Position numbers and translations under genes: made by a program | Notes under the pieces: model-generated | Seen by the model: only the letters and a program-made list of their open reading frames with translations | What the model was told of the DNA's origin: nothing | Database searches by the model: none | From: Phyllobacterium sp. OV277 | GTDB taxonomy: Bacteria > Pseudomonadota > Alphaproteobacteria > Rhizobiales > Rhizobiaceae | DNA: 64,000 nucleotides | NCBI RefSeq assembly: GCF_900104355.1 | Contig: NZ_FNIY01000012.1 | Location: 1 to 64,000 of the forward strand | Direction of reading: 5' to 3' | Shown here: piece after piece, positions 1 to 64,000 of the stretch | Position numbering within the stretch: the stretch's first letter is position 1 | Layout: each line of letters opens with the position of its first letter

Positions 1-92
1 TTAAAATGAATGGCTTCGATATCCATCCACTGTTTATGCGTTTCCTGGGTCGCATCACCCTTGATTCCGTCAATCTGCAAGTAAATCGGCAT
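1..92 (-). CDS. hcp: Hcp family type VI secretion tube protein, N-terminal fragment
   Basis: This is the first 30 codons of a gene that runs off the left edge. The start MPIYLQIDGIKGDAT is typical of Hcp (TssD), the ring protein that stacks into the type VI secretion tube and is exported with VgrG. The ATG lies at 92-90 and a strong Shine-Dalgarno (GGAGGA, 106-101 on the minus strand) sits 8 bases upstream, which fixes the start. Nothing else of a T6SS cluster is visible on this side. A vgrG begins at the far right edge of the window, so the two may be separate orphan or islet loci. Identity as Hcp is likely; which secretion cluster it serves cannot be told. Confidence 0.85.
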   Translation of the reverse strand, partial: MPIYLQIDGIKGDATQETHKQWMDIEAIHF

Positions 93-454
93 TGTTGATC
101 TCCTCCAAAGCCTGTGCACCGATATGGTTTGTAGGGGCAATCATTGCTCCCTAGAAATAGCTATCAACAATTTGGTTAGCACGTATTTTCAAAGCATTCT
201 ACTCGCCAAGTTAAATCGGTTTGCTTGTCTATGGCGCACCAGACTTTGCCGTTTAAAGACCGGGTTAGGCGGAGTGTGAACATTTGCGAATGTGAAATGC
301 GTACAGTTCAACTATGGGGTTAAGATGTGATTATTTATTCCGAGGATGATTTGCGTCTTTCAATGCTTTCCAAGGTAATAGATTGCCAATTGATCATCTG
401 ATTTGTTTCATATTACAGTCGTAAAAACGGTTTGTTTTGAGGGTGGGGAAGCCG
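93..454. promoter_or_regulatory. Divergent intergenic region between hcp and the zinc-ribbon gene
   Basis: About 360 bases without a convincing gene, relatively AT-rich, lying between two divergently transcribed genes, so it should carry both promoters. Two inverted repeats are visible: a near-perfect palindrome at 134-151 (listed separately) and a short dyad ACATT-tgcg-AATGT at 280-293. I could not assign a sigma factor box with confidence. Confidence 0.5.
134..151. promoter_or_regulatory. Near-perfect palindrome upstream of hcp
   Basis: GGGGCAATCATTGCTCCC is an 18-base palindrome with one mismatch (G opposite T), 42 bases upstream of the hcp start codon. The position fits an operator or a short hairpin in the hcp leader. 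No regulator is identified. Confidence 0.3.
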
Positions 455-1072
455 ATGATTATTTGGGGTTCAAAAGGGCGAGTAAGAACGGTAGGGGCGG
501 GTAACTTTAATTGTCCTGCTTGCAAAGCGCCGCGTCAGTATGAACACAAAAAAGTTCAACGTTGGTTCACCCTGTATTTTGTCCCCGTATTTCCCACGCA
601 AACCCTTGGCGAGCATATTGCCTGTAACGCTTGTGAAAATACCTACACCACCAAAGTATTGGAGTACGATCCCGCGGTTGAAGAGGCCACCACCAAAGCC
701 TTGGTAGCCGGGCTCTGGCGGACTGCTTTAATAGCAGTGGCTTGTGCATTTGGGCCTGCAAATATGGCGCAGGCCAAAGTTATAAATGAGGGTTTTATAA
801 ACGCCTGGAATGAGCCATCGGAGATCAGTGATATCCTGTCCGATTGTCGTGCGGCACCTTCGACAGGCATGGAGACTAATGAGGTAATGAACCGCATTTC
901 GAGCCTACAGCCCTATCTTAATCATATCGGCAGTGAAAGTTTCTTAACACTGGCACGAGATGTATTGGAAACAGGAGCGGGCGATGAAATGGAGCGGAAC
1001 GATCTTCTGAAGGAAATCGGCTTGAAACTCGATATGACCGAGGCTCACATACGCGGCATTTTGTATAGTTAG
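455..1072 (+). CDS. Zinc-ribbon protein with a TerB-like C-terminus
   Basis: A protein of 205 residues. The N-terminal third has a four-cysteine zinc ribbon: a CPAC pair near residue 21 and a CNAC pair near residue 57, separated by an aromatic strand region ending in VPVFPTQ. A mildly hydrophobic stretch (residues about 86-105) follows. The C-terminal ~100 residues are helical and end in a DMTEAHIRGIL-type motif that resembles the end of TerB (tellurite resistance B-like) domains. The ATG at 455 is preferred over the upstream TTG at 437 because GGGGAA precedes it at proper spacing. Function is unknown; it is probably an intracellular adaptor or stress protein. It is divergent from hcp. The zinc ribbon is clear and the TerB-like assignment is moderate. 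Confidence 0.65.
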   Translation: MIIWGSKGRVRTVGAGNFNCPACKAPRQYEHKKVQRWFTLYFVPVFPTQTLGEHIACNACENTYTTKVLEYDPAVEEATTKALVAGLWRTALIAVACAFGPANMAQAKVINEGFINAWNEPSEISDILSDCRAAPSTGMETNEVMNRISSLQPYLNHIGSESFLTLARDVLETGAGDEMERNDLLKEIGLKLDMTEAHIRGILYS

Positions 1073-1555
1073 ATTATTTTTCACATCTCTTTTGCTACGT
1101 GATCCATCAGTCTCTGGCAGGTAGCGATATCGTATGCGGGGAGCGAATCCTGTTTTGACCCTCATCTGCTTCGATACCATTGTTACGGTTATTTAAGATT
1201 CTTCAATATGGACCGGGCACGGCAATTAAGTTATCGTGAGGACGGTGGAGCTCAATTGTGCTCGATCAGACACGAGGCCTGCCAATGACGTTCAACTGGT
1301 CCTGGGCACTGCCGGCTTCAATCGCTACGGAGCCTATGTCATCTTTGGCTGATGTGAGATGTCGCTCTGCTGTGTCTTTCTTTACACGAATATCTGCCTA
1401 CTCGACCCAGTCAATCCATATGCCAATCGATTGCCATGCAAGCGGCGGTTCACTCGCGGCCGCGCCTGCGGGACGACGTTTTCTGCGAGACGCGCCAGTA
1501 CCAATATCATTCCGATCGGCTACCGGCCCGTGCCTGAAGAGTGGAGTTTGTAGTC
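1073..1555. other. Gene-free stretch upstream of the RND efflux operon
   Basis: About 480 bases with no reading frame that looks like a real protein: the open frames here are short and of odd composition. It should hold the terminator of the zinc-ribbon gene and the promoter of the efflux pair. I see no strong hairpin with a T-run and no regulator gene, although RND operons often have one next to them. Confidence 0.4.
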
Positions 1556-2689
1556 ATGATAAAACGCATGGTGATCATGCTGATCGTCATAGGCCTGATC
1601 CTGGGCGGGATTTTTGGCTTTCAGGCATTCAAAAACCGTATGATCGCGGCGTACCTGGCTAACCTCAAGGCGCCACCACAGACTGTTTCCACAATGACGG
1701 CGGCGATGAGCCCATGGCAGACGACCTTGCAATCTGTCGGTAGCTTCAATGCTGTCGAGGGCGCCAGTCTTTCCGCTCAGGTGCAAGGCATCGTACAGGC
1801 GATTGGTTTTCAGGACGGGCAGGACGCCAAGAAGGGCGATCTGGTGGTGCAACTGCTTGCTGACCAGCAGATCGCTACGCTGCAACAATACCAAGCGTCC
1901 GCAGCCAATGCGCAGATCACCTATGATCGCGACTCCCAGTTGATCAAGACGAGGACCATTCCCCAAAGTCAGGTCGACGGCGATTTGGCGACCCTGAAGG
2001 CTGCGCAGGCACAGGCCGCAGCGCAGCAGGCATTGATCGATCAATATTCCATACGCGCGCCTTTCGATGGGCGTCTCGGCGTCAAGCTGGTTAGCCTCGG
2101 CCAATATCTGGCTGCGGGCACCGCCGTCGTAACCTTGCAGTCGCTCGACCCGATCCAGTTTGATTTCTCGATGCCGCAGCAGGCTCTTTCACAGGTGAAG
2201 GTTGGCCAGGCGGTGACCGCAACAGTCGACGCTTATGCCAGTCAAACCTTCTCCGGAAAGATTACGGCAATCAGCCCTCTGGTGGACAGCCAGAGCCGCA
2301 ATCTCACGCTCCGGGCAAGCTTCGCCAATCCCGATCACAAGCTTTTGCCCGGTATGTTTGGCAATGTATCGGTGGTGGTCGGTGAGCCGCAAAACTATAT
2401 CGCCCTGCCGCAAACAGCCGTCACCATTAATCCCTATGGCAACGTCGTCTATGTGGTGACCGACAAGGGCAATGGTCCAGATGGTAAGCCGCAATTGGTA
2501 GCCGATCAGAAGTTTGTCACCACTGGACTGGCGCGCGGCGATCAGATCGCAGTGACCAAGGGGGTAAGCGCGGGTGAGGTCATAGTGACCTCCGGCCAGC
2601 TGAAACTGAGCAATGGTTCGCCGGTAATCATCAATAACGCGGTACAGCCGTCGAACAATCCCGATGCAGACCCTGCAAACCCTAACTGA
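1556..2689 (+). CDS. RND efflux periplasmic adaptor (HlyD/AcrA family)
   Basis: This is the periplasmic adaptor (membrane fusion protein) of a tripartite drug pump, linking the inner membrane RND transporter to an outer membrane channel. It has 377 residues, with an N-terminal membrane anchor (residues about 4-22), a biotinyl-lipoyl half with VQGIVQAIGFQDGQDAKKGD, a helical hairpin rich in Ala and Gln (about 105-160), the second lipoyl half (YSIRAPFDGRLG), a beta-barrel, and the membrane-proximal domain. The ATG at 1556 follows GTGGAG at good spacing; the GTG at 1541 is in frame but less likely. The pump gene starts 9 bases after the stop, so the two form an operon. No outer membrane factor gene follows; the pump must borrow one. 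Substrate unknown. Confidence 0.9.
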   Translation: MIKRMVIMLIVIGLILGGIFGFQAFKNRMIAAYLANLKAPPQTVSTMTAAMSPWQTTLQSVGSFNAVEGASLSAQVQGIVQAIGFQDGQDAKKGDLVVQLLADQQIATLQQYQASAANAQITYDRDSQLIKTRTIPQSQVDGDLATLKAAQAQAAAQQALIDQYSIRAPFDGRLGVKLVSLGQYLAAGTAVVTLQSLDPIQFDFSMPQQALSQVKVGQAVTATVDAYASQTFSGKITAISPLVDSQSRNLTLRASFANPDHKLLPGMFGNVSVVVGEPQNYIALPQTAVTINPYGNVVYVVTDKGNGPDGKPQLVADQKFVTTGLARGDQIAVTKGVSAGEVIVTSGQLKLSNGSPVIINNAVQPSNNPDADPANPN

Positions 2690-2698
2690 GGCGTGGCG

Positions 2699-5600
2699 AT
2701 GAATATCACCGACATCTTCATTCGGCGCCCCGTTCTGGCCCTGGTGGTGAGTGCGTTAATTATCGTGATCGGCTACCAGTCGTTCCGCTCCCTGACGGTG
2801 CGCCAATACCCCCAAACCCAGAATGCCGTCGTCACGGTGACCACGGTATATTCGGGCGCCGCACCCGACGTCATTGCCGGCTTCATCACCACGCCACTCG
2901 AAAACGCCATCGCCCAGGCCAATGGCATCGACTACATGACTTCGACCAGTACCAGCGGTACGTCAGTCATCACCGTGAACCTGCGCCTGAATTATGAGGC
3001 GGACGCGGCAATGACGGAAATAAACGCGAAGGTGTCTTCGGTCATCAATCAACTGCCGTCGGGCACGCAGCAACCGACAATGTCGGTTTCTGTCGGCCAG
3101 ACGATCGATGCGATGTATATCGGTTTCCGCAGCGATGTTCTGGCCAGTAACCAGATCACCGACTATCTGTCGCGCGTGGTCCAACCCAAATTGCAAACAG
3201 TCACCGGCGTTCAGACGGCCGAAATCCTCGGCGGCAGAACGTTCGCGTTGAGGGCTTGGCTGAAACCCGACAAGCTGGCTGCCTATGGGCTGACAGCTGG
3301 CGATGTTCGCACCGCACTTTCTGATAACAACTACATCTCCGGTATCGGCACCACGCGCAGCCAGATGACCCAGACGGTGCTAACTGCACAGACCGATCTG
3401 CATTCGGCCGACGAATTCAATGAAATGGTGGTCAAGCAGATTGGCAGTACAATCGTACGTTTGAAGGATGTTGCGACTGTTGCGCTCGGGTCGCAGAACC
3501 CCGACGTTCAGGTTGGATTCGATGCACAGACGGGTGTCTTCATCGGCATCCAGATCGCGCCGACTGCAAATCTGCTCGATGTGATCGCGGGTGTGCGTGC
3601 GGTGTTTCCCGGCATTCAGGCGCAGCTGCCGCAGGGGCTAGAGGGCTACATCGTCTACGATTCCAGCACCTTCGTTACAACGTCGATTGACGAGGTTGTG
3701 AAAAGTCTGGTCGAGGCCCTGGTGATCGTCATCTTCGTGGTGTTCGCGTTTCTCGGCTCGCCGCGCTCGGTTGCAATTCCTATCGTCGCCATACCGCTGT
3801 CGCTGGTCGGTACCTTCGCCATGATGCTGGTCTTCGGCTTTTCCATAAACCTTCTGACATTGCTTGCTTTGGTGCTGGCCATCGGCCTTGTGGTCGACGA
3901 CGCCATCATTGTGGTGGAAAACGTCAACCGTCACATCGAGGAAGGTTCGCCGCCGATGCAGGCGGCGTTGGCTGCCGCGCACGAGTTGGTTGGGCCGATC
4001 CTTGCCATGACCGTCGTGCTGATCGCCGTCTATGTGCCGATCGGCTTCCAGGGCGGCCTGACTGGTGCCCTTTTTACAGAATTCGCATTCACCCTGGTCG
4101 GCGCTGTCACCGTCTCCATGATCATTGCGCTGACCCTGACGCCGATGATGTGCTCCCGTATTCTGAAGCCGCATCTGACTGACCGCAGTGGTTGGGAGGA
4201 GCGTATCTCGGATTTCATCGATCGCCGTTTCTCGGAGATCCATCGGCCCTATGTGCGCATCCTGCATGGTAGTCTGAATACGGTACCGGTGACGCTGCTA
4301 TTCGCGGCGATCATCCTCGGCAGCATCTACTTCCTTTATGCCAGCGCCAAGAATGAGCTTGCTCCAAATGAAGATCAGGGCTTCCTTGGTGCGCAGGTGA
4401 CCAATGCGCCCAATGCAACGCTTGAGCAGAAAGTGCTCAATTCGGATCAAGTCTCCAAGATCTTCCGCAGTTTTCCAGAAACTGACAAGACTCTGCAGGT
4501 TGAAGCGCCGGGAACCTCGTTTGAGGGCATGGTGCTGAAGCCATGGGACCAACGCAAAAGGACGGCGAACGATCTCCAGCCCCTTGTGCAGGCTGAAATG
4601 GCGAAAATCGCCGGAGGCCAAGCGGTGGTCTTCCAGATACCGCCACTGCCCGGTGCCAGTGGCCTGCCTGTACAGTTCGCCATCGGTAGTACAGGAAGCT
4701 TCGATCAGCTTAACGATGTGTCCAATACATTTCTGCAGGAGGCACAGAAGTCCGGATTGTTCGTCTTCCTGACAAAGGATCTTAACATCGACAATCCGCA
4801 ATATTCGATCCAGATCGACCGCAGCAAGGCATCGTCACTTGGCCTGTCCATGAGCAGTGTGGGTGCAGCGCTCGCATCCATGCTGGGCGGTGGCTATGTC
4901 AATTATTTCAGCATCGATAACCGCTCCTACCAGGTTATTCCGCAGGTGGAGCAGCGGTCACGCCAAACCATTGATCAGATCATGAACTATCCGATTGCAA
5001 GCGTGAATGGCGCGAAGATCCCGCTCTCGGCGATAGCAACGGTGAAACTCCAAGCGACCCCGCGCTCGGTCGCGCATTTCCAGCAATTGAACTCTGCCAC
5101 CATCGCTGGTGTGCCGGCGCCAGGCGTTGCCGTCGGTGACGCTCTGGACACTCTCAAGTCGATTGCGGCACGCACATTGCCACAGGGCTACACGGTCGAC
5201 TATGGAGGCCAGTCGCGCCAGTTCGTGCAGGAATCCAGTGGTATGGCCACCACGTTCGCCCTCGCGCTGATTATCGTTTTTCTGGCGCTGTCGGCACAGT
5301 TCAACAGTTTCCGCGATCCGCTGATCATTCTCGTGTCAGTGCCCATGTCGATTGCAGGCGCTCTCGCCTTCATTAGTCTTGGCATTGGTGGCGCAACGAT
5401 GAACATCTATACTCAGGTTGGATTGGTCACCCTGATGGGGCTGATCAGCAAGCACGGCATTCTCATCGTTGAGGTCGCTAACACGCTGCAAGCATCCGGA
5501 AAATCCAAACGCGAGGCGGTCGAAGGTGCCTGTGGTATCCGGTTGCGTCCGATTCTGATGACAACCGGCGCTATGGTTCTGGGTGTGGTGCCGCTGATTC

Positions 5601-5773
5601 TGGCAAGCGGAGCGGGCGCAGCTGCTCGCTTTAACATGGGGTTGGTGATCGCCACCGGACTGGCCATCGGCACATTGTTCACACTCTTCGTGGTGCCTGC
5701 GGTTTATATGCTGCTAGCCGAGGACCACCGCAAACAGGATGCATCTGAAGCAGAGCCGGCTCCCGCGCATTGA
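2699..5773 (+). CDS. RND multidrug efflux transporter permease (HAE1/AcrB-like)
   Basis: Proton-driven inner membrane pump of 1024 residues, the usual AcrB-like length. It starts MNITDIFIRRPVLA, the typical HAE1 N-terminus, followed by TM1. TM4 holds the paired aspartates of the proton relay in the GLVVDDAIIVVEN motif, and TM10 has the matching lysine in LMGLISKHGILIVE. Two large periplasmic loops lie between TM1-2 and TM7-8. The ATG at 2699 has GAGG 8 bases upstream; the GTG at 2693 is less likely. It forms an operon with the adaptor. A glutathione S-transferase gene follows on the other strand, which might suggest a general detoxification role. Substrate cannot be read from the sequence. 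Confidence 0.93.
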   Translation: MNITDIFIRRPVLALVVSALIIVIGYQSFRSLTVRQYPQTQNAVVTVTTVYSGAAPDVIAGFITTPLENAIAQANGIDYMTSTSTSGTSVITVNLRLNYEADAAMTEINAKVSSVINQLPSGTQQPTMSVSVGQTIDAMYIGFRSDVLASNQITDYLSRVVQPKLQTVTGVQTAEILGGRTFALRAWLKPDKLAAYGLTAGDVRTALSDNNYISGIGTTRSQMTQTVLTAQTDLHSADEFNEMVVKQIGSTIVRLKDVATVALGSQNPDVQVGFDAQTGVFIGIQIAPTANLLDVIAGVRAVFPGIQAQLPQGLEGYIVYDSSTFVTTSIDEVVKSLVEALVIVIFVVFAFLGSPRSVAIPIVAIPLSLVGTFAMMLVFGFSINLLTLLALVLAIGLVVDDAIIVVENVNRHIEEGSPPMQAALAAAHELVGPILAMTVVLIAVYVPIGFQGGLTGALFTEFAFTLVGAVTVSMIIALTLTPMMCSRILKPHLTDRSGWEERISDFIDRRFSEIHRPYVRILHGSLNTVPVTLLFAAIILGSIYFLYASAKNELAPNEDQGFLGAQVTNAPNATLEQKVLNSDQVSKIFRSFPETDKTLQVEAPGTSFEGMVLKPWDQRKRTANDLQPLVQAEMAKIAGGQAVVFQIPPLPGASGLPVQFAIGSTGSFDQLNDVSNTFLQEAQKSGLFVFLTKDLNIDNPQYSIQIDRSKASSLGLSMSSVGAALASMLGGGYVNYFSIDNRSYQVIPQVEQRSRQTIDQIMNYPIASVNGAKIPLSAIATVKLQATPRSVAHFQQLNSATIAGVPAPGVAVGDALDTLKSIAARTLPQGYTVDYGGQSRQFVQESSGMATTFALALIIVFLALSAQFNSFRDPLIILVSVPMSIAGALAFISLGIGGATMNIYTQVGLVTLMGLISKHGILIVEVANTLQASGKSKREAVEGACGIRLRPILMTTGAMVLGVVPLILASGAGAAARFNMGLVIATGLAIGTLFTLFVVPAVYMLLAEDHRKQDASEAEPAPAH

Positions 5774-5781
5774 TGCGGGAG
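5760..5781 (+). terminator. Possible hairpin at the end of the RND operon
   Basis: CTCCCGC (5760-5766) pairs with GCGGGAG (5775-5781) across an 8-base loop that includes the stop codon of the pump gene. No clear T-run follows, so a standard intrinsic terminator is doubtful; it may protect the mRNA end. Confidence 0.35.
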
Positions 5782-5809
5782 GGGCGTGAAGTGCTGGCGG
5801 CGTTATTAT

Positions 5810-6460
5810 TCATCCGGTTGATAGGGCGGTGAATACCGTCAGCTGAGCGGCGAAAGCACGCTTGTATGCGGGGCGTGCTTCGCCGCGCGCGACATAGGCT
5901 GATAGATTTGAATACTCGTCTAGTATCCCTGATATTCTCAACCTGAGCAGCACATGCACCATCATCAGGTCGCCCGCGCTGAACGGGCCATCAAGCCACT
6001 CGGCATTGCCAAGCCGTGCGGAAAGCTCTGCCAACCGCTCACGAATACGATCATCAATGAGGGGCATGCGCTGTGCGCTCCAATTCCTGTTGCCCTCTGC
6101 AAACTTGGCAACTTGACGCTCAATAATCGGTGCCTCCACCGTGCCAACAGCAGCAAACATCCACGCGATTGCGCGTGCCCGGCCATTGGGATCATCAGGC
6201 AAGAGGCCCGGATAGCGCTGCGCGATATGGAACACGATTGCTCCAGACTCGAACAGAGCAAGATCGCCTTCTTCATAGGTTGGAATCTGCCCGAACGGAT
6301 GCAGTGCCAGATGCGCGGGCTCTTTCATCGCCTTGAATGAAACAAGACGGACGTCATAAGGCTGGCCCACTTCCTCAAGGGCCCAGCGGACACGCATGTC
6401 ACGCGCCAGACCTTGGCCCCTGTCGGGCGAGCGTTCGAACGCGGTTATTGTGATAGTCAT
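5810..6460 (-). CDS. Glutathione S-transferase family protein
   Basis: A cytosolic protein of 216 residues with the two-part GST layout: an N-terminal thioredoxin-like domain, including HPFGQIPTYEEGDLALFESGAI (the cis-Pro of QIP and the glutathione-binding ES pair near residue 70), and an all-helical C-terminal domain from about residue 90. It would conjugate glutathione to electrophiles or act as a thiol oxidoreductase; the class is not assigned. The ATG at 6460 is preceded by GGAGAA at good spacing. It is convergent with the efflux operon, 36 bases apart. Confidence 0.88.
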   Translation of the reverse strand: MTITITAFERSPDRGQGLARDMRVRWALEEVGQPYDVRLVSFKAMKEPAHLALHPFGQIPTYEEGDLALFESGAIVFHIAQRYPGLLPDDPNGRARAIAWMFAAVGTVEAPIIERQVAKFAEGNRNWSAQRMPLIDDRIRERLAELSARLGNAEWLDGPFSAGDLMMVHVLLRLRISGILDEYSNLSAYVARGEARPAYKRAFAAQLTVFTALSTG

Positions 6461-6921
6461 CGCTGTTCTCCATTGCTTGTCTGTCTTGAAGACGAATGGC
6501 TAAACGAAATTCCGACACTTCATGCGCGAGACAATCTTCCGGGCCAGTTCATGTGCAGGTGATGGCGATTGTCGAAAACGGCAGTAACGCGTTTGGGGTA
6601 CTAACAACATTGCGCCACCAGCTGTATCTAGCAGGAAATTGTTCGCACGATGTTGACTGGATGTTTATACCAAAGGCAACGCGTTTTAGTTCAACGCGCT
6701 TTTATCACATTAATACGGAAGCTGAGCCGGAGCTCAGTCAATAGCGGAAGCCTAATAGGCAATACGTATCGCGATATGCTATCAGAAGAAAGATTAGATC
6801 GTGTTGCCAAAGAACAGCCATCGGTCAGTATTGACGATAGCAGCCTGCGCATTTGTGGACAATTGGATCGGCATAAGTCCGATTCATTCCAATTCTCAGT
6901 ACACGTAAATCGAGGTCACTC
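6461..6921 (+). promoter_or_regulatory. Upstream region of the agmatine/polyamine operon with AACGCG repeats
   Basis: About 460 bases between the divergent GST and agmatine deiminase genes, with no convincing protein. It holds three copies of the motif AACGCGYTT: at 6586-6594, 6678-6687 and 6693-6703. The last two are 15 bases apart in the same orientation. The repeats are plausible regulator sites for the polyamine operon, but no regulator is known from the sequence. Confidence 0.35.
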
Positions 6922-8016
6922 ATGATAACCCGCCGCAATATTCTCAAAGCAACATCTGGTATCATGCTTGCCAGTGCAATTGGTAGGAGCGCAACGATGG
7001 CATTCGCCGCTGATAGTGATTGGCACATGCCTGATGAGGGTGATCCGCATACGGCGACATGGATGGCATTTGGGCCCAGTGAAGACGTCTGGGGCAAGAA
7101 ACTCATGCGCGGCGCACAGAACAATCTGGCGTTGATTGCAAAAGCCATTTCTGCCCATGAGCAAGTGAATATGCTCGTGCGCGAAGAGGACCATGAAACA
7201 GCGGAGCGCCTGTGTGGTTCTGCGGTTAAATTGTTCGTGCACGAGATTGATGATTTGTGGATGCGCGACACTGGCCCGGTGTTCGTCAAGAACAGCGCAG
7301 GCAAACTGGCTGGCGTTGATTTCAACTTTAATGGCTGGGGCAACAAACAGGAACACGACGGCGACGCTGAAGTGGCGGAGTTCGTCACAGGCAAGGCGAA
7401 CGTGGAAACGCTGCGCACCAAGCTCATCCTGGAAGGTGGCGGTATCGAAGTGGATGGTAAGGGAACAGCCATTATCACGGAGAGCTGTGTGCTGAACAAG
7501 AACCGTAATCCTGATGTCAGCAAGGAACAGTGCGAGGCTGAACTGAGCCGCCTTCTGGGGCTCAAGAAGATCATCTGGTTGCCGGGGATTAAAGGTAAAG
7601 ACATTACGGATGGTCATACGGATTTCTACGCCCGTTTCATCAGTCCCGGTGTGGTTGTTGCCGGACTTGATAATGATCCGTCCTCCTATGATCACGCGGT
7701 CACCAAACGGCATCTCGAAATCCTCAAGGATGCCACTGATGGCACTGGGCAGAAGCTCAAGATCATTGTCATACCGGGACCAGGCAGCGTGCGCTCTCAA
7801 TATGAGAACAAGGAGTTCGCTGCGGGTTACATCAATTTCTATCTGTGCAACGGCGCAGTCATCGTGCCCGAATTTGGTGATGCAAAGGCTGATCGTTACT
7901 GCCGTGATGCATTGAAAGATGCACTGCCCAACCGCGAGATCGTTCAGTTGAACATTGATGCGATTGCGGCTGGGGGCGGCGGCATTCACTGCACGACACA
8001 GCAACAGCCTGCGTAA
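6922..8016 (+). CDS. Agmatine deiminase with Tat signal peptide (exported paralogue)
   Basis: Hydrolyses agmatine to N-carbamoylputrescine and ammonia. The 364 residues match the family apart from an added N-terminal signal: TRRNILK followed by a hydrophobic stretch and AFA-AD near residue 30, a good twin-arginine signal, so the enzyme is probably periplasmic. All active-site elements are present: the Asp in WMRDTGP, the Glu in LEGGGIEVDG, the His and Asp in DGHTDF, and the nucleophilic Cys357 in GGGGIHC. GAGG lies 6 bases before the ATG. A second, leaderless agmatine deiminase lies at 15539-16552. It heads the polyamine transport and catabolism genes, although a 214-base gap separates it from the importer. 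Other peptidyl/agmatine deiminase substrates are possible. Confidence 0.88.
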   Translation: MITRRNILKATSGIMLASAIGRSATMAFAADSDWHMPDEGDPHTATWMAFGPSEDVWGKKLMRGAQNNLALIAKAISAHEQVNMLVREEDHETAERLCGSAVKLFVHEIDDLWMRDTGPVFVKNSAGKLAGVDFNFNGWGNKQEHDGDAEVAEFVTGKANVETLRTKLILEGGGIEVDGKGTAIITESCVLNKNRNPDVSKEQCEAELSRLLGLKKIIWLPGIKGKDITDGHTDFYARFISPGVVVAGLDNDPSSYDHAVTKRHLEILKDATDGTGQKLKIIVIPGPGSVRSQYENKEFAAGYINFYLCNGAVIVPEFGDAKADRYCRDALKDALPNREIVQLNIDAIAAGGGGIHCTTQQQPA

Positions 8017-8230
8017 GGTCTGATACGTCACTCCATTCGTTTTGGCTGAAATCGGGTTTCGGTATCTTTTCGCATGGGAGGATACCGGACCCAACTTGCT
8101 CGATTATATGAGGGACAGGACGGCATACCCCAACTGGGTGACTCACGTCGCAGTGAGGTCGGTCGCATACTACTCAAGACGCCATCAATAATAATGGGGA
8201 AGGCGTCTACTTCGAGGAGGTATGTTCCTG

Positions 8231-9412
8231 ATGGTAATAGCCGCTTTCCGTCGTAATACGGCGCTGGGGTCGGATGAACAGGTACGTGTAGAGCGAAGCA
8301 GCGGTGAGACCGCACCTGCAATTCAGATTGCAGCCGAGGTAACGGGCCTTCAGAAAATCTACAATCCATCAACACCACAAGCTTTTCAGGCACTGAAAGA
8401 TATCAACCTGACAATTCGCTCCAATGAGTTCTTCACTTTGTTGGGGCCATCAGGGTGTGGGAAAACAACACTTCTGCGCATCCTTGGCGGCTTTGAAGCC
8501 ATGACCGAGGGAACGTGCAGGATCTTTGGTCAGGATGTGAGTTTGTTGCCGCCCGAGGCTCGGCCGGTGAACACCGTTTTCCAGCAATATGCCCTGTTCC
8601 CTCATATGACCGTGCGGCGCAATATTGCTTTTGGGCTGGAAATGCTTGGTCGGCCAAAATCCGAGGTTGCCAGCGTCGTTGATAGGATGCTGGCCTTGGT
8701 AAGCATGACTGATTATGCGGATCGTAAGCCGGATCATCTCTCGGGTGGTCAGCGTCAGCGCGTTGCATTGGCCCGTGCCTTGGCGCCACAACCTAAATTG
8801 CTGCTGCTTGATGAACCGCTTTCCGCGCTTGATTTGAAACTGCGGCAGAAAATGCGGTTGGAGCTGAAAGCACTTCAGCGCGAAACCGGGATCACTTTCA
8901 TTTTCGTGACCCACGATCAGGAAGAGGCTCTTGCAATGAGTGATCGCGTAGCGGTGCTCAGTGATGGCCGTCTCCAACAGGTCGGTACTCCGGAAGAAAT
9001 CTACGAACAGCCACAAAGCCGCTTTGTGGCTGATTTCATTGGTGAGTCCAATTTGCTCTGCGCAACAGTCAATCGCATCGACGGTGCATTGGTCGAGTTT
9101 CGACTTGCGGGGCTTGGCTCTGTGAATCTGAATTGCAGTGAGATTCTGCAGGTCGGTCAAGAAGTGACGCTCTCCATACGCCCTGAGCGTATAGCGCTTT
9201 CAGCGGTGCGCGGGCAGTGTGGTCTTGGTCCGGCTGTTATTTTTGATCGTACCTATCTTGGCAATGCAGTCGAGTATCATCTGCGTGCGGGCGAGCAAAC
9301 ATTGACCGTGCGTTCGCCGCGCGGAGGGCTGCGTGGCCTTCAGGATTTTGCGCCGGGGGACAGCGTGTTTTTGGCATTTGAGCCAAATGCACCAAAGGTG
9401 CTGACAACATGA
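8231..9412 (+). CDS. potA: Spermidine/putrescine-type ABC importer, ATP-binding protein
   Basis: The ATPase that powers uptake of a polyamine-like substrate, 393 residues. Walker A GPSGCGKTT near residue 75, signature LSGGQRQRVALARAL, Walker B LLLLDEPLSALD and the switch HDQEEAL are intact. The C-terminal ~110 residues form the TOBE domain typical of PotA/MalK-type ATPases. The ATG at 8231 is chosen because GAGGAGG (8214-8220) is 10 bases upstream; the ATG at 8222 is almost touching that site. The next gene overlaps by 4 bases (ATGA). Upstream at 8142-8157 there is a small dyad CTCAC-N6-GTGAG. Family is certain; the substrate (putrescine, spermidine or agmatine) is inferred from neighbours. 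Confidence 0.88.
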   Translation: MVIAAFRRNTALGSDEQVRVERSSGETAPAIQIAAEVTGLQKIYNPSTPQAFQALKDINLTIRSNEFFTLLGPSGCGKTTLLRILGGFEAMTEGTCRIFGQDVSLLPPEARPVNTVFQQYALFPHMTVRRNIAFGLEMLGRPKSEVASVVDRMLALVSMTDYADRKPDHLSGGQRQRVALARALAPQPKLLLLDEPLSALDLKLRQKMRLELKALQRETGITFIFVTHDQEEALAMSDRVAVLSDGRLQQVGTPEEIYEQPQSRFVADFIGESNLLCATVNRIDGALVEFRLAGLGSVNLNCSEILQVGQEVTLSIRPERIALSAVRGQCGLGPAVIFDRTYLGNAVEYHLRAGEQTLTVRSPRGGLRGLQDFAPGDSVFLAFEPNAPKVLTT

Positions 9413-10326
9413 CAGCACAAGCCGAGTTGCGATCCCCATTTCGTGTTTCAAAGCGACTGGCTTTTACTGGTCTTTTGCTGCCTGCAGTCGGCGTCATCAC
9501 CATATTCATGATTGCCCCGGTCGCGATTGTGTTCGTCTATTCGTTTCTCGAGCCCGCTCGCTACGGCGGAGTAGTCTGGAATTTCTCGGTTGAGGGATAT
9601 CTTCAAATCCTGTTCGAACGGGATTTCGTGGACGGAAGTCTTCAATTCTCGGCCGATTATCTGGTGATCCTGTGGCGGTCGGTGTTTCAGGCGGCAATCT
9701 GCACTGTCCTGTGCCTCATGATCAGCGTGCCGACGGCTTATTTCATCGCCACACGATCCGAGCGCACGAAGCCGATATGGATATTTCTGATTACGGTGCC
9801 CTATTGGGTGAACCTTTTGATCCGGACGATTGCGCTGCTTTTCATTCTGCGAGACGACGGTCCACTCAACAAGGCTATCATGATGACCGGGCTCACAACC
9901 AGTCCGTTGCCGCTAAGCTATAACAATTTTGCCATAGGCTTGGGGCTGGTCTACAGCTTTTTGCCTTTCATGGTTCTGCCGCTCTATTCGGCATTTGAGC
10001 GATTTGATTTCCGATTGCTGGAAGCCGCTTACGATCTTTATGCCTCGCGCCGGGTGGCCTTCTTTAAAATCGTTTTGCCAGTGATGCGCCCCGGTTTGAT
10101 CGCCGGAAGTCTGCTCGTTTTCATTCCATCGATTGGCTCTTATCTCGCGCCCGATATTCTCGGCGGTGGCAAGACACTGATGATCGGCAATCTGATCGGA
10201 ACGCAGTTTCAGGGCGCTCACAATTGGCCCTTCGGCGCTGCACTTTCAATGATCCTGCTTACAGTCACCCTGATTGTACTGATCTGGATGGCGCGGCGCT
10301 CCGCGCGCAAGAATACGGGGTACTAA
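9409..10326 (+). CDS. potB: Spermidine/putrescine-type ABC importer, permease 1
   Basis: Inner membrane permease of 305 residues with six predicted membrane helices and the EAA loop (LEAAYDLYASRRVAFFKIVLP) that docks onto the ATPase. It is the PotB/PotH-like partner. The start overlaps the ATPase stop codon (ATGA), so translation is coupled. The second permease begins 3 bases after the stop. Confidence 0.88.
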   Translation: MTAQAELRSPFRVSKRLAFTGLLLPAVGVITIFMIAPVAIVFVYSFLEPARYGGVVWNFSVEGYLQILFERDFVDGSLQFSADYLVILWRSVFQAAICTVLCLMISVPTAYFIATRSERTKPIWIFLITVPYWVNLLIRTIALLFILRDDGPLNKAIMMTGLTTSPLPLSYNNFAIGLGLVYSFLPFMVLPLYSAFERFDFRLLEAAYDLYASRRVAFFKIVLPVMRPGLIAGSLLVFIPSIGSYLAPDILGGGKTLMIGNLIGTQFQGAHNWPFGAALSMILLTVTLIVLIWMARRSARKNTGY

Positions 10327-10329
10327 GCG

Positions 10330-11130
10330 ATGGCTAACGCTCGTATGAAAGACATCCGCGCATTTTCCGGCTTTGGTTCAATTGCGGTTGCTGGCGTTCT
10401 TTTCCTCTATTTGCCAATCCTTTTTCTCTGTGTCTATTCCTTCAACGATGGACGCTCGGTGAGCCAGTGGAGTGGATTTTCATTTCGTTGGTACATCACG
10501 GTATTCGGCAATAGCGGCATCAAGGCTGCCGCCATGAATTCGCTCACCATCGCGACCATAGCCGCATCGGTTTCGACGGTGCTTGCGCTCGGCGCTGCAA
10601 TGGCCACCGTCAACAGAAGGTTTAAAGGTGAGACGCTTGCCTATGCCACACTGACATTTCCGCTGATGGTGCCTGAAATTGTAACAGCAGTCGCATCTCT
10701 CGTGTTCTTTGTATCGTTAGGTGTCCGCCTTGGGTTCAGTACAATTCTCATCGCCCATATCGTCTTCTGTATTCCGTTTGCCTACCTGCCGATACGGGCT
10801 CGGTTGGAAGGCATGGATGCAACGCTCAACGCTGCGGCTGCCGATCTCTACGCGTCCCCAATCCGTGCGTTCTGGCGCATAACATTGCCACTTCTTGCGC
10901 CAGGTCTCATGTCTGGCTGGTTGCTGGCCTTCATTATCTCGCTTGATGATTTCATCATCACCGCGCTGGTTGCTGGGCCCGGCTCAACCACTCTACCGCT
11001 GCATATTTACGGCATGTTGCGGCTGGGCATTACGCCCGAGGTGAACGCCATTTCCACGATGATGCTTGTCGGTTCGATCGTGCTTTTGGCAATCGCGGGT
11101 GTCCTTGGGCGCTCCAGCAAGAATTCATGA
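10330..11130 (+). CDS. potC: Spermidine/putrescine-type ABC importer, permease 2
   Basis: Inner membrane permease of 266 residues, PotC/PotI-like, with six predicted membrane helices and an EAA loop (NAAAADLYASPIRAFWRITL) close to its C-terminal half. It follows the first permease by 3 bases and precedes the binding protein by 27 bases, in the usual order of pot-type operons. LDDFIITALVAGPGSTTLPL is the conserved motif of this subfamily. Confidence 0.88.
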   Translation: MANARMKDIRAFSGFGSIAVAGVLFLYLPILFLCVYSFNDGRSVSQWSGFSFRWYITVFGNSGIKAAAMNSLTIATIAASVSTVLALGAAMATVNRRFKGETLAYATLTFPLMVPEIVTAVASLVFFVSLGVRLGFSTILIAHIVFCIPFAYLPIRARLEGMDATLNAAAADLYASPIRAFWRITLPLLAPGLMSGWLLAFIISLDDFIITALVAGPGSTTLPLHIYGMLRLGITPEVNAISTMMLVGSIVLLAIAGVLGRSSKNS

Positions 11131-11157
11131 GCTTCATAAAAAGGGAGAACAAATGCC

Positions 11158-12183
11158 ATGAAATTGAATTCCATTTTACTCACAACGGCAGCAATCGCAT
11201 GGGCCTCGCCAGCGTTCGCAGCCGGAGATTTGTTCATCTACACCTATGGTGAATACACACCGCCGGATCTGGTGGCCAAATTCGAAAAAGCATTCGACGT
11301 CAAGGTCCATGTCGACACGTTCGACTCCATGGAGACTATGCTCGCCAAGCTTCGCGCTGGGGCAGGTGGCTATGATATTGTTGTGGCTGGTGACCCAAAC
11401 ATACAGCTGATGATCAGCGAGAACATGCTCGAAAAGATCGACGTCAATGCGATGCCGAATTACGTCAATGTCGATGAACGCTGGCGGGATGTATATTGGG
11501 ATAGCGGGCGTCAATATTCTGCGCCGTGGGCGTGGGGGTCGACGAGCTTCATGGTCGACAGCGCGGTTGTCAAAGGCGATATCAACACTCTGGGCGTGCT
11601 GTTCAATCCTCCTGCTGAGGTCAAGGGCAGGATCAACATGATGCGCGACGTCAACGAAGTGATCAACATTGCGCTTCGTTATCTGAACCTGCCGCGTTGT
11701 AACGAAAACCCTGAAGACATGAAGAAGGTGCTTGAGCTGCTTGAGACACAAAAGCAGTGGGTGAAAAGCTATAATTCGGAGTTCAAGGAACCGCTGGTTT
11801 CCGGTGAAGCCGTCGCTTCAATGGCGTGGAATGGTTATGCCATGCGTGCGAGAGATGAAAAGCCGTCGCTTGTCTATGTCTATCCCAAGGAAGGGTTCAC
11901 CGGTTGGATGGATAATCTGGCCGTCCCCAAAGGCGCACCGGATATTGAGAATGCAAAGACATTCATCAACTTCATGATGAACCCGGAAAATGCGGCGATG
12001 GTCAGTACCTATGCCCGCTATTCCAACGGTATCAAGGGTTCCGAAAAATTTGTGGACCCGAAACTGGCAACTGCGCCGGAGTTGGCGCCCCCAGCGGGAA
12101 CGCCTGCGCCTGAGTTCATTCCGAATTGCAGCCCAGCCTCGACCAAACTTTATGATCGCGTCTGGACCAAGCTGCTGAACTGA
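11158..12183 (+). CDS. potD: Periplasmic polyamine-type substrate-binding protein
   Basis: Periplasmic receptor of the importer, 341 residues. A Sec signal peptide ends near AFA-AG (residue about 22). The mature start DLFIYTYGEYTPPDLVAKFEK and the segments GGYDIVVAGD and VASMAWNGYA resemble the PotD/PotF fold, in which acidic and aromatic residues hold the amine groups. GGGAG lies about 10 bases upstream; an out-of-frame ATG at 11153 ends after two codons and is ignored. The ligand (agmatine, putrescine or spermidine) is inferred from the flanking agmatine genes. Confidence 0.85.
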   Translation: MKLNSILLTTAAIAWASPAFAAGDLFIYTYGEYTPPDLVAKFEKAFDVKVHVDTFDSMETMLAKLRAGAGGYDIVVAGDPNIQLMISENMLEKIDVNAMPNYVNVDERWRDVYWDSGRQYSAPWAWGSTSFMVDSAVVKGDINTLGVLFNPPAEVKGRINMMRDVNEVINIALRYLNLPRCNENPEDMKKVLELLETQKQWVKSYNSEFKEPLVSGEAVASMAWNGYAMRARDEKPSLVYVYPKEGFTGWMDNLAVPKGAPDIENAKTFINFMMNPENAAMVSTYARYSNGIKGSEKFVDPKLATAPELAPPAGTPAPEFIPNCSPASTKLYDRVWTKLLN

Positions 12184-12197
12184 TCTGACCCACTCTC

Positions 12198-12216
12198 CGG
12201 GGTCATATTGGCCCCG
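12198..12216 (+). other. Intercistronic hairpin
   Basis: CGGGG (12198-12202) and CCCCG (12212-12216) can pair around a 9-base loop between the binding protein and the aminotransferase. It has no T-run. Hairpins in this place often stabilise the upstream message so that more binding protein is made; this role is inferred. Confidence 0.35.
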
Positions 12217-12232
12217 ACTTCTGGAGAAACAA

Positions 12233-13621
12233 ATGACTGCTGTATCAAACCTTAGCCGCTCAAATGACAGAACGTCGTGGGAGAAAGACCGGGATCACGT
12301 TTTGCATCCCTATACCGACTTTTCCACCTTTGCCGAAAGCGGTAGCCAGATCATCGAAAAAGCGCAAGGAATGTATGTGACCGATACTCAAGGTCGTAAA
12401 TTCCTTGACGGTATTGCCGGGCTCTGGTGCGTAAACATTGGCCACGGACGGGCGGAAATGGCCGATGCCGTGTCGCGCCAGATCATCGATATGCAGTATT
12501 ACAATCCCTTTGGTGCATCCTCAAATATACCGGCGGCCGAACTTGGTGCGCGCTTGGCGGAACTTGCTCCGGGCTCGCTCAATCATGTCTATTATTCCTG
12601 TGGCGGCTCGACAGCCAACGAGATGGCCGTGCGCATTGCGCAATATTATTTTGCCATGAAGGGCATGCCCTTCAAGCGCAAGATCATTTCCCGCAACAAT
12701 GGCTACCATGGCGGTACGTATATTGCGGCCAGTCTGACCGGTATTCATGGAACGAAGTATGGTTTCAATCAGGTTGGTGAGGATTTCATCCATCATGTTT
12801 CCGCCGCTGATCTTTATGCCAAACCATCAAGTATGACAGACGGGGCCTATTGCGACTTCCTTGTCAACGAGTTCGAAAACAGGATTTTACAGCTTGGTCC
12901 CAACAACGTAGCCGCGTTTATCGCGGAGCCAATTATGGGGGCGGGCGGGGTTCTTGTGGCGCCCGTGGGATATCACGCGCGAATGCGTGAGGTTTGCGAT
13001 CGCTACGAGGTTCTCTACATCGCTGATGAGGTCGTCACGGCATTTGGCCGTCTGGGCGAGTGGTTCGCCTCCGCATCGGTCTATAACTATCAGCCTGACA
13101 TCATCGTATGCGCCAAGGGGATCACGTCGGGTTACATTCCGCTTGGGGCCACGCTGATTTCCGATGAGATTTACGACGTGATCAGCCGTCCGCAGTGTGA
13201 GGGCGGGGTGTTCTCCATGGGGCTGACCTATTTTGGCCACCCAGTTGCCTGTGCTGCGGCGCTGAAGAACATCGAGATCATGGAGCGTGAGGGACTGCTT
13301 GCGAATGCAGCGAACACGGGCGCTCATCTGCAGGAAGCTGCGAAGAAGCTTCTGGATTTGGACATTGTCGGGGACGTGCGCGGTCGCGGTCTGATGTTGG
13401 GGATCGATCTGGTTACCGATAAGGCAACCAAAGCCCCACTTCCGGCATCTGAAAACGCAGCCGAGCTCATTTTCATGGGATGCATTGAACGCGGCGTCAT
13501 TGTGCGCCCGGTCGGTAGTCGCATCATTGTATCACCGCCGCTGATCATTGATAGCGCGCAGTGCGATGTGATCGTTGCGGCGATAGCAGATGCAATCAAA
13601 GATTTCATGGCAGCACGTTAA
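12233..13621 (+). CDS. Class III aminotransferase, probably putrescine-pyruvate type
   Basis: A PLP-dependent omega-aminotransferase of 462 residues. It has the cofactor phosphate motif CGGSTANE (about 124), the NNGYHGGT segment, the PLP-contacting Asp in LYIADEVVTAFGR and the Schiff-base Lys295 in CAKGITSGYIPLGA. Given the neighbours (agmatine deiminases, carbamoylputrescine amidase, polyamine importer), it likely moves the amino group of putrescine to pyruvate, giving 4-aminobutanal, as SpuC does in Pseudomonas; other amine donors are possible. GGAG precedes the ATG by 6 bases. It shares an operon with the importer and the amidase (18-base gap). Confidence 0.88.
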   Translation: MTAVSNLSRSNDRTSWEKDRDHVLHPYTDFSTFAESGSQIIEKAQGMYVTDTQGRKFLDGIAGLWCVNIGHGRAEMADAVSRQIIDMQYYNPFGASSNIPAAELGARLAELAPGSLNHVYYSCGGSTANEMAVRIAQYYFAMKGMPFKRKIISRNNGYHGGTYIAASLTGIHGTKYGFNQVGEDFIHHVSAADLYAKPSSMTDGAYCDFLVNEFENRILQLGPNNVAAFIAEPIMGAGGVLVAPVGYHARMREVCDRYEVLYIADEVVTAFGRLGEWFASASVYNYQPDIIVCAKGITSGYIPLGATLISDEIYDVISRPQCEGGVFSMGLTYFGHPVACAAALKNIEIMEREGLLANAANTGAHLQEAAKKLLDLDIVGDVRGRGLMLGIDLVTDKATKAPLPASENAAELIFMGCIERGVIVRPVGSRIIVSPPLIIDSAQCDVIVAAIADAIKDFMAAR

Positions 13622-13639
13622 TCGTTAAAGGAGAGACAG

Positions 13640-14521
13640 ATGCGAAAGCTGACGGTTGCTGCGACCCAGATGGCATGCAGTGACGATATCGATGATAACA
13701 TCCAACGGGCCGAAGACCTTGTTCGGCTGGCCGCCGAGGACGGGGCGCAGATCATCCTGCTTCAGGAGCTTTTTCAGACCCCGTATTTTTGCCTTGAACA
13801 GCGGCTTGATCATTTTGATCTTGCGCGACCTTTGGCGGATAATCAGGGGGTTGCCCATTTTCGCGCCCTGGCGAAGCAGCTTGGGGTCGTACTGCCGATT
13901 TCCTACTTTGAACGGTCAGGGGCGGCTTATTATAATTCGCTGGCAATCATTGATGCTGACGGCGCGTTATTGTGGAACTATCGCAAGACACATATTCCAC
14001 AGGCACTCGGATATCAGGAAAAGTTCTATTTCAGCCCTGGTGATACGGGTTTTCGCGCCATCCAGACCAAGTTTGCGCGTATTGGATGCGGCATATGCTG
14101 GGATCAATGGTTTCCCGAGACGGCCAGATCGCTTGTCCTGAAGGGTGCTGAACTTCTGCTTTTTCCGACCGCCATCGGCAGCGAGCCGTTAAATGCAATG
14201 CTTGATTCATCTGGCCATTGGCAGCGGACCATGCAGGGTCACGCAGCAGCAAATATCGTGCCACTGGTTGCATCCAACAGAATCGGGACGGAGGCAGAGG
14301 GGGAGACCTCGACGACGTTTTACGGCAGTTCGTTTATAGCCGATCATACTGGGGAAAAGATCGCCGAAACGAATAAAGTCGATGAGACTTACCTCACAGC
14401 CAAATTCGATCTGGATGAGATCGAGGCCTATCGCCGTGCCTGGGGTGTGTTTCGGGATCGCCGACCGGAAATGTACACCGCGCTGCGGACCCTGGACGGG
14501 CAAAGCATCATCGAACGCTAA
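13640..14521 (+). CDS. aguB: N-carbamoylputrescine amidase
   Basis: A nitrilase-superfamily enzyme of 293 residues that splits N-carbamoylputrescine into putrescine, CO2 and ammonia, the second step of the agmatine route. The Glu-Lys-Cys triad is visible: Glu43 in LLQELFQTPYF, Lys116 in NYRKTHIP, Cys153 in GICWDQWFPE. The segments ELFQTPYFC and GYQEKFYFSPGD are close to plant and bacterial AguB. The start has GGAGAG upstream at good spacing. Its stop codon overlaps that of the convergent LysR gene by 3 bases. Confidence 0.92.
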   Translation: MRKLTVAATQMACSDDIDDNIQRAEDLVRLAAEDGAQIILLQELFQTPYFCLEQRLDHFDLARPLADNQGVAHFRALAKQLGVVLPISYFERSGAAYYNSLAIIDADGALLWNYRKTHIPQALGYQEKFYFSPGDTGFRAIQTKFARIGCGICWDQWFPETARSLVLKGAELLLFPTAIGSEPLNAMLDSSGHWQRTMQGHAAANIVPLVASNRIGTEAEGETSTTFYGSSFIADHTGEKIAETNKVDETYLTAKFDLDEIEAYRRAWGVFRDRRPEMYTALRTLDGQSIIER

Positions 14522-15414
14522 AGGTCAGGTGCATCTGCCTGCGTTATGAACCAGTCCCACAATTCGGTAACTCCGGGGCGTTTCAGGTTGCGCGGGTGTG
14601 CGAGGAGATAGTAGGAGCGGCTGGAAGGTACTGCATTGCCAAGGGTCACCAGATCGCCGTTCTTAAGCCGCTCGGCTGCAAGACGCATGCTGCCGAGACA
14701 AATTCCAAGACCCCGGGCGGCGGCATCCAGCACCATGCCGGAATCTGAGAAATTGAGCCCTTTGACGAAGCCGGGCCTTATGACACCGGCGGCAACGAAC
14801 CAGTTCTGCCAGTCTTCCTCCTCCTCGTGATGCAGCAATGGGAAGTCCTGCAAGGTGCGCGGGGTAACGGTATCAGGCAAACGCCGCCGCAACTCCGGGG
14901 AGCACATTGGCCTCAGTTCATCGCCGAATAGCCTGATAGCAACCAGTCCATCCCAACTGCCGCGTCCGCGTGCAATCGCAAAGTCGATCTCGGAATGCGT
15001 GACATCGGGTTCAGAGTCCGAGGTCACCAGCCACGGCTCGATATTCGGCAAGTCGTGAATAAGGGTCGCAACGCGCGGCATGTACCAGCCGGTTGCAAAA
15101 GCATGGGGCATCATGATCACGATCGACCCGGGCTTGGTGTAGAAATCCAATCGTCTGATGCCAAGGCGAAGTGTTTCCAATGCTGAAGCTGCAGTTCCTC
15201 GCAGATCCCGTCCGGCATCTGTCAGTTCTACCTTGCGGTTAATTCTGTGAAACAGCAGCTGTCCCAACTGATTTTCGAGCGCTTTGATCTGATGGCTCAC
15301 CGCCGATTGAGTCATATTCAGTTCGATGGCCGCCAGTGAAAAACTCTCCAGTCTGGCTGCCGCTTCAAAGCCGACCAATGCACCGAGAGGTAGATTTCGA
15401 TAGGTGGAATGCAT
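14518..15414 (-). CDS. LysR family transcriptional regulator (agmatine island)
   Basis: 298 residues. The N-terminal winged helix-turn-helix includes FSLAAIELNMTQSAVSHQIKAL, and the C-terminal effector domain has a GcvA-like character (GRGSWDGLVAIRLFGDELRPM). It lies tail-to-tail with aguB and head-to-head with the second agmatine deiminase, so it most likely controls that gene and perhaps the whole island, with agmatine or a downstream amine as possible co-inducer (inferred). Candidate operator dyads lie in the shared promoter region at 15422-15474. Confidence 0.88.
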   Translation of the reverse strand: MHSTYRNLPLGALVGFEAAARLESFSLAAIELNMTQSAVSHQIKALENQLGQLLFHRINRKVELTDAGRDLRGTAASALETLRLGIRRLDFYTKPGSIVIMMPHAFATGWYMPRVATLIHDLPNIEPWLVTSDSEPDVTHSEIDFAIARGRGSWDGLVAIRLFGDELRPMCSPELRRRLPDTVTPRTLQDFPLLHHEEEEDWQNWFVAAGVIRPGFVKGLNFSDSGMVLDAAARGLGICLGSMRLAAERLKNGDLVTLGNAVPSSRSYYLLAHPRNLKRPGVTELWDWFITQADAPDL

Positions 15415-15421
15415 GAATATC

Positions 15422-15474
15422 TCTCATGGAATAGCTGAGAATTTCGCGTTTGAATAACAGAAAATCCTCGGATT
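15422..15474. promoter_or_regulatory. Candidate LysR operator sites between the divergent genes
   Basis: Two dyads lie in the 124-base region between the LysR start and the second agmatine deiminase. TCTCA (15422-15426) and TGAGA (15436-15440) are spaced by 9 bases, close to the T-N11-A layout of LysR sites. AATCC-TC-GGATT (15463-15474) is a second, perfect 12-base dyad. Binding by the adjacent LysR is inferred. Confidence 0.35.
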
Positions 15475-15538
15475 AACTAGAGATAGAGCATCAAGACCAA
15501 TTTAATTGATGAGAAATTTCTATTCAAAGGAAGCGCCA

Positions 15539-16552
15539 GTGACCAACCAGACGCCACGCCAGGCAGGCTTTAAAATGCCCCCGGAATGGGCCGCACACAA
15601 ACGTACCTGGATGATGTGGCCATGCCGCGCAGAGATATGGACTGATATTGATGCCACCAGACGCGACTATGCGGCGGTGGCCCATGCAATCCGTGAATTC
15701 GAGCCGGTGACAATGTCTGTTCGTCCGGAAGATTTTGCCGGGGCGCGGGCTATGCTTGACGACAATATTGATATCATCAAGGCCGACATTAATGACAGTT
15801 GGGCGCGCGATGCTGGTCCGTGCTTTCTGCGCAATGCGGATGGCCAGCGGGCCGGCACGCAATTCCGCTTCAATGCCTGGGGTGGAAAATATCATCCGCA
15901 TGATGGGGACGCTGGATTTTCTGCAATTGTTTGCGACACAGCCGATGTGAAGTCATTTACGTCGAACCTCGTCGCTGAGGGCGGCGGCGTCAGTGTTGAC
16001 GGCGAGGGGACAATCATCACGACCGAGACTTGCTTTCCCAATATCAACCGCAATCCCGGTTGGACCAAGGAGGCAATCGAGAATGAGTTGATGGAGATGC
16101 TTGGCGGCGAGAAGGTAATCTGGTTGCCCGGCAATCCTCTGGAAAACGAAACTGATGGCCATGTTGATGGTATTGCCGTTTTCGTCGCTCCCGGTGTTGT
16201 TCTGATGGAAAGCCCCGGTACCGAGCCGAACGAATGGAATGATTATATCCAGAAGAACCTTGATGCGATGGAAGGTCAGACGGATGCCAAAGGACGGCGG
16301 ATCAGGATCGTGACCGTGCCCGAAGCTGTCGAAGCGCCTTCCGATCATCCGAAGTTCTGCCGTTCTTATGTCAATTCCTATCTGGTCAATGGCGGTGTGG
16401 TCATGCCCGTTTACGGTGTTGCCTCCGACACGCTGGTGCGCGGCATCTTCCGTTCACTCTTCCCGGAACGCCGCGTGCGCGAAGTGCGGATCGACTCCAT
16501 TGCCATTGGCGGTGGCGGCATTCACTGTATTACGCAACAAGAACCCGCATGA
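15539..16552 (+). CDS. aguA: Agmatine deiminase (cytosolic)
   Basis: Converts agmatine to N-carbamoylputrescine. Counted from the GTG at 15539, it has 337 residues and begins VTNQTPRQAGFKMPPEWAAH, the usual N-terminus of AguA. AAAGGA precedes this GTG at about 8 bases; an ATG at 15509 would add 10 residues and has no good ribosome site. Active-site elements are complete: the Asp in SWARDAGP, the Glu in AEGGGVSVDG, the His and Asp in DGHVDG, and Cys330 in GGGGIHC. Unlike the paralogue at 6922-8016 it has no signal peptide, so it should work with AguB in the cytosol. The next gene overlaps by 4 bases. Confidence 0.9.
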   Translation: MTNQTPRQAGFKMPPEWAAHKRTWMMWPCRAEIWTDIDATRRDYAAVAHAIREFEPVTMSVRPEDFAGARAMLDDNIDIIKADINDSWARDAGPCFLRNADGQRAGTQFRFNAWGGKYHPHDGDAGFSAIVCDTADVKSFTSNLVAEGGGVSVDGEGTIITTETCFPNINRNPGWTKEAIENELMEMLGGEKVIWLPGNPLENETDGHVDGIAVFVAPGVVLMESPGTEPNEWNDYIQKNLDAMEGQTDAKGRRIRIVTVPEAVEAPSDHPKFCRSYVNSYLVNGGVVMPVYGVASDTLVRGIFRSLFPERRVREVRIDSIAIGGGGIHCITQQEPA

Positions 16553-17406
16553 GTGCGCTTGCCCGACAGGAAAGCATCAACTGGAGTAATCGAATGGACC
16601 ATTCCACGACCAGCCAGATGACCTATATAGCCAATGCAGTGACAGCGGTCGGTAGTGGCGGCTTTCCGGAGATGCTTGGCAATCTATGTCTGAGCGTGTT
16701 CAACTTTGACAGTATTTTTATTTCGGTGTTCTCGCAAGATTTGCCACCGCGTCAGCTCTATTCCAATCTGGATGCCGAAGCGACGCGGCGCACAGTTGGT
16801 CCTTATCTAAGCCACGCCTATTTGCTTGACCCGTTTTATGGGCTCTTCAAGTCCGATATCGGCAATCGTGTCGTCAGCCTCGAGGAATGTGCGCCCGATG
16901 ATTTTAAAACAACCGAATATTACAAAATCTTTTATTCTGAGATTGGCCTGCGTGATGAAGTGACCATTTTTGTTGGTGCCGGGAACGGCACCAGCATTGC
17001 TCTATCTCTTGGGCAACGCTACTCCGACGTGCATTGTCCTCCAGAGGCAACTGCGCAACTGGATGCGTTGTTGCCCGTTATCGCGGCACTGTGCCACAAA
17101 CATTGGCCCAATCTCGATGTTCCTGGCAATCAGGCTTCTCCCGATATGGGACTGGTGTTTGACCGCTTTGGCACCACGAGATTAAGTACCCGCGAAGCTG
17201 AGATCGTTCGGTTGATGCTGAAAGGACATTCAACAAAATCCATTGCTCGTTTGCTCGGCAACAGCCCGGAAACGATCAAGGTTCATCGCAAACGCATCTA
17301 CGCCAAACTGAAAATTTCCTCTCAGGGTGAGTTGTTCTGCAAGTTTATTGGCGCACAGGCGGCAGCGCCAACAGAGGCGGAAGCGGCTACAATGATGCTT
17401 TCATAA
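16549..17406 (+). CDS. LuxR-type transcriptional regulator
   Basis: 285 residues. The C-terminal ~65 residues are a LuxR/GerE helix-turn-helix (LSTREAEIVRLMLKGHSTKS followed by IARLLGNSPETIKVHRKRIY). The N-terminal ~180 residues form a sensor-like region I do not recognise; it is not a receiver domain. The start overlaps the stop of the agmatine deiminase (ATGA), so the two are translationally coupled and this protein may regulate agmatine or putrescine use. A second in-frame ATG at 16594 is possible. The next gene is convergent and ends 2 bases away. Confidence 0.8.
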   Translation: MSALARQESINWSNRMDHSTTSQMTYIANAVTAVGSGGFPEMLGNLCLSVFNFDSIFISVFSQDLPPRQLYSNLDAEATRRTVGPYLSHAYLLDPFYGLFKSDIGNRVVSLEECAPDDFKTTEYYKIFYSEIGLRDEVTIFVGAGNGTSIALSLGQRYSDVHCPPEATAQLDALLPVIAALCHKHWPNLDVPGNQASPDMGLVFDRFGTTRLSTREAEIVRLMLKGHSTKSIARLLGNSPETIKVHRKRIYAKLKISSQGELFCKFIGAQAAAPTEAEAATMMLS

Positions 17407-17408
17407 AC

Positions 17409-18557
17409 TTAGTCCGGCAACTCGGACCTGATAAGAGCAGGCGCGGTATTCTTGAGTAACGCAACCAATTGGCTTTGCTGATGCGTGCCGGTCTTGTGAA
17501 ACAGCCGCTCCACATAAGCGCGCGCCGTGGAGTTCTTTAGGTTTGTCATCTTTGCTGCGTCTTTCAGCGAAAGACCTGACGCAATCAGACAAGCCAATCT
17601 GGCTTCGGATGGGGTCAGCTTGAAAACAGCGCGGATATGTTCGTTCAGACCTTCCGAATTCGCCATATGTATTTTCTTCATGACGACAGTCGCGCAGTAT
17701 CCCCTAGTGCCCGTTGGGAAGGACGCATCGAACGCTGGCGCAACTTCCAGAACACAGTCTGCTCCCGCCGCGGTTTCCGAGCTTTTTTCCAATACGATTC
17801 GTCCTTCTGAGCCGGTTGTCCCGCCACCCACGCCGTACCCACAGGCTTCAGCAATCAGTTTTCGCAGTGGACGAAGAATATCGGGCTTGGCTGCAAGAAA
17901 TCCATCTCGTAGCGTCAAGGCTGTCTCGTCGGTTGTGAGCCAGGCTTTGGCAATATCATTGATTTCAAGAATGCGCAGGTCTGGAGTAACCAGCATTATG
18001 CCGAAAGACAGACGTGAAAATGTAGAACGCAATGCGTTCGCGACTTTTATCTGCTTGTTAATCAGGCTTGCCCGTTCGAAATGCGGAACCAGCAGCTCAA
18101 AAATTTCAACATCCTTGTAGTTGCATGTGTTGGGTTTGGCATTACGCTTTATATCAATCAGCATTGCATTGTCAGTTGTACGGTCATCGTATGATCTATC
18201 ATGGGGATTGTGCGATTTTACCCGCGTCTTGCCAAAGTCGCGGCGGCTATATTGGCTGATATCAAAGATGTTCGTGCCGGAGGAGAGTTTCTCGGAGCCT
18301 CTGGCGAAAGAAAAATTGCTGGCGGCTTGAGACTGATCCAGACCATCGCCGTAATTCGGGAAATAGCCATGGCCCGGATTGGCTGAAAATGCATTGCTTG
18401 CCAGCTTGTAAATGGAGTGATTGGTGACTGGTATGCTGGGGCTGTCCAGAAATTCGCGTATCGTCTTGACCGCAGGATTCCATTGTTCAGGATTGTGGGC
18501 AGCCTGATAAATCAGGCCAATCAGTTCAGTAACCTGCGCAAGCGTCGGTTCTATCAT
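17409..18557 (-). CDS. LuxR-type transcriptional regulator
   Basis: 382 residues with a C-terminal LuxR/GerE helix-turn-helix (LTPSEARLACLIASGLSLKD, then an AKMTNLKNSTARAYVERLFHKTG helix pair). The middle (residues about 190-290) looks like a PAS-type ligand domain (GIMLVTPDLRILEINDIAKA). The N-terminal 180 residues are of unknown fold. It is not a close copy of the LuxR gene facing it. AAGGAT precedes the ATG at 18557. The target is unknown; it may belong to either flank. Confidence 0.78.
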   Translation of the reverse strand: MIEPTLAQVTELIGLIYQAAHNPEQWNPAVKTIREFLDSPSIPVTNHSIYKLASNAFSANPGHGYFPNYGDGLDQSQAASNFSFARGSEKLSSGTNIFDISQYSRRDFGKTRVKSHNPHDRSYDDRTTDNAMLIDIKRNAKPNTCNYKDVEIFELLVPHFERASLINKQIKVANALRSTFSRLSFGIMLVTPDLRILEINDIAKAWLTTDETALTLRDGFLAAKPDILRPLRKLIAEACGYGVGGGTTGSEGRIVLEKSSETAAGADCVLEVAPAFDASFPTGTRGYCATVVMKKIHMANSEGLNEHIRAVFKLTPSEARLACLIASGLSLKDAAKMTNLKNSTARAYVERLFHKTGTHQQSQLVALLKNTAPALIRSELPD

Positions 18558-18595
18558 GCCAAATCCTTCTGACGGCTAATTCTGTTTGGTGCGCT

Positions 18596-18616
18596 AAACC
18601 TGCTGGCATCCGTTGG
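18596..18616. repeat. Shared motif, copy 1
   Basis: AAACCTGCTGGCA then TCCGTTGG. An almost identical element (one substitution, one inserted base) is at 20451-20472. Both lie upstream of a LysR gene, this one about 110 bases before the LysR start at 18725. A shared regulator site or a short interspersed element is possible. Confidence 0.4.
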
Positions 18617-18724
18617 AAAAGCGCACCCAACTTTGACATCCAGAGAGGTTGGAACTTAAGCTGAAATTTCAGATCAAGAAAATTAATGTTGAAGGTATCT
18701 GACATTATCGTTCATAATGCTTGG

Positions 18725-19579
18725 ATGTCGCGAAATCTGGATATCGACCTTCTCAGAACATTTATGGCGGTTGCTGATCATGGCAGCATGACGGCCGCTG
18801 CAAATGCACGTTACCTAACGCAGAGTGCTGTCAGTCAGCAGATCAAGCGATTTGAGGATATGCTCGGATCGCCCCTTTTTGAACGGAATCGCCGTGGTCT
18901 TCGACTGACACCCCCAGGCGAACGACTGCTTACCAAGGCACGGCGTATTCTGGCGCTTAATGATGATATCTGGTCGGAGATGACAGCGGATGCTCTGCAG
19001 GGAAAAGTCAGGCTTGGTTTGCCCTATGATCTCGTCAGCGTCATCACCGTGCCGGTTCTGAAAGCTTATGCCGAAGCTTATCCGCTCGTCGAAGTGTCTT
19101 TGATGTGCGCGTCTTCACCTGAATTAACGACTGCGCTGGACAGGCGGGAGGTCGATCTTGTCCTTCTCGAAGAGGAAGTCGATTCAGATCAGGCTGAATA
19201 CTCGCGTGTGGAGCAGCTTGTCTGGATCGGTGCCAGAAATGGCGGAGCGCATTTGAAGACACCCCTGCCTGTATCGATGGTCGCTGAAACCTGTGCGTTC
19301 CGCCCCGCGGTTCTTTCTGCACTCGGGTATCAGGCGCGACCGTGGAGAACAGTCTTCGAGAACGGTAATATTGAGGCGACCATGGCCATGGTGCGGGCTG
19401 ACCTTGCTATCACAGCATTGTTGACCAGTACGGTTCCGGCGGATCTTCGCATATTGACAGTCGATGACGGCCTTCCTGATCTGCCCCAGTTTTCTATCGG
19501 TCTGCATATAGCGAAAGGCAGTGTAACGTCGCCCGTATCAGAAATGGCGAAGTATATTCGCGCTGGCTTGACCGGTTGA
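18725..19579 (+). CDS. LysR family transcriptional regulator
   Basis: 284 residues from the ATG at 18725, which places the DNA-binding domain (LLRTFMAVADHGSMTAAANA, with LTQSAVSQQIKRFE) at the usual distance from the N-terminus; an ATG at 18686 would add 13 residues and cannot be excluded. The effector domain is of normal length. It lies divergent from the second LuxR-type gene and 93 bases upstream of the ProC-like reductase on the same strand. Its target may be that reductase. Confidence 0.82.
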   Translation: MSRNLDIDLLRTFMAVADHGSMTAAANARYLTQSAVSQQIKRFEDMLGSPLFERNRRGLRLTPPGERLLTKARRILALNDDIWSEMTADALQGKVRLGLPYDLVSVITVPVLKAYAEAYPLVEVSLMCASSPELTTALDRREVDLVLLEEEVDSDQAEYSRVEQLVWIGARNGGAHLKTPLPVSMVAETCAFRPAVLSALGYQARPWRTVFENGNIEATMAMVRADLAITALLTSTVPADLRILTVDDGLPDLPQFSIGLHIAKGSVTSPVSEMAKYIRAGLTG

Positions 19580-19672
19580 GTTGGCATCTGCCTACCTGTT
19601 TCAAAGCGTTTGCAAAGCTCGGCGACTGGATTGCATTATGATAGATGGGATACGTCAACACTGCGGGGAATG

Positions 19673-20443
19673 ATGAAGTTAGGTTTTGTAGGATCTGGTG
19701 CGATCACCGAGGCAGTTATCACTGGCTTGATGAAATCAAGATCGGATATCAGTGCTGTCGTGGTTTCGCCGCGCAGTGCGCACATCGCATCCCGGCTGGC
19801 AGCGAAATTTCCCATCGTGCGCATGGGAATGGACAATCAGGATGTGATTGACAGCGCTGATATCGTGTTTCTTGCAATAAGACCGCAAATTGCCGAAGAA
19901 GTGATAGCCGAGCTTAGATTTCGCGAACATATGCAGGTCGTGAGCTTTATTGCTGCCGTCCAAATCGAGACACTCGCCAGCTGGATCAAGGTACCAGTCA
20001 CGATTACCCGGACAATCCCGCTGCCATTCGTGGCTGAGTTACAGGGCGCGACGGCAATCTATCCGCCCAACGACCTGATCGCTGACCTGTTTTCCCCGCT
20101 TGGCGTTGCAGTTCAAGCAAAAGACCTCAAGCAGTACAATCTTTTTGGGGCAGCGAGTGCGCTGATGGCCACGTATTTTGGGTTGTTGGAAACAAGCGCC
20201 CGTTGGCTTGAAGCGGAAGGAATGTCCTATGATGAGGCGAGCAGCTATTTAAGACAGCTGTTTGGCGGACTGTCCCATGTAACGGGCGCATCGCAGGCGC
20301 AATCATTCGAGGAAATGGCGTCTGAGTTTTCGACAAAGGGCGGTCTCAACGAGCAGGTGTTCACCGAATTTACCGACAATGGTGGAACAAAGGCTCTGAC
20401 ACTCGCTCTTGAATCCGTACTCAGGCGCATTGAACAGAGGTGA
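19673..20443 (+). CDS. Pyrroline-5-carboxylate reductase-like NAD(P)-dependent oxidoreductase
   Basis: 256 residues. It begins MKLGFVGSGAITEAVITG, a Rossmann dinucleotide-binding motif of the ProC family, and the middle has ITRTIPLPFVAELQGATAIY, like the conserved proline-rich segment of P5C reductases. The C-terminal helical half (FGGLSHVTGASQAQSFEEMA) corresponds to the dimerisation domain. P5C reductases make proline; the divergent sequence and a location among catabolic genes suggest a related imine or keto reductase. The ATG at 19673 has GGGG nearby; 19670 is the alternative. Probably it shares an operon with the LysR upstream. Confidence 0.75.
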   Translation: MKLGFVGSGAITEAVITGLMKSRSDISAVVVSPRSAHIASRLAAKFPIVRMGMDNQDVIDSADIVFLAIRPQIAEEVIAELRFREHMQVVSFIAAVQIETLASWIKVPVTITRTIPLPFVAELQGATAIYPPNDLIADLFSPLGVAVQAKDLKQYNLFGAASALMATYFGLLETSARWLEAEGMSYDEASSYLRQLFGGLSHVTGASQAQSFEEMASEFSTKGGLNEQVFTEFTDNGGTKALTLALESVLRRIEQR

Positions 20444-20450
20444 TTGAGCG

Positions 20451-20472
20451 AAACCTGTTGGCAGTCCGTTGG
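20451..20472. repeat. Shared motif, copy 2
   Basis: AAACCTGTTGGCA, an extra G, then TCCGTTGG: the second copy of the element at 18596-18616. It sits about 80 bases upstream of the LysR gene at 20551. Confidence 0.4.
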
Positions 20473-20550
20473 TCGTCTCCCTTTGCTGATATGAGGTGTG
20501 CCGCGTCTTTTTCTACCAGGGCTTAGCTACCCAAATTGGAGACTATCGGT

Positions 20551-21486
20551 ATGAACACGCGATTTCTGGAAGCATTCGTGTGGGTGGCGCGACTGGGCAG
20601 TTTCCGTAGTGCGGCTGACCGGCTCAATATGACACAAAGCGCCATTTCCAGCCGTATCGCCTCACTCGAAAGCGAGTTCGGAAAACGCCTGTTCGACCGC
20701 GAAGTTCGCGAAGTTCGCATTACAACCGCAGGACGCATGTTGCTCGACTATGCGGAGCGCATCTTGGATCTCTCCCGTGAGATGAATGGGGCATTGGCGC
20801 CCGGTGCCAAGCTAACCGGTACCGTACGCATTGGTGCTGTCGAAACCATTCTCTACACTTGGCTCATCCCATTTCTGGAGCGTGTACGTCAGGCGCATGG
20901 GGAACTGGAAATCGAACTGACTGCGGAGCCGACGATCCGGCTGCACGAACAGTTGCGGCGAGGGCAGCTTGATATTGCCTTGCAGACCAATGCCATTCTG
21001 GGTGACGGAATTCTCAATCAGCGGATGGGAACGATGCCGATGGCGTGGATCGGCAGGCCCGATGACGATTGGGGCGACGGAAGTCCATTGCCTATTGCAC
21101 GATTTGTCCAACGGCCAGCCATAACAATGTCACGGGGATCGCAGCCTCACGACGCACTTTTGCAGGCTTGCCGGGATGCCGGGATTCAACCCAAACGCGT
21201 GCATTGCGTAAGCTCACTTGCTGCAATATCGCGTTTGGTGAGTGCAGGTTTCGGTGCGGCACTTGTGCCTTTGGCGCCTTTCCGTGACGAACTGTCTGCA
21301 GGACGATTGGTTGTTATCCCATGCGCCACCCGCATGGTTCAACTGCATCTTATGGCCAGCCTTATGACAGACCCGAGTAGTCAGACAGTCGAGGTCATCG
21401 GCGCCATGGCGCGGCAGGAGGCTGCGCAGTATGCGCTCAGTGTAGGCCCTGACTTCGCTATCCCCGGACCCGAGGAAAGCAGATAG
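20551..21486 (+). CDS. LysR family transcriptional regulator
   Basis: 311 residues. The helix-turn-helix is in FRSAADRLNMTQSAISSRIA near residues 17-36, followed by the linker helix and a substrate-binding-like effector domain (GTVRIGAVETILYTWLIPFL). GGAG lies about 9 bases before the ATG. It precedes, on the same strand, the DUF4286-like, MFS, DUF2848 and amidase genes and most likely controls them. Confidence 0.85.
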   Translation: MNTRFLEAFVWVARLGSFRSAADRLNMTQSAISSRIASLESEFGKRLFDREVREVRITTAGRMLLDYAERILDLSREMNGALAPGAKLTGTVRIGAVETILYTWLIPFLERVRQAHGELEIELTAEPTIRLHEQLRRGQLDIALQTNAILGDGILNQRMGTMPMAWIGRPDDDWGDGSPLPIARFVQRPAITMSRGSQPHDALLQACRDAGIQPKRVHCVSSLAAISRLVSAGFGAALVPLAPFRDELSAGRLVVIPCATRMVQLHLMASLMTDPSSQTVEVIGAMARQEAAQYALSVGPDFAIPGPEESR

Positions 21487-21666
21487 AAGCTATATAATTC
21501 ATAAGCTTAGCTGTTTTCTTGGCTTTAAAAGATGGTTTGTGGGAGCCGAAAATTGATTGCCCGGCTTCAAACAGTTTTATCGATCACTCGTGATCGGAAA
21601 AACGCGTTTGACCCAAACTCACTTGTTCGTTGTTCTTTACCTCATCATTATGGAGGCATTGATCAA

Positions 21667-22386
21667 ATGACAGGACCAAACACCGCAACGCAGGAAGAGG
21701 CAGTTCCAGCACCGTCGGGTATGCTGTTTGTCTGGTCTGATGTCGACCCTTCGGGCGAAGATGATTATAATCGATGGTATGACCGGGAGCATGTGGAAGA
21801 ACGCGTGCGCATTCCGGGTTTCAGTTCCGGCACACGGTATCAGATTATTGGTGCGGGTCGCCGTTACCTCGGTCTCTACAGAACAACGTCCCTCGATGTT
21901 TTCGCCAGCCCCGCCTACGAGAAAGCCTTCACACGTCAGACCCCATGGTCTGTAACCAATCTGGGCCGGATGATTGATCCGATGCGCCGCGTCTGTTCTG
22001 TGACTGCCGAGACAGGATTTGGAACCGGAGCATATCTGGCGGTTCTGCGGCTTGATCGGTTGCCAACTGAAATGGAAACCGTGGCGCTTCGTGGGGCAGG
22101 GGCAATTGTTCAGGAGCTGCCGGGTGTTATTTCCACGTCGCTTCTTATTCCGGACACGATCAAATCCACGCCATTGCCCAATGAAGCGAGAGATGGACGT
22201 GTTCTCGATCCCATCCTGTTGATTGAGGCCAGCAGTGAAAACGCGGTTCGCGAAGCTGCCGCCAAGGCGAGCAATTTCATCTCACCTGGCACATCCTTGC
22301 AAACGGCGTTCCTTGAGTTGCTGTGGCGACTGCAGGCATCCGACTTGTCGTCACATTTGAGCGACACGCAGACCGTCGCCGCTTAA
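21667..22386 (+). CDS. DUF4286/EthD-like ferredoxin-fold protein
   Basis: 239 residues. The segment DVDPSGEDDYNRWYDREHVE, with a conserved Trp-Tyr-Asp-x-His arrangement, is typical of DUF4286/EthD-like dimeric alpha/beta barrels; a second, weaker half follows. Such proteins often accompany degradation genes, and their reaction is mostly unknown. The ATG at 21667 is supported by GGAG about 10 bases upstream; longer in-frame extensions upstream have no ribosome site. It is 128 bases before the MFS gene on the same strand. Confidence 0.65.
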   Translation: MTGPNTATQEEAVPAPSGMLFVWSDVDPSGEDDYNRWYDREHVEERVRIPGFSSGTRYQIIGAGRRYLGLYRTTSLDVFASPAYEKAFTRQTPWSVTNLGRMIDPMRRVCSVTAETGFGTGAYLAVLRLDRLPTEMETVALRGAGAIVQELPGVISTSLLIPDTIKSTPLPNEARDGRVLDPILLIEASSENAVREAAAKASNFISPGTSLQTAFLELLWRLQASDLSSHLSDTQTVAA

Positions 22387-22514
22387 ACCGCTCACTTTGG
22401 CTCTGGACCAACCAAGAAGGACTAAAACTGAAATGCCTCGCACGCCCATCTTCGCAAGGGCGTGCCCTCCGACGAACAATCTTACCTACAAGAAAAACAA
22501 TAGAGGGGTTACTC

Positions 22515-23831
22515 ATGCAAACTGTAAGCACTGTCGACCACATCCAAGCACCCGCTCATTCCCAAAATCAAACCAAACGGCTGGCCACAGCCAGCATGGT
22601 GGGTACCACGCTTGAGTGGTATGATTTCACCATTTATAACACTATGGCGGCGCTGGTATTCAGCCACCTGTTCTTTCCCAATTTCGATCCGTTGGCAGGA
22701 ACCATCCTCGCCTTTTCGACCTATGCAGTTGGTTATGTGTCGAGGCCCTTGGGCGGCATTATATTTGGTCATCTTGGCGATAAGCTGGGCCGCCGTGCGG
22801 TACTGGTGGCAACATTGATCGCAATGGGCCTGACAACCGCTCTGATGGGTCTGCTTCCAACCTATGCATCAATTGGAGCACTCGCGCCGCTGCTTCTGGT
22901 TGCACTGCGCTTCCTGCAGGGCGTCGCTCTCGGCGGCGAATGGGCAGGGGCTGTTCTGCTCTCGGTGGAGCATGGCAGGCAGGATCGGCGGGGGCTCAAT
23001 GCATCATGGACTCAGGTAGGTCCGTCATTTGGGACATTGCTTGGCACAGGTTTGATTGCAGCGATTACAGCGACGATGTCTGACGAGGCATTCCTGGCCT
23101 GGGGCTGGCGCATTCCTTTCATCGTCAGCCTTGCTCTGGTCACGTTCGGCCTTTGGGTGAGGAGTGGGGTAGGTGAGTCCCCAATGTTTAAGAGCCTAGA
23201 GGAGTCAGCGGCCAAAGCAAAAGCACCCATCAAGGAAGTCCTGAGTCTTCACTGGCGTCGTCTGCTTCTTGCCGGCGGGTCCCGTATCGGGTCTGATGTC
23301 CTGTATGGTTTGATTGTCGTCTTTACGCTGACTTACGTTACGACCGTATTGCATCTGCCGCGCTCAACGGCCCTCGTTGCTGTGCTCATTGGCACTGCCT
23401 GCAACGCCATAGCCGTGCCTTTCTTTGGAGCCTTGTCGGACCGTTGGGGACGGCGCACGGTTTATGGTCTTGGTACAGCTGGCGCTATTGTTTGGGCGTT
23501 TGTGTTTTTTATGCTTCTCGACACGGCGCAACCGCTGATGATCGTTTTAGCTGTCGTTGTCGGATTACTTCTACACGCCGCCATGTACGGGCCACAGGCC
23601 TCCTTCGTGATTGAGCAATTTCCGACCAGAGTTCGCTACAGTGGTTCATCCCTCGCCTATACATTTGCGGGGATTGTCGGTGGTGGTTTTGCGCCCTTGA
23701 TCATCGCGGCATTGTTCCAAAATTATAACCACACCGTCGCAATCTCTCTCTACGTGGCTGGCGCTTTGTGCGTAACGGGTCTTGCCCTGTTGTTTGCCCG
23801 TGAAACAGCACGCAGGCCACTGGAAGACTAA
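22515..23831 (+). CDS. MFS transporter, metabolite:H+ symporter type
   Basis: 438 residues and 12 predicted membrane helices. The start (ASMVGTTLEWYDFTIYNTMA) and the loop 2-3 motif GHLGDKLGRRAVL mark the metabolite/proton symporter (MHS) subfamily that takes up organic acids, betaines or shikimate-like compounds. The start at 22515 has AGAGGGG upstream. It is probably the uptake system for the compound processed by the DUF2848 protein and amidase that follow (42-base gap to the first). The exact substrate is unknown. Confidence 0.87.
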   Translation: MQTVSTVDHIQAPAHSQNQTKRLATASMVGTTLEWYDFTIYNTMAALVFSHLFFPNFDPLAGTILAFSTYAVGYVSRPLGGIIFGHLGDKLGRRAVLVATLIAMGLTTALMGLLPTYASIGALAPLLLVALRFLQGVALGGEWAGAVLLSVEHGRQDRRGLNASWTQVGPSFGTLLGTGLIAAITATMSDEAFLAWGWRIPFIVSLALVTFGLWVRSGVGESPMFKSLEESAAKAKAPIKEVLSLHWRRLLLAGGSRIGSDVLYGLIVVFTLTYVTTVLHLPRSTALVAVLIGTACNAIAVPFFGALSDRWGRRTVYGLGTAGAIVWAFVFFMLLDTAQPLMIVLAVVVGLLLHAAMYGPQASFVIEQFPTRVRYSGSSLAYTFAGIVGGGFAPLIIAALFQNYNHTVAISLYVAGALCVTGLALLFARETARRPLED

Positions 23832-23873
23832 TTGCCCTTTCAACCGGATGATCCAATAAACAGGAGCTTTGTC

Positions 23874-24551
23874 ATGAATGTCCTTTCCTTTGTACTACCT
23901 GACGGCCGAGAGTTGCGTGCTCCAATCAACTCTCTCGTCATTGCGGGCTGGGCGGGACGCAATGTTGCGGCCGTCGAGCACCATATCGAAGAACTCGCGG
24001 TGCTGGGTGTTCCCCGGCCCAGCACCGTGCCACTCTATTATCGGGTCGCGGCAGATCAGTTGACGACCGCCTCTGAAGTTGAGGTCCTCGGGCCTGAAAG
24101 TTCGGGGGAGGCAGAGATCATGATTTTGTCGTTGGACGGAGAACTCTTCGTTGGTCTTGGATCAGACCATACGGATCGCAAGGTGGAAACTTATTCCGTC
24201 GCAGTCTCGAAACAACTTTGTACCAAGCCTGTGGCACGCGCGTTGTGGCGATTTGAAGAGGTGGAAAAGCACTGGGACGAATTACAGCTTCGATCATGGA
24301 TTACGGTTTCTGGTGAACGCGTTCTCTATCAGGAAGGTAGCGTGGCATCGCTGTTGAATCCCGGGGAATTGATCCGCCGTCATACCGAAAACGCACCCCT
24401 GGCGTCCGGAACAGCGATGTTCTGCGGCACCTTGGCAGCGATCGGGGGAATAAGGTCATCAGATCGGTTCGAAATGGAACTGAATGATCCCGTGTTGAAG
24501 CGGACAATCAGGCACACATACAATGCGCACGTCTTACCTATGGTCGCTTGA
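23874..24551 (+). CDS. DUF2848 family protein
   Basis: 225 residues. The central segment LFVGLGSDHTDRKVE and the C-terminal GTAMFCGTLAAIGG match the pattern of DUF2848 proteins, which are related to fumarylacetoacetate hydrolases (GSDHTDR contains possible metal ligands). Function is not established; the context suggests hydrolysis or isomerisation of the imported compound. CAGGAG precedes the ATG at about 8 bases. It lies between the MFS carrier and the amidase. Confidence 0.75.
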   Translation: MNVLSFVLPDGRELRAPINSLVIAGWAGRNVAAVEHHIEELAVLGVPRPSTVPLYYRVAADQLTTASEVEVLGPESSGEAEIMILSLDGELFVGLGSDHTDRKVETYSVAVSKQLCTKPVARALWRFEEVEKHWDELQLRSWITVSGERVLYQEGSVASLLNPGELIRRHTENAPLASGTAMFCGTLAAIGGIRSSDRFEMELNDPVLKRTIRHTYNAHVLPMVA

Positions 24552-24656
24552 AGACGATATTGTGAGAGGCTCCTGCCTAGCTCTCTTCTCCCCTACCCAA
24601 TAAGCTGAAACAATTAGCCGAGCTTATACTCCCACCACCAACACGAGGGGCACATG

Positions 24657-26135
24657 ATGGATAAAGAACGGCGCGCGATCCTTCAGGCAAGTGCTATTGG
24701 CGCAGCCATGGCTGGCGTCAATTCTTTCCTTCCCCATGCGCTCGCGCACAATGCTTCTACATCAGGAAACTCCATGCACGATCGATCGATTACGGACCTT
24801 TCACGCAGCCTTTCAGAGGGCAAAATCACAAGCCGGCAATTGGTTGACGAAGCGTTGGCCGCGATCAATGACCCTAACGGTGAAGGCAAGCCTTCATTCA
24901 TCAAGGTTCATGCCGAGAAGGCGAAGCTCGCGGCTGACGCAATCGATGCAAAGCGCAAGCAAGGTCACAAGCTGCCAGTTCTTGCCGGTATCCCCATATC
25001 CGTGAAGGATTTGTTTGACGAAGCTGGAGAAACGACACTTGGCGGATCAACGGTGTTGATTGGTCAGCCTGCTGCGACGAAGGATTCCGTTGTTGTCCAG
25101 CGTTTGAGAGAGGCGGGGGCTATTATAATTGGCCGTACCAATACGGTCGAATTTGCCTACACAGGTCTTGGCATCAATCCACATTACGGCACTCCCAAAA
25201 ATATCTTCGATCGTGCAACCGGACGCATTCCCGGGGGTTCGACGTCAGGGGGCGCCATTTCCGTAACGGACGGAATGGCGGCCGGTGCGATTGGTACGGA
25301 TACAGGCGGATCACTGCGCATCCCCGCTGCTCTCAATGGCCTTGTCGGCTTCAAGCCGACACAGCGGCGGGTAACACTCGATGGCGTCATGCCGCTTTCA
25401 ACGTCTTTTGACTCCGCAGGTCCAATTGGATGGACCGTAGAAGATTGCATCCTGCTGGACAGCGGCATCGCGGATCAAAAACTGGCAGCCCCCAAAAGTC
25501 TGGCTTTGAAAAATTTGCGGTTTGCTGTGCCGCAGGTTTATTTTCAGAATGACCTTTCGCCTGAAGTGGCAAATGCTTTTCATGCAGCGCTATCGAAATT
25601 GTCAGCCGCAGGCGCAAAAATCGTCGAGCTGCCGATGGCTGAATTTGAGATGACGCCCACAATCAATCCCAAAGGAATGATAACGGCCTCGGAAGCCTAT
25701 GCCTGGCATCGCAAATTCCTGAAGGACGGAGCAGACAAGTACGACCCTCGCGTTCTTGCGCGGATCAAGACTGGTGAAATCATACTGGCCGCCGATTATG
25801 TTGATCTGCAAACATTGAGGCGCCAGTTCATACGCAACGTTAATGCTGCTGCTGCGGGTTATGACGCCATGCTGATGCCGACGACGCCAGATATCGCGCC
25901 GCCCATCGCTGAAGTCATCAAGGACGACGAGACCTATTACCGGATCAATGGACGCATGCTGCGCAATCCATCCGCGGTTAACATCTTCGACGGCTGCGCC
26001 TTGTCGGTCCCATGCCATGAGGCTGGAAACGCACCGGTTGGACTTATGATCGCTGGAATTCAGAATCAGGACCAGCACATCCTGGCTGTCGGACGATCAG
26101 TTGAATCCGTAGTCGGGCCCTCCCGCAGACGGTAA
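24657..26135 (+). CDS. Amidase signature family hydrolase with Tat-type signal
   Basis: 492 residues. Amidase-signature catalytic residues are all visible: Lys117 (ISVKDLF), cis-Ser195 (PGGSTSGG) and nucleophile Ser219 (TDTGGSLRIP), with the usual 24-residue spacing between the serines. The N-terminus (MDKERRAILQ, a hydrophobic stretch, ALAHN near residue 30) resembles a twin-arginine signal, so the enzyme may act in the periplasm. The substrate amide is unknown. The ATG at 24657 is better placed relative to GAGGGG than the ATG at 24654. It is likely co-transcribed with the DUF2848 gene. Confidence 0.85.
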   Translation: MDKERRAILQASAIGAAMAGVNSFLPHALAHNASTSGNSMHDRSITDLSRSLSEGKITSRQLVDEALAAINDPNGEGKPSFIKVHAEKAKLAADAIDAKRKQGHKLPVLAGIPISVKDLFDEAGETTLGGSTVLIGQPAATKDSVVVQRLREAGAIIIGRTNTVEFAYTGLGINPHYGTPKNIFDRATGRIPGGSTSGGAISVTDGMAAGAIGTDTGGSLRIPAALNGLVGFKPTQRRVTLDGVMPLSTSFDSAGPIGWTVEDCILLDSGIADQKLAAPKSLALKNLRFAVPQVYFQNDLSPEVANAFHAALSKLSAAGAKIVELPMAEFEMTPTINPKGMITASEAYAWHRKFLKDGADKYDPRVLARIKTGEIILAADYVDLQTLRRQFIRNVNAAAAGYDAMLMPTTPDIAPPIAEVIKDDETYYRINGRMLRNPSAVNIFDGCALSVPCHEAGNAPVGLMIAGIQNQDQHILAVGRSVESVVGPSRRR

Positions 26136-26186
26136 TACAGTTCTGCAACGGCTCATGCCTGAGTTGCGACCAGTGCCAGATGCCTC

Positions 26187-27095
26187 TCACGGTTTTTGAG
26201 ATGGTGGTATCTGGTGAGCCGCTTGTTGTCGTCCAATCTGCAACATCGCGATGCCGGTGAGAATGAGGATAACAGCTGCCAATTCCAGCCAGCCCACTTT
26301 CTCACCGGCGATCCAGCCGATGAGCAACGCGACAACCGGTGTGATATAGGTCGAGCCTGACGAGGCAATAGCACCGAGTTTTTCCAGTAAAAAATAGTAA
26401 AGCAAAAAGGCAGTTCCGGTTCCTAGAACGCCAAGTCCAACCACAAGGCCGATAGCCGCATGAGAATTCTCTAGTATTCGCCCGATCCCGGAGAAATCAG
26501 TCAGCGGGAGAAGGATAATCAAGGCCAACCCCATTTGCCAGGTGACAAGCGCCAGAGGCCGCAAGCTGAGTGGTGACAGAAAGCGGCGGACGTAAACATA
26601 CGACAATCCAAGGACGATCGCACCTGACAGCATCCATATAACACCTACCAGGTTGACGGGGTTGTTTTCTCCCTCCCAGGGTCTTGTAATCAGAACAATA
26701 CCGACAAAGCCTAAAACGACTCCTATCGCCATTAATCTGTTGAATTTCTCAGTCTGCAGAAACAAGAGCGAGGAGATCGAAGTGAACAAGGCTATCGACC
26801 CGCCCAGCACGCCAGCGATGCCCGAGGGGAGCAACTGTGTACCTTTCACAATCGCAAAATAGTAAAAGGCGGTTGCCGCAACGGACATGACGAAGAAATG
26901 CGGCAGATGGCGCAACTGGCTGCGATCGATCATACCTTTATGCCAAGCCGTGAATGCCAGCGGCAGAAAGCCGAAAAATACTCGCAGAAGGACGATTTGT
27001 TCAGGGCTGATAAGGGCGGCAGCCCATTTCATATAGATGAAATTGGAACCCCAGATTAGTCCGAGCGATATGAACGCAGCATAGGTAAGTATCAT
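26187..27095 (-). CDS. EamA/DMT superfamily transporter
   Basis: 302 residues with ten predicted membrane helices in two EamA repeats. The N-terminus (FISLGLIWGSNFIYMKWA) and the C-terminal half (LGTGTAFLLYYFLLEKLGA) are typical. Members export metabolites such as amino acids or purines. It is divergent from the AraC-type regulator at 27232, which is the likely controller. Confidence 0.85.
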   Translation of the reverse strand: MILTYAAFISLGLIWGSNFIYMKWAAALISPEQIVLLRVFFGFLPLAFTAWHKGMIDRSQLRHLPHFFVMSVAATAFYYFAIVKGTQLLPSGIAGVLGGSIALFTSISSLLFLQTEKFNRLMAIGVVLGFVGIVLITRPWEGENNPVNLVGVIWMLSGAIVLGLSYVYVRRFLSPLSLRPLALVTWQMGLALIILLPLTDFSGIGRILENSHAAIGLVVGLGVLGTGTAFLLYYFLLEKLGAIASSGSTYITPVVALLIGWIAGEKVGWLELAAVILILTGIAMLQIGRQQAAHQIPPSQKP

Positions 27096-27231
27096 AGGGG
27101 CAATCCAGTAGTTCTGAGGGCGCCTGAAAATTGTCTCCTGAATTCTATTGCTGGATCTGGCGCGCTCGAACAGAATAGATGCGTCAATTACATGTTATGT
27201 ATGCGACACTTGGCTTGAAGGAAGGGTATTC

Positions 27232-28239
27232 ATGCGTGAGCGCTGGATAACAGGGCCGGGCCGCCCAAATGGTGAGGCTTTGCAACTGTCGGTTGGTTTC
27301 ATTTTAGCGCGGCACTTCACGCTAAATGCTTTTGCCAACTTCATTGACGTTTTGCGGCTGGCGGCCGACGAAGGTGATCGCAGTCGGCCAATCCGTTGCG
27401 CGTGGAGTGTATTGTCCAACACGATGCACCCGGTAGCTTCGAGCAGCGGTGTGATGGTCGAACCGAATGAGCGGCTCGGTGATCCCGGCAAGTTTGACTA
27501 CATCGCAGTGATAGGCGGGCTGATTGACGAGATTCCCAATCTAAATTCAGAATATTTGCGATATCTTCAACGGGCTGCGGCGGCAAAAGTACCGCTTATC
27601 GGCGTCTGTACCGGTGCCTTCATTCTACATCATGCCGGGCTGATGGATGGTTATCGTTGTTGCGTCAGCTGGTTTCACCACGCCGATTTCCTGGAGCAAT
27701 TTGACGGTCTCCGACCGGTGTCCAACCAGATATTCATTGTCGACCGTGACCGACTTACCTGCCCCGGCGGTGCAAGTGCCGCGCATTTGGCCGCATTCCT
27801 GGTGGAAAAGCATATCGGCAAGGCGCCTGCCACCAAAAGCCTGCACATCATGATGATCAACGAGGCTGAGGTGGAAGAATCGCCGCAGCCAAGTCCTGCA
27901 CTTGATTTCAACACCAGCGATCCCTTTGTAAGGAAAGCACTTTTGTTGCTACAGCAAAGCTTGGATGCGCCGATCTCTGTTAGCCAGATTGCCACGCATC
28001 TGGGCATCAGCAAGCGCCGCCTCGAACGGCATTTTAAACGGGTACTCGGGACATCTCCGCAGGCGGCCTTCATAGACATGCGATTGTCGCTGGCGCGTCA
28101 ACTGATTGAAAATACCGATAAATCATTCACCACTATTGCGGTTGAATGCGGCTTCTCCGACTCGTCGCATTTCAGCCGGATGTTTCGCCGCCGCTTCGCG
28201 AGTACTCCGCGTGAGTGTCGCAAGTCGGCACTGAAATAA
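27232..28239 (+). CDS. GlxA-type AraC regulator with DJ-1/PfpI domain
   Basis: 335 residues. The N-terminal ~190 residues form a class I glutamine amidotransferase-like (DJ-1/PfpI) domain, with the nucleophile-elbow-like GVCTGAFILHHAGLMDG. The C-terminal ~100 residues hold two AraC helix-turn-helices (ISVSQIATHLGISKRRLERH and FTTIAVECGFSDSSHFSRMF). Regulators of this type respond to nitrogen compounds such as arginine, carnitine or betaine in other bacteria. The ATG at 27232 has GAAGGAAGGG upstream. Divergent from the EamA exporter. Confidence 0.87.
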   Translation: MRERWITGPGRPNGEALQLSVGFILARHFTLNAFANFIDVLRLAADEGDRSRPIRCAWSVLSNTMHPVASSSGVMVEPNERLGDPGKFDYIAVIGGLIDEIPNLNSEYLRYLQRAAAAKVPLIGVCTGAFILHHAGLMDGYRCCVSWFHHADFLEQFDGLRPVSNQIFIVDRDRLTCPGGASAAHLAAFLVEKHIGKAPATKSLHIMMINEAEVEESPQPSPALDFNTSDPFVRKALLLLQQSLDAPISVSQIATHLGISKRRLERHFKRVLGTSPQAAFIDMRLSLARQLIENTDKSFTTIAVECGFSDSSHFSRMFRRRFASTPRECRKSALK

Positions 28240-28299
28240 ACAAACCCATAGAGTTGCAGAGTCAATCAAACGTGGCAAAGGCAGCGACGATCCGGGCTC

Positions 28300-29073
28300 T
28301 TACTGTGGGCCTACCGGGCGGGGTGGATAGACCGCCTGCACGGGCGCCGATTTGGGCGTGGCAAATATCGCGCCTGTTGCCATATTTGAAATGCCAGCGT
28401 GGGATTTTCCGGTGATCAGCATATCTTCATGCACCCAACCGATCATATCGGTGGCGGGAACCACAATACGATGCCACTTGCCGGTCTTGCTATAAGAGCG
28501 CATTTCGCGTCCCTTTTCGACGGTGCCCGCAGGGGCGGACTTATCCCATGCCTTGCTCCGCAAGGTCAGTCTTTCGCGGGCATAAACGACTGATGGCATC
28601 ATGTTGGGCATATTGATGCCGCGTGGCGTCTGGATGACTGCCTTTTCTGCAGGGCCGATGGACAGATGTGGACGTTGCTCCGGCTGCAGTGGCTGCAGTT
28701 CTGCCCGCTGTATGGGCTTTGTCGTTACGGGCTGCACGCCAACAGCAACGGAAGGTCGTGGCACAGGAGCCGCCAACGTGAGTGCACGACTGTTTTCTTG
28801 TTGAGCGTCGCTTTTTGCAGGCTGTTTTCCTGTTGTCTCAGGCTTTGCAACTGTCGATTGTCCAGTACGTGTAGCTATACGCTCGAATAGGCTGGAGAAT
28901 GTTGTTTGCGATTTTTTGGGCTGCGTCGCTACCCAGATGCTCAAAGCGCCAACTCCAACGATCACTGCCAGAGCCAATAATGAACCGGTGGAAGACGTCC
29001 GCGACGAAGATCGTGAGGATGACCGCTTCGGTGAACGTGACGATGAACGGGTGCTGCGCTTTCTCGTGGCCAT
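28300..29073 (-). CDS. SH3-domain membrane protein with Ser/Arg-rich N-terminus
   Basis: 257 residues. The first ~28 residues are a basic Ser/Arg tract with repeated RSSSRS-like units. A single membrane helix (about 31-50) follows, then a Pro/Gln/Thr-rich linker and a bacterial SH3 domain (about 165-220, with RERLTLRSKAWDKS, KWHRIVVP and IGWVHEDML). The topology suggests a short cytoplasmic basic tail and a periplasmic SH3 domain that could bind peptidoglycan. AGGATC precedes the ATG. It diverges from the dihydroxyacetone kinase gene. Function unknown. Confidence 0.7.
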   Translation of the reverse strand: MATRKRSTRSSSRSPKRSSSRSSSRTSSTGSLLALAVIVGVGALSIWVATQPKKSQTTFSSLFERIATRTGQSTVAKPETTGKQPAKSDAQQENSRALTLAAPVPRPSVAVGVQPVTTKPIQRAELQPLQPEQRPHLSIGPAEKAVIQTPRGINMPNMMPSVVYARERLTLRSKAWDKSAPAGTVEKGREMRSYSKTGKWHRIVVPATDMIGWVHEDMLITGKSHAGISNMATGAIFATPKSAPVQAVYPPRPVGPQ

Positions 29074-29309
29074 ATGGATCCTGCCCTTTTGAGCCCGGTG
29101 GTGGTCGAGCTAGGTCAAAGTCGTTTTGATAATATTCGCGAGCGCCGAATCGCGTTGTTATCAAACTGACAGGGCTTCCTTGGTATTTCGTTACCGGACC
29201 GCAAGCTCCGTGGAAAATCCGGACGAAAGCCTTTAAGGGATATAACCGATATAGGGACGAAATTGTACGAAGGATGCTGGCGACGTGCGCCTCGCTTAAG
29301 GGAGTTTCA

Positions 29310-30938
29310 ATGGCACAGTTTATCAATAAGAGAGAAGATGTCGTCACGCAAGCGATTGATGGCATTTTGGCAACCTCGCAGGGTAAACTTACCCGCCTTG
29401 ATGGCTTTCCGCATATTCGCGTCGTCATTCGCAGCGACTGGGACAAATCCAGGGTTGCCTTGGTTTCGGGTGGAGGTTCTGGTCATGAGCCCGCTCACGC
29501 AGGCTTTGTCGGAGCTGGCATGTTAACGGCCGCAGTCTGCGGTGATGTATTTGCGTCCCCGAGTGCGGATGCGGTTCTGGCTGGCATATTGGCAGTGACG
29601 GGATCGGCAGGTTGTCTTCTCATCGTGAAGAATTATACCGGCGACCGGCTCAATTTCGGCCTTGCGGCAGAACGTGCGCGCAGCTTCGGGCTGAAGGTGA
29701 ACATGGTGATCGTCAATGACGATATTGCGCTGCCAGACTTGCCGCAGCCGCGCGGAATAGCCGGTACGCTGTTTGTACATAAGATTGCCGGTGCGATGGC
29801 AGAAAGCGGTGCAACTTTGGAGGCCATCACGCATGCCGCCAAGAGGGTCATTTCCGGTATAAAAAGCATAGGCATGTCGCTTGATACCTGCACGGTTCCC
29901 GGATCACCCAAAGAGAACCGTATCCCTGCGGGAATGGCGGAACTCGGTTTGGGCATACATGGTGAAGCGGGCGTAGAGCAGATAGATTACACCGACGCCA
30001 AAACGGCGATGGGCGCAGTTGCCAGCAAGCTTGCGGCCCGTATGGACGACGCACCACATGTTGCTCTCATCAATAATCTCGGTGGTACCTCTGTCCTTGA
30101 AATGTCGGTACTGGTTCATGAACTGGTCAATTCATCAATTGGCAAGAACATTTCACATGTTGTTGGCCCGGCAGCCATGATGACCTCTCTCGACATGCAC
30201 GGTTTTTCTGTTTCCGTTTTTCCTGCGGATAAGTCAGATCTCGAGGCCTTGGCTGAACTGGTATCGTTAACCGCATGGCCGGGTCTTTCGCGGGTTAAGC
30301 CAATTGCTATTGCGGCACTGCCGGATGGCCTGATGCCATTGGCCCCGCTTCCGTCCGATCATAAAGAGACACGGGAATTGCTCATCAGTTGCTGCAATGT
30401 GCTCATTTCAGCGGAGCACGATCTGAATGCCTTGGATGCCAAGTCTGGCGACGGAGATACCGGTTCCACGCTGGCGGGGGCAGCAAGGGCATTGGTCAAA
30501 GCGGTTGATCGTTTATCCCTATCGGATCATGCGCAATTGTTGCGCGCGATTGGTCTGGAACTTAGCCAGACGATGGGTGGCTCATCGGGTGTTCTTCTTG
30601 CCATTTTCTTCACAGCGGCGGGTGACGGTGCATCAAACGGTTTACCCATGCATGAAGCACTGAAAGCCGGATTGCTCCGCATGCAGGAAATTGGTGGGGC
30701 ACACCTTGGCGACCGGACTATGGTGGATGCCCTTGCTCCTGCGCTGGATGCCCTTGGAGCAAGTTTGCAATCTGCCGCCCATGCGGCGCGGACAGGGGCC
30801 ACTCTAACGGCGACACTCGTTCGTGCCAAAGCGGGGCGCGCGGTTTATATCAATGCCAAGCAACTCGAGGGACATATTGATCCGGGTGCTGAGGCCGTGG
30901 CTCGATTGTTTGAACATCTGGCGATCAGTCCAACCTGA
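29310..30938 (+). CDS. Dihydroxyacetone kinase, DhaK-DhaL single chain
   Basis: 542 residues. The DhaK domain (about 1-330) has VSGGGSGHEPAHAGFVG and the substrate-binding His217 in LGLGIHGEAG. The DhaL domain (about 355-542) has the Mg-ATP aspartates in DAKSGDGDTGSTL and MGGSSGVLL. Fusion of both in one chain marks the ATP-dependent type, which phosphorylates dihydroxyacetone (or a related triose/tetrulose) to the phosphate in the cytosol. The ATG at 29310 has AAGGGAG upstream. No glycerol dehydrogenase or PTS gene is adjacent, so the sugar substrate is open. Confidence 0.9.
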   Translation: MAQFINKREDVVTQAIDGILATSQGKLTRLDGFPHIRVVIRSDWDKSRVALVSGGGSGHEPAHAGFVGAGMLTAAVCGDVFASPSADAVLAGILAVTGSAGCLLIVKNYTGDRLNFGLAAERARSFGLKVNMVIVNDDIALPDLPQPRGIAGTLFVHKIAGAMAESGATLEAITHAAKRVISGIKSIGMSLDTCTVPGSPKENRIPAGMAELGLGIHGEAGVEQIDYTDAKTAMGAVASKLAARMDDAPHVALINNLGGTSVLEMSVLVHELVNSSIGKNISHVVGPAAMMTSLDMHGFSVSVFPADKSDLEALAELVSLTAWPGLSRVKPIAIAALPDGLMPLAPLPSDHKETRELLISCCNVLISAEHDLNALDAKSGDGDTGSTLAGAARALVKAVDRLSLSDHAQLLRAIGLELSQTMGGSSGVLLAIFFTAAGDGASNGLPMHEALKAGLLRMQEIGGAHLGDRTMVDALAPALDALGASLQSAAHAARTGATLTATLVRAKAGRAVYINAKQLEGHIDPGAEAVARLFEHLAISPT

Positions 30939-31024
30939 AATGTCAGAAGCTGTTCTGCTTCTGCATCGTTCACAAGCTGACGTGGTGATTTACCGGACCT
31001 ACGAATAGAATAAGCGGTCCATCA

Positions 31025-31048
31025 ATATATCGTGTATCTACGATATAT
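31025..31048. promoter_or_regulatory. ArsR-type operator palindrome
   Basis: ATATATCGT (31025-31033) and ACGATATAT (31040-31048) are perfect 9-base inverted repeats with a 6-base spacer, ending 37 bases before the start of the ArsR-type gene. Size and place fit an ArsR/SmtB operator covering its own promoter. Confidence 0.6.
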
Positions 31049-31085
31049 ATATTGCCTTATCGCGATTCATTCATATCTATCAGGA

Positions 31086-31379
31086 ATGAAAAACGATGAG
31101 ATCCTCAAAGCTCTTGCCCATCCGGTCCGACTGCAGATTGTGCACTGGTTGAAGAATCCTGAGCATTATTTCTCCAGTCAGGAACACCCTCTTGATCTGG
31201 GCGTGTGTGCCAGCCAGTTCTCACGCTGTGGTCTGTCCCAGTCGGCGGTGTCTGCGCACCTTGCTGTCTTGCAGCGGGCGGAACTGGTTACAATCCGGCG
31301 CGTTGGACAATGGGTCTATTACAAGCGCAACGAAGACACGATCGCGTCCTTCCTGCGCGATATGACCGAGATAATCTAG
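31086..31379 (+). CDS. ArsR family transcriptional regulator
   Basis: 97 residues, a compact winged-helix repressor: ILKALAHPVRLQIVHWL at the start, the recognition helix LSQSAVSAHLAVLQRAELV, and the wing VTIRRVGQWVYYKRNED. Cysteines at CASQFSRC lie just before the recognition helix and could sense electrophiles or metals (inferred). An in-frame start at 31032 would add 18 unlikely residues overlapping the operator. The alkene reductase follows 92 bases downstream, so the pair is probably an electrophile-inducible unit. Confidence 0.85.
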   Translation: MKNDEILKALAHPVRLQIVHWLKNPEHYFSSQEHPLDLGVCASQFSRCGLSQSAVSAHLAVLQRAELVTIRRVGQWVYYKRNEDTIASFLRDMTEII

Positions 31380-31471
31380 CCAGCATGCCTCCATCTGATC
31401 TTGTTGCATCGGTCAGGGCGCCGGTGACAAAGCTCCTCCCAGAAGTTTCGCCCTGAAATGAAAGGTCTTCC

Positions 31472-32584
31472 ATGCCTACTCTTTTTGATCCTATCAAAGT
31501 TGGTGATATTGAACTCGCCAATCGTGTTGTTATGGCTCCGCTCACGCGTAACCGATCGCCCAATGCCGTGCCAACCGCGCTTGCTGCAACTTATTATTCC
31601 CAGCGTGCAACAGCTGGGTTGTTGATCACCGAGGCAACGGCAATCAGTCATCAGGGACAGGGTTACGCCGATGTTCCGGGCCTTTATGCACCTGATCAGC
31701 TGGCAGGCTGGAAAAAGGTGACGGATGCAGTGCATGCAGCTGGCGGTAAGATCGTCGTCCAGATGTGGCATGTGGGCCGTATTTCCCACAATACTCTTCA
31801 GCCCGATGGCGCGGCGCCTGTTGCGCCTTCTGCAATTACAGCGAAATCCAAGACATTTCTGATCAATGCGGATGGCAGCGGAACCTTTGCCGAAACCTCG
31901 CAGCCGCGTGCGCTTGATCTCGCCGAGCTTCCGGGGATTGTTGAAGACTATCGGAAAGCGGCCAGAGCGGCAGTTGATGCGGGTTTTGACGGTGTGGAAC
32001 TTCATGCCGCTAACGGATATCTTCTTGATCAGTTCTTGCGATCCGGCAGCAATCACCGCACTGATGCCTATGGTGGGTCCATCGAAAATCGCGCACGCTT
32101 CCTGTTCGAAGTGCTTGACGTCATCACAAAAGAAATTGGTGCGGGACGCACGGGCATTCGGATATCGCCGGTAACACCAGCCAATGATTCATCGGACCCG
32201 GAACCTCAGCCACTCTTCACCTATGTGGTGGAAAAGCTTGCCGCCTACAAACTTGCTTACGTCCACATCATCGAAGGTGCTACAGGCGGCCCACGGGATT
32301 TCCAGCAGGGCGATAAACCCTTCGATTATATCGCTCTCCGCGCCGCGTACAGGGATGCTGGAGGGCATGCAGCCTGGATGGTCAATAATGCTTACGATCC
32401 GGCCCTGGCTGAAACGGTTATTGCAAAAGGTGAGGCTGATCTTGTTGCCTTTGGAAAGCTGCTTCTCGCCAACCCCGATCTCGTTAAACGCCTGCGGGAA
32501 CAAGCGGATCTTAACAAGCCAGATAACGCCACCTTTTATGGCGGTGGTGCAAAAGGCTACACCGACTATCCTGCATTGCCTTAG
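31472..32584 (+). CDS. nemA: Old yellow enzyme family alkene reductase
   Basis: FMN-dependent reductase of 370 residues that reduces activated C=C bonds, N-ethylmaleimide or nitrate esters with NAD(P)H. Family hallmarks are FDPIKVGDIELANRVVMAPL at the N-terminus (FMN contacts), QMWHVGRISH, GVELHAANGYLLDQFLRSGS (His/Asn pair that binds the substrate carbonyl) and FGKLLLANPDL. It follows the ArsR-type gene, which is the likely repressor. A strong terminator lies 15 bases after the stop. Gene name given by similarity of motifs only. Confidence 0.9.
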   Translation: MPTLFDPIKVGDIELANRVVMAPLTRNRSPNAVPTALAATYYSQRATAGLLITEATAISHQGQGYADVPGLYAPDQLAGWKKVTDAVHAAGGKIVVQMWHVGRISHNTLQPDGAAPVAPSAITAKSKTFLINADGSGTFAETSQPRALDLAELPGIVEDYRKAARAAVDAGFDGVELHAANGYLLDQFLRSGSNHRTDAYGGSIENRARFLFEVLDVITKEIGAGRTGIRISPVTPANDSSDPEPQPLFTYVVEKLAAYKLAYVHIIEGATGGPRDFQQGDKPFDYIALRAAYRDAGGHAAWMVNNAYDPALAETVIAKGEADLVAFGKLLLANPDLVKRLREQADLNKPDNATFYGGGAKGYTDYPALP

Positions 32585-32599
32585 GAAGCGTATGAAGAG

Positions 32600-32624
32600 C
32601 CCCGGCTTGCGCCGGGGTTCTTCT
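32600..32624 (+). terminator. Intrinsic terminator after the alkene reductase
   Basis: A perfect 7-base GC stem, CCCCGGC / GCCGGGG, with loop TTGC, followed by TTCTTCT. It separates the reductase from the convergent metalloprotease gene. Confidence 0.8.
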
Positions 32625-32630
32625 ATCTGC

Positions 32631-34442
32631 TTAGGCCGCGACGCGGAAATCCGCACTCGTCATGGCCAGTCCGCTGGATACATTGGCAAAGCGAATGGCA
32701 GCGGCACTGCCGGTACCATCACTGTCGTATGAGAGTGATCCGTTGCTGCTGTCATACAGGATGCGGTCGGAGGCATCCAAGGCCGACGCACCGATGCGGA
32801 AAGCATCTGCCGAGAGTGGCCCACCGGGCGAAAGCGCTGCAAATATTGCCGGGTCCAGCCATATTGTGTCGTCGGCCACGGAGAAATCCGTGATGGTATC
32901 GACATTGAGAGCAGCGCTGAGCGGGTCCTTGAAGTAGAAATTGTCAGCACCCGCACCGCCAGTCAGGGTGTTGCTGACGGCATTGCCGGCGATGCTGTCA
33001 GCTCCGCTTCCACCAATGGCGTTTTCGATGGTCGCATTGAATGCAATGGACACATTGCCTTTCAATCCACCGATATCAGAGAATGTGCCGTCATGCAGGT
33101 TGATGACCTGATTTTGGCTGTAGCCGGAGGCATCGATCGTATCGTTACCTCCGCCATCCCATATGCTGAATGCAGGCGTGGTGTTGCCGCTGAAATTATA
33201 GATCGTGCCAGCATTTGTGTTGAACCCATAAACCGTGTCGCCCGAACGGGTCGTCATATTGGCACCGTAGAGCTGCTGCACGGCAAGGATATCATACAGC
33301 ATCAGTGTATCGGGATAGCTGTTGTATGAACTCGTGGTGTTCGATTCATCAAAATAGCTCATCACCGAATATTGCTGATCATCTTGCGAGAACTGGGCAT
33401 TGGCATCGTAGGTTAGCGATTGTCCTGGCGCCGCATTGTAATCTCCCGGATGAGCCAGACCTACCGCATGGCCGGTCTCATGCAGAATGGCAAAGGCGCT
33501 GTAGCTTCCGGTTGGAATGGATGTTGTCGACACGCTTGTGTTGTTGAGACTTACGTCGCCGGAAATGGCTGTTGTTCCCGGATAATTGGCGTAGGCGCCG
33601 GCGCCATCGCTGTTCGAACTGTAAGCACCAAACAGCATGGTTGCATTGTTGGTGGTCCCGCCGGGATTAACCTGCGTGAAGGTGATATTGCCGACCTCCG
33701 AATATTGCGCAAGCGCCGCCTTGACGGCTGTAATTTGCGTCGCTGTCAGACCGATAAAGGGGGTTGCATTGCCGGAGGCGTCGGTCTGTCCGGAATTGCT
33801 TGTACGTACGCCCCACGTAACATTTGCGGCAGTGCCGGGTGTGCTCCATGAAACGCCTGGCCTGATCAGGGCACCTGCACCCATCAACTCATCATAGCTG
33901 GCCTTGGTCCCTGTTGTGGTCGACAAGCCATATTGCCCGGTGCCGCCATTGTTGTAGGACCCTGCATCAAGATAATAGGTACCTGATGTGGTCGCGGTGA
34001 AAGTGATGGTTGAATTTGTTCCTGGTCCTGCATCATCATCAACAGCGATTTGTGTGCCGCCGCTATTGCGCAGAACGAGATAGGTGTCATCCAGACGGAC
34101 GGTGGTTACACCGGTCGCAACCATGGCAAATGTATAGGTCTGTCCAGCAACGAGATTGACCTTGAACCAGTCATGGTCGCCCGTTGTGCTAACCTGGCCC
34201 TGCGCTGTTTTGCCGATAGCGAGTGTGTAGGTCGTGGATATGCTTCCTGCGGCATCGGTTGTTTCAGTGAGACGTGATGGCGATGCCGCTCCAATTGCCT
34301 GCGGGACAATAACGGCCGCTGGCTGGATTGACTGCCCCGACAACAACCAGCTGCTTTGCTGCGTTGCTGACGTGTCAGATGCCTTGAAATTGGTACTCAA
34401 ATGCTTCTTTTTGTTATCGAGGTATGAACAATACTTACACAT
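32631..34442 (-). CDS. Serralysin-like secreted metalloprotease (M10) with pre-peptidase domain
   Basis: 603 residues. Zinc site HETGHAVGLAH (His321, Glu322, His325, His331) and the Met-turn YSVMSYF (Met361) are intact. Residues about 75-175 form a bacterial pre-peptidase (PPC-like) domain with GDHDWFKVNLVAGQTYTF. A short RTX region (about 485-520, GGSGADSIAG and GGAGADNFYF) and the M10 C-terminal module follow. There is no Sec signal, as expected for type I export by a C-terminal signal, but no type I exporter gene is nearby. The ATG at 34442 is chosen over an upstream frame because AAAGGA precedes it at about 10 bases. It probably shares a transcript with the small gene just upstream. Confidence 0.88.
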   Translation of the reverse strand: MCKYCSYLDNKKKHLSTNFKASDTSATQQSSWLLSGQSIQPAAVIVPQAIGAASPSRLTETTDAAGSISTTYTLAIGKTAQGQVSTTGDHDWFKVNLVAGQTYTFAMVATGVTTVRLDDTYLVLRNSGGTQIAVDDDAGPGTNSTITFTATTSGTYYLDAGSYNNGGTGQYGLSTTTGTKASYDELMGAGALIRPGVSWSTPGTAANVTWGVRTSNSGQTDASGNATPFIGLTATQITAVKAALAQYSEVGNITFTQVNPGGTTNNATMLFGAYSSNSDGAGAYANYPGTTAISGDVSLNNTSVSTTSIPTGSYSAFAILHETGHAVGLAHPGDYNAAPGQSLTYDANAQFSQDDQQYSVMSYFDESNTTSSYNSYPDTLMLYDILAVQQLYGANMTTRSGDTVYGFNTNAGTIYNFSGNTTPAFSIWDGGGNDTIDASGYSQNQVINLHDGTFSDIGGLKGNVSIAFNATIENAIGGSGADSIAGNAVSNTLTGGAGADNFYFKDPLSAALNVDTITDFSVADDTIWLDPAIFAALSPGGPLSADAFRIGASALDASDRILYDSSNGSLSYDSDGTGSAAAIRFANVSSGLAMTSADFRVAA

Positions 34443-34513
34443 AGTGATCCAGTCCTTTCTGAGGAACAAAGAGGATATCTAGTTGCGTTCATTGCTACCT
34501 TGGATGAAGGGGC

Positions 34514-34747
34514 TCACTTACATAATTGTTCGGCTCTCTTGATGGCCTCATGCAGTACCCGTTTGTTCTCCTCAGGCGAGAGGAGTGGGCTGCCGTCCCT
34601 TGCTTCCTGAACCCGCTTCTGTGCCTCCTCGCAGGTGACAGGATTCAACGGTCGCTCAGGGTTAACAGGCAATGTTGCCGCCGTCTGAGTTGTTGCCAAT
34701 TGAGTGATAATAAGCGCCCATGCAGCCGGATCATTTCCAAGGATCAT
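34514..34747 (-). CDS. Small hypothetical protein upstream of the protease
   Basis: 77 residues from the ATG at 34747, which has GGGGAG upstream. It begins with a weakly hydrophobic segment (AAWALIITQLATTQTAATLP), followed by a charged helical half. There are two cysteines, near residue 38 and at residue 76, which could pair if exported. No family recognised. The gene ends 71 bases before the protease start on the same strand, so a linked role (for example chaperone or inhibitor) is possible but not shown. Confidence 0.5.
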   Translation of the reverse strand: MILGNDPAAWALIITQLATTQTAATLPVNPERPLNPVTCEEAQKRVQEARDGSPLLSPEENKRVLHEAIKRAEQLCK

Positions 34748-35213
34748 TTTTAACACTCCCCAGTGCGTCCGTATTCGATGCGATTTTCGCGCCAAATTGT
34801 GTGAGGTTTTTTAAGAAGGCAAATGACATGAGATAACTGTATAATACATCAAGTTATTATCCATAATATCAGAATTATATTGCAATTAATTTTGAACTAC
34901 ATTCGTTTGGTGAAATATTTTAAGTTTTGGTATGTGACATATACTTTAAGTATACATTCGGTTGTAGGTTATTCAGACCAAATTGGGTTATTCCTGTGTA
35001 TAGCGTAGGCCATATGTGAAGTTTTCGGTGGGTCAACTTATTAAGTTTAGCGGTTTTAAGCGACAAGGACGATTTCTTTTCACCATTTGCGTTGGCGCGC
35101 TTTTGAGCACTTGAATTGTTTTTGGATGGCAGTTAGGAAGCCTCCATACAGGACGACCTGTATCGCAGTTTCGTTTGGGGACGGCCCCGTTATCTCAATT
35201 GAAGGAGATGATG
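34748..35213. promoter_or_regulatory. AT-rich intergenic region before the orphan atpB
   Basis: About 470 bases without a recognised gene. The first half (to about 35000) is clearly AT-rich compared with the flanks and should contain the promoters of the small protease-linked gene and of atpB. I see no terminator hairpin. A tiny reading frame coupled to atpB starts at 35214 (separate entry). Confidence 0.4.
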
Positions 35214-35285
35214 GTGTCGTACGACCAACCTCATACTTTCCCTAATACCACCGTCGAATGCCCTTTCATCTGGAGGGCGTCATAA
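35214..35285 (+). CDS. Possible 23-codon leader reading frame overlapping the atpB start
   Basis: GAAGGAG (35201-35207) lies 6 bases before a GTG that opens a 23-codon frame; its stop TAA overlaps the atpB start by one base (TAATG). In-frame ATGs at 35208 and 35211 are alternatives. The layout fits translational coupling. The peptide ([18 protein letters not shown] and so on) resembles nothing I know, and it is not the end of an atpI gene as far as I can see. Coding status is uncertain. Confidence 0.25.
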
Positions 35286-36034
35286 TGGCGGGCCCAATCG
35301 AACAATTCGAGATAAAGCCGCTTGTACGTCTCGTGGATATTGCGGGTTACGAGTTCAGCTTTACCAATTCGGCAGCCTATATGGTTTTGACCGTGACAAT
35401 TTCCTGTGCATTTCTGATGATTTCAACGGTCAGGCGAAAGCTCGTACCGGGTCGTTGGCAATCGTCCGCCGAGCTGCTTTACGAATTTGTCTCTGGTCTG
35501 CTTCGGCAGAATGCTGGTGAGCAGGGCATGCGCTTTTTCCCGTTCATTTTCTCTTTGTTCATGTTCATTCTGGTGGCCAATCTCATTGGGATGTTTCCCT
35601 ATGCATTTACGGTGACCAGCCAGATCATCGTCACTTTTGCATTGGCGGTTCTTGTTTTCCTGACGGTTACAATTTTCGGATTTTTACGCCATGGTCTGAA
35701 GTTCTTGCGGCTATTCATGCCGGATGGTGTGCCAATCGCACTCGCTCCAATCATTATCCCTATTGAAATTATCTCTTACCTGTCGCGCCCACTCAGCCAT
35801 TCTGTTCGCCTCTTTGCGGTAATGCTTGCCGGGCACATCACGTTGAAAGTGTTCTCGGGCTTTGTGGCGGAGCTTGTAGGGATGGGCGGACTGGGAATTC
35901 TCGCTGCCATATTGCCATTGGCAATGACCGTCGCTTTAACCGGCCTCGAACTCCTGATGTCGTTTATTCAGGCCTACGTCTTTGCCATGCTCGCATGCAT
36001 GTATTTGAACGATGCGCTTCATCCCGGCCATTGA
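35285..36034 (+). CDS. atpB: F0 ATP synthase subunit a, solitary copy
   Basis: Membrane subunit that forms the two proton half-channels next to the c-ring. It has 249 residues and the usual membrane helices ([53 protein letters not shown]). The essential arginine is present in [14 protein letters not shown]. In the alphaproteobacterial enzyme this stretch normally reads RLFANMLAGH, so the conserved Asn four residues after the Arg is Val here. GGAGGG supports the ATG at 35285. No other ATP synthase gene (atpI, E, F, H, A, G, D, C) is near; the downstream gene is on the other strand. It is probably an extra copy rather than the housekeeping one, which lies outside the window if it exists. Confidence 0.87.
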
Positions 36035-36052
36035 GACTGCCCGGAATTGCGC

Positions 36053-36943
36053 TCACTCCACTTCATAGCGGCTTGCGCCTTCGATGTGACGGCGCAAGAG
36101 AGCCTCGGCAAAGACCACGTCGTTTTCAGAAAGAGCGTCGAGGATTGCAATGTGCTCGACGCAGACTTGGCGAATGCGGTCATAAGCCAGCCGTTCAAAA
36201 TAGGCATATTCGGTAATCCGCCGGAGGCTGTTTTGCTGGCGAACGGCCTGTACGAGAAAGCGGTTGCCTGACCAGATTGCCAGTGCCTCATGAAACGATG
36301 CATTGACATTGAACCATTGATCCCGCTGGACCGATGCGGCGGGAATGCGCATGATTTCAGCCTGCGCAGCCCGGATTGATGCCAGTTGCTCCTTGTCCGC
36401 TTTAAATCCGGGATGTCGTAAAGCGCCGCATTCCAGAATCATGCGGAACTGATAGCTTTCTTCTTCGACCTGATCAGTATCTAGGCTTTCGGCAAAAGCC
36501 CAGCCATGTCCCCTTTGACGCTGCACCAGACCTTCTGCCGCAAATCGCAAAAGCACCTTGCGAATGGTTCCCCGCGTGGAGTTGTAGCGCTCGGCAAGCA
36601 GTGTTTCCGATACTTCAACGGGGATTGCGCCCGTTGCACGATCGGCCATAAGCCGTTTGTGAATATCTTCCAGTTCCGATGGTGGAGCGATACCGTCGAT
36701 ACCGCCGTTTCCATCCGGCAACAGGGCCAGAATATATCCCCGGCCAGCTGCATGAGCCAGAACCCCGCGGCTCGCCAGCAGCGCTAGAGCTGATCTTATC
36801 GGCGATCGCGAGACGCCCAGCCTTTTGGCCAACGCAAAGTCGGATACACGCTCTCCCACTGGCCAACGCTCCGACGAAGCCAAGGAAACGATCTGACGGG
36901 CGATTTCTATCTGCAGATCACTTGCTGTCAACATGGGCTCCAT
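36053..36943 (-). CDS. GntR family regulator with two winged helices and an FCD-like domain
   Basis: 296 residues. A first winged helix spans about 8-70 (FALAKRLGVSRSPIRSALAL). A second one spans about 88-150 (LLAERYNSTRGTIRKVLLRF). The C-terminal ~140 residues are helical and FCD-like (FHEALAIWSGNRFLVQAVRQ, VEHIAILDAL). Ordinary GntR proteins have one winged helix; two in tandem are unusual. It is divergent from the C45 hydrolase/importer operon and is its likely regulator. Start at 36943; an ATG at 36934 is the alternative. Confidence 0.82.
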   Translation of the reverse strand: MEPMLTASDLQIEIARQIVSLASSERWPVGERVSDFALAKRLGVSRSPIRSALALLASRGVLAHAAGRGYILALLPDGNGGIDGIAPPSELEDIHKRLMADRATGAIPVEVSETLLAERYNSTRGTIRKVLLRFAAEGLVQRQRGHGWAFAESLDTDQVEEESYQFRMILECGALRHPGFKADKEQLASIRAAQAEIMRIPAASVQRDQWFNVNASFHEALAIWSGNRFLVQAVRQQNSLRRITEYAYFERLAYDRIRQVCVEHIAILDALSENDVVFAEALLRRHIEGASRYEVE

Positions 36944-37042
36944 TTCATCACAGGCTTATTTTTGCACAAAAGCCAATTGACACGCAATCATCCTGTATTA
37001 GACTGTACGTAATTAAACCAAAATACAGTACAAGGTTGAATG
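36944..37042. promoter_or_regulatory. Divergent promoter region, GntR / C45 operon
   Basis: This 99-base region holds a TTGACA box (36978-36983) and inverted repeats: CTGTAT (36993-36998) with ATACAG (37023-37028), and ACTGTA (37002-37007) with TACAGT (37024-37029). The repeats sit just before the C45 start and could be the GntR operator. Confidence 0.4.
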
Positions 37043-38188
37043 ATGAGTTCTTATCCAACATCCTTTCCATTTGTAACCGTTTCCGGAACGCCGTTTGAGC
37101 GCGGCCGTCAGTATGGCGCTGCGGTGCCGGAACGTGTGAAGATCAGCGTTGCGCTGTATGGCGATCAGCTTGCCAAGCTGGGTTACAGCTCAGCCGAAAA
37201 GACGCGGCTTATCCAGGAGTTTGCCGGGGAGATTGCAAATTTCGGCGCGCATTATGTCGAAGAGATGCGCGGTATAGCCGAAGGTGCCGGTGTGGATTTT
37301 GAGGACATTGTCATGATCAATGCCCGCACCGAAGTGATCGCGAAGGCGCGTCTGGAAAAGAACGCTCCACTCGATGAGGAAGATGAGATTGATGACGGCT
37401 GCACAGGGGCGGTCATTTTGCCCGAGCGAAGTGCGGACGGTACGCTCATTCATGGTCAGAATTGGGACTGGAAGACCGAATGCGCCGAGACTGCCATTGT
37501 CCTTCGCGTGCTGCAGGATGACGGGCCGGATTTTCTGACATTCGTTGAAGCGGGCGGACTTGCCCGAAACGGCATGAATAGTTCAGGCATTTGCATCACT
37601 GCAAACTATCTTGAATCGGATCGCGACTACAGGCAGCAGGGTGTTCCTCTGGCGCTGATCCGCCGCAAGGCATTGGAACAGGAACATTTCGCTCTTGCGA
37701 TGCGCGCGGTTGCAGGCACTCCGAAGGCCTGTTCCAACAATATGATCCTTTCTACAAGCGCAGGTTTTGCGATTGATCTGGAATGTGCACCCGACGAGGT
37801 TTTCCAGATATTGCCGACGGACGGTCTTGTCGTTCATGCAAACCATTGGACCAGCCCAGTCGCGCTCTCGAAACTCAAGGACACAGGCTTGCCCCATGTA
37901 CCGGAAAGCCCCTACCGCGATTGGCGCGTGCGCAAGATTCTGGAGGATGCGGGACCGAAGCTTGGCATCGCTGATTTGAAGCGTGCGTTTTTCGATGACT
38001 TCCTAACGCCCTACGCCGTGTGCAGACCACCAAGATTGAACACCGAGGGCAATCTTTCAGCCACGGTCGCAATGGTCATCATGCACCCGGCAAGTGGCAC
38101 GATGGAGGTCGCCTGTCTGCCGGCTATCAACCGCAATTTCACGCGTTACAGCCTCACGGTGGACCCGGTTCAAATCGCTGCCGCGTAG
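37043..38188 (+). CDS. C45 family Ntn hydrolase (acyl-CoA:6-aminopenicillanate acyltransferase-like)
   Basis: 381 residues. This family makes a proenzyme that cuts itself in front of a cysteine, which then is the N-terminal nucleophile. Here the Gly-Cys pair is Gly119-Cys120 in DDGCTGAVIL, followed by the family motif HGQNWDW and the later GLARNGMNSSGICIT. Upstream, EMRGIAEGAGVDFEDIVMIN is the typical helix pair before the cut. Known members cleave or transfer acyl groups on amide bonds (isopenicillin N, beta-alanyl conjugates). Start at 37043 or 37040 (ATGATG). It leads an operon with an oligopeptide-type importer and an alpha/beta hydrolase, so it may process an imported N-acyl compound. 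Confidence 0.87.
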   Translation: MSSYPTSFPFVTVSGTPFERGRQYGAAVPERVKISVALYGDQLAKLGYSSAEKTRLIQEFAGEIANFGAHYVEEMRGIAEGAGVDFEDIVMINARTEVIAKARLEKNAPLDEEDEIDDGCTGAVILPERSADGTLIHGQNWDWKTECAETAIVLRVLQDDGPDFLTFVEAGGLARNGMNSSGICITANYLESDRDYRQQGVPLALIRRKALEQEHFALAMRAVAGTPKACSNNMILSTSAGFAIDLECAPDEVFQILPTDGLVVHANHWTSPVALSKLKDTGLPHVPESPYRDWRVRKILEDAGPKLGIADLKRAFFDDFLTPYAVCRPPRLNTEGNLSATVAMVIMHPASGTMEVACLPAINRNFTRYSLTVDPVQIAAA

Positions 38189-38253
38189 CCGATCAAGGTT
38201 TTCTTTCTTCAACCACCGGGCACTAAGTCCGGATGAATAATGGGGTTCAGAAC

Positions 38254-39795
38254 ATGAAGAATGCTATTTTGGTTTCTCTATTGTTGGGGCTGTCCGCGGC
38301 GCCTGCCGCCGCCCAATCAATCACAGCTGCAATTCCGGCTGATATTCGCAGCTCCAATCCCGGGGTAAACCGTGACGACTATACTGACGCTGTGGTCCTG
38401 CATACGGTCGAAGGGTTGGTCGGATACAAGGAAGACGGTACCGTCGGTCCACTTCTTGCGCAGGATTACCAGCTGTCGCCTGATGGGCTGACCTATACGT
38501 TCAAACTGAGATCTGGCGTGACGTTCCATAATGGAGAAGCGCTCACCGCTGATGACGTGCTCTGGAGCTGGTCCCGCTACATGGACCCCAAAACAGAGTG
38601 GCGGTGTTTGCCGGAGTTTGACGGCCGCAACGGGCTCAAGGTCGAGTCCGTGACTGCGTCTGATCCGCAAACGATTGTCATGAAAATCAATCACCCCAGC
38701 GCCATTTTCCTGGATACACTGGCACGCACTGACTGTGGAATGACAGCCATTTTGCAGAAGGCTTCAGTGAAAGCTGATGGAAGCTGGGACAAACCCATCG
38801 GCACCGGGCCGTATAAGTTCGGGGACTGGAAGCGTGGCGAATACATCACCCTTGATGCATTTGAGAACTACACCTCGCCTGCGGGAGAAAAGGCTGATGG
38901 CTATATCGGCGCAAAGCGACCTTTGATCAAGGAAATCAAGTTTCTCGTCGTGCCTGACCCTGCAACGGTGAAAGCGGGCCTGTTGTCCGGCGCGCTGGAT
39001 ATCGCGTCGGTTCTGAGTACGGACATTCCGGAATTCTCAGCCAACCCGAACTTTGTGGTGACTGCAGGAGCAGAGGCCTCCAAGCACACATTCCTGATGC
39101 AGACCAAAGATCCGCTGCTTTCAAAAGTGGAACTGCGACAGGCTATTGCTGCGGCACTGGATCTTCCAACCTTGGTCGCACAGGCCACCAATGGAAGTGG
39201 TCGGCCTAATAATTCTGCGATCTTTCCGGGATCGCGATATTATAGCGATACCCAGAAAGAGGCTTTTACCCCTGATCCAGCGAAAGTAGCAGAACTGCTT
39301 GCCAAGGCCGGATATAAGGGCGAAGAAATCACCATCATCGCCAATAAACGCCCCACAGCACCAAGCTTTGATGCGGCGGTCGTTGCACAAGCAATGCTTC
39401 AGGCTGTTGGCATCAATGTCCGAATTGAGGTTCTGGATTGGTCAACGCAGCTCGACCGGTACAATTCCGGCAAATACCAGATGATGTCTTTCTCATACTC
39501 GGCGCGTCTCGATCCGGCGCTGAGCTTTGAACAGTTCTCTGGCCCGAAAGACAAACAGCCACGAAAAGTCTGGGACAATCCGGAGGCACTCGGGCTTATC
39601 GCCAAAGCCATGGAGATATCCGATCAAACGCAACGGCAAGGCATATTTGACCAGCTTCACAAACAGCTCCTGCATGATGTCCCTTTGATCATCTACTGCA
39701 ATGGAACCGGTGAAACCGTCAGCAGCAAGCGTTTGAAGGGCACACCCGCCTGGCAGGCGAAGCTTCGTCTTTGGGAACTCAGTGTCGAGCAATAG
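38254..39795 (+). CDS. Dipeptide/oligopeptide-type ABC substrate-binding protein
   Basis: 513 residues, family 5 extracellular solute-binding protein (DppA/OppA-like). The Sec signal ends near AAPAAAQ (residue about 21). The middle contains the family motif YTFKLRSGVTFHNGEALTAD, and further on GTGPYKFGDWKRGEYITL. It is the periplasmic receptor of the importer encoded by the next three genes. The ligand is unknown; the neighbouring C45 hydrolase suggests peptides or N-acyl amides. Confidence 0.88.
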   Translation: MKNAILVSLLLGLSAAPAAAQSITAAIPADIRSSNPGVNRDDYTDAVVLHTVEGLVGYKEDGTVGPLLAQDYQLSPDGLTYTFKLRSGVTFHNGEALTADDVLWSWSRYMDPKTEWRCLPEFDGRNGLKVESVTASDPQTIVMKINHPSAIFLDTLARTDCGMTAILQKASVKADGSWDKPIGTGPYKFGDWKRGEYITLDAFENYTSPAGEKADGYIGAKRPLIKEIKFLVVPDPATVKAGLLSGALDIASVLSTDIPEFSANPNFVVTAGAEASKHTFLMQTKDPLLSKVELRQAIAAALDLPTLVAQATNGSGRPNNSAIFPGSRYYSDTQKEAFTPDPAKVAELLAKAGYKGEEITIIANKRPTAPSFDAAVVAQAMLQAVGINVRIEVLDWSTQLDRYNSGKYQMMSFSYSARLDPALSFEQFSGPKDKQPRKVWDNPEALGLIAKAMEISDQTQRQGIFDQLHKQLLHDVPLIIYCNGTGETVSSKRLKGTPAWQAKLRLWELSVEQ

Positions 39796-39827
39796 TCACT
39801 CTGGTTCGATACGTCTGAGAGGCCAGC

Positions 39828-40772
39828 ATGTTGAAGTTCGCGCTCACCCGAGTTGGTACGGCTATCCCGACATTGTTTATTGTGGCGGTGTCCGTTTTCT
39901 TTCTCATCCGGCTTATTCCCGGCGATCCAGCTGCATTGATGCTGGGTGATCTTGCCGACCCGGCCAGTCTTGCAGATTTGCGAGCGCGGTTGGGGCTTGA
40001 TCAAAGCATTCCGACCCAGTTTGCAATCTGGCTCGGCAATATATTGCACGGAGATTTTGGCCGGTCGATCACCAACCAGCAGGAGGTTTTGCCTCTTATA
40101 CTGGCGCGATTGCGCATCAGTGCGGAGATCGTTCTGATTGCTGTATTTCTTGCCAGCATTGTTGCCGTTCCGGCAGGCATGATCGCCGCATGGCGACAGA
40201 ACAGCCTCACAGATGTGGCTTTGGTGGGCGGGGCAACGCTTCTGCTCTCCATCCCGGCATTCTGGATGGGCCTGCTTCTGCTGTTGTTCTTCGGATTGAA
40301 ACTGGGCTGGCTGCCTGTGCTCGGCTACGTCTCCATGTCCCAGAATCTTCCACAAGGATTGCTCTATATCATCCTGCCCGTGGTGACACTCTTCCTGCAC
40401 GAGATCGGTGTTATTTTGCGCATGGCGCGTGCTTCGACACTTGAGGTCATGCAGCTTGAATATATTACCCATGCCCGAGCCAAGGGCCTCTCGGAATCCG
40501 CTGTCCTCTGGCGTCATGCCTTCAAGAACGCTTTTGGTCCGACATGGACCCTTATTGGTATTGTTCTGGGAAACCTGCTTGGCGGCATTGCCGTGGTTGA
40601 AACGGTATTCACGATCCCCGGTCTCGGGCGGCTGCTTGTCGATGCAATTTTCGCCCGGGACTATCCGGTGATCCAAGGCTGTCTCCTGCTCATCGCAACT
40701 GTTTACGTGCTGGTAAACCTCGTTGTCGATCTGCTCTATCCCATATTCGATCCGAGGGTGACCGCAGAATGA
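39828..40772 (+). CDS. Dipeptide-type ABC permease 1
   Basis: 314 residues, DppB-like. The start (KFALTRVGTAIPTLFIVAVS) is the usual first helix, and the EAA loop carries ARAKGLSESAVLWRHAFKNA. Six membrane helices are predicted. GAGG precedes the ATG. The second permease overlaps by 4 bases. Confidence 0.9.
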   Translation: MLKFALTRVGTAIPTLFIVAVSVFFLIRLIPGDPAALMLGDLADPASLADLRARLGLDQSIPTQFAIWLGNILHGDFGRSITNQQEVLPLILARLRISAEIVLIAVFLASIVAVPAGMIAAWRQNSLTDVALVGGATLLLSIPAFWMGLLLLLFFGLKLGWLPVLGYVSMSQNLPQGLLYIILPVVTLFLHEIGVILRMARASTLEVMQLEYITHARAKGLSESAVLWRHAFKNAFGPTWTLIGIVLGNLLGGIAVVETVFTIPGLGRLLVDAIFARDYPVIQGCLLLIATVYVLVNLVVDLLYPIFDPRVTAE

Positions 40773-41581
40773 GAAATCTTGCTCCCAATGCGCTTCTGGG
40801 CAGCGCCCTTGTCGGAACGCTTCTGACCGGAGCATTTATGGGTGCGGTCTGGACGCCCTACGATCCGCTTGGTCTGAATTTCAAACTCAGACTTGCTGGG
40901 CCAAGTGCAGCCCATTGGTTGGGGACGGATGAGTTTGGCCGTGATGTGCTCAGCCGGTTGCTCGCCGGTGCTGCAACCAGCTTCTGGATAAGCCTGCTGA
41001 CCGTTGTTCTGGCGGTGACCGCTGGCACATTGATCGGAATGCTGACGGGCTATTTTCGTGGCTGGGTCGATCGTATCATCATGACATTCAACGATGCTTT
41101 GCTCGCCTTTCCCGGTATCCTATTGGCGCTTGGATTGCTCGCGGTGGTGGGCGCCAATAAATACGGCATCATTCTGGCGCTTGGATTAGCCTATACACCG
41201 ACAGTTGTTCGTATTGTCCGTGGCAATGTCCTGTCGTTGCGGGAACGGGAATTCATCGAAGCCTCCCGCGTCATGGGTAATTCGAATGCCTACACCATGT
41301 TCCGACATATTCTGCCCAACTGTATCGCGCCGCTTACGGTTCTTGCGACGTCCATGTTCGGTTGGGTGCTGCTTGCTGAAAGCGCGTTGAGCTTCCTCGG
41401 TCTTGGTGTACCGCCTCCCGCGCCGACATGGGGCAATATGCTGGCCAGTGGGCGGCCATTCATTTCCCAGGCAGTCTGGCTTGCCATTTTCCCCGGCCTT
41501 TGCATTTCGCTGACCCTCCTCGGGATCAATCTGCTTGGCGACGCACTTCGCGACAGACTCGATCCAAGGATGAGGGGATGA
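40769..41581 (+). CDS. Dipeptide-type ABC permease 2
   Basis: 270 residues, DppC-like, with HWLGTDEFGRDVLSRLLAGA after the first helix and the EAA loop EASRVMGNSNAYTMFRHILP. It overlaps the first permease (ATGA) and the ATPase gene downstream (ATGA), so the three are translationally coupled. Confidence 0.9.
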   Translation: MRNLAPNALLGSALVGTLLTGAFMGAVWTPYDPLGLNFKLRLAGPSAAHWLGTDEFGRDVLSRLLAGAATSFWISLLTVVLAVTAGTLIGMLTGYFRGWVDRIIMTFNDALLAFPGILLALGLLAVVGANKYGIILALGLAYTPTVVRIVRGNVLSLREREFIEASRVMGNSNAYTMFRHILPNCIAPLTVLATSMFGWVLLAESALSFLGLGVPPPAPTWGNMLASGRPFISQAVWLAIFPGLCISLTLLGINLLGDALRDRLDPRMRG

Positions 41582-43254
41582 TGATGCAGGAAAAGTCACC
41601 GCTTCTTGACGTGCGCGGACTCTCTTTAGAAGTAACGCGAACAGGCATCAAAATCCTCAAAGCCATCAGCTTCAATGTAAAGGCGGGTGAGATCGTTGGA
41701 ATAGTCGGAGAATCCGGATCCGGAAAATCCATGGCTGCCCGTGCGATCATTGCCCTTAACCCACCCGCGGTACAGCGCACCGCCGGAACGATAAGTTTCG
41801 AAGGACGGGATACGGGCTCCATGCACAAGCGCGATTTACAGGCTTTGCGTGGTGCGCGGGTCGGCATGGTTTTCCAGGAGCCGATGACTTCGCTCAATCC
41901 TTCAATGACGATCGGCCGTCAGCTGGAAGAGGGGTTGCGGTTGCACCGGCGGCTGACAAGCCGCGAGCGCCATCGGCTGATTGTCGAGATGCTTGCCCGC
42001 GTTGGCCTGAATGATCCGCAAACGGCGCTTGCAGCCATGCCGCACCATTTCTCCGGTGGCATGCGCCAACGTATCATGCTGGCAGCGGTGATGCTGCTCA
42101 AGCCCGCATTACTCATTGCTGATGAGCCAACGACTGCGCTGGATGCGGTGGTCCAGCGTGATGTGCTCGAGTTGATGGTTGATTTGACGCGGGAGAACAA
42201 CACGGCTGTCCTAATGATCAGCCATGATCTGGCAATGGTGGCCAAGTACTCGGACCGTGTCGTGGTAATGTCGCAAGGCGAAATCGTCGAACAGGGCGAT
42301 ACGAAAGATCTGCTTCGCGCGCCGCAGCATCCCTATACCCGCAAATTGCTGTCTGCCTTGCCACACCGCATACCGGCGCGGTCCATGGAGGTTTCACCTG
42401 TTGCACGGATAAATGTCGACAATCTCGTTGTGGATTTTGCGGCTCGCCGAAGTCTCCTGCGCAAAGGGCATCCAAAACGCGCGCTCAACGGGGTTACTTT
42501 GAATGTCATGCCGGGAGAGGTCGTCGCTGTTGTTGGCGGATCGGGTTCTGGCAAGACGACATTGGGGCGGACAATTGCCGGGCTTATCAAGCCAAGCGGC
42601 GGGGAAATTCTGTTCAATGGGAAGTCCATCCAAACGTCGACGAGCGACTATGCTGACTACAGGCTCAACTGCCAGATGGTGTTCCAGGACCCCTATTCGT
42701 CACTCGATCCGCGCATGACAATTGGCAGTCTGGTGGGAGAGGCACTGCGCCGCTCGACTGATCTAACCGCCAGAGAGAGGAACTCGCGCGTTGCAGAAGT
42801 TCTTGATGAAGTCGGGTTGTCTGCAGAGTTTGCTTCCCGTTTCCCGCACCAGCTCTCCGGTGGCCAGCGTCAGCGCGTTGCGATCGCCCGCGCGGTTGTG
42901 AGGCGGCCGCAATTCGTGATTGCCGATGAGCCGGTGTCTGCGCTGGATGTAACCGTTCGTGCGCAGGTGCTCAAGCTGTTTGCCGAGTTGCAACGAAAGC
43001 ATGGGTTCTCGTGCCTGTTCATCAGCCATGATCTGGCGGTTGTCGAGCAGATCGCCGATCGGGTTATTGTCATGAACAATGGCATGATCGTGGAGCAAGG
43101 GAGCCGCGATGCCATCTTCGACAATCCGCAGCACGATTACACCCGCAAACTGCTTCAGGCTATTCCAGCTCTTTTTGGAACAGAAAATGGCGGCGTGGAA
43201 CTGGGATGGCGTTTTGACGAAGTCGGCAGGAAATCAGCCCATGGCGGGAACTGA
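41578..43254 (+). CDS. Fused dipeptide-type ABC ATPase (two nucleotide-binding domains)
   Basis: 558 residues with two complete ATPase domains in one chain, equal to DppD plus DppF. First domain: Walker A GESGSGKS, signature FSGGMRQRIMLA, Walker [13 protein letters not shown]. Second: Walker A GGSGSGKTT, signature LSGGQRQRVAIARAV, Walker B FVIADEPVSALD. Each has its own C-terminal oligopeptide-transporter extension (HPYTRKLLSALP and HDYTRKLLQAIP). It starts at the overlap with the permease stop; two further ATGs at 41581 and 41584 are alternatives. The second operon at 54-60 kb keeps these domains as separate genes. Confidence 0.9.
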   Translation: MMMQEKSPLLDVRGLSLEVTRTGIKILKAISFNVKAGEIVGIVGESGSGKSMAARAIIALNPPAVQRTAGTISFEGRDTGSMHKRDLQALRGARVGMVFQEPMTSLNPSMTIGRQLEEGLRLHRRLTSRERHRLIVEMLARVGLNDPQTALAAMPHHFSGGMRQRIMLAAVMLLKPALLIADEPTTALDAVVQRDVLELMVDLTRENNTAVLMISHDLAMVAKYSDRVVVMSQGEIVEQGDTKDLLRAPQHPYTRKLLSALPHRIPARSMEVSPVARINVDNLVVDFAARRSLLRKGHPKRALNGVTLNVMPGEVVAVVGGSGSGKTTLGRTIAGLIKPSGGEILFNGKSIQTSTSDYADYRLNCQMVFQDPYSSLDPRMTIGSLVGEALRRSTDLTARERNSRVAEVLDEVGLSAEFASRFPHQLSGGQRQRVAIARAVVRRPQFVIADEPVSALDVTVRAQVLKLFAELQRKHGFSCLFISHDLAVVEQIADRVIVMNNGMIVEQGSRDAIFDNPQHDYTRKLLQAIPALFGTENGGVELGWRFDEVGRKSAHGGN

Positions 43255-43283
43255 AACCATGTTTTGTTATAGCGAGGAATCTC

Positions 43284-44126
43284 ATGTCATCTTCATTTGA
43301 AGGCCGGGCTCAGGCAATCTACGATCTTGGCCGTACGGCGATTTTTGCCCTCAAGTCCGACCCGCGCTTTCACTATTGCCTGTATGTTCCTCCCATTGTC
43401 GGCAATGGCGAGAAAGTCGATCTTCTGGTGGCTGTCCACGGCACTGGTCGAACGTCCTTTCTGGATTTCCGCGATGGTTTTGCCGAATTCGGTCGATGGA
43501 ACCGCTGCGCCATCCTTTGTCCCATTTTCCCGGTTGGGGTGAGGGGAGATGGTGCACGAAGCGGATACAAATTCATGATTGAAGGCGAGATTCGCTATGA
43601 TCTGGTTCTGCTTGAAATGGTGGCGGAGGTTGCTGCCAAGTATCAACAGGACTGGAATACATTTGCCATGTTCGGATTTTCTGGTGGCGGTCACTTTACC
43701 CATCGTTTTGCCATATTGCATCCGCAACGGCTCTGGGCGGCTTCCATTGGAGCGCCGGGATCAGTTACCCTCCTTGATCCTTCGAAGGACTGGTGGGTGG
43801 GTATTCGCAATCTTGAGGATCGGTTTGGTGTTACTTTTGACCGGGAGAAACTGGCTCGTATTCCCGTTCACATGGTCGTCGGCGATGCCGATCTGGAAAC
43901 ATGGGAAATCACGATCCCTGAAAACAGCGCGAACTGGATGCCGGGAGCCAACGATGCCGGGCGTACCCGCCCGGAACGGTTGTCAGCCTTGCGGCGCTCC
44001 TTCGAAGATGCCGGTGTCTCAGTGCGGTTTGATCTGGTACCCGGTATCTCGCATGATCGAATGCAGGTGCTTGATTATGTTCAAAACTTTCTCACGGAAA
44101 TACTAAGCGACCGGCGTTCAGTTTAA
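43284..44126 (+). CDS. Alpha/beta hydrolase
   Basis: 280 residues. Nucleophile elbow GFSGGG (Ser near residue 132), the oxyanion-side segment VAVHGTG near residue 50, a likely acid in VGDADLETWE and a likely catalytic His in GISHDRM. It has a PHB-depolymerase-like or feruloyl-esterase-like overall order. No signal peptide. GAGGAATCTC precedes the ATG. As the last gene of the C45/importer operon it may cleave an ester or thioester of the same imported compound. Confidence 0.78.
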   Translation: MSSSFEGRAQAIYDLGRTAIFALKSDPRFHYCLYVPPIVGNGEKVDLLVAVHGTGRTSFLDFRDGFAEFGRWNRCAILCPIFPVGVRGDGARSGYKFMIEGEIRYDLVLLEMVAEVAAKYQQDWNTFAMFGFSGGGHFTHRFAILHPQRLWAASIGAPGSVTLLDPSKDWWVGIRNLEDRFGVTFDREKLARIPVHMVVGDADLETWEITIPENSANWMPGANDAGRTRPERLSALRRSFEDAGVSVRFDLVPGISHDRMQVLDYVQNFLTEILSDRRSV

Positions 44127-44131
44127 CCGTG

Positions 44132-45220
44132 CTATTGCAGCGCAAACACCGCACAAGGCGCAGCAATGCCTCGCAATGAGTGCTCGCCCAGCGGGATCAA
44201 TGGTTGTCTGATTTGCACCGCAAAACTACCCGATAGCAACGCCGAATGGCCAAGTGGCTTGCACAGACCTTCGAGCCGGCTCACCAGATTCACCGCAGAG
44301 CCGATCGCTGTGAAATCCAGCCGGTCGGCGGTGCCAATATTGCCCCATAGCATCTCGCCAAGATGCAGCGCGGTGCCGAATGACAGTGGCGGCACGTTCT
44401 GCGCGGCACGGGTGCGATTGAGATGGTCCATTCCGGCACGGGCGGCGGCAACGGCGCGCAGCGCCGCTTCGCATGCAGCAGCAGCGTCGCGCTCTCCGAT
44501 TGGAAAGATCGCCAGCACACCATCGCCGATGAACTTCAGGACTTCACCGCCGAAGGCATGAACGGCACCGGCAATGCGGTCGAACCAGGCATCGAGTGCG
44601 GTGATCACTTCCTTTGCTTCTGTTGATTCCGATAGCTCGGTAAAACCACGAAGGTCAGCAAAAAGCAGGGCGGCCCGAATGGTTTCACCCGGTTCGCGCC
44701 GGGAGCGACCGGCCAGTACCTGAGTGGCGCTGCGCCGACCAAGATAAGCCGTTAACAGCGCTGACAATGTCGAGCGCGTAGCCAGCAAAGCAAGCGGTGC
44801 TGCGGCAAAGCGTGCAACCTCACGCAGCAGTTCTGATTCAGCTGTGGTAAACGGTCGGCTCGCAGTCCAGCCAAGCATGGTACCATCAGACGCTCCCGCT
44901 CCTCCGGCAAAATCCTCCTGTACGACGCCGGTGCCAAGGCTCTCAAGCCAGTTGCGGGCGATATGGTTTTGGTCAGGGTTGGCAGATCTGGCCAAGCCCA
45001 GCGCCTCGATGACTGTCCCTGTGTCGGCTCGCCACAGCCAGGTGCGCTGCTCGATGACGGGGTGGGGCGCTGCTTGAGTGAGCGCACCGCCGACCAGCGG
45101 CATATCCTCGGCCATGAGCCGCACGGCGAGCGCCGTCAGAAAGGCGTCGCCGTCAGGCATATCAACCGCGTTATCGATCAGGAAGGAGAGAGCGGATGGC
45201 AGCTGCATGGCTGTCATCAT
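44132..45220 (-). CDS. Class III adenylate/guanylate cyclase domain protein
   Basis: 362 residues from the ATG at 45220 (a GTG at 45244 and ATGs at 45217 and 45208 are alternatives; no ribosome site decides). The C-terminal ~180 residues form the cyclase catalytic domain: LLFADLRGFTELSES with the first metal Asp, KFIGDGVLAIFP with the second, and DFTAIGSAVNLVSRLE. The N-terminal ~180 residues are of unknown fold, perhaps a sensor. No membrane helix is seen. It should make cAMP (or cGMP); the regulatory partner is unknown. Confidence 0.83.
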   Translation of the reverse strand: MMTAMQLPSALSFLIDNAVDMPDGDAFLTALAVRLMAEDMPLVGGALTQAAPHPVIEQRTWLWRADTGTVIEALGLARSANPDQNHIARNWLESLGTGVVQEDFAGGAGASDGTMLGWTASRPFTTAESELLREVARFAAAPLALLATRSTLSALLTAYLGRRSATQVLAGRSRREPGETIRAALLFADLRGFTELSESTEAKEVITALDAWFDRIAGAVHAFGGEVLKFIGDGVLAIFPIGERDAAAACEAALRAVAAARAGMDHLNRTRAAQNVPPLSFGTALHLGEMLWGNIGTADRLDFTAIGSAVNLVSRLEGLCKPLGHSALLSGSFAVQIRQPLIPLGEHSLRGIAAPCAVFALQ

Positions 45221-45332
45221 GCAGCGGTGACGGGCACCTGTCACGAGGTTTTGTTTGTTGCGCTAAATCTCGATTGGCTTACATTGCCCTCGTACTTGAA
45301 TGGCATTGCGTCCTGTTGGGAGGAGACCGCCG

Positions 45333-45770
45333 ATGACCGAGCCGCTTCGCAATGAAATCGAGATAGCAGCCCCACAGGCAACAGTCTTTGCCTTCCTCAC
45401 TGATCCCGACAAGATTTTGCGCTGGATGGGCACGAAAGCAACCATTGAGCCGCACCCTGGGGGCATCTATCTGCTTAGCATGCGTGACGCCATGACAGCG
45501 CGCGGCCAGTTCACCGAGGTAATCCCGGTTCATCGCCTCGCCTACAGCTTCGGTTGGGAGGGAAGCCAGGATGTGCCGCCGGGTTCGAGCCTGGTCGAGA
45601 TCGATCTTATCGAGAAAGACGGGGGAACTTTGGTGCGGTTCACCCATAGCGGACTACCCAACGAGACGGAACGCGCAAACCACGAAAAGGGCTGGAATCA
45701 TTATCTGAGCCGTCTGACCGTGGCCGCAGCTGGTGGCGACCCGGGGCCGGATAAGCCTGCGGGGGCATAA
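45333..45770 (+). CDS. SRPBCC (AHSA1-like) protein
   Basis: 145 residues, START-like helix-grip fold: IEIAAPQATVFAFLTDPDKI at the start, HPGGIYLLSMRDAMTARGQF in the middle, and a C-terminal helix with NHEKGWNHYLSRL. Such proteins bind small hydrophobic ligands or assist Hsp90; function here unknown. GGGAGGAG lies upstream of the ATG. Divergent from the cyclase gene. Confidence 0.82.
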   Translation: MTEPLRNEIEIAAPQATVFAFLTDPDKILRWMGTKATIEPHPGGIYLLSMRDAMTARGQFTEVIPVHRLAYSFGWEGSQDVPPGSSLVEIDLIEKDGGTLVRFTHSGLPNETERANHEKGWNHYLSRLTVAAAGGDPGPDKPAGA

Positions 45771-45830
45771 GACTAAGGGTACAGTAACGGTCAAGCCCGG
45801 CGTCGACCGTCCCGTGTGATTGATTGTCCA

Positions 45831-46295
45831 TTATGCGGGCAGGACCAGATCGGCAATCATTTCGCCGTCCTCGTCCAGCCCTTCTTCTATAAAGCCAGCG
45901 GCGCGATAGAGCTGCCGCGCGCCTTCATTCTCGGGAGCATAGCAAATCGAAACATGCCGCACATGGCCGAGGCTTCGAATTTCCGCCAGCGCTTCTCTCA
46001 GGGCAGCTTTGCCATAGCCTCTGCCCTGATGTGCACGATCGATCATGAAACGATATATCCGTGCCTCATCATCGTCTTCGGGCGCTTCGTACATCAGGAA
46101 ACCGATCACGCGATTTTCCGTTATCACAACGCGTGGTCGTGCATCTTCGTCAAGCGCAGCCTCGTCCAGCGAATCCGAATTAGTTGCAACGAAACTCAAC
46201 TGGTCGGGACCAAGCGTCAGAGACGTAACCAAGGCACGATTGGCCTCGGTCACAGGCTCTAGATGGACTTCCGCGGTTTTCTGCTGGTCTGCCAA
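45831..46295 (-). CDS. GNAT family N-acetyltransferase, linked to the Pls-type synthetase
   Basis: 154 residues. The acetyl-CoA-binding motif is clear (DRAHQGRGYGKAAL), followed by YAPENEGARQLYRAAGF, the usual C-terminal beta-bulge region. The fold and motif order resemble spermidine/amine acetyltransferases of the family, so an amine substrate is plausible. It starts with TTG at 46295 with GGAG 8 bases upstream. It begins 60 bases after the stop of the 1379-residue synthetase, on the same strand, so both are likely co-transcribed; it could acetylate the amino groups of that enzyme's product (inference). Confidence 0.82.
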   Translation of the reverse strand: MADQQKTAEVHLEPVTEANRALVTSLTLGPDQLSFVATNSDSLDEAALDEDARPRVVITENRVIGFLMYEAPEDDDEARIYRFMIDRAHQGRGYGKAALREALAEIRSLGHVRHVSICYAPENEGARQLYRAAGFIEEGLDEDGEMIADLVLPA

Positions 46296-46355
46296 GGTGC
46301 AATCTCCGATCCAATTTCTCGGTTCATTGATCTACATACACGACCAGCTTTCCAG

Positions 46356-49300
46356 TCAAGCGGATGTCTTGGAGCCGCTATTAAAAACTGGAGTGACGAA
46401 CCGATGCAGCTTGGCCGGGTTGCCCCGCCATATGGAGTTTGGTTCCAGTACTTCACCCTTCATTACGAATGAGTCGACGTCGACCATCGATCCCTCGCCC
46501 ATTACGACACCGTAGTGAACAAAAGCGGCAGGCCCCAGCGTACAACCCTTGCCGATGCGGATGAAGTCGGACTTGAACGCACCTTCTTCCAGCGAATGGG
46601 CCTGAATGACGCAACCTTCATTGAGAGTGGTGTCATCGCCTATTTCCACCAGTGAGCGCTCGGTCAGGTTGCTGCCGCCATCATAAACCCTCTTGCCGAC
46701 CTTGACGCCCAACAGACGCAAGATCATTGGCCGGAATGGAGTGCCTCCAAACAGGCGGGTAATGGGCGAATCCGACAGCTTCCAATGGCGTTCATGGTGC
46801 CAGAAAGGAGCATCATAGATCGTCGTCATCTGTGGTTTCAGCTTGCCAAAACCAAGACTTGCCCGCTCAAGCAGAACATAGAAAGGAATGGTGATCGCCG
46901 ACGTCAGGAGTACGGCGACGAAAAGCGCGACCTCTGCCCATTCGGTATAATAGTTCAGCGCCCGATCCCAAATAACCAATGTGGCAAATAGCATGACCCA
47001 TTGAGCCGCCAGAAACAGAAGTGCAGTCACTGCATTGTAGCGGTTCTTGAATATCAGGCGACTACGGCGTTCATCCTCACTGATGCCAGCGATAAGTTCC
47101 TTGTCCCGGTTCACCATACGCGGGATTTCGAAGGAAGGTGAGCCCAGAAGGCCCACATTTTCGCGGATCGGTCCGTCAATGGGAATCATCACTTTGGTGC
47201 CGAGCAGGCAGTTGTCGCCGGTTCGACCGTCTGACGGATAATAGATATTGTTGCCCAGATAGTTGCGCTCGCCAATCTTTGTATGTTCAAGCCGGAATGC
47301 TGAGGCGGATTTGTGCATGTTGATCATAAACAGGCCGTCCGACACCATGGTTTGGCTGCCTATCTCGCACAGGAGAGGATTTTCGTGTTGTTGATTGCTG
47401 CCAAAATTGGAACCTGTTTGCACAACCTTGTTGAGGTTCCAGCCAATGGCATGGATGTAGTGGACGATCGCGGAGCTGTCGCCGAACAGGATATTAAGGA
47501 CGCGGGAATTACTACTGAACTCGACAACAGTCTGCAGCCAGTAACGGAAGCCGTAAAGGGTGTAGGCCCGGCCAGATTTCAAAACCACACTGAACAAGCG
47601 AGGCACCACAAGTGCCGAGAACAGGGCTATCGCGATATATCCAAATAGCGTGACGGTGGTCCCGATAGCAACAATACCTATTGTCTCCTGATAATCGTCG
47701 CTGACATTCTGCCAATAGCTGTGGAACAGGAGCGGTACAGGTGTAACAAAAGCAAACAGGCCCACAAGTTGAACCGCTTCATAAAGGACGCGCCTGACAT
47801 TGGAGGAATTCACATTGCGGACTTTGCAATATTCTGCCGTCGTTGGCACGGCTGGTGATCCATGCCAGTGCGCGCCATCAGGAATGTTCTGTCCCTGCTG
47901 AAGCGAGGATGCATGGCCAAGCTGGGCGCGGTCGCCCATTTTGGTGTTGATGTCGAGCGTCGATCCCACACCGACGAACGCATCGTGGCCGATGGTCAGC
48001 GGGCCCGTATGGATATAGCCGGCTTGAGCGCGATAGCCGAGTATCATCGATTCCTTGCGCAGGATCGTGTTGTCGCCAATGGATATGAGATCCGTGCAAA
48101 CGGGCACGGTGCGGCATTCAATGACAGTGTTTCGCCCGAGCTTGGCTCCAAGGAGACGCAGATAGATGCTGTAAAGGGGGCTGCCGCGGAACAGAACAAC
48201 AGGCGCCGTGCGGATCAACGTTTGAACGACCCAAAACCGGTAGTAACGCAAGCCCCAGATGGGAAACGCTTCCGGCTTCCACCGGCCCACGAGGGCCCAT
48301 TTCGCGATGATTGCAACGCCCGACATTCCGAAGAAGACGCCCCCTGAGAGCAGCACGCAACGCAGGTACAGTTGCAGCGGTTCGTCGAGTTTGTCGTAGG
48401 TCCAGTTGAGCCCACGATTGAATGCCCACAAGCCTATATAACTATAGAGCCCGTAAAATAGCAGCTGCGCCATTCCGCAGATCCAATAGGCAATGTTCGA
48501 CGCCCGGTGCGTAAGAACGCGCTCATTGGTGGCAGTCGTCATTTCCTCCGGGATACGCAGATGTTGCGCGAGGCGCGCCACCGTCGGGTAGAGGTAGATA
48601 TCCCGCATGGACGCCGTCGCCCATTCTTTTCTGGTACGCACACGCGCACAGAAGCGGGCCATGAGCAGAGAATTGGCACCAAGATCGTCGAAGAAGTTGT
48701 CCTCCATGGACACCTCATCGAATTTTAGCACTTCGGCCAGCGCCACACCCAGAAAACGTTCGTCGTCATTGCCGGGTGGTACGATCGTTCGCTCGGCCGA
48801 AAGTCGAACGCTTGTTGGTTTCGGAAGCTGACGCGTATCTGTCTTGTTGGCAACTGTCATCGGAATTGCTGACAGTTCTTCCAGATAGGAAGGCACCATA
48901 TAATCGGGCAAGCGCCGTTTCAGCTCCCGGGCAATGTCAGCACGGGAGATTGTTGGCAACCCCGTCTTGGGTGCATAATAAGCCACGAGTTCCACGCGAC
49001 CCGGTTCAATTTCCCAGGTTGTGACAGCCGCCTGTGCAATCTCTGGCTGATCCAGCAATACCGCTTCGATCTCTCCGAGTTCGATGCGATAGCCGCGAAT
49101 TTTTACCTGCGTGTCTATACGGCCGTGATATTCAATCTCTTGGCCGTCATTGATCCGGCCAAGGTCGCCCGTCCGATAAATGCGCTTCGATGGGTTGTTC
49201 GGCAGGCCAATGAAATCGGGGATGAACTTCTGTTCGGTCAGATCAGGCCTGTTGAGATAGCCCACGGCAAGTCCGATGCCGGCAATGCAGATTTCACCCA

Positions 49301-50495
49301 ATTCTCCGGGCTCGGCAAGTGCCGGTATCGTCGGATCAAGGACGACAATAGAGTAGGTGGGTAGTGGAGCGCCGATCGTCACGGGCCTATCCGGCGTGAG
49401 CATACCCATTGTTGCTGTAACAGTGGCTTCAGTCGGGCCATAGGTGTTGAGGATTTGGCGGCCGGGCTTCGACCAGCGCACCACCAGGTTGTGGGAGCAC
49501 GCCTCACCGCCCACCAGTAGCGCCCGCAAAGTCGGTACGTCGCTCTCTATGGAGGAAAGCAGTGTCGGGCTGCAGGCCATGCAGGTAACGTCATTCGTCC
49601 GAAGAAAATCGGCAAGCTCCTCGCCCACCAGTGTCAGCGGGCCCGGTGCAGGCACCACCGTTGCACCGGCGACAAACGGCACCCAGATTTCTTCCGCCGA
49701 GAAATCGAAGGCAATGGTCATGCCCTGGTAAACGCGGTCTTCTGGCCGGTACCCATAGGATGCCGCAGCGACCCGCACAAAATTGCAAATACTCTGATGC
49801 GTGATGACCACGCCCTTGGGTCTGCCAGTGGTTCCTGAAGTGTAGAGAATGTAGCAGACATCGTCGGATGTGGAGGTCACAGCCGTTGATGGCAATGGCT
49901 TGTCAGACATTGCCGTGATTTCCGCGGCAACGCTATCGATCAGTACGTTGGGTACAGGCAGCTGTTCGACCCGGGACGAATAGGCCGCGATGGAAACAAG
50001 CAGCCCAACACCGGCGTCTTCGATGATGAGCTTCATGCGCTCTTCAGGAAAAGCCGTAGCAAGCGGAACGAAGGCTGCTCCCGCCTTCATCACAGCGAGC
50101 AAGGTAACGTAGGTCTCGGCGGATCGGTCGAGAAGGAGGCCCACCCGGTCGCCCGGTCGCACACCCCGGTCAACGAGGATGCGGGCAAACTGGTTGGCGC
50201 GTTTGTTCAGTTCACGATACGACCAGACACGGCCCTCAGAGATCACGGCCGGTGACAAATCATATGCCACAGCGAGCTGTTCGAAGAACTTGTCAAGGCG
50301 CTCGCCCGGCCGTCCTTCATGCGCAAAATCGGCACCCGTCAGAATCTGAGGGTGTGCGGCAATTCCGGAAGCGGGGGTGTTTTTCACAGTCGCATCAGCA
50401 CTTCCGAAACCAGCCGTTGTTCCGGACTGATCACTTGCATTCTTCGCCGCGCCCATATTGAGTCCGGCACCGTCAACCCCGTGTTCCATTTCCAT
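46356..50495 (-). CDS. Pls/PosA-type membrane nonribosomal peptide synthetase
   Basis: 1379 residues. Domain order: an adenylation domain (about 70-560; motifs YILYTSGTTGRPKG, NTYGPTEATVT, YRTGDLGR, and Lys551 at the A10 motif), a carrier domain (about 575-645; phosphopantetheine site Ser609 in LGANSLLMARF), six predicted membrane helices (about 667-693, 707-735, 902-928, 938-970, 1153-1176, 1187-1208), and three left-handed beta-helix-like acyltransferase segments between and after them (about 785-885, 1045-1125, 1270-1362). This is the plan of epsilon-poly-L-lysine synthetase (Pls) and its PosA relatives, which activate one amino acid and chain it on the membrane. By hand alignment to GrsA the pocket reads D-F-E-A-L-G-T-V-T-K; the acidic E268 suggests a basic amino acid (uncertain). 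The GNAT gene follows in the same direction. Confidence 0.88.
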   Translation of the reverse strand: MEMEHGVDGAGLNMGAAKNASDQSGTTAGFGSADATVKNTPASGIAAHPQILTGADFAHEGRPGERLDKFFEQLAVAYDLSPAVISEGRVWSYRELNKRANQFARILVDRGVRPGDRVGLLLDRSAETYVTLLAVMKAGAAFVPLATAFPEERMKLIIEDAGVGLLVSIAAYSSRVEQLPVPNVLIDSVAAEITAMSDKPLPSTAVTSTSDDVCYILYTSGTTGRPKGVVITHQSICNFVRVAAASYGYRPEDRVYQGMTIAFDFSAEEIWVPFVAGATVVPAPGPLTLVGEELADFLRTNDVTCMACSPTLLSSIESDVPTLRALLVGGEACSHNLVVRWSKPGRQILNTYGPTEATVTATMGMLTPDRPVTIGAPLPTYSIVVLDPTIPALAEPGELGEICIAGIGLAVGYLNRPDLTEQKFIPDFIGLPNNPSKRIYRTGDLGRINDGQEIEYHGRIDTQVKIRGYRIELGEIEAVLLDQPEIAQAAVTTWEIEPGRVELVAYYAPKTGLPTISRADIARELKRRLPDYMVPSYLEELSAIPMTVANKTDTRQLPKPTSVRLSAERTIVPPGNDDERFLGVALAEVLKFDEVSMEDNFFDDLGANSLLMARFCARVRTRKEWATASMRDIYLYPTVARLAQHLRIPEEMTTATNERVLTHRASNIAYWICGMAQLLFYGLYSYIGLWAFNRGLNWTYDKLDEPLQLYLRCVLLSGGVFFGMSGVAIIAKWALVGRWKPEAFPIWGLRYYRFWVVQTLIRTAPVVLFRGSPLYSIYLRLLGAKLGRNTVIECRTVPVCTDLISIGDNTILRKESMILGYRAQAGYIHTGPLTIGHDAFVGVGSTLDINTKMGDRAQLGHASSLQQGQNIPDGAHWHGSPAVPTTAEYCKVRNVNSSNVRRVLYEAVQLVGLFAFVTPVPLLFHSYWQNVSDDYQETIGIVAIGTTVTLFGYIAIALFSALVVPRLFSVVLKSGRAYTLYGFRYWLQTVVEFSSNSRVLNILFGDSSAIVHYIHAIGWNLNKVVQTGSNFGSNQQHENPLLCEIGSQTMVSDGLFMINMHKSASAFRLEHTKIGERNYLGNNIYYPSDGRTGDNCLLGTKVMIPIDGPIRENVGLLGSPSFEIPRMVNRDKELIAGISEDERRSRLIFKNRYNAVTALLFLAAQWVMLFATLVIWDRALNYYTEWAEVALFVAVLLTSAITIPFYVLLERASLGFGKLKPQMTTIYDAPFWHHERHWKLSDSPITRLFGGTPFRPMILRLLGVKVGKRVYDGGSNLTERSLVEIGDDTTLNEGCVIQAHSLEEGAFKSDFIRIGKGCTLGPAAFVHYGVVMGEGSMVDVDSFVMKGEVLEPNSIWRGNPAKLHRFVTPVFNSGSKTSA

Positions 50496-50893
50496 ACTTT
50501 CTAGTCATAGCCCAAGCATCGCCGCGCATATGTTCGCGCAGGGCATCATGCCATCTCTTCACAAAGCATTGTCTATCGGCTGGCTATGCGCCGTGGCTGA
50601 AATGACCTCTCCGTCATGGATGCGGAATACCCCAAGCTTCCATAAAAGAAAAGCCCGGAACTCCAGGTGGTCAATACTATAAACTCCAATTGCACTACAT
50701 GAAGGCTGAATGATATTACATAATAACCATGATTCAGAACACTGAGCGCTTGGTCCAGTCGCCAATCAGGCCATCAGGGATATCCACTGAGGGATGTCAG
50801 GTTAGCTCTTCTGTGACGGGAAAGGTCTTTTGGTTGATGGCCTTATCTGGCAATGTGCTTTAATCAATAGACTTTGGATTGGGAGGAAGGTCG
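50496..50893. promoter_or_regulatory. Divergent intergenic region, synthetase / AraC regulator
   Basis: About 400 bases with no convincing gene between two divergent genes. The stretch around 50650-50740 is AT-rich and is the likely promoter zone. No dyad stands out. The AraC-type protein on the right could act here on the synthetase. Confidence 0.4.
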
Positions 50894-51781
50894 ATGCGAC
50901 CGGATCTTGAAGTCGTGCAGATGAATCGCGGCGAAGCATTCAGGACTTTGTCACACGGCTACCCCTATCATACAGTCAGATGGCACTTCCATCCTCAATA
51001 TGAAATCCATCTGATAACAGAGACAACGGGTTACTATTTCGTCGGGGATTTTATCGGTGAATTTGAACCGGGCAACCTGGTGTTGACGGGACCGAACTTG
51101 CCACACAACTGGATAAGCAATATTCCAGACGATCAAATTATCGACACGCGTGATTTAGTTGTTCAATTTACTCAGAAGTTTATGGAAAACACGATAGAAT
51201 TGATGCCGGAGCTATCTGTTTTCAAGGTATTGTTGGATGAAAGTCCGCGCGGCCTGTTGTTTGATACTGAAACTGGAGTCGCTGTTGGGCCCTTGCTCCT
51301 GGAACTGCTCGATGCAAGTGGAGCACGCCGTATTGCGCAATTTATGAGCATTATTGACAAATTGATCAATGCTCGGGAGCGAAGGCAATTGGCAAGTCAT
51401 GCGTACATGCCAGATCCTTCCGGCTATATGTCCAGCTCAATGAACAAGGTGCTGTCCTATATCTCTGAAAATCTGACGACGTTTGGCAAAGAAATTAGCC
51501 TCGCGGCTATTGCTGAGCAGAGTGCCAGTGCGTTCTCGATGGCTTTTCGCCGGCACACAGGCATGACTCCGGTGCATTATGTAAATCGCTTGAGGATTAA
51601 TCTGGCTTGCCAGCTATTGACGAGCGAGGAGCACATGACGGTGACGGACATTTGCTACGAAGTTGGCTTCAATAACCTTTCGAATTTTAATCGCCAGTTT
51701 CTGACGCTGAAGGGCATGCCACCTTCTCGGTTCCGTTCATTGCACGCGGTGCAATTTGCAAGAAAGACGGCCAACCAATAA
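50894..51781 (+). CDS. AraC family transcriptional regulator with cupin sensor domain
   Basis: 295 residues. The N-terminal ~130 residues are cupin-like (WHFHPQYEIHLI, FVGDFIGEFEPGNLVLTGPN). The C-terminal ~100 residues hold the two AraC helix-turn-helices (ISLAAIAEQSASAFSMAFRR and VTDICYEVGFNNLSNFNRQF). The ATG at 50894 has GGGAGGAAGG upstream. It is divergent from the Pls-type synthetase, so it is a candidate regulator of that gene; sugar- or amine-sensing is possible but not shown. Confidence 0.85.
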   Translation: MRPDLEVVQMNRGEAFRTLSHGYPYHTVRWHFHPQYEIHLITETTGYYFVGDFIGEFEPGNLVLTGPNLPHNWISNIPDDQIIDTRDLVVQFTQKFMENTIELMPELSVFKVLLDESPRGLLFDTETGVAVGPLLLELLDASGARRIAQFMSIIDKLINARERRQLASHAYMPDPSGYMSSSMNKVLSYISENLTTFGKEISLAAIAEQSASAFSMAFRRHTGMTPVHYVNRLRINLACQLLTSEEHMTVTDICYEVGFNNLSNFNRQFLTLKGMPPSRFRSLHAVQFARKTANQ

Positions 51782-52013
51782 GTCATTATCCGCAGAGTTG
51801 AGCCGCTTGTACAATTGTATACCGCTCAGCGTCCAAACTGATTTGTCTGTTGAGGCAGAGCCTATGGCCTATCGCAAATTGTAAGAATTGCAGTGAACGG
51901 CAAAATGTTATGACAACGTCAGAATGAGGTAATCTCCTGACTGGATGATGTTGATGTCATTTCCGTATTTGCTTCTGGGGATCACTTGCGACAAGACGAG
52001 ACACTCGTCGCGC

Positions 52014-53666
52014 TCATGCGGCCTTCGTTGTAGGGAAGGTCAACATAGGCGCGATGTCTAATTTTGGCAGTGTTACCGTGAACACCGCGCCGTTCTTGTT
52101 CGACGCCGAGAGCACTCCATTGACGCGTTCTACTATTCTCTGCGACAGAGAAAGTCCCAAGCCCATTCCGCTGTCTTTGGTCGTGAAGAAAGGTTGGAAT
52201 AGCTGCTCAAGTGTCTCCTCACTCAAACCGGAGCCGTTGTCGGATATACGGATGATACTGTTGTTCTGATCGATGAGGGTTTCAATTGTGATGCGTTTTA
52301 CTGTCTGATGCGATGCGCTCAGTGCGTCAATTGCATTGCGGACGAGATTATGGATAACCTGCTCAAGTTCTATTTTATTGATGCTCGCAGTGGGTGATGG
52401 TTCAGCAAGATCAAGCATCAATGAAACCCCTTGGCGCTTGATTTCCGGATTGAGTATTTCAACAATGTCCAAGATTGAACTGTTGAGTTCGGTGGCTTCC
52501 GGGGAGGCGCTTTTGTAGACAATATAGTCTCGGATTCTTCCAAGTATCAGACTTGCCCTCTTCGCCTCGCGAATATTAGCGGTCATTGTTCGCCGCAGAA
52601 AATCAGTCTGGGGAATAGCTTCACCTTCCTCGAGAGTCTTGAGGCTGGCCTGACTCTGATTGAGCAATGAGGAAAGCGGCTGGGCCAGCTCATGAATGAT
52701 ACCGGCTGCAAGCTCACCGACCGCGTTAACACGGGCTGCATGCTCCAACCGGGTTTCCTTTTCCAACCTTGCGGCACGCTTGAGTGCATTGTCTTCGGAT
52801 CGTTGCAACCGTCGCGAAAGCTGGTGCTGATGCAGGGCATAATAGCTGGCTACCACCGCGATTGTGGAGAGGCCGCAATACACAATCAAATCTATTAGAG
52901 TGAAGAGTTCATACAGTTTGACGGTTTCACTCAGGTGAAAGACTGTCTTTTCCGAAAATCTTGTCGAGTCATCCGGCATAATATTGGGCGCGCTTGAAAC
53001 GATTGTTCTGTTGGATTGAAGCTCGAAGGAGAATGGGGCGTTCTGTCGATCATTCAGTCGAATGATGGGGGTGTCGCCGATATCCCACTCCATTTTGGGA
53101 GAGCCATCCTGAAGCAGCGGCTTGATCATTTCCTCCGCATCGACAAGCATGACAATAGCATAGTGAAAATTGGCATTCTCAGCATGCGCGGTCGTAATAT
53201 ATTGCCCGGGAAAATTGATATCTGCAAAGGCGCGGAGCGTGCCATGGGGCTGGTTGACAACTTTCGGCAGAATTGTCTGTATCGCCGCATCGTTCTGGTC
53301 CGCGGGGAAGTTTGCCATCCGTCTGGCATATAAGGGATTGTCGTCCTTTGGGAGCTCATACAAGTTCACCGTGCGGATTCGTGGGTATTGTTTCATTGTA
53401 TGCTGCACCAATGAGCCGAATATTTTCATGGCTTCCAGGTCGGATAGAGTAGCGAAAATCTCGAAGGATCTGACGAAAGCAAAATTCTGGGTAATGCGGC
53501 GGTCGAGGCAATCGGCGATTTCATTGGCTTTTGCCGAGAACGCGTGTGACTTGTCCTGAAAGGTCATGAACCCGGAAATTGAAACATACATCACCTGCGC
53601 CAAAAACCAGATCGACGCCGCAATAATCAGGGATGGTTTCAAGGCTTTTCGCAATTTTCCATTCAT
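52014..53666 (-). CDS. Membrane sensor histidine kinase (orphan)
   Basis: 550 residues. TM1 at about 12-34, a periplasmic sensor region (about 35-250), TM2 at about 256-278, a coiled-coil linker, and the kinase core with His325 in AAGIIHELAQPLSSL, the N box NLVRNAIDAL, G1 DNGSGLS and G2 GMGLGLSLS. The layout resembles DctB-like kinases that sense small solutes in the periplasm. No response regulator gene is next to it on either side; the partner must lie elsewhere. Sensed signal unknown. Confidence 0.87.
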   Translation of the reverse strand: MNGKLRKALKPSLIIAASIWFLAQVMYVSISGFMTFQDKSHAFSAKANEIADCLDRRITQNFAFVRSFEIFATLSDLEAMKIFGSLVQHTMKQYPRIRTVNLYELPKDDNPLYARRMANFPADQNDAAIQTILPKVVNQPHGTLRAFADINFPGQYITTAHAENANFHYAIVMLVDAEEMIKPLLQDGSPKMEWDIGDTPIIRLNDRQNAPFSFELQSNRTIVSSAPNIMPDDSTRFSEKTVFHLSETVKLYELFTLIDLIVYCGLSTIAVVASYYALHQHQLSRRLQRSEDNALKRAARLEKETRLEHAARVNAVGELAAGIIHELAQPLSSLLNQSQASLKTLEEGEAIPQTDFLRRTMTANIREAKRASLILGRIRDYIVYKSASPEATELNSSILDIVEILNPEIKRQGVSLMLDLAEPSPTASINKIELEQVIHNLVRNAIDALSASHQTVKRITIETLIDQNNSIIRISDNGSGLSEETLEQLFQPFFTTKDSGMGLGLSLSQRIVERVNGVLSASNKNGAVFTVTLPKLDIAPMLTFPTTKAA

Positions 53667-54188
53667 CCAGTTGGGTTACGTGACAAAACAATCGCAGAGC
53701 GATTTTGCGTATTTGATTTGAGACAAATTTCGTGCGTGGTTTGCACGTCATTGACGGGCATTTACTCCGCACAACAGATTCCTCCCCCTTGCGAGGTTAT
53801 GGAACCAGGCGCGGTCAAGCTAAGATCTTCAGCTGTGTAACGTTCTACCCAATTCGGCTATTGGAGCCTATTCGACTATCGGAGTAGCGGTCTTCGATCA
53901 ACGCGGGCACCTAAGCGAATGTCTTGGCTCAAACGCTGAAATCGCAGTCATTCGTGGGTAACGTCTGTAATCTACCTTCTTCTACAAAGGATGATTGCAG
54001 ATTAGTGTTCTATCACAATGATCGCTACATTGCGTTTAAAGCCAGACTGATACTTTTTTCAATTATTGGGATTCCGGAGTGAATTTTAGCAGCCGTGCCC
54101 GTCAGACAATCTTTGCGACAATATGATCTGATATCTGGCTCGTCAGCCTGAAGACGATGCACGCCACCTGATCATAATTATTGCAACG
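53667..54188. other. Gene-free region between histidine kinase and Dpp-type operon
   Basis: About 520 bases where I recognise no gene. It contains an imperfect tandem repeat of 18 bases at 53852-53887 (separate entry). It should hold the kinase promoter and the end of the importer operon's transcript, but no clear hairpin with T-run was found. Confidence 0.4.
53852..53887. repeat. Imperfect 18-base tandem repeat
   Basis: ATTCGGCTATTGGAGCCT is followed at once by ATTCGACTATCGGAGTAG; 13 of the first 16 positions match. It lies about 190 bases upstream of the histidine kinase start and could be paired regulator sites or a chance duplication. Confidence 0.35.
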
Positions 54189-55160
54189 TCAGGCGAGGTG
54201 GCAGGCAACGTGATGACCGTTATCGAGCGTCCGCAGTTCCGGCACCTCAATCCTGCAACGGTCGACGGCCAATGGACAACGGGTGTGAAAGCGGCATCCG
54301 GCCGGCGGTGCGGCGGGGCTTGGCAACTCACCTTGCAGCACAACACGGTTGCGGCCCGCGTCTGGGTCAGCCACGGGGATGGCTGACAGAAGGGCCTTGG
54401 TATAGGGATGGCGTGGATGGTCGAAAAGTGCGTTGCGGCTCGCCGTCTCAACGATCACGCCGAGATACATGACTGCGATTTCATCGCAGAGATGCTCGAC
54501 AACAGCCAGATCGTGCGAGATGAACAGGAAGGTCAGTCCCTGTTGCTCCTTGAGGTCGGAAAACAGATTGATGATCTGGGCCTGGATCGAAACGTCAAGC
54601 GCCGAGACGGGTTCGTCGGCTATGATCAATTCGGGCTTCAATGCCAATGCTCGGGCGATACCTATACGCTGGCGTTGACCGCCGGAGAATTCATGCGGGT
54701 AGCGTGCGTATTGGTAGGGCGCAAGGCCGCAGATGCGCATTACCTCCAGCACTGTCTCGCGTAACTCTGCTTTACGAACCAGACCATGCGCCAGAAGTGC
54801 TTCGCCGATCGCATCGCCAGCCCGCACCCGTGGATTGAGCGATCCGTAAGGGTCCTGGAACACCAGCTGCATTTTCGGTCGCAGTGCCGCCAGCGCCTTG
54901 CGGCCGCCAGCCTGAATGTCTTTGCCATCAAAGCGTACGGTGCCGGTTGTCGGCTTGTAGAGCCCCAGCATGGCGCGACCGAGTGTTGACTTGCCACTAC
55001 CGGATTCGCCGACAAGTCCGAAAGTGGTACCGCGGCGGATACGAATGTTCACTCCATCGACGGCCCTGACATGACCTGAGACCTGACCGAACAGCCCGTC
55101 ACGGATCGGGAAATGGATCTTGAGGTTCTCGACTTCAAGCAACGCGGAAACGTCTGTCAT
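54189..55160 (-). CDS. Dipeptide-type ABC ATPase 2 (DppF-like)
   Basis: 323 residues. Walker A GESGSGKST, signature FSGGQRQRIGIARAL, Walker B LIIADEPVSALD, and the C-terminal oligopeptide extension with HPYTKALLSAIP and CRFHTRCPLA, a cysteine-containing motif found in this subfamily and possibly linked to an iron-sulfur site. Starts at 55160, overlapping the previous stop (ATGA); a longer in-frame extension upstream lies inside the neighbouring gene and is rejected. Last gene of the operon. Confidence 0.9.
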   Translation of the reverse strand: MTDVSALLEVENLKIHFPIRDGLFGQVSGHVRAVDGVNIRIRRGTTFGLVGESGSGKSTLGRAMLGLYKPTTGTVRFDGKDIQAGGRKALAALRPKMQLVFQDPYGSLNPRVRAGDAIGEALLAHGLVRKAELRETVLEVMRICGLAPYQYARYPHEFSGGQRQRIGIARALALKPELIIADEPVSALDVSIQAQIINLFSDLKEQQGLTFLFISHDLAVVEHLCDEIAVMYLGVIVETASRNALFDHPRHPYTKALLSAIPVADPDAGRNRVVLQGELPSPAAPPAGCRFHTRCPLAVDRCRIEVPELRTLDNGHHVACHLA

Positions 55161-56134
55161 ATCGCCCCCGACTGAGCCAGGAAACATGCGGCACGATGTG
55201 GTGCGTCCGCTAGGCCCAGCGATGGAATGCCTGAGCGGCAGATATCGACCGCAGCAAAGCAGCGTTCGGCAAAAGCACAATAGGCAGGGAGCCGCGCGGG
55301 ACTGGGTACTTGACCCGGAATGGAAACCAGACGGCGCAACCGTTGGCCGGGGACTGGCCGCGAGGCCAAGAGGCCGCGCGTGTAGGGATGCTTGGGGTGT
55401 CGCAGGACGTCACGAACCGTGCCAGTTTCAACCACCCGGCCAGCATACATCACGATAACCCGGTCGGCCAGTTCTGCTACCAGCCCAAGGTCATGGGTGA
55501 TGAGCATCAGAGCTGTGCCTTCATCCTGTTTCAGCCGATTGAGCAGGTCGAGGATTTGAGCCTGAATAGTAACATCGAGCGCTGTCGTTGGTTCGTCGGC
55601 GATCAGCAATTTTGGTTTACAGCTGAGGGCGATGGCAATCATCACGCGCTGCAACATGCCGCCGGAAAGTTGGTGCGGATAGCCTTCGACAATCCGCTCG
55701 GGCCGAGCAATGCCGACACGCGTCAAGAGAGCAATTGCCTCTGCCCATGCCGCTTTTGGTGGCATCTTGCGATGCTCGATCAACGGTTCAACGATCTGCT
55801 CTCCGATAGTCAGGACTGGATTGAGCGAACTCATTGGTTCCTGAAAAATCATGGCAATCTCGTTGCCGCGCATCGTCCGCATGGCTTCCGGTTTCAGGGT
55901 GAGAAGATCCTTGCCGCGATATAAGATCTGACCGCCAGCGATATATCCGGCCGGACGGGAGACCAGACCCATCAGCGACAGTGCTGTCACGCTCTTGCCG
56001 CAGCCGGATTCACCAACCACGCCAACAGTTTCGCCCTCGCCAATGCTGAAGCTGACATCCTGCACCGCGCGGGCGATGCCCTCATCGGTTTTAAAATGGG
56101 TTGACAGGTTCTGGAATTCGACAAGCGGGGGCAT
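55157..56134 (-). CDS. Dipeptide-type ABC ATPase 1 (DppD-like)
   Basis: 325 residues. Walker A GESGCGKS, signature [15 protein letters not shown], Walker [13 protein letters not shown], and a C-terminal part with [12 protein letters not shown] and [10 protein letters not shown]. The signature reads GGMLQ where GGMRQ is the more common form. Follows the permease by 7 bases and overlaps the next ATPase. Confidence 0.9.
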
Positions 56135-56141
56135 GTTCGGC

Positions 56142-57089
56142 TTACCGTTTCATCTTCGGGTCGAGTGCATCGCGCAGCCCGTCGCCCACTATGTTGATGG
56201 CAACCACAGTCAGGAAGATTGCAACGCCCGGCGGCATCCACAACCAGGGTCGGCGCTGGAAGTCGACAAAGCTGTTGGCGGTATCCATCATATTGCCCCA
56301 GGACGGCGTTGGAGGAACCACGCCAAGACCGAGATAGCTGAGATAGGCCTCATTCAGGATGGCACTGGCAACGCCTATGGTCGCTGCCACGATCAGGATT
56401 GGTACCGTGTTGGGCAGCAGATGGTGGAACAGCCGCCGGTGCAATGGCAGGCCTAGAACCTCCGTCGCTATCATGAAGTCACGCTCACGCAGTGACAGGA
56501 TCTGGGACCGCACAAGGCGCGCCACCGTTACCCAGTTTGGCAGGCTGAGCATGAGGATGACGAGATAGATGCGCTGATCGGGTGGCACCTTCAACTCGGA
56601 CAGCACGGCACCAATGATAATGAGAAGGGGCAGCGTCGGGATGGTCATCACGAGATCGGCCCCACGCATAATCACGGCGTCGATCAGGCCCCCGAGGTAA
56701 CCGGCAACCGCGCCCGCAATGTAGCCGATGACCACCGACAAGAATACCGAAGCGAGGCCAACCGTCAGTGAGATACGACCGGCTGACATCAATCTTGCCA
56801 TGATATCGCGTCCAAGGAAATCCGTTCCAAGCCAATGCTTCATGCTTGGCGGACGGTTGACGCTGAGCGCATCGGTGGCGTTCAGATCCCAGCGGCTGAC
56901 GAATGGTCCAACCACACAGATGAGAACGATCAACAATAGTATAGCCAGTGCCGTCATGGCAGTGGCGTTGCGGCGCATCCGCCATAATGCGTCACCAAGC
57001 GGTGAGCGCGTCGAGCCGAGATGCCCGGTCAGTGCGAGCAGTTCGACCTGACGTGTTCGGTTTCGGCGAAAAGGATTGAAGGAAACCAT
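56142..57089 (-). CDS. Dipeptide-type ABC permease 2 (DppC-like)
   Basis: 315 residues. A cytoplasmic N-terminal tail of ~40 residues precedes the first helix (ALAILLLIVLICVVGPFV), then WLGTDFLGRDIMARLMSAGR and the EAA loop ATEVLGLPLHRRLFHHLLPN. The ATG at 57089 has GAGG upstream; the open frame extends further but overlaps the first permease. Confidence 0.88.
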   Translation of the reverse strand: MVSFNPFRRNRTRQVELLALTGHLGSTRSPLGDALWRMRRNATAMTALAILLLIVLICVVGPFVSRWDLNATDALSVNRPPSMKHWLGTDFLGRDIMARLMSAGRISLTVGLASVFLSVVIGYIAGAVAGYLGGLIDAVIMRGADLVMTIPTLPLLIIIGAVLSELKVPPDQRIYLVILMLSLPNWVTVARLVRSQILSLRERDFMIATEVLGLPLHRRLFHHLLPNTVPILIVAATIGVASAILNEAYLSYLGLGVVPPTPSWGNMMDTANSFVDFQRRPWLWMPPGVAIFLTVVAINIVGDGLRDALDPKMKR

Positions 57090-57090
57090 T

Positions 57091-58053
57091 CTAACCTCGC
57101 CGTAGCCGGATTCGAGGATCGGCGGCAGCATAGGCAATATCAGCCAGCAAATTGCCAAGTATGGTCATAGCGGCCAGAACCATTGTGAAGCCCATAAGCA
57201 CCGGATAGTCACGCGCTGCCAGTGTGTCGATCTGAATGTGTCCGGCGCCGGGCCAATTAAAAATCTTCTCGGTGACGATGGCCCCGGAGAACAGGCCGGG
57301 CAGTTCGAAGCCCAGAAGCGTGATCATCGGCAACATCGCATTGCGCAAGGCATGTTTGAAAATGACGGTTCGTTCTTTCAATCCCTTGGCCCGTGCGGTG
57401 CGTACAAAGTCCATCGAGAGAGCCTCAAGCATGCTGGCGCGGATGTAGCGCGTCAGGCTTCCGGCCTGCAGCGCAGTCAGCACCAGAACCGGCAGCACCA
57501 TATGTGCTGCGACCTCCATGACCCACGCGAAACCTGTTGTCTGGCTACCGGTGCTTATCATCCCGCCAACCGGTAGCCAGCGCAGGTCAACCGCAAACCA
57601 TTTGATCAATAGCAGGCAAAGGAAGAAGACCGGAAAGGACATGGCGCCAAAGATCGCCAGCGTCACAATGCGGTCGTACCAGGAATAGGGCCACACCGCT
57701 GCGGTAATTCCGGCGAGCAGCGAGACAAACCAGTAGAGAAGTAGTGCCGTTCCACCCAACAGGAAGGAATTCCAGATGTATTGGTTGAGAAGTTTGGCAA
57801 CTGGAATCTGATACTGCATGGAATAACCGAGATCACCCGTCAGCAAATGCCCCAGCCAATCGAAATACCGGTCAAAAACAGGCCGGTCGAGGCCGTAGAG
57901 TGCCTTCAGCTCCGCCGCCCGTTCGGCGGTCAGATTGATGTTGCCGTCGATGAAATCGCCCGGTGTCAGGGCGAAAATAAAGAAAATCAATGCCGAGGCT
58001 CCAAGGAGCATCGGCACCGACAGCAACAGCCTGCGAATAATGAAGTTTTTCAT
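57091..58053 (-). CDS. Dipeptide-type ABC permease 1 (DppB-like)
   Basis: 320 residues from the ATG at 58053 (a GTG at 58065 is possible). First helix FIIRRLLLSVPMLLGASALI and EAA loop ARAKGLKERTVIFKHALRNA. Six membrane helices are predicted. One base separates its stop from the next start, so translation is coupled. Confidence 0.88.
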   Translation of the reverse strand: MKNFIIRRLLLSVPMLLGASALIFFIFALTPGDFIDGNINLTAERAAELKALYGLDRPVFDRYFDWLGHLLTGDLGYSMQYQIPVAKLLNQYIWNSFLLGGTALLLYWFVSLLAGITAAVWPYSWYDRIVTLAIFGAMSFPVFFLCLLLIKWFAVDLRWLPVGGMISTGSQTTGFAWVMEVAAHMVLPVLVLTALQAGSLTRYIRASMLEALSMDFVRTARAKGLKERTVIFKHALRNAMLPMITLLGFELPGLFSGAIVTEKIFNWPGAGHIQIDTLAARDYPVLMGFTMVLAAMTILGNLLADIAYAAADPRIRLRRG

Positions 58054-58076
58054 GTTCGGCAGCACGCCATGTGACG

Positions 58077-59780
58077 TTACTGCGCGATCTTCAGGTTTGG
58101 CAGGCTGGAGATTATGCCATTGTAAATATCAGGGTTGAAGCCGCTGACCCGGCCATCTGCAGCAGACAGGATCTTGCGATAGGCCAGATAAATCACTGGC
58201 GGATCTTCAGCCAAAACCTTGTAAAGCTCATGGTAGATCGCCTTGCGCTTGTCGATATCCGTGGTGGCATTGCCCGCATCAACAAGCCGATCGACGTCTG
58301 CATTATGATAGCCGCGGCGGCCAATTTCTCCAGTCGCCGATATAAAGTCTTCAACGCCGTCATGCGGGTCGTTGATGCCTGACGTGCGGTAGGTCGCCAG
58401 ATCAAAATTACCGGATTTCATCTTGGCCAGCATGGCATTGAAATCGGATACTTCGGGCACCAGATCGACACCGATCGCTTTGAAGTTTTCTTTGGCAATC
58501 GGGATCAAAGCATCGTTGATCAGCGATTTGGTTGCCAGCAACGTCAACGACAGGCGCTGGCCGTCCTTGGTGCGGATGCCGTCTGGTCCAGCTTTCCATC
58601 CGGCTTCATCGAGAAGGGCAGCAGCCTTGGCCGGGTCATAAGCATAGGGTTCGATGCCGGACGGATCATAGGCCCATGAAATAGGAGCGACGGGTATAGT
58701 CGCGACCTGTCCGTAGCCCTGATAGACCACGCTGACCAGTGTTTGCCGATCAAGCCCATATGTCAGGGCGTGGCGCACCTTGGCGTCCTGCAGTGCCGGT
58801 TTCTTCTGGTTGAATTCAATCATGCTGTAGTCGCTGGAGCCGTAAAGATTGATAGCAGCGAAGCCGAGGCTCTTCAGCGTATCAATGTTGTCCTGATTGA
58901 CCGAAAAGCCGTCATAATCGGTCTCACCTGTCTGAAACAACTGCAGCTTGGTGGCATCCGAGGTGATACGGTAGATGAAGTTTTCAACGCCAGGCTTGCC
59001 GCGGAAATAATGCGGGTTGGCGTGAAACCGCACTTCTTGTCCCGGAATATACTTGTCGAAAACATATGAACCGGCACCAAGCGGATTATTACCCAAAGCA
59101 CGGATACCATCCAGCTTGCCACGCGCGAAGCCATTGCCGTAATGCGCCTTGGAAAGCACGGGTCCACCGATCAGATACGGCGTCTTAGCGCCCGGTTGTG
59201 TGGCGGTAACCTGCAGCGTCTGCGGGTCGATCACCTTGAGGCCAGAGATACTATCAGCTTTTCCGGCTTTATATTCGGCTCCACCAGCTATGGCGGCGGG
59301 GGTTATATCGGTCTCTCCCTCATAGGTTGGATCATGTAGTACAGTCAGGGTAAAAGCCACGTCCTCCGCTGTCAGAGGCGAGCCATCGCTGAAAACCAGA
59401 TCGGGGCGAAGCTTTAACGTATATACCAGACCATCCGGACTGACAGTCCACGAGTCAGCCTGTTCGGCGATGAGCTTGCCATGACTGTCATAGTTGATCA
59501 GCCGACCGAAGATGACATCGGTGACATTCTCATCCCAGCCATTGGTGAAGAAATAGGGGTTGAATATGCCCTGCGGCGAACTGATCGCTCCCACTACAGT
59601 ATCCTTGCGTGTTTTGGCGACGGCAGGGATCAATGAAAGTTCCGTGGCGGGGGTGGTGCCATCCGGGAGCACATCATCCGCTTGGGCGGACGGGCTGAAA
59701 GCAAGGGCGCCAATGATCAATGCGAGGGAAACAAGGCTGGTTTGGCGACGGCGGACCGGGATCAGATCATGGAAGCGCAT
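58077..59780 (-). CDS. Family 5 ABC substrate-binding protein (DppA-like)
   Basis: 567 residues. The signal peptide has an Arg-rich start (RRRQTS), a hydrophobic core and a cleavage site near PSAQA-DD (residue about 39). Family motifs include YTLKLRPDLVFSDGSPLTAE and LGNNPLGAGSYVFDKYIPGQ. The ATG at 59780 is chosen because AAGGAT lies 6 bases upstream; the ATG at 59795 is the alternative. It heads a five-gene importer operon (receptor, two permeases, two ATPases). The ligand is unknown: di- or oligopeptide, or another compound such as an opine. Confidence 0.87.
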   Translation of the reverse strand: MRFHDLIPVRRRQTSLVSLALIIGALAFSPSAQADDVLPDGTTPATELSLIPAVAKTRKDTVVGAISSPQGIFNPYFFTNGWDENVTDVIFGRLINYDSHGKLIAEQADSWTVSPDGLVYTLKLRPDLVFSDGSPLTAEDVAFTLTVLHDPTYEGETDITPAAIAGGAEYKAGKADSISGLKVIDPQTLQVTATQPGAKTPYLIGGPVLSKAHYGNGFARGKLDGIRALGNNPLGAGSYVFDKYIPGQEVRFHANPHYFRGKPGVENFIYRITSDATKLQLFQTGETDYDGFSVNQDNIDTLKSLGFAAINLYGSSDYSMIEFNQKKPALQDAKVRHALTYGLDRQTLVSVVYQGYGQVATIPVAPISWAYDPSGIEPYAYDPAKAAALLDEAGWKAGPDGIRTKDGQRLSLTLLATKSLINDALIPIAKENFKAIGVDLVPEVSDFNAMLAKMKSGNFDLATYRTSGINDPHDGVEDFISATGEIGRRGYHNADVDRLVDAGNATTDIDKRKAIYHELYKVLAEDPPVIYLAYRKILSAADGRVSGFNPDIYNGIISSLPNLKIAQ

Positions 59781-60294
59781 AGCGATATCCTTCATGACGG
59801 GAAGGTGGAACCTGCCCACCCGCGAAATGAAAGTCAACCGGAGGTGTTCATCAGTATGAACAGCCTCAACCGGTGCGTTAAATCCGAACTGTTGCGCGAC
59901 TAGTCCCATTGTGAAAAATCTCATATGTCACCCTCAAATTGATCAGGGGAGCATAGGTCGACAGATTATATGTACAAAGTGAACTGTACCCATTTTGAGA
60001 CCGATTGAGCAAAATCTTCTCGCCCCCACGCCCATTCGGAAATGACAGTTTCACCTACGTCTCTCGTCTACTCCGGGTCATATATAAAGTTGGGGTTGAA
60101 TAGATTGGATAAGACCGGGATAACTGGCGGCGAATGAATCATCTGGGGAAGAGGTCATCAACATCTGCGCTTCAGCCAAAGCATCGTCCATTTAAAGAGG
60201 ACGCAAGTTCCATGTAGCGAACGATGCTTTGGCGATATCCACTCCTTTATCGGGAGTTTGGATCACTCCTTCTAACTGACCAAAAGGAACGTCC
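59781..60294. promoter_or_regulatory. Divergent intergenic region, importer operon / periplasmic protein
   Basis: About 510 bases with no convincing gene. It contains the dyad GTACA-N8-TGTAC (59972-59989), about 190 bases upstream of the binding-protein start, next to a TATAAT-like box read on the minus strand (59965-59970). These may mark the importer promoter and operator. Confidence 0.4.
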
Positions 60295-60834
60295 ATGCGT
60301 AATTATACAATTCCGATTGCTACCTCCCTCATGCTCATCTCGGGTATCACCCTGGTAAACGCCGCGCAAAACACGCCGAGCGTATTAACCATTGAGAAGG
60401 AAGCGGGGAAACCTATAGCGACCTTTACCGTTGAAGAGCTGGGTAAGGCATTCCCGTCCAAGACCCTGGAAACAGTTACTCCATGGACCAATGGCGAGAA
60501 ACGCCGCTATCGTGGCGCTCCGTTGAAGGATATCCTCTCCAAGTATGGTTCAGCAGATGCCGCGACCGTTACAGGTGTTGCACTTGATGGCTTCGAAGCC
60601 AAGCTGGAGACGAAGGAAATCAAATCCTTCGATCCTATCGTGGCGACTGAGGTCGATTGTGTGGACGCTGACAGGCTGGCAGCCACGTGTACAAAAGATC
60701 AGGAATTCAGAGTGCTGACCGATGCGGATCGTGGCCCTTTCTATGTCGTTTGGCCCTACGATCAACTGCCAAAATCAACCAACACGGATGAGAATTACCG
60801 CTGGATCTGGTTCCTGGCAGCTCTGAGACCATAG
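60295..60834 (+). CDS. Periplasmic protein with molybdopterin-oxidoreductase-like domain
   Basis: 179 residues with a Sec signal (about 1-23, ending VNAA). The rest has the pattern of small proteins related to the molybdopterin-binding domain of sulfite oxidase: FTVEELGKAFP, TVTPWTNGEKRRYRGAPLKD and GPFYVVWPYDQLP. Residues of a molybdenum site are not obvious, so it may be a non-catalytic relative. A cysteine pair (near residues 122 and 131) could form a disulfide. A terminator follows. Confidence 0.65.
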   Translation: MRNYTIPIATSLMLISGITLVNAAQNTPSVLTIEKEAGKPIATFTVEELGKAFPSKTLETVTPWTNGEKRRYRGAPLKDILSKYGSADAATVTGVALDGFEAKLETKEIKSFDPIVATEVDCVDADRLAATCTKDQEFRVLTDADRGPFYVVWPYDQLPKSTNTDENYRWIWFLAALRP

Positions 60835-60932
60835 TAAAAAACGTATTTTCCTTCAGTTTGAACTAAGGCCGACTGTGCTTAAACAGGGTCTGTTCCACTG
60901 CAAATAGCTTTACGAACGAACCAGCATTGAAC

Positions 60933-60958
60933 AACCCCATCATGATCCTGATGGGGTT
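60933..60958. terminator. Strong terminator between convergent genes
   Basis: A perfect 10-base stem AACCCCATCA / TGATGGGGTT with loop TGATCC, followed on the plus strand by GATTTT. It lies between the periplasmic protein gene and the convergent TPR gene and may serve both strands; the minus-side T-run is weak. Confidence 0.8.
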
Positions 60959-61014
60959 GATTTTCCGGCTCACGGTTAAGCATGAAAGATTTGCTCGAAC
61001 GTCCCAAAGGTCCT

Positions 61015-63348
61015 TTAGTTGCTCCTTGTACCCCAAAGGTGATCGCGCAAGGATAGTGCGGGCTTGTATTCCGGTTTGATCTTGAGCGCCGCATCGAGAT
61101 CAAACAGGGCTCCGTTGAGATTTCCCTTCACGCCTTGTAAAATTGCCCGCCTGAAATAGAGGGAAACATTCTGCGGGTCTGCTTCCAGCAATGCGTTCAA
61201 TTCAGCGATATCGTGGTCGGCGTCGTCAGTCTTAATGCTTTCGGCAGCGAGCGAGAGTTCTGTGGGCACGCTTCCAAGATTGAGTCTGACGACCTCAATC
61301 AGATCAGCGAATGCGTCGGTGAATGCGCCCTTGCTTAGCCGAACATGAGCACGACCGCTGTATGCCTCCACGTAATTTGGATCAAGTTTGATGGCTTTTG
61401 TGAAATCCACTATTGCAGCGTCCGCATTTCCTTTCTTTAAGAAAGCGAATCCACGGTTGTTGTAAGCTGTTTGATAATCAGGGCGAAGTTCTATCAACTG
61501 CCCATAATCGGCAATCGCGCCGTCAATATCGCGCAGGACAAGGCGAGAATCGCCACGAAAGCCATATGAATCTGAATTCTTCGGGTCGAGCTTGATGGCC
61601 TGATTATAATCGTCGATTGATCCATCGACATCGCCGCCTTTAAATCGGATCAGCCCGCGACTCCTATAAGCGTCCGCGAGCTGAGGATCGAGCTTGATGG
61701 CCTGGTCATAATCTCTCTTGGCCTCGTCGATGGTTCCTTTTTCGAAACCAGCCTTACCGCGATAGTAATAGGATGTGCCATCCGTTGGATCGAGTGCAAT
61801 TGCCTCGTTGAGGTCAATCAGTGCCTCGTCGAAATCACCCAGTCTAATTCGAACAAATCCTCTGTTCTTGTAAGCTACCGCAGATTGTGGGTTCAGTTGG
61901 ACGGCCTGATCCAGATCTGAAAGCGCCCTGTCTAGATTCCGGACTTGTGCATAAGCAAACCCGCGACCAACATATGCGTTGGAGTCGGTCGTTTCGAGTT
62001 GGATTACATTATCGTAATCGGCAATAGCGCCAGTAAAATCCTTCTTTTCGATGTGAACAATTCCGCGATTTTTATAAGCCTTCACGTTTTTGGAATCGAG
62101 TTTGATGGCCCGATCATAGTCGGCTAAGGCCCTGTTCAGATCCCCTTTTGATTTATGAGCGGCACCCCGGTTGTAATAGGTATTGGAATCTTGTGAATCG
62201 AATTTGATTGCCAGATCGAAATCATCAATCGCCTTATCAAGTTTCCCGCGTTTGATATGGATCAGTCCACGATTGTTGTATGCACCGGCATATTCTGGGT
62301 TAATCTTGATTGCTTGATCGCAATCCTTCAAAGCATCGTCCAGTTTGCCTTGCTCCCAAAGACCCAGACAGCGGTTATTGTGGAGCACCGCATCGTTGGG
62401 GTTGCTCTTGATTGCCTCATTGAGGTCATCCAGGGCACCGTTAAAATCACCCAGTTTTATCCGGAGAGTTCCTCTATGCCTGTAAGCGGCAACAGATTTC
62501 GGATCAAGTTTGATTGCTTGATCTAGATCGGAAGCCGCTTTGTCCAGAACTCCGCGTTCAGTAAAAACAAAACCCCGGCCGGCATAAGCGCTCGCAAGGG
62601 TTGGATTGAGTTTGATTGCGATATCAAAGTCTTCCATTGCACCCGAAAAATCTTTCTTATTAATCCGGGCTGTTCCTCGATTGCCATATGTTTCCGCGAT
62701 TTTGGGATCGAGTTTGATCGACTGATTGTAATCTACAAGAGCTTTATCAACTTCACCTTTATAAAATCGGGCAGCTCCTCGATCATTATAGAGGGATGAC
62801 TGTGACGGATCGATTTCAATCGCATGGTCATAGTCAGCAATCGCAGCATCAACTTCACCCTTCTTAAATCGCGTCAGTCCGCGATTGCTGTAGGCCACTG
62901 TATATTTTCCGTCGAGTTTGATTGCCTGATTGAAGTCTAAAAGTGCTTTATCCAGATTATTCAACTTCATATAAACTCCGCCCCGGCTATTATAGCCGAT
63001 GGCGTGATTGGGATCGAACGCTATTGCTTTGTCGAAGTCCTTCAGTGCGGCATCCATGTCGCCTTTGCGGAAGCTGGCCATCCCGCGATTGTGGTAAGCT
63101 ATGACTAAATTGGGGTTGAGCTTGATTGCCTGATTGAAGTCGGCGATCGCCTCATCATATTTTCCCATCTCCAGATAGGCATTACCACGGTGGCCGTAGG
63201 CGAGGGCATTTGCAGGATCAACACGGATAATCGTGTTCAATTCGTAGATGTCCTGCGCTGGATCGCCCGGAAGCTTTTTTTCGTCCGCCAGCGCAATTGT
63301 GGACAAAAGCACAATTATTCCGAAACCGGCTGCACACACGCGTTTCAT
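61015..63348 (-). CDS. Secreted all-TPR repeat protein
   Basis: 777 residues. A signal peptide (about 1-21, ending TIALA) is followed by about 22 tetratricopeptide repeats of 34 residues that fill residues 33 to 777 without a break (consensus DFDQAIKLDPxxAxAYxNRG, then the KGDxDxA turn). It has no other domain, so it is a periplasmic or exported scaffold for protein binding. Repeats 4-9 resemble repeats 10-15 unit by unit, and repeats 16-17 continue the pattern, a 6-repeat (204-residue) super-period. Partner and function are unknown. It is convergent with the periplasmic protein gene. Confidence 0.85.
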   Translation of the reverse strand: MKRVCAAGFGIIVLLSTIALADEKKLPGDPAQDIYELNTIIRVDPANALAYGHRGNAYLEMGKYDEAIADFNQAIKLNPNLVIAYHNRGMASFRKGDMDAALKDFDKAIAFDPNHAIGYNSRGGVYMKLNNLDKALLDFNQAIKLDGKYTVAYSNRGLTRFKKGEVDAAIADYDHAIEIDPSQSSLYNDRGAARFYKGEVDKALVDYNQSIKLDPKIAETYGNRGTARINKKDFSGAMEDFDIAIKLNPTLASAYAGRGFVFTERGVLDKAASDLDQAIKLDPKSVAAYRHRGTLRIKLGDFNGALDDLNEAIKSNPNDAVLHNNRCLGLWEQGKLDDALKDCDQAIKINPEYAGAYNNRGLIHIKRGKLDKAIDDFDLAIKFDSQDSNTYYNRGAAHKSKGDLNRALADYDRAIKLDSKNVKAYKNRGIVHIEKKDFTGAIADYDNVIQLETTDSNAYVGRGFAYAQVRNLDRALSDLDQAVQLNPQSAVAYKNRGFVRIRLGDFDEALIDLNEAIALDPTDGTSYYYRGKAGFEKGTIDEAKRDYDQAIKLDPQLADAYRSRGLIRFKGGDVDGSIDDYNQAIKLDPKNSDSYGFRGDSRLVLRDIDGAIADYGQLIELRPDYQTAYNNRGFAFLKKGNADAAIVDFTKAIKLDPNYVEAYSGRAHVRLSKGAFTDAFADLIEVVRLNLGSVPTELSLAAESIKTDDADHDIAELNALLEADPQNVSLYFRRAILQGVKGNLNGALFDLDAALKIKPEYKPALSLRDHLWGTRSN

Positions 63349-63792
63349 AGGATAATCCCCGCTGCAGGTCAGAACTCACATTGTATCAAGAGTTCACTCG
63401 ACTTCAAAAGCGGGAGCTATAGTGTAAACGCACTATGCGGCGGTCTTTGGTTGGCCGAATTGGACGCTGAGGGGCTATCAATTATCCAGTAAGCGCGATG
63501 CAATCCTTGTCTTAACTCATGATCCGACGTCGATGTCTGCCAAAGCGCGGTTTTGGCCGTAATCATCAGAATGAAGTTCTGACATCTATATCCGGTTTGC
63601 GAGCTAGTGCCCGTCAAACTTTATTGGCATTTTCCTCACCGTTGATCGGTTTGAAAAAAGCATCTTAGTGTTCCAGAATGGGCGTCTTTTTTGATTGCCA
63701 AGGGCGGCGGAAAGAAATGCAACCGCATGCTTGGCACAACGGGAAGATGCGGCTATGTTCCAGCCTGCCAGTTAAACGGGGGTAGCAATCCG
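63349..63792. promoter_or_regulatory. Divergent intergenic region, TPR gene / vgrG
   Basis: About 440 bases with no convincing gene. It should hold the promoters of the TPR gene and of vgrG. I looked for a sigma-54 site (common for T6SS genes) and did not find one with correct spacing. Confidence 0.4.
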
Positions 63793-64000
63793 ATGTCTGG
63801 AGAGGCATATCAGTTCGTAGAAGCAGGGTTGGAGCAGGCTGATCGACTCTTGCGGTTGTCTACGCCGTTGGGTGAGGATGTACTTCTTCCCGAAAAGTCG
63901 CAGATACAGGAAAAGATCAACGGCCTGTTCGAAATCGAAGTTGTCGTTAAGTCTAAACGGCTGGATGTCAAACCAGACGAGATCGTCGGCAAGACGGCTG
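63793..64000 (+). CDS. vgrG: VgrG (TssI) type VI secretion spike protein, N-terminal fragment
   Basis: The first 69 codons of a gene cut by the right edge. The segment RLLRLSTPLGEDVLLPEKSQ, then NGLFEIEVVVKS and PDEIVGKTA, is the typical N-terminal start of VgrG proteins, whose trimer caps the Hcp tube. GGGGG lies about 10 bases upstream of the ATG. Any effector domain or cargo genes lie beyond the window. Confidence 0.83.
   Translation, partial: MSGEAYQFVEAGLEQADRLLRLSTPLGEDVLLPEKSQIQEKINGLFEIEVVVKSKRLDVKPDEIVGKTA

Follow-up and report, generated by a model that had tools for sequence, protein, structure and literature searches.

A Pls/PosA-family synthetase gene with a recurrently adjoining GNAT acetyltransferase gene in Phyllobacterium and related bacteria

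A single gene for a Pls/PosA-family synthetase is followed on the same strand by a gene for a GNAT N-acetyltransferase in the window, the whole 64-kb stretch of Phyllobacterium sp. OV277 DNA analysed here, and this arrangement recurs across genera. The anatomy of the synthetase, the residues of its pocket, the conserved gene order and the kinship of the GNAT to polyamine acetyltransferases lead us to favour, with modest confidence, a reading in which the two enzymes together produce a short cationic isopeptide polymer and modify it, the GNAT acetylating its amines.

The synthetase is encoded at 46356–50495 on the minus strand (1379 aa, ATG start). It had been predicted to combine an adenylation (A) domain, a carrier with Ser609 and a terminal domain in one polypeptide, and the open reading frame together with Pfam and NCBIfam matches confirmed this plan. 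The A domain spans residues 81–550 (48846–50255, minus strand), with Pfam AMP-binding over residues 81–414 (3.7e-80) and AMP-binding_C over 475–550. It is followed by the carrier (PP-binding, residues 585–646; 48558–48743, minus strand), in which Ser609, assigned by position (codon 48671–48669), sits within LGANSLL. The membrane-embedded terminal domain (residues 672–1361; 46413–48482, minus strand) matches TIGR02353 at 889.8 bits, about twice the cut-off of 423.1, in keeping with the predicted family membership. A domain, carrier serine and terminal domain are all intact. Only one gene in the window's genome passes the TIGR02353 cut-off. A 1343-aa A-domain protein on contig 23 was considered as a second synthetase and rejected: it does not pass TIGR02353 and by eye belongs to a probable siderophore cluster (L009, 983–13531) with a TonB receptor, a MATE-type exporter, the 1343-aa NRPS, a monooxygenase and a phosphopantetheinyl transferase.

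We modelled residues 672–1379 with AlphaFold2 on a 13-row alignment. The best model had a mean pLDDT of 70.4 and a pTM of 0.77; the other four had pLDDT values of 52.5 to 58.9. In this moderate-confidence model long helices form three pairs and beta-helix segments are present, as had been predicted, with the middle beta-helix poorly modelled (mostly pLDDT <50). A hydropathy scan detected five of the six membrane helices at the threshold applied. Top Foldseek matches of the model include hexapeptide (left-handed beta-helix) acetyltransferases (best E 7.5e-06, TMq 0.15), and Pfam Hexapep was matched in the synthetase with no single stretch passing alone. The same kind of terminal-domain model appears in the available text of the PosA paper (PMC10522769), so the anatomy of the synthetase is not new.

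The closest record found is plasmid pT1293b of Phyllobacterium sp. T1293, from a Melilotus root nodule, whose synthetase is 98.3% identical in the terminal domain and 97.9% identical along its full length. Gene order there is that of the window (regulator, synthetase, GNAT, SRPBCC gene, cyclase), which bears out the predicted alphaproteobacterial host. RefSeq also annotates the synthetase–GNAT pair in T1293 and already names the synthetase gene a Pls/PosA family non-ribosomal peptide synthetase. Among genome contigs the nearest was Phyllobacterium myrsinacearum (91%). A class-level search with the terminal domain (E ≤ 1e-60) found 2 of 385 genomes, the window's own and one at 29% identity. An AraC-type regulator gene (50879–51781) stands divergent to the synthetase in the window, as it does in T1293. 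Dipeptide/oligopeptide-type ABC transporter genes flank the synthetase on both sides (39828–43254 and 54189–55280); they are present in T1293 too and are no fixed neighbour among relatives. When the neighbours in 37 of the best 80 of 541 loci were clustered, setting aside ORFs overlying the synthetase, GNAT and phosphopantetheinyl transferase, what emerged beyond these three genes was limited to a scattered cluster of ABC transporters and some small groups.

The GNAT gene (45831–46295, minus strand; 154 aa, TTG start; Acetyltransf_1, 7.7e-15) lies 60 bases past the synthetase stop, exactly the spacing of the original prediction. A scan of named genome contigs gave 541 relatives, of which the best 80 were taken as named loci; the sample therefore leans to close kin. 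In 63 of these best 80 a GNAT comes right after the synthetase, counting those with at least 44% identity whose aligned start falls between −15 and +154 bases relative to the end of the synthetase. Among the 63, the alignment of L153 begins only at residue 61 and L202 is truncated where its contig stops; judged by aligned position, 25 begin no later than the final base of the synthetase. The two genes are presumably co-transcribed. Three of the best 80 instead have a GNAT at 27–30% identity about 1 kb further on, and 14 have none (two of them with <600 bases of DNA left). The linkage predicted to be conserved is thus kept across genera, with 17 of the best 80 and 2 of 11 close-clade loci lacking an adjacent GNAT, and the GNAT is therefore dispensable in some lineages.

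We also sampled the order (397 genomes, 71 with TIGR02353 at E ≤ 1e-60). There were 73 matches and 60 regions were examined; besides the window's own, those left out were G123, the second copy in G169, G317, G190, G139, G037, G030, G378, G042, G232, the second piece in G218, and G214. The close clade, defined as the window plus ten members at least 63% identical over the terminal domain, has the GNAT directly downstream in 9 of 11 loci; in the other two, L052 and L053, a phosphopantetheinyl transferase takes its place. Across the 397 genomes the GNAT (E ≤ 1e-15) occurred in 14, and 12 of these hold TIGR02353 (hypergeometric 3e-8, uncorrected for relatedness). Nine of the 12 have adjacent pairs, G344 and G391 have the GNAT about 3.5 kb upstream, and G232 has it on another contig. 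A chance neighbour was rejected on the basis of conserved adjacency, genome co-occurrence and the tree described below.

A same-strand phosphopantetheinyl transferase follows the synthetase in 73 of the best 80 of 541 named loci, and 60 of these 80 have both it and the GNAT. The complete order of synthetase, GNAT and phosphopantetheinyl transferase is annotated in an Aureimonas AU20 plasmid. We found no phosphopantetheinyl transferase or remnant of one in the 64-kb window (tblastn best E 0.33), and the Phyllobacterium sp. 628 locus (L139) is likewise without it. Two such genes lie elsewhere in the window's genome, and the transferase of the siderophore cluster L009 could additionally serve the window synthetase. 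Four EctB-linked loci (L059, L064, L065 and L076) carry a transferase of another subtype directly past the synthetase, recognized by Pfam ACPS in L059, L065 and L076 and judged by eye in L064.

Both the acetyl-CoA motif and the GNAT fold are present in the GNAT: its structural model has a pLDDT of 91, and Q90, G93 and G95 are invariant in 22 aligned GNATs. The closest solved sequences are spermine/spermidine acetyltransferases (4e-15 and 7e-15), and of the 26 solved sequences that it matches at E ≤ 0.01, 18, with many near-copies among them, carry the name of a polyamine, spermidine or diamine acetyltransferase. The Foldseek list repeatedly contains SpeG-type chains and is headed by a GNAT of unstated substrate; the two chains nearest in sequence superpose poorly on the model over their whole length (rmsd 11.7, TMq 0.70). 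For the window protein, every NCBIfam match falls below cut-off. The best is RimI, a protein acetyltransferase (35.7 vs 86.4), and the others are EctA, ArsN1, L7/L12-serine acetyltransferase and AAC(6'). Among the 22 aligned GNATs, RimI matches all 22 (weakly for the window protein), EctA (diaminobutyrate acetyltransferase) matches 12 at sub-cut-off scores (best 1.2e-07), and STAT matches one, weakly. More distant kin (34–41%) occur in G202, G248, G782, G1011 and G1090, genomes with no synthetase at E ≤ 1e-40; in G1010 such a GNAT lies about 1.9 Mb away from a synthetase that carries the PosA code. The GNAT was therefore probably recruited from a broader family. Its kinship to polyamine acetyltransferases makes the originally predicted role in immunity or tailoring plausible.

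By alignment, the pocket of the A domain reads DFEALGTVTK, with Asp264, Phe265 at position 2, and Glu268. A comparison with characterised enzymes had been proposed: the domain order is that of Pls and PosA, whereas the pocket differs from both. Identity as Pls was rejected by Phe265 where Pls has Ala at position 2, according to the text consulted of PMC10522769, and identity as PosA by DFEALGTVTK vs DMEHNGTVSK. The pattern DFE(A/C)(L/M)G(T/S)(V/I)TK covers every one of the best 80 of 541 named loci; in the order sample L057 differs at the last position, and Asp and Glu occupy positions 1 and 3 in every close-clade locus read. Elsewhere the same reading recovers the published DMEHNGTVSK and forms close to DLEDIGTV(T/V/I)K and DGESISVVNK. 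The code DFEALGTVTK may already be listed in the supplementary tables of PMC10522769.

The synthetase type seen most often in the order sample (L066, L069–L073, L075, L077–L080, L082–L084, L086–L095, L098, L099, L102, L105 and L106) reads DLED(I/L/V)G(T/S)VVK, close to a code termed unassigned in the PosA paper as far as its text was available (PMC10522769). Actinobacterial plasmids tried for PDAP/PDAB codes yielded no PDAP code: a Paenarthrobacter plasmid gave DFECLSVVTK, with no annotated supply gene, two Pseudonocardia plasmids (L237 and L242) gave DLERVSTVT, and in the remainder an A domain could not be read in the same frame. In three Pseudonocardia plasmids (L237, 4622–10143; L241, 6749–10143; L242, 4886–10149) the Pls/PosA-family synthetase is immediately followed by an annotated TauD/TfdA-family dioxygenase; a hydroxylated isopeptide is conceivable there.

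We then considered genes that could supply the monomer. For poly-DAB, the window's genome has no EctB over cut-off (best 185 bits vs 552) and none in the locus; for poly-DAP, its best SbnA and SbnB scores are 216 vs 350 bits and 137 vs 327 bits. SbnB was over cut-off in none of 15 genomes, and SbnA was sought in the window's own genome only. EctB lies beside the synthetase in none of the best 80 of 541 named loci. Two of the 11 close-clade genomes, G309 and G209, have EctB away from the synthetase. In all 12 readable EctB-linked loci code position 6 is Ser and position 7 is either Ala or Val, as in the synthetases of two Skermanella plasmids. Among the loci read, EctB beside the gene thus goes with Ser-Ala/Val at positions 6–7, a genomic hint for reading the monomer.

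We built a rapid maximum-likelihood tree from 76 terminal domains and rooted it at the midpoint; it included 18 of the 80 named loci, hand-picked for diversity, and left out L060, L062 and L063, whose frames are broken or short. In this tree the clade of the window (29 rows, support 100) falls among lineages in which EctB adjoins the synthetase, and the GNAT label changes three times on the tree. EctB-like genes are found in 13 of 15 loci of the neighbouring lineages (on the other strand for L067 and L074) and in none of 35 more distant loci. The EctB model is passed by L085 (605.5 bits) and also by G344 and G232. On two Skermanella plasmids, outside the order, an annotated ectB precedes the synthetase. 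Together with the neighbouring lineages, this makes an EctB-linked synthetase the likely ancestor. With the midpoint root, the window's clade likely lost EctB and gained the GNAT, which would later have been lost in L052 and in the Rhizobium/Shinella group. Since EctB and a nearby GNAT occur together in L085 and L104, the GNAT link may be older.

Several features of the EctB-linked loci are recorded here as such. Both Skermanella plasmids carry genes for an S41-family peptidase and a porin after the ectB–synthetase pair (L239, 9651–11030; L243, 9603–11009), and a protein similar to that of this peptidase/porin locus clusters in L059, L061 and L065. The EctB-linked synthetase of L060/G240 has an in-frame TAG and reads as a broken frame.

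In the favoured mechanism, the A domain would activate a small diamino acid and load it onto Ser609. By analogy with PosA, Asp264 would hold the alpha-amine and Glu268 the side-chain amine. The membrane-embedded beta-helix domain would link monomers via their side-chain amines, as in Pls and PosA, and the GNAT would move acetyl groups from acetyl-CoA onto the amines of the product. Acetylation would most likely lower the charge of the product within the producer, as self-protection, or yield a partly acetylated product. Counting against this reading are the loci with no adjoining GNAT, RimI as the best NCBIfam match of the GNAT, the unstated substrate of the top Foldseek chain and the more distant GNAT kin in five genomes that have no synthetase. 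Such masking is plausible because, in the literature text available, there are precedents: the Pls operon contains a polymer-degrading peptidase with a postulated role in self-protection (PMC8117764), and streptothricin producers acetylate the beta-lysine amine (PMC11702664).

The GNAT could instead acetylate the monomer or the growing chain end, setting chain length or providing a capped starter, and protection would not be its purpose. Its place beside the synthetase and the weak EctA matches agree with such a role, but its nearest relatives in sequence and fold act on longer polyamines, and we consider it unlikely. That the GNAT modifies a protein (the synthetase, the carrier or a ribosomal protein), regulating synthesis or having no connection with the product, appears quite unlikely to us. 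RimI is the commonest NCBIfam match and some lineages do without the GNAT, yet the RimI score of the window protein is below cut-off and a ribosomal role would leave the linkage unexplained. We judge it very unlikely that the enzyme belongs to the family by descent but makes no free homopolymer, transferring amino acids to some other acceptor instead. Few family members have been characterised, and DFEALGTVTK is not among the codes named in the literature text consulted; the domain order, however, is the same as in enzymes shown to make free polymers (PMC10522769, in the text available).

The monomer is argued both ways. DAB or DAP is suggested by Phe at position 2, which argues for a short substrate and is found in PDAP/PDAB synthetases in the text seen of PMC10522769, and by descent from EctB-linked lineages; against it, no supply gene passes the curated cut-offs, which may miss divergent enzymes. 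Ornithine or lysine from primary metabolism is a serious possibility that falls short of probable. It would fit the loss of the adjoining EctB in the clade of the window (present in none of the best 80 of 541 named loci), the lack of EctB, SbnA and SbnB over cut-off in the own genome, and EctB lying elsewhere in the two close-clade genomes that have it. It would also fit Gly-Thr at positions 6–7 as in PosA, whose Thr304 contacts the delta-amine according to the same partial source (PMC10522769). Against it speaks the size of Phe at position 2, a place taken by Met in PosA and by Ala in Pls. Returning to polymer synthesis with acetylation of the amines, it is a possibility, though less likely than not, that Hyphomicrobiales make an N-acetylated cationic isopeptide in which a polyamine-type GNAT of the operon replaces the Pls peptidase and the monomer differs from that of the EctB-linked ancestors.

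There are few natural isopeptide homopolymers. Root-associated Alphaproteobacteria that keep synthetase, acetyltransferase and phosphopantetheinyl transferase in a conserved order would represent a branch that has been little explored, and the recurrent GNAT beside the synthetase suggests chemical masking or capping of the polymer or of its building block. The locus would make it testable how a producer tolerates its own polycation. Judged by titles and the start of abstracts, searches of mostly openly readable literature turned up no report of this GNAT linkage to a Pls/PosA synthetase or of an isopeptide synthetase from Phyllobacterium or Mesorhizobium.

Among known systems, PosA, the delta-poly-L-ornithine synthetase of Acinetobacter baumannii (PMC10522769, text seen in part), shares with the window synthetase the domain order, TIGR02353, the pocket Asp and Glu and Gly-Thr at positions 6–7; it differs in its code (DMEHNGTVSK). 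Pls, the epsilon-poly-L-lysine synthetase, has the same domain order, and the window A domain matches 7wew in the PDB set (7.6e-73). It differs in having Ala instead of Phe at position 2 and in being followed by a peptidase gene, as seen in Streptomyces sp. NBC_01454, where the window has the GNAT. Poly-DAB synthetases with dat (pldA and pddA), as given in the available text of PMC8117764 and PMC8225329, carry EctB/dat beside the gene, unlike the window. The EctB-linked loci are sister lineages in the tree and share Phe at position 2, but have EctB beside the gene and, in those read here, Ser-Ala/Val at positions 6–7. The streptothricin acetyltransferase, which acts on the beta-lysine amine (PMC11702664, partial text), has the GNAT fold in common with the window enzyme. 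SpeG and SSAT also share this fold, and the best solved matches of the window GNAT are spermine/spermidine acetyltransferases; at 29% identity to the Enterococcus enzyme, it is a putative polyamine acetyltransferase relative by sequence and fold.
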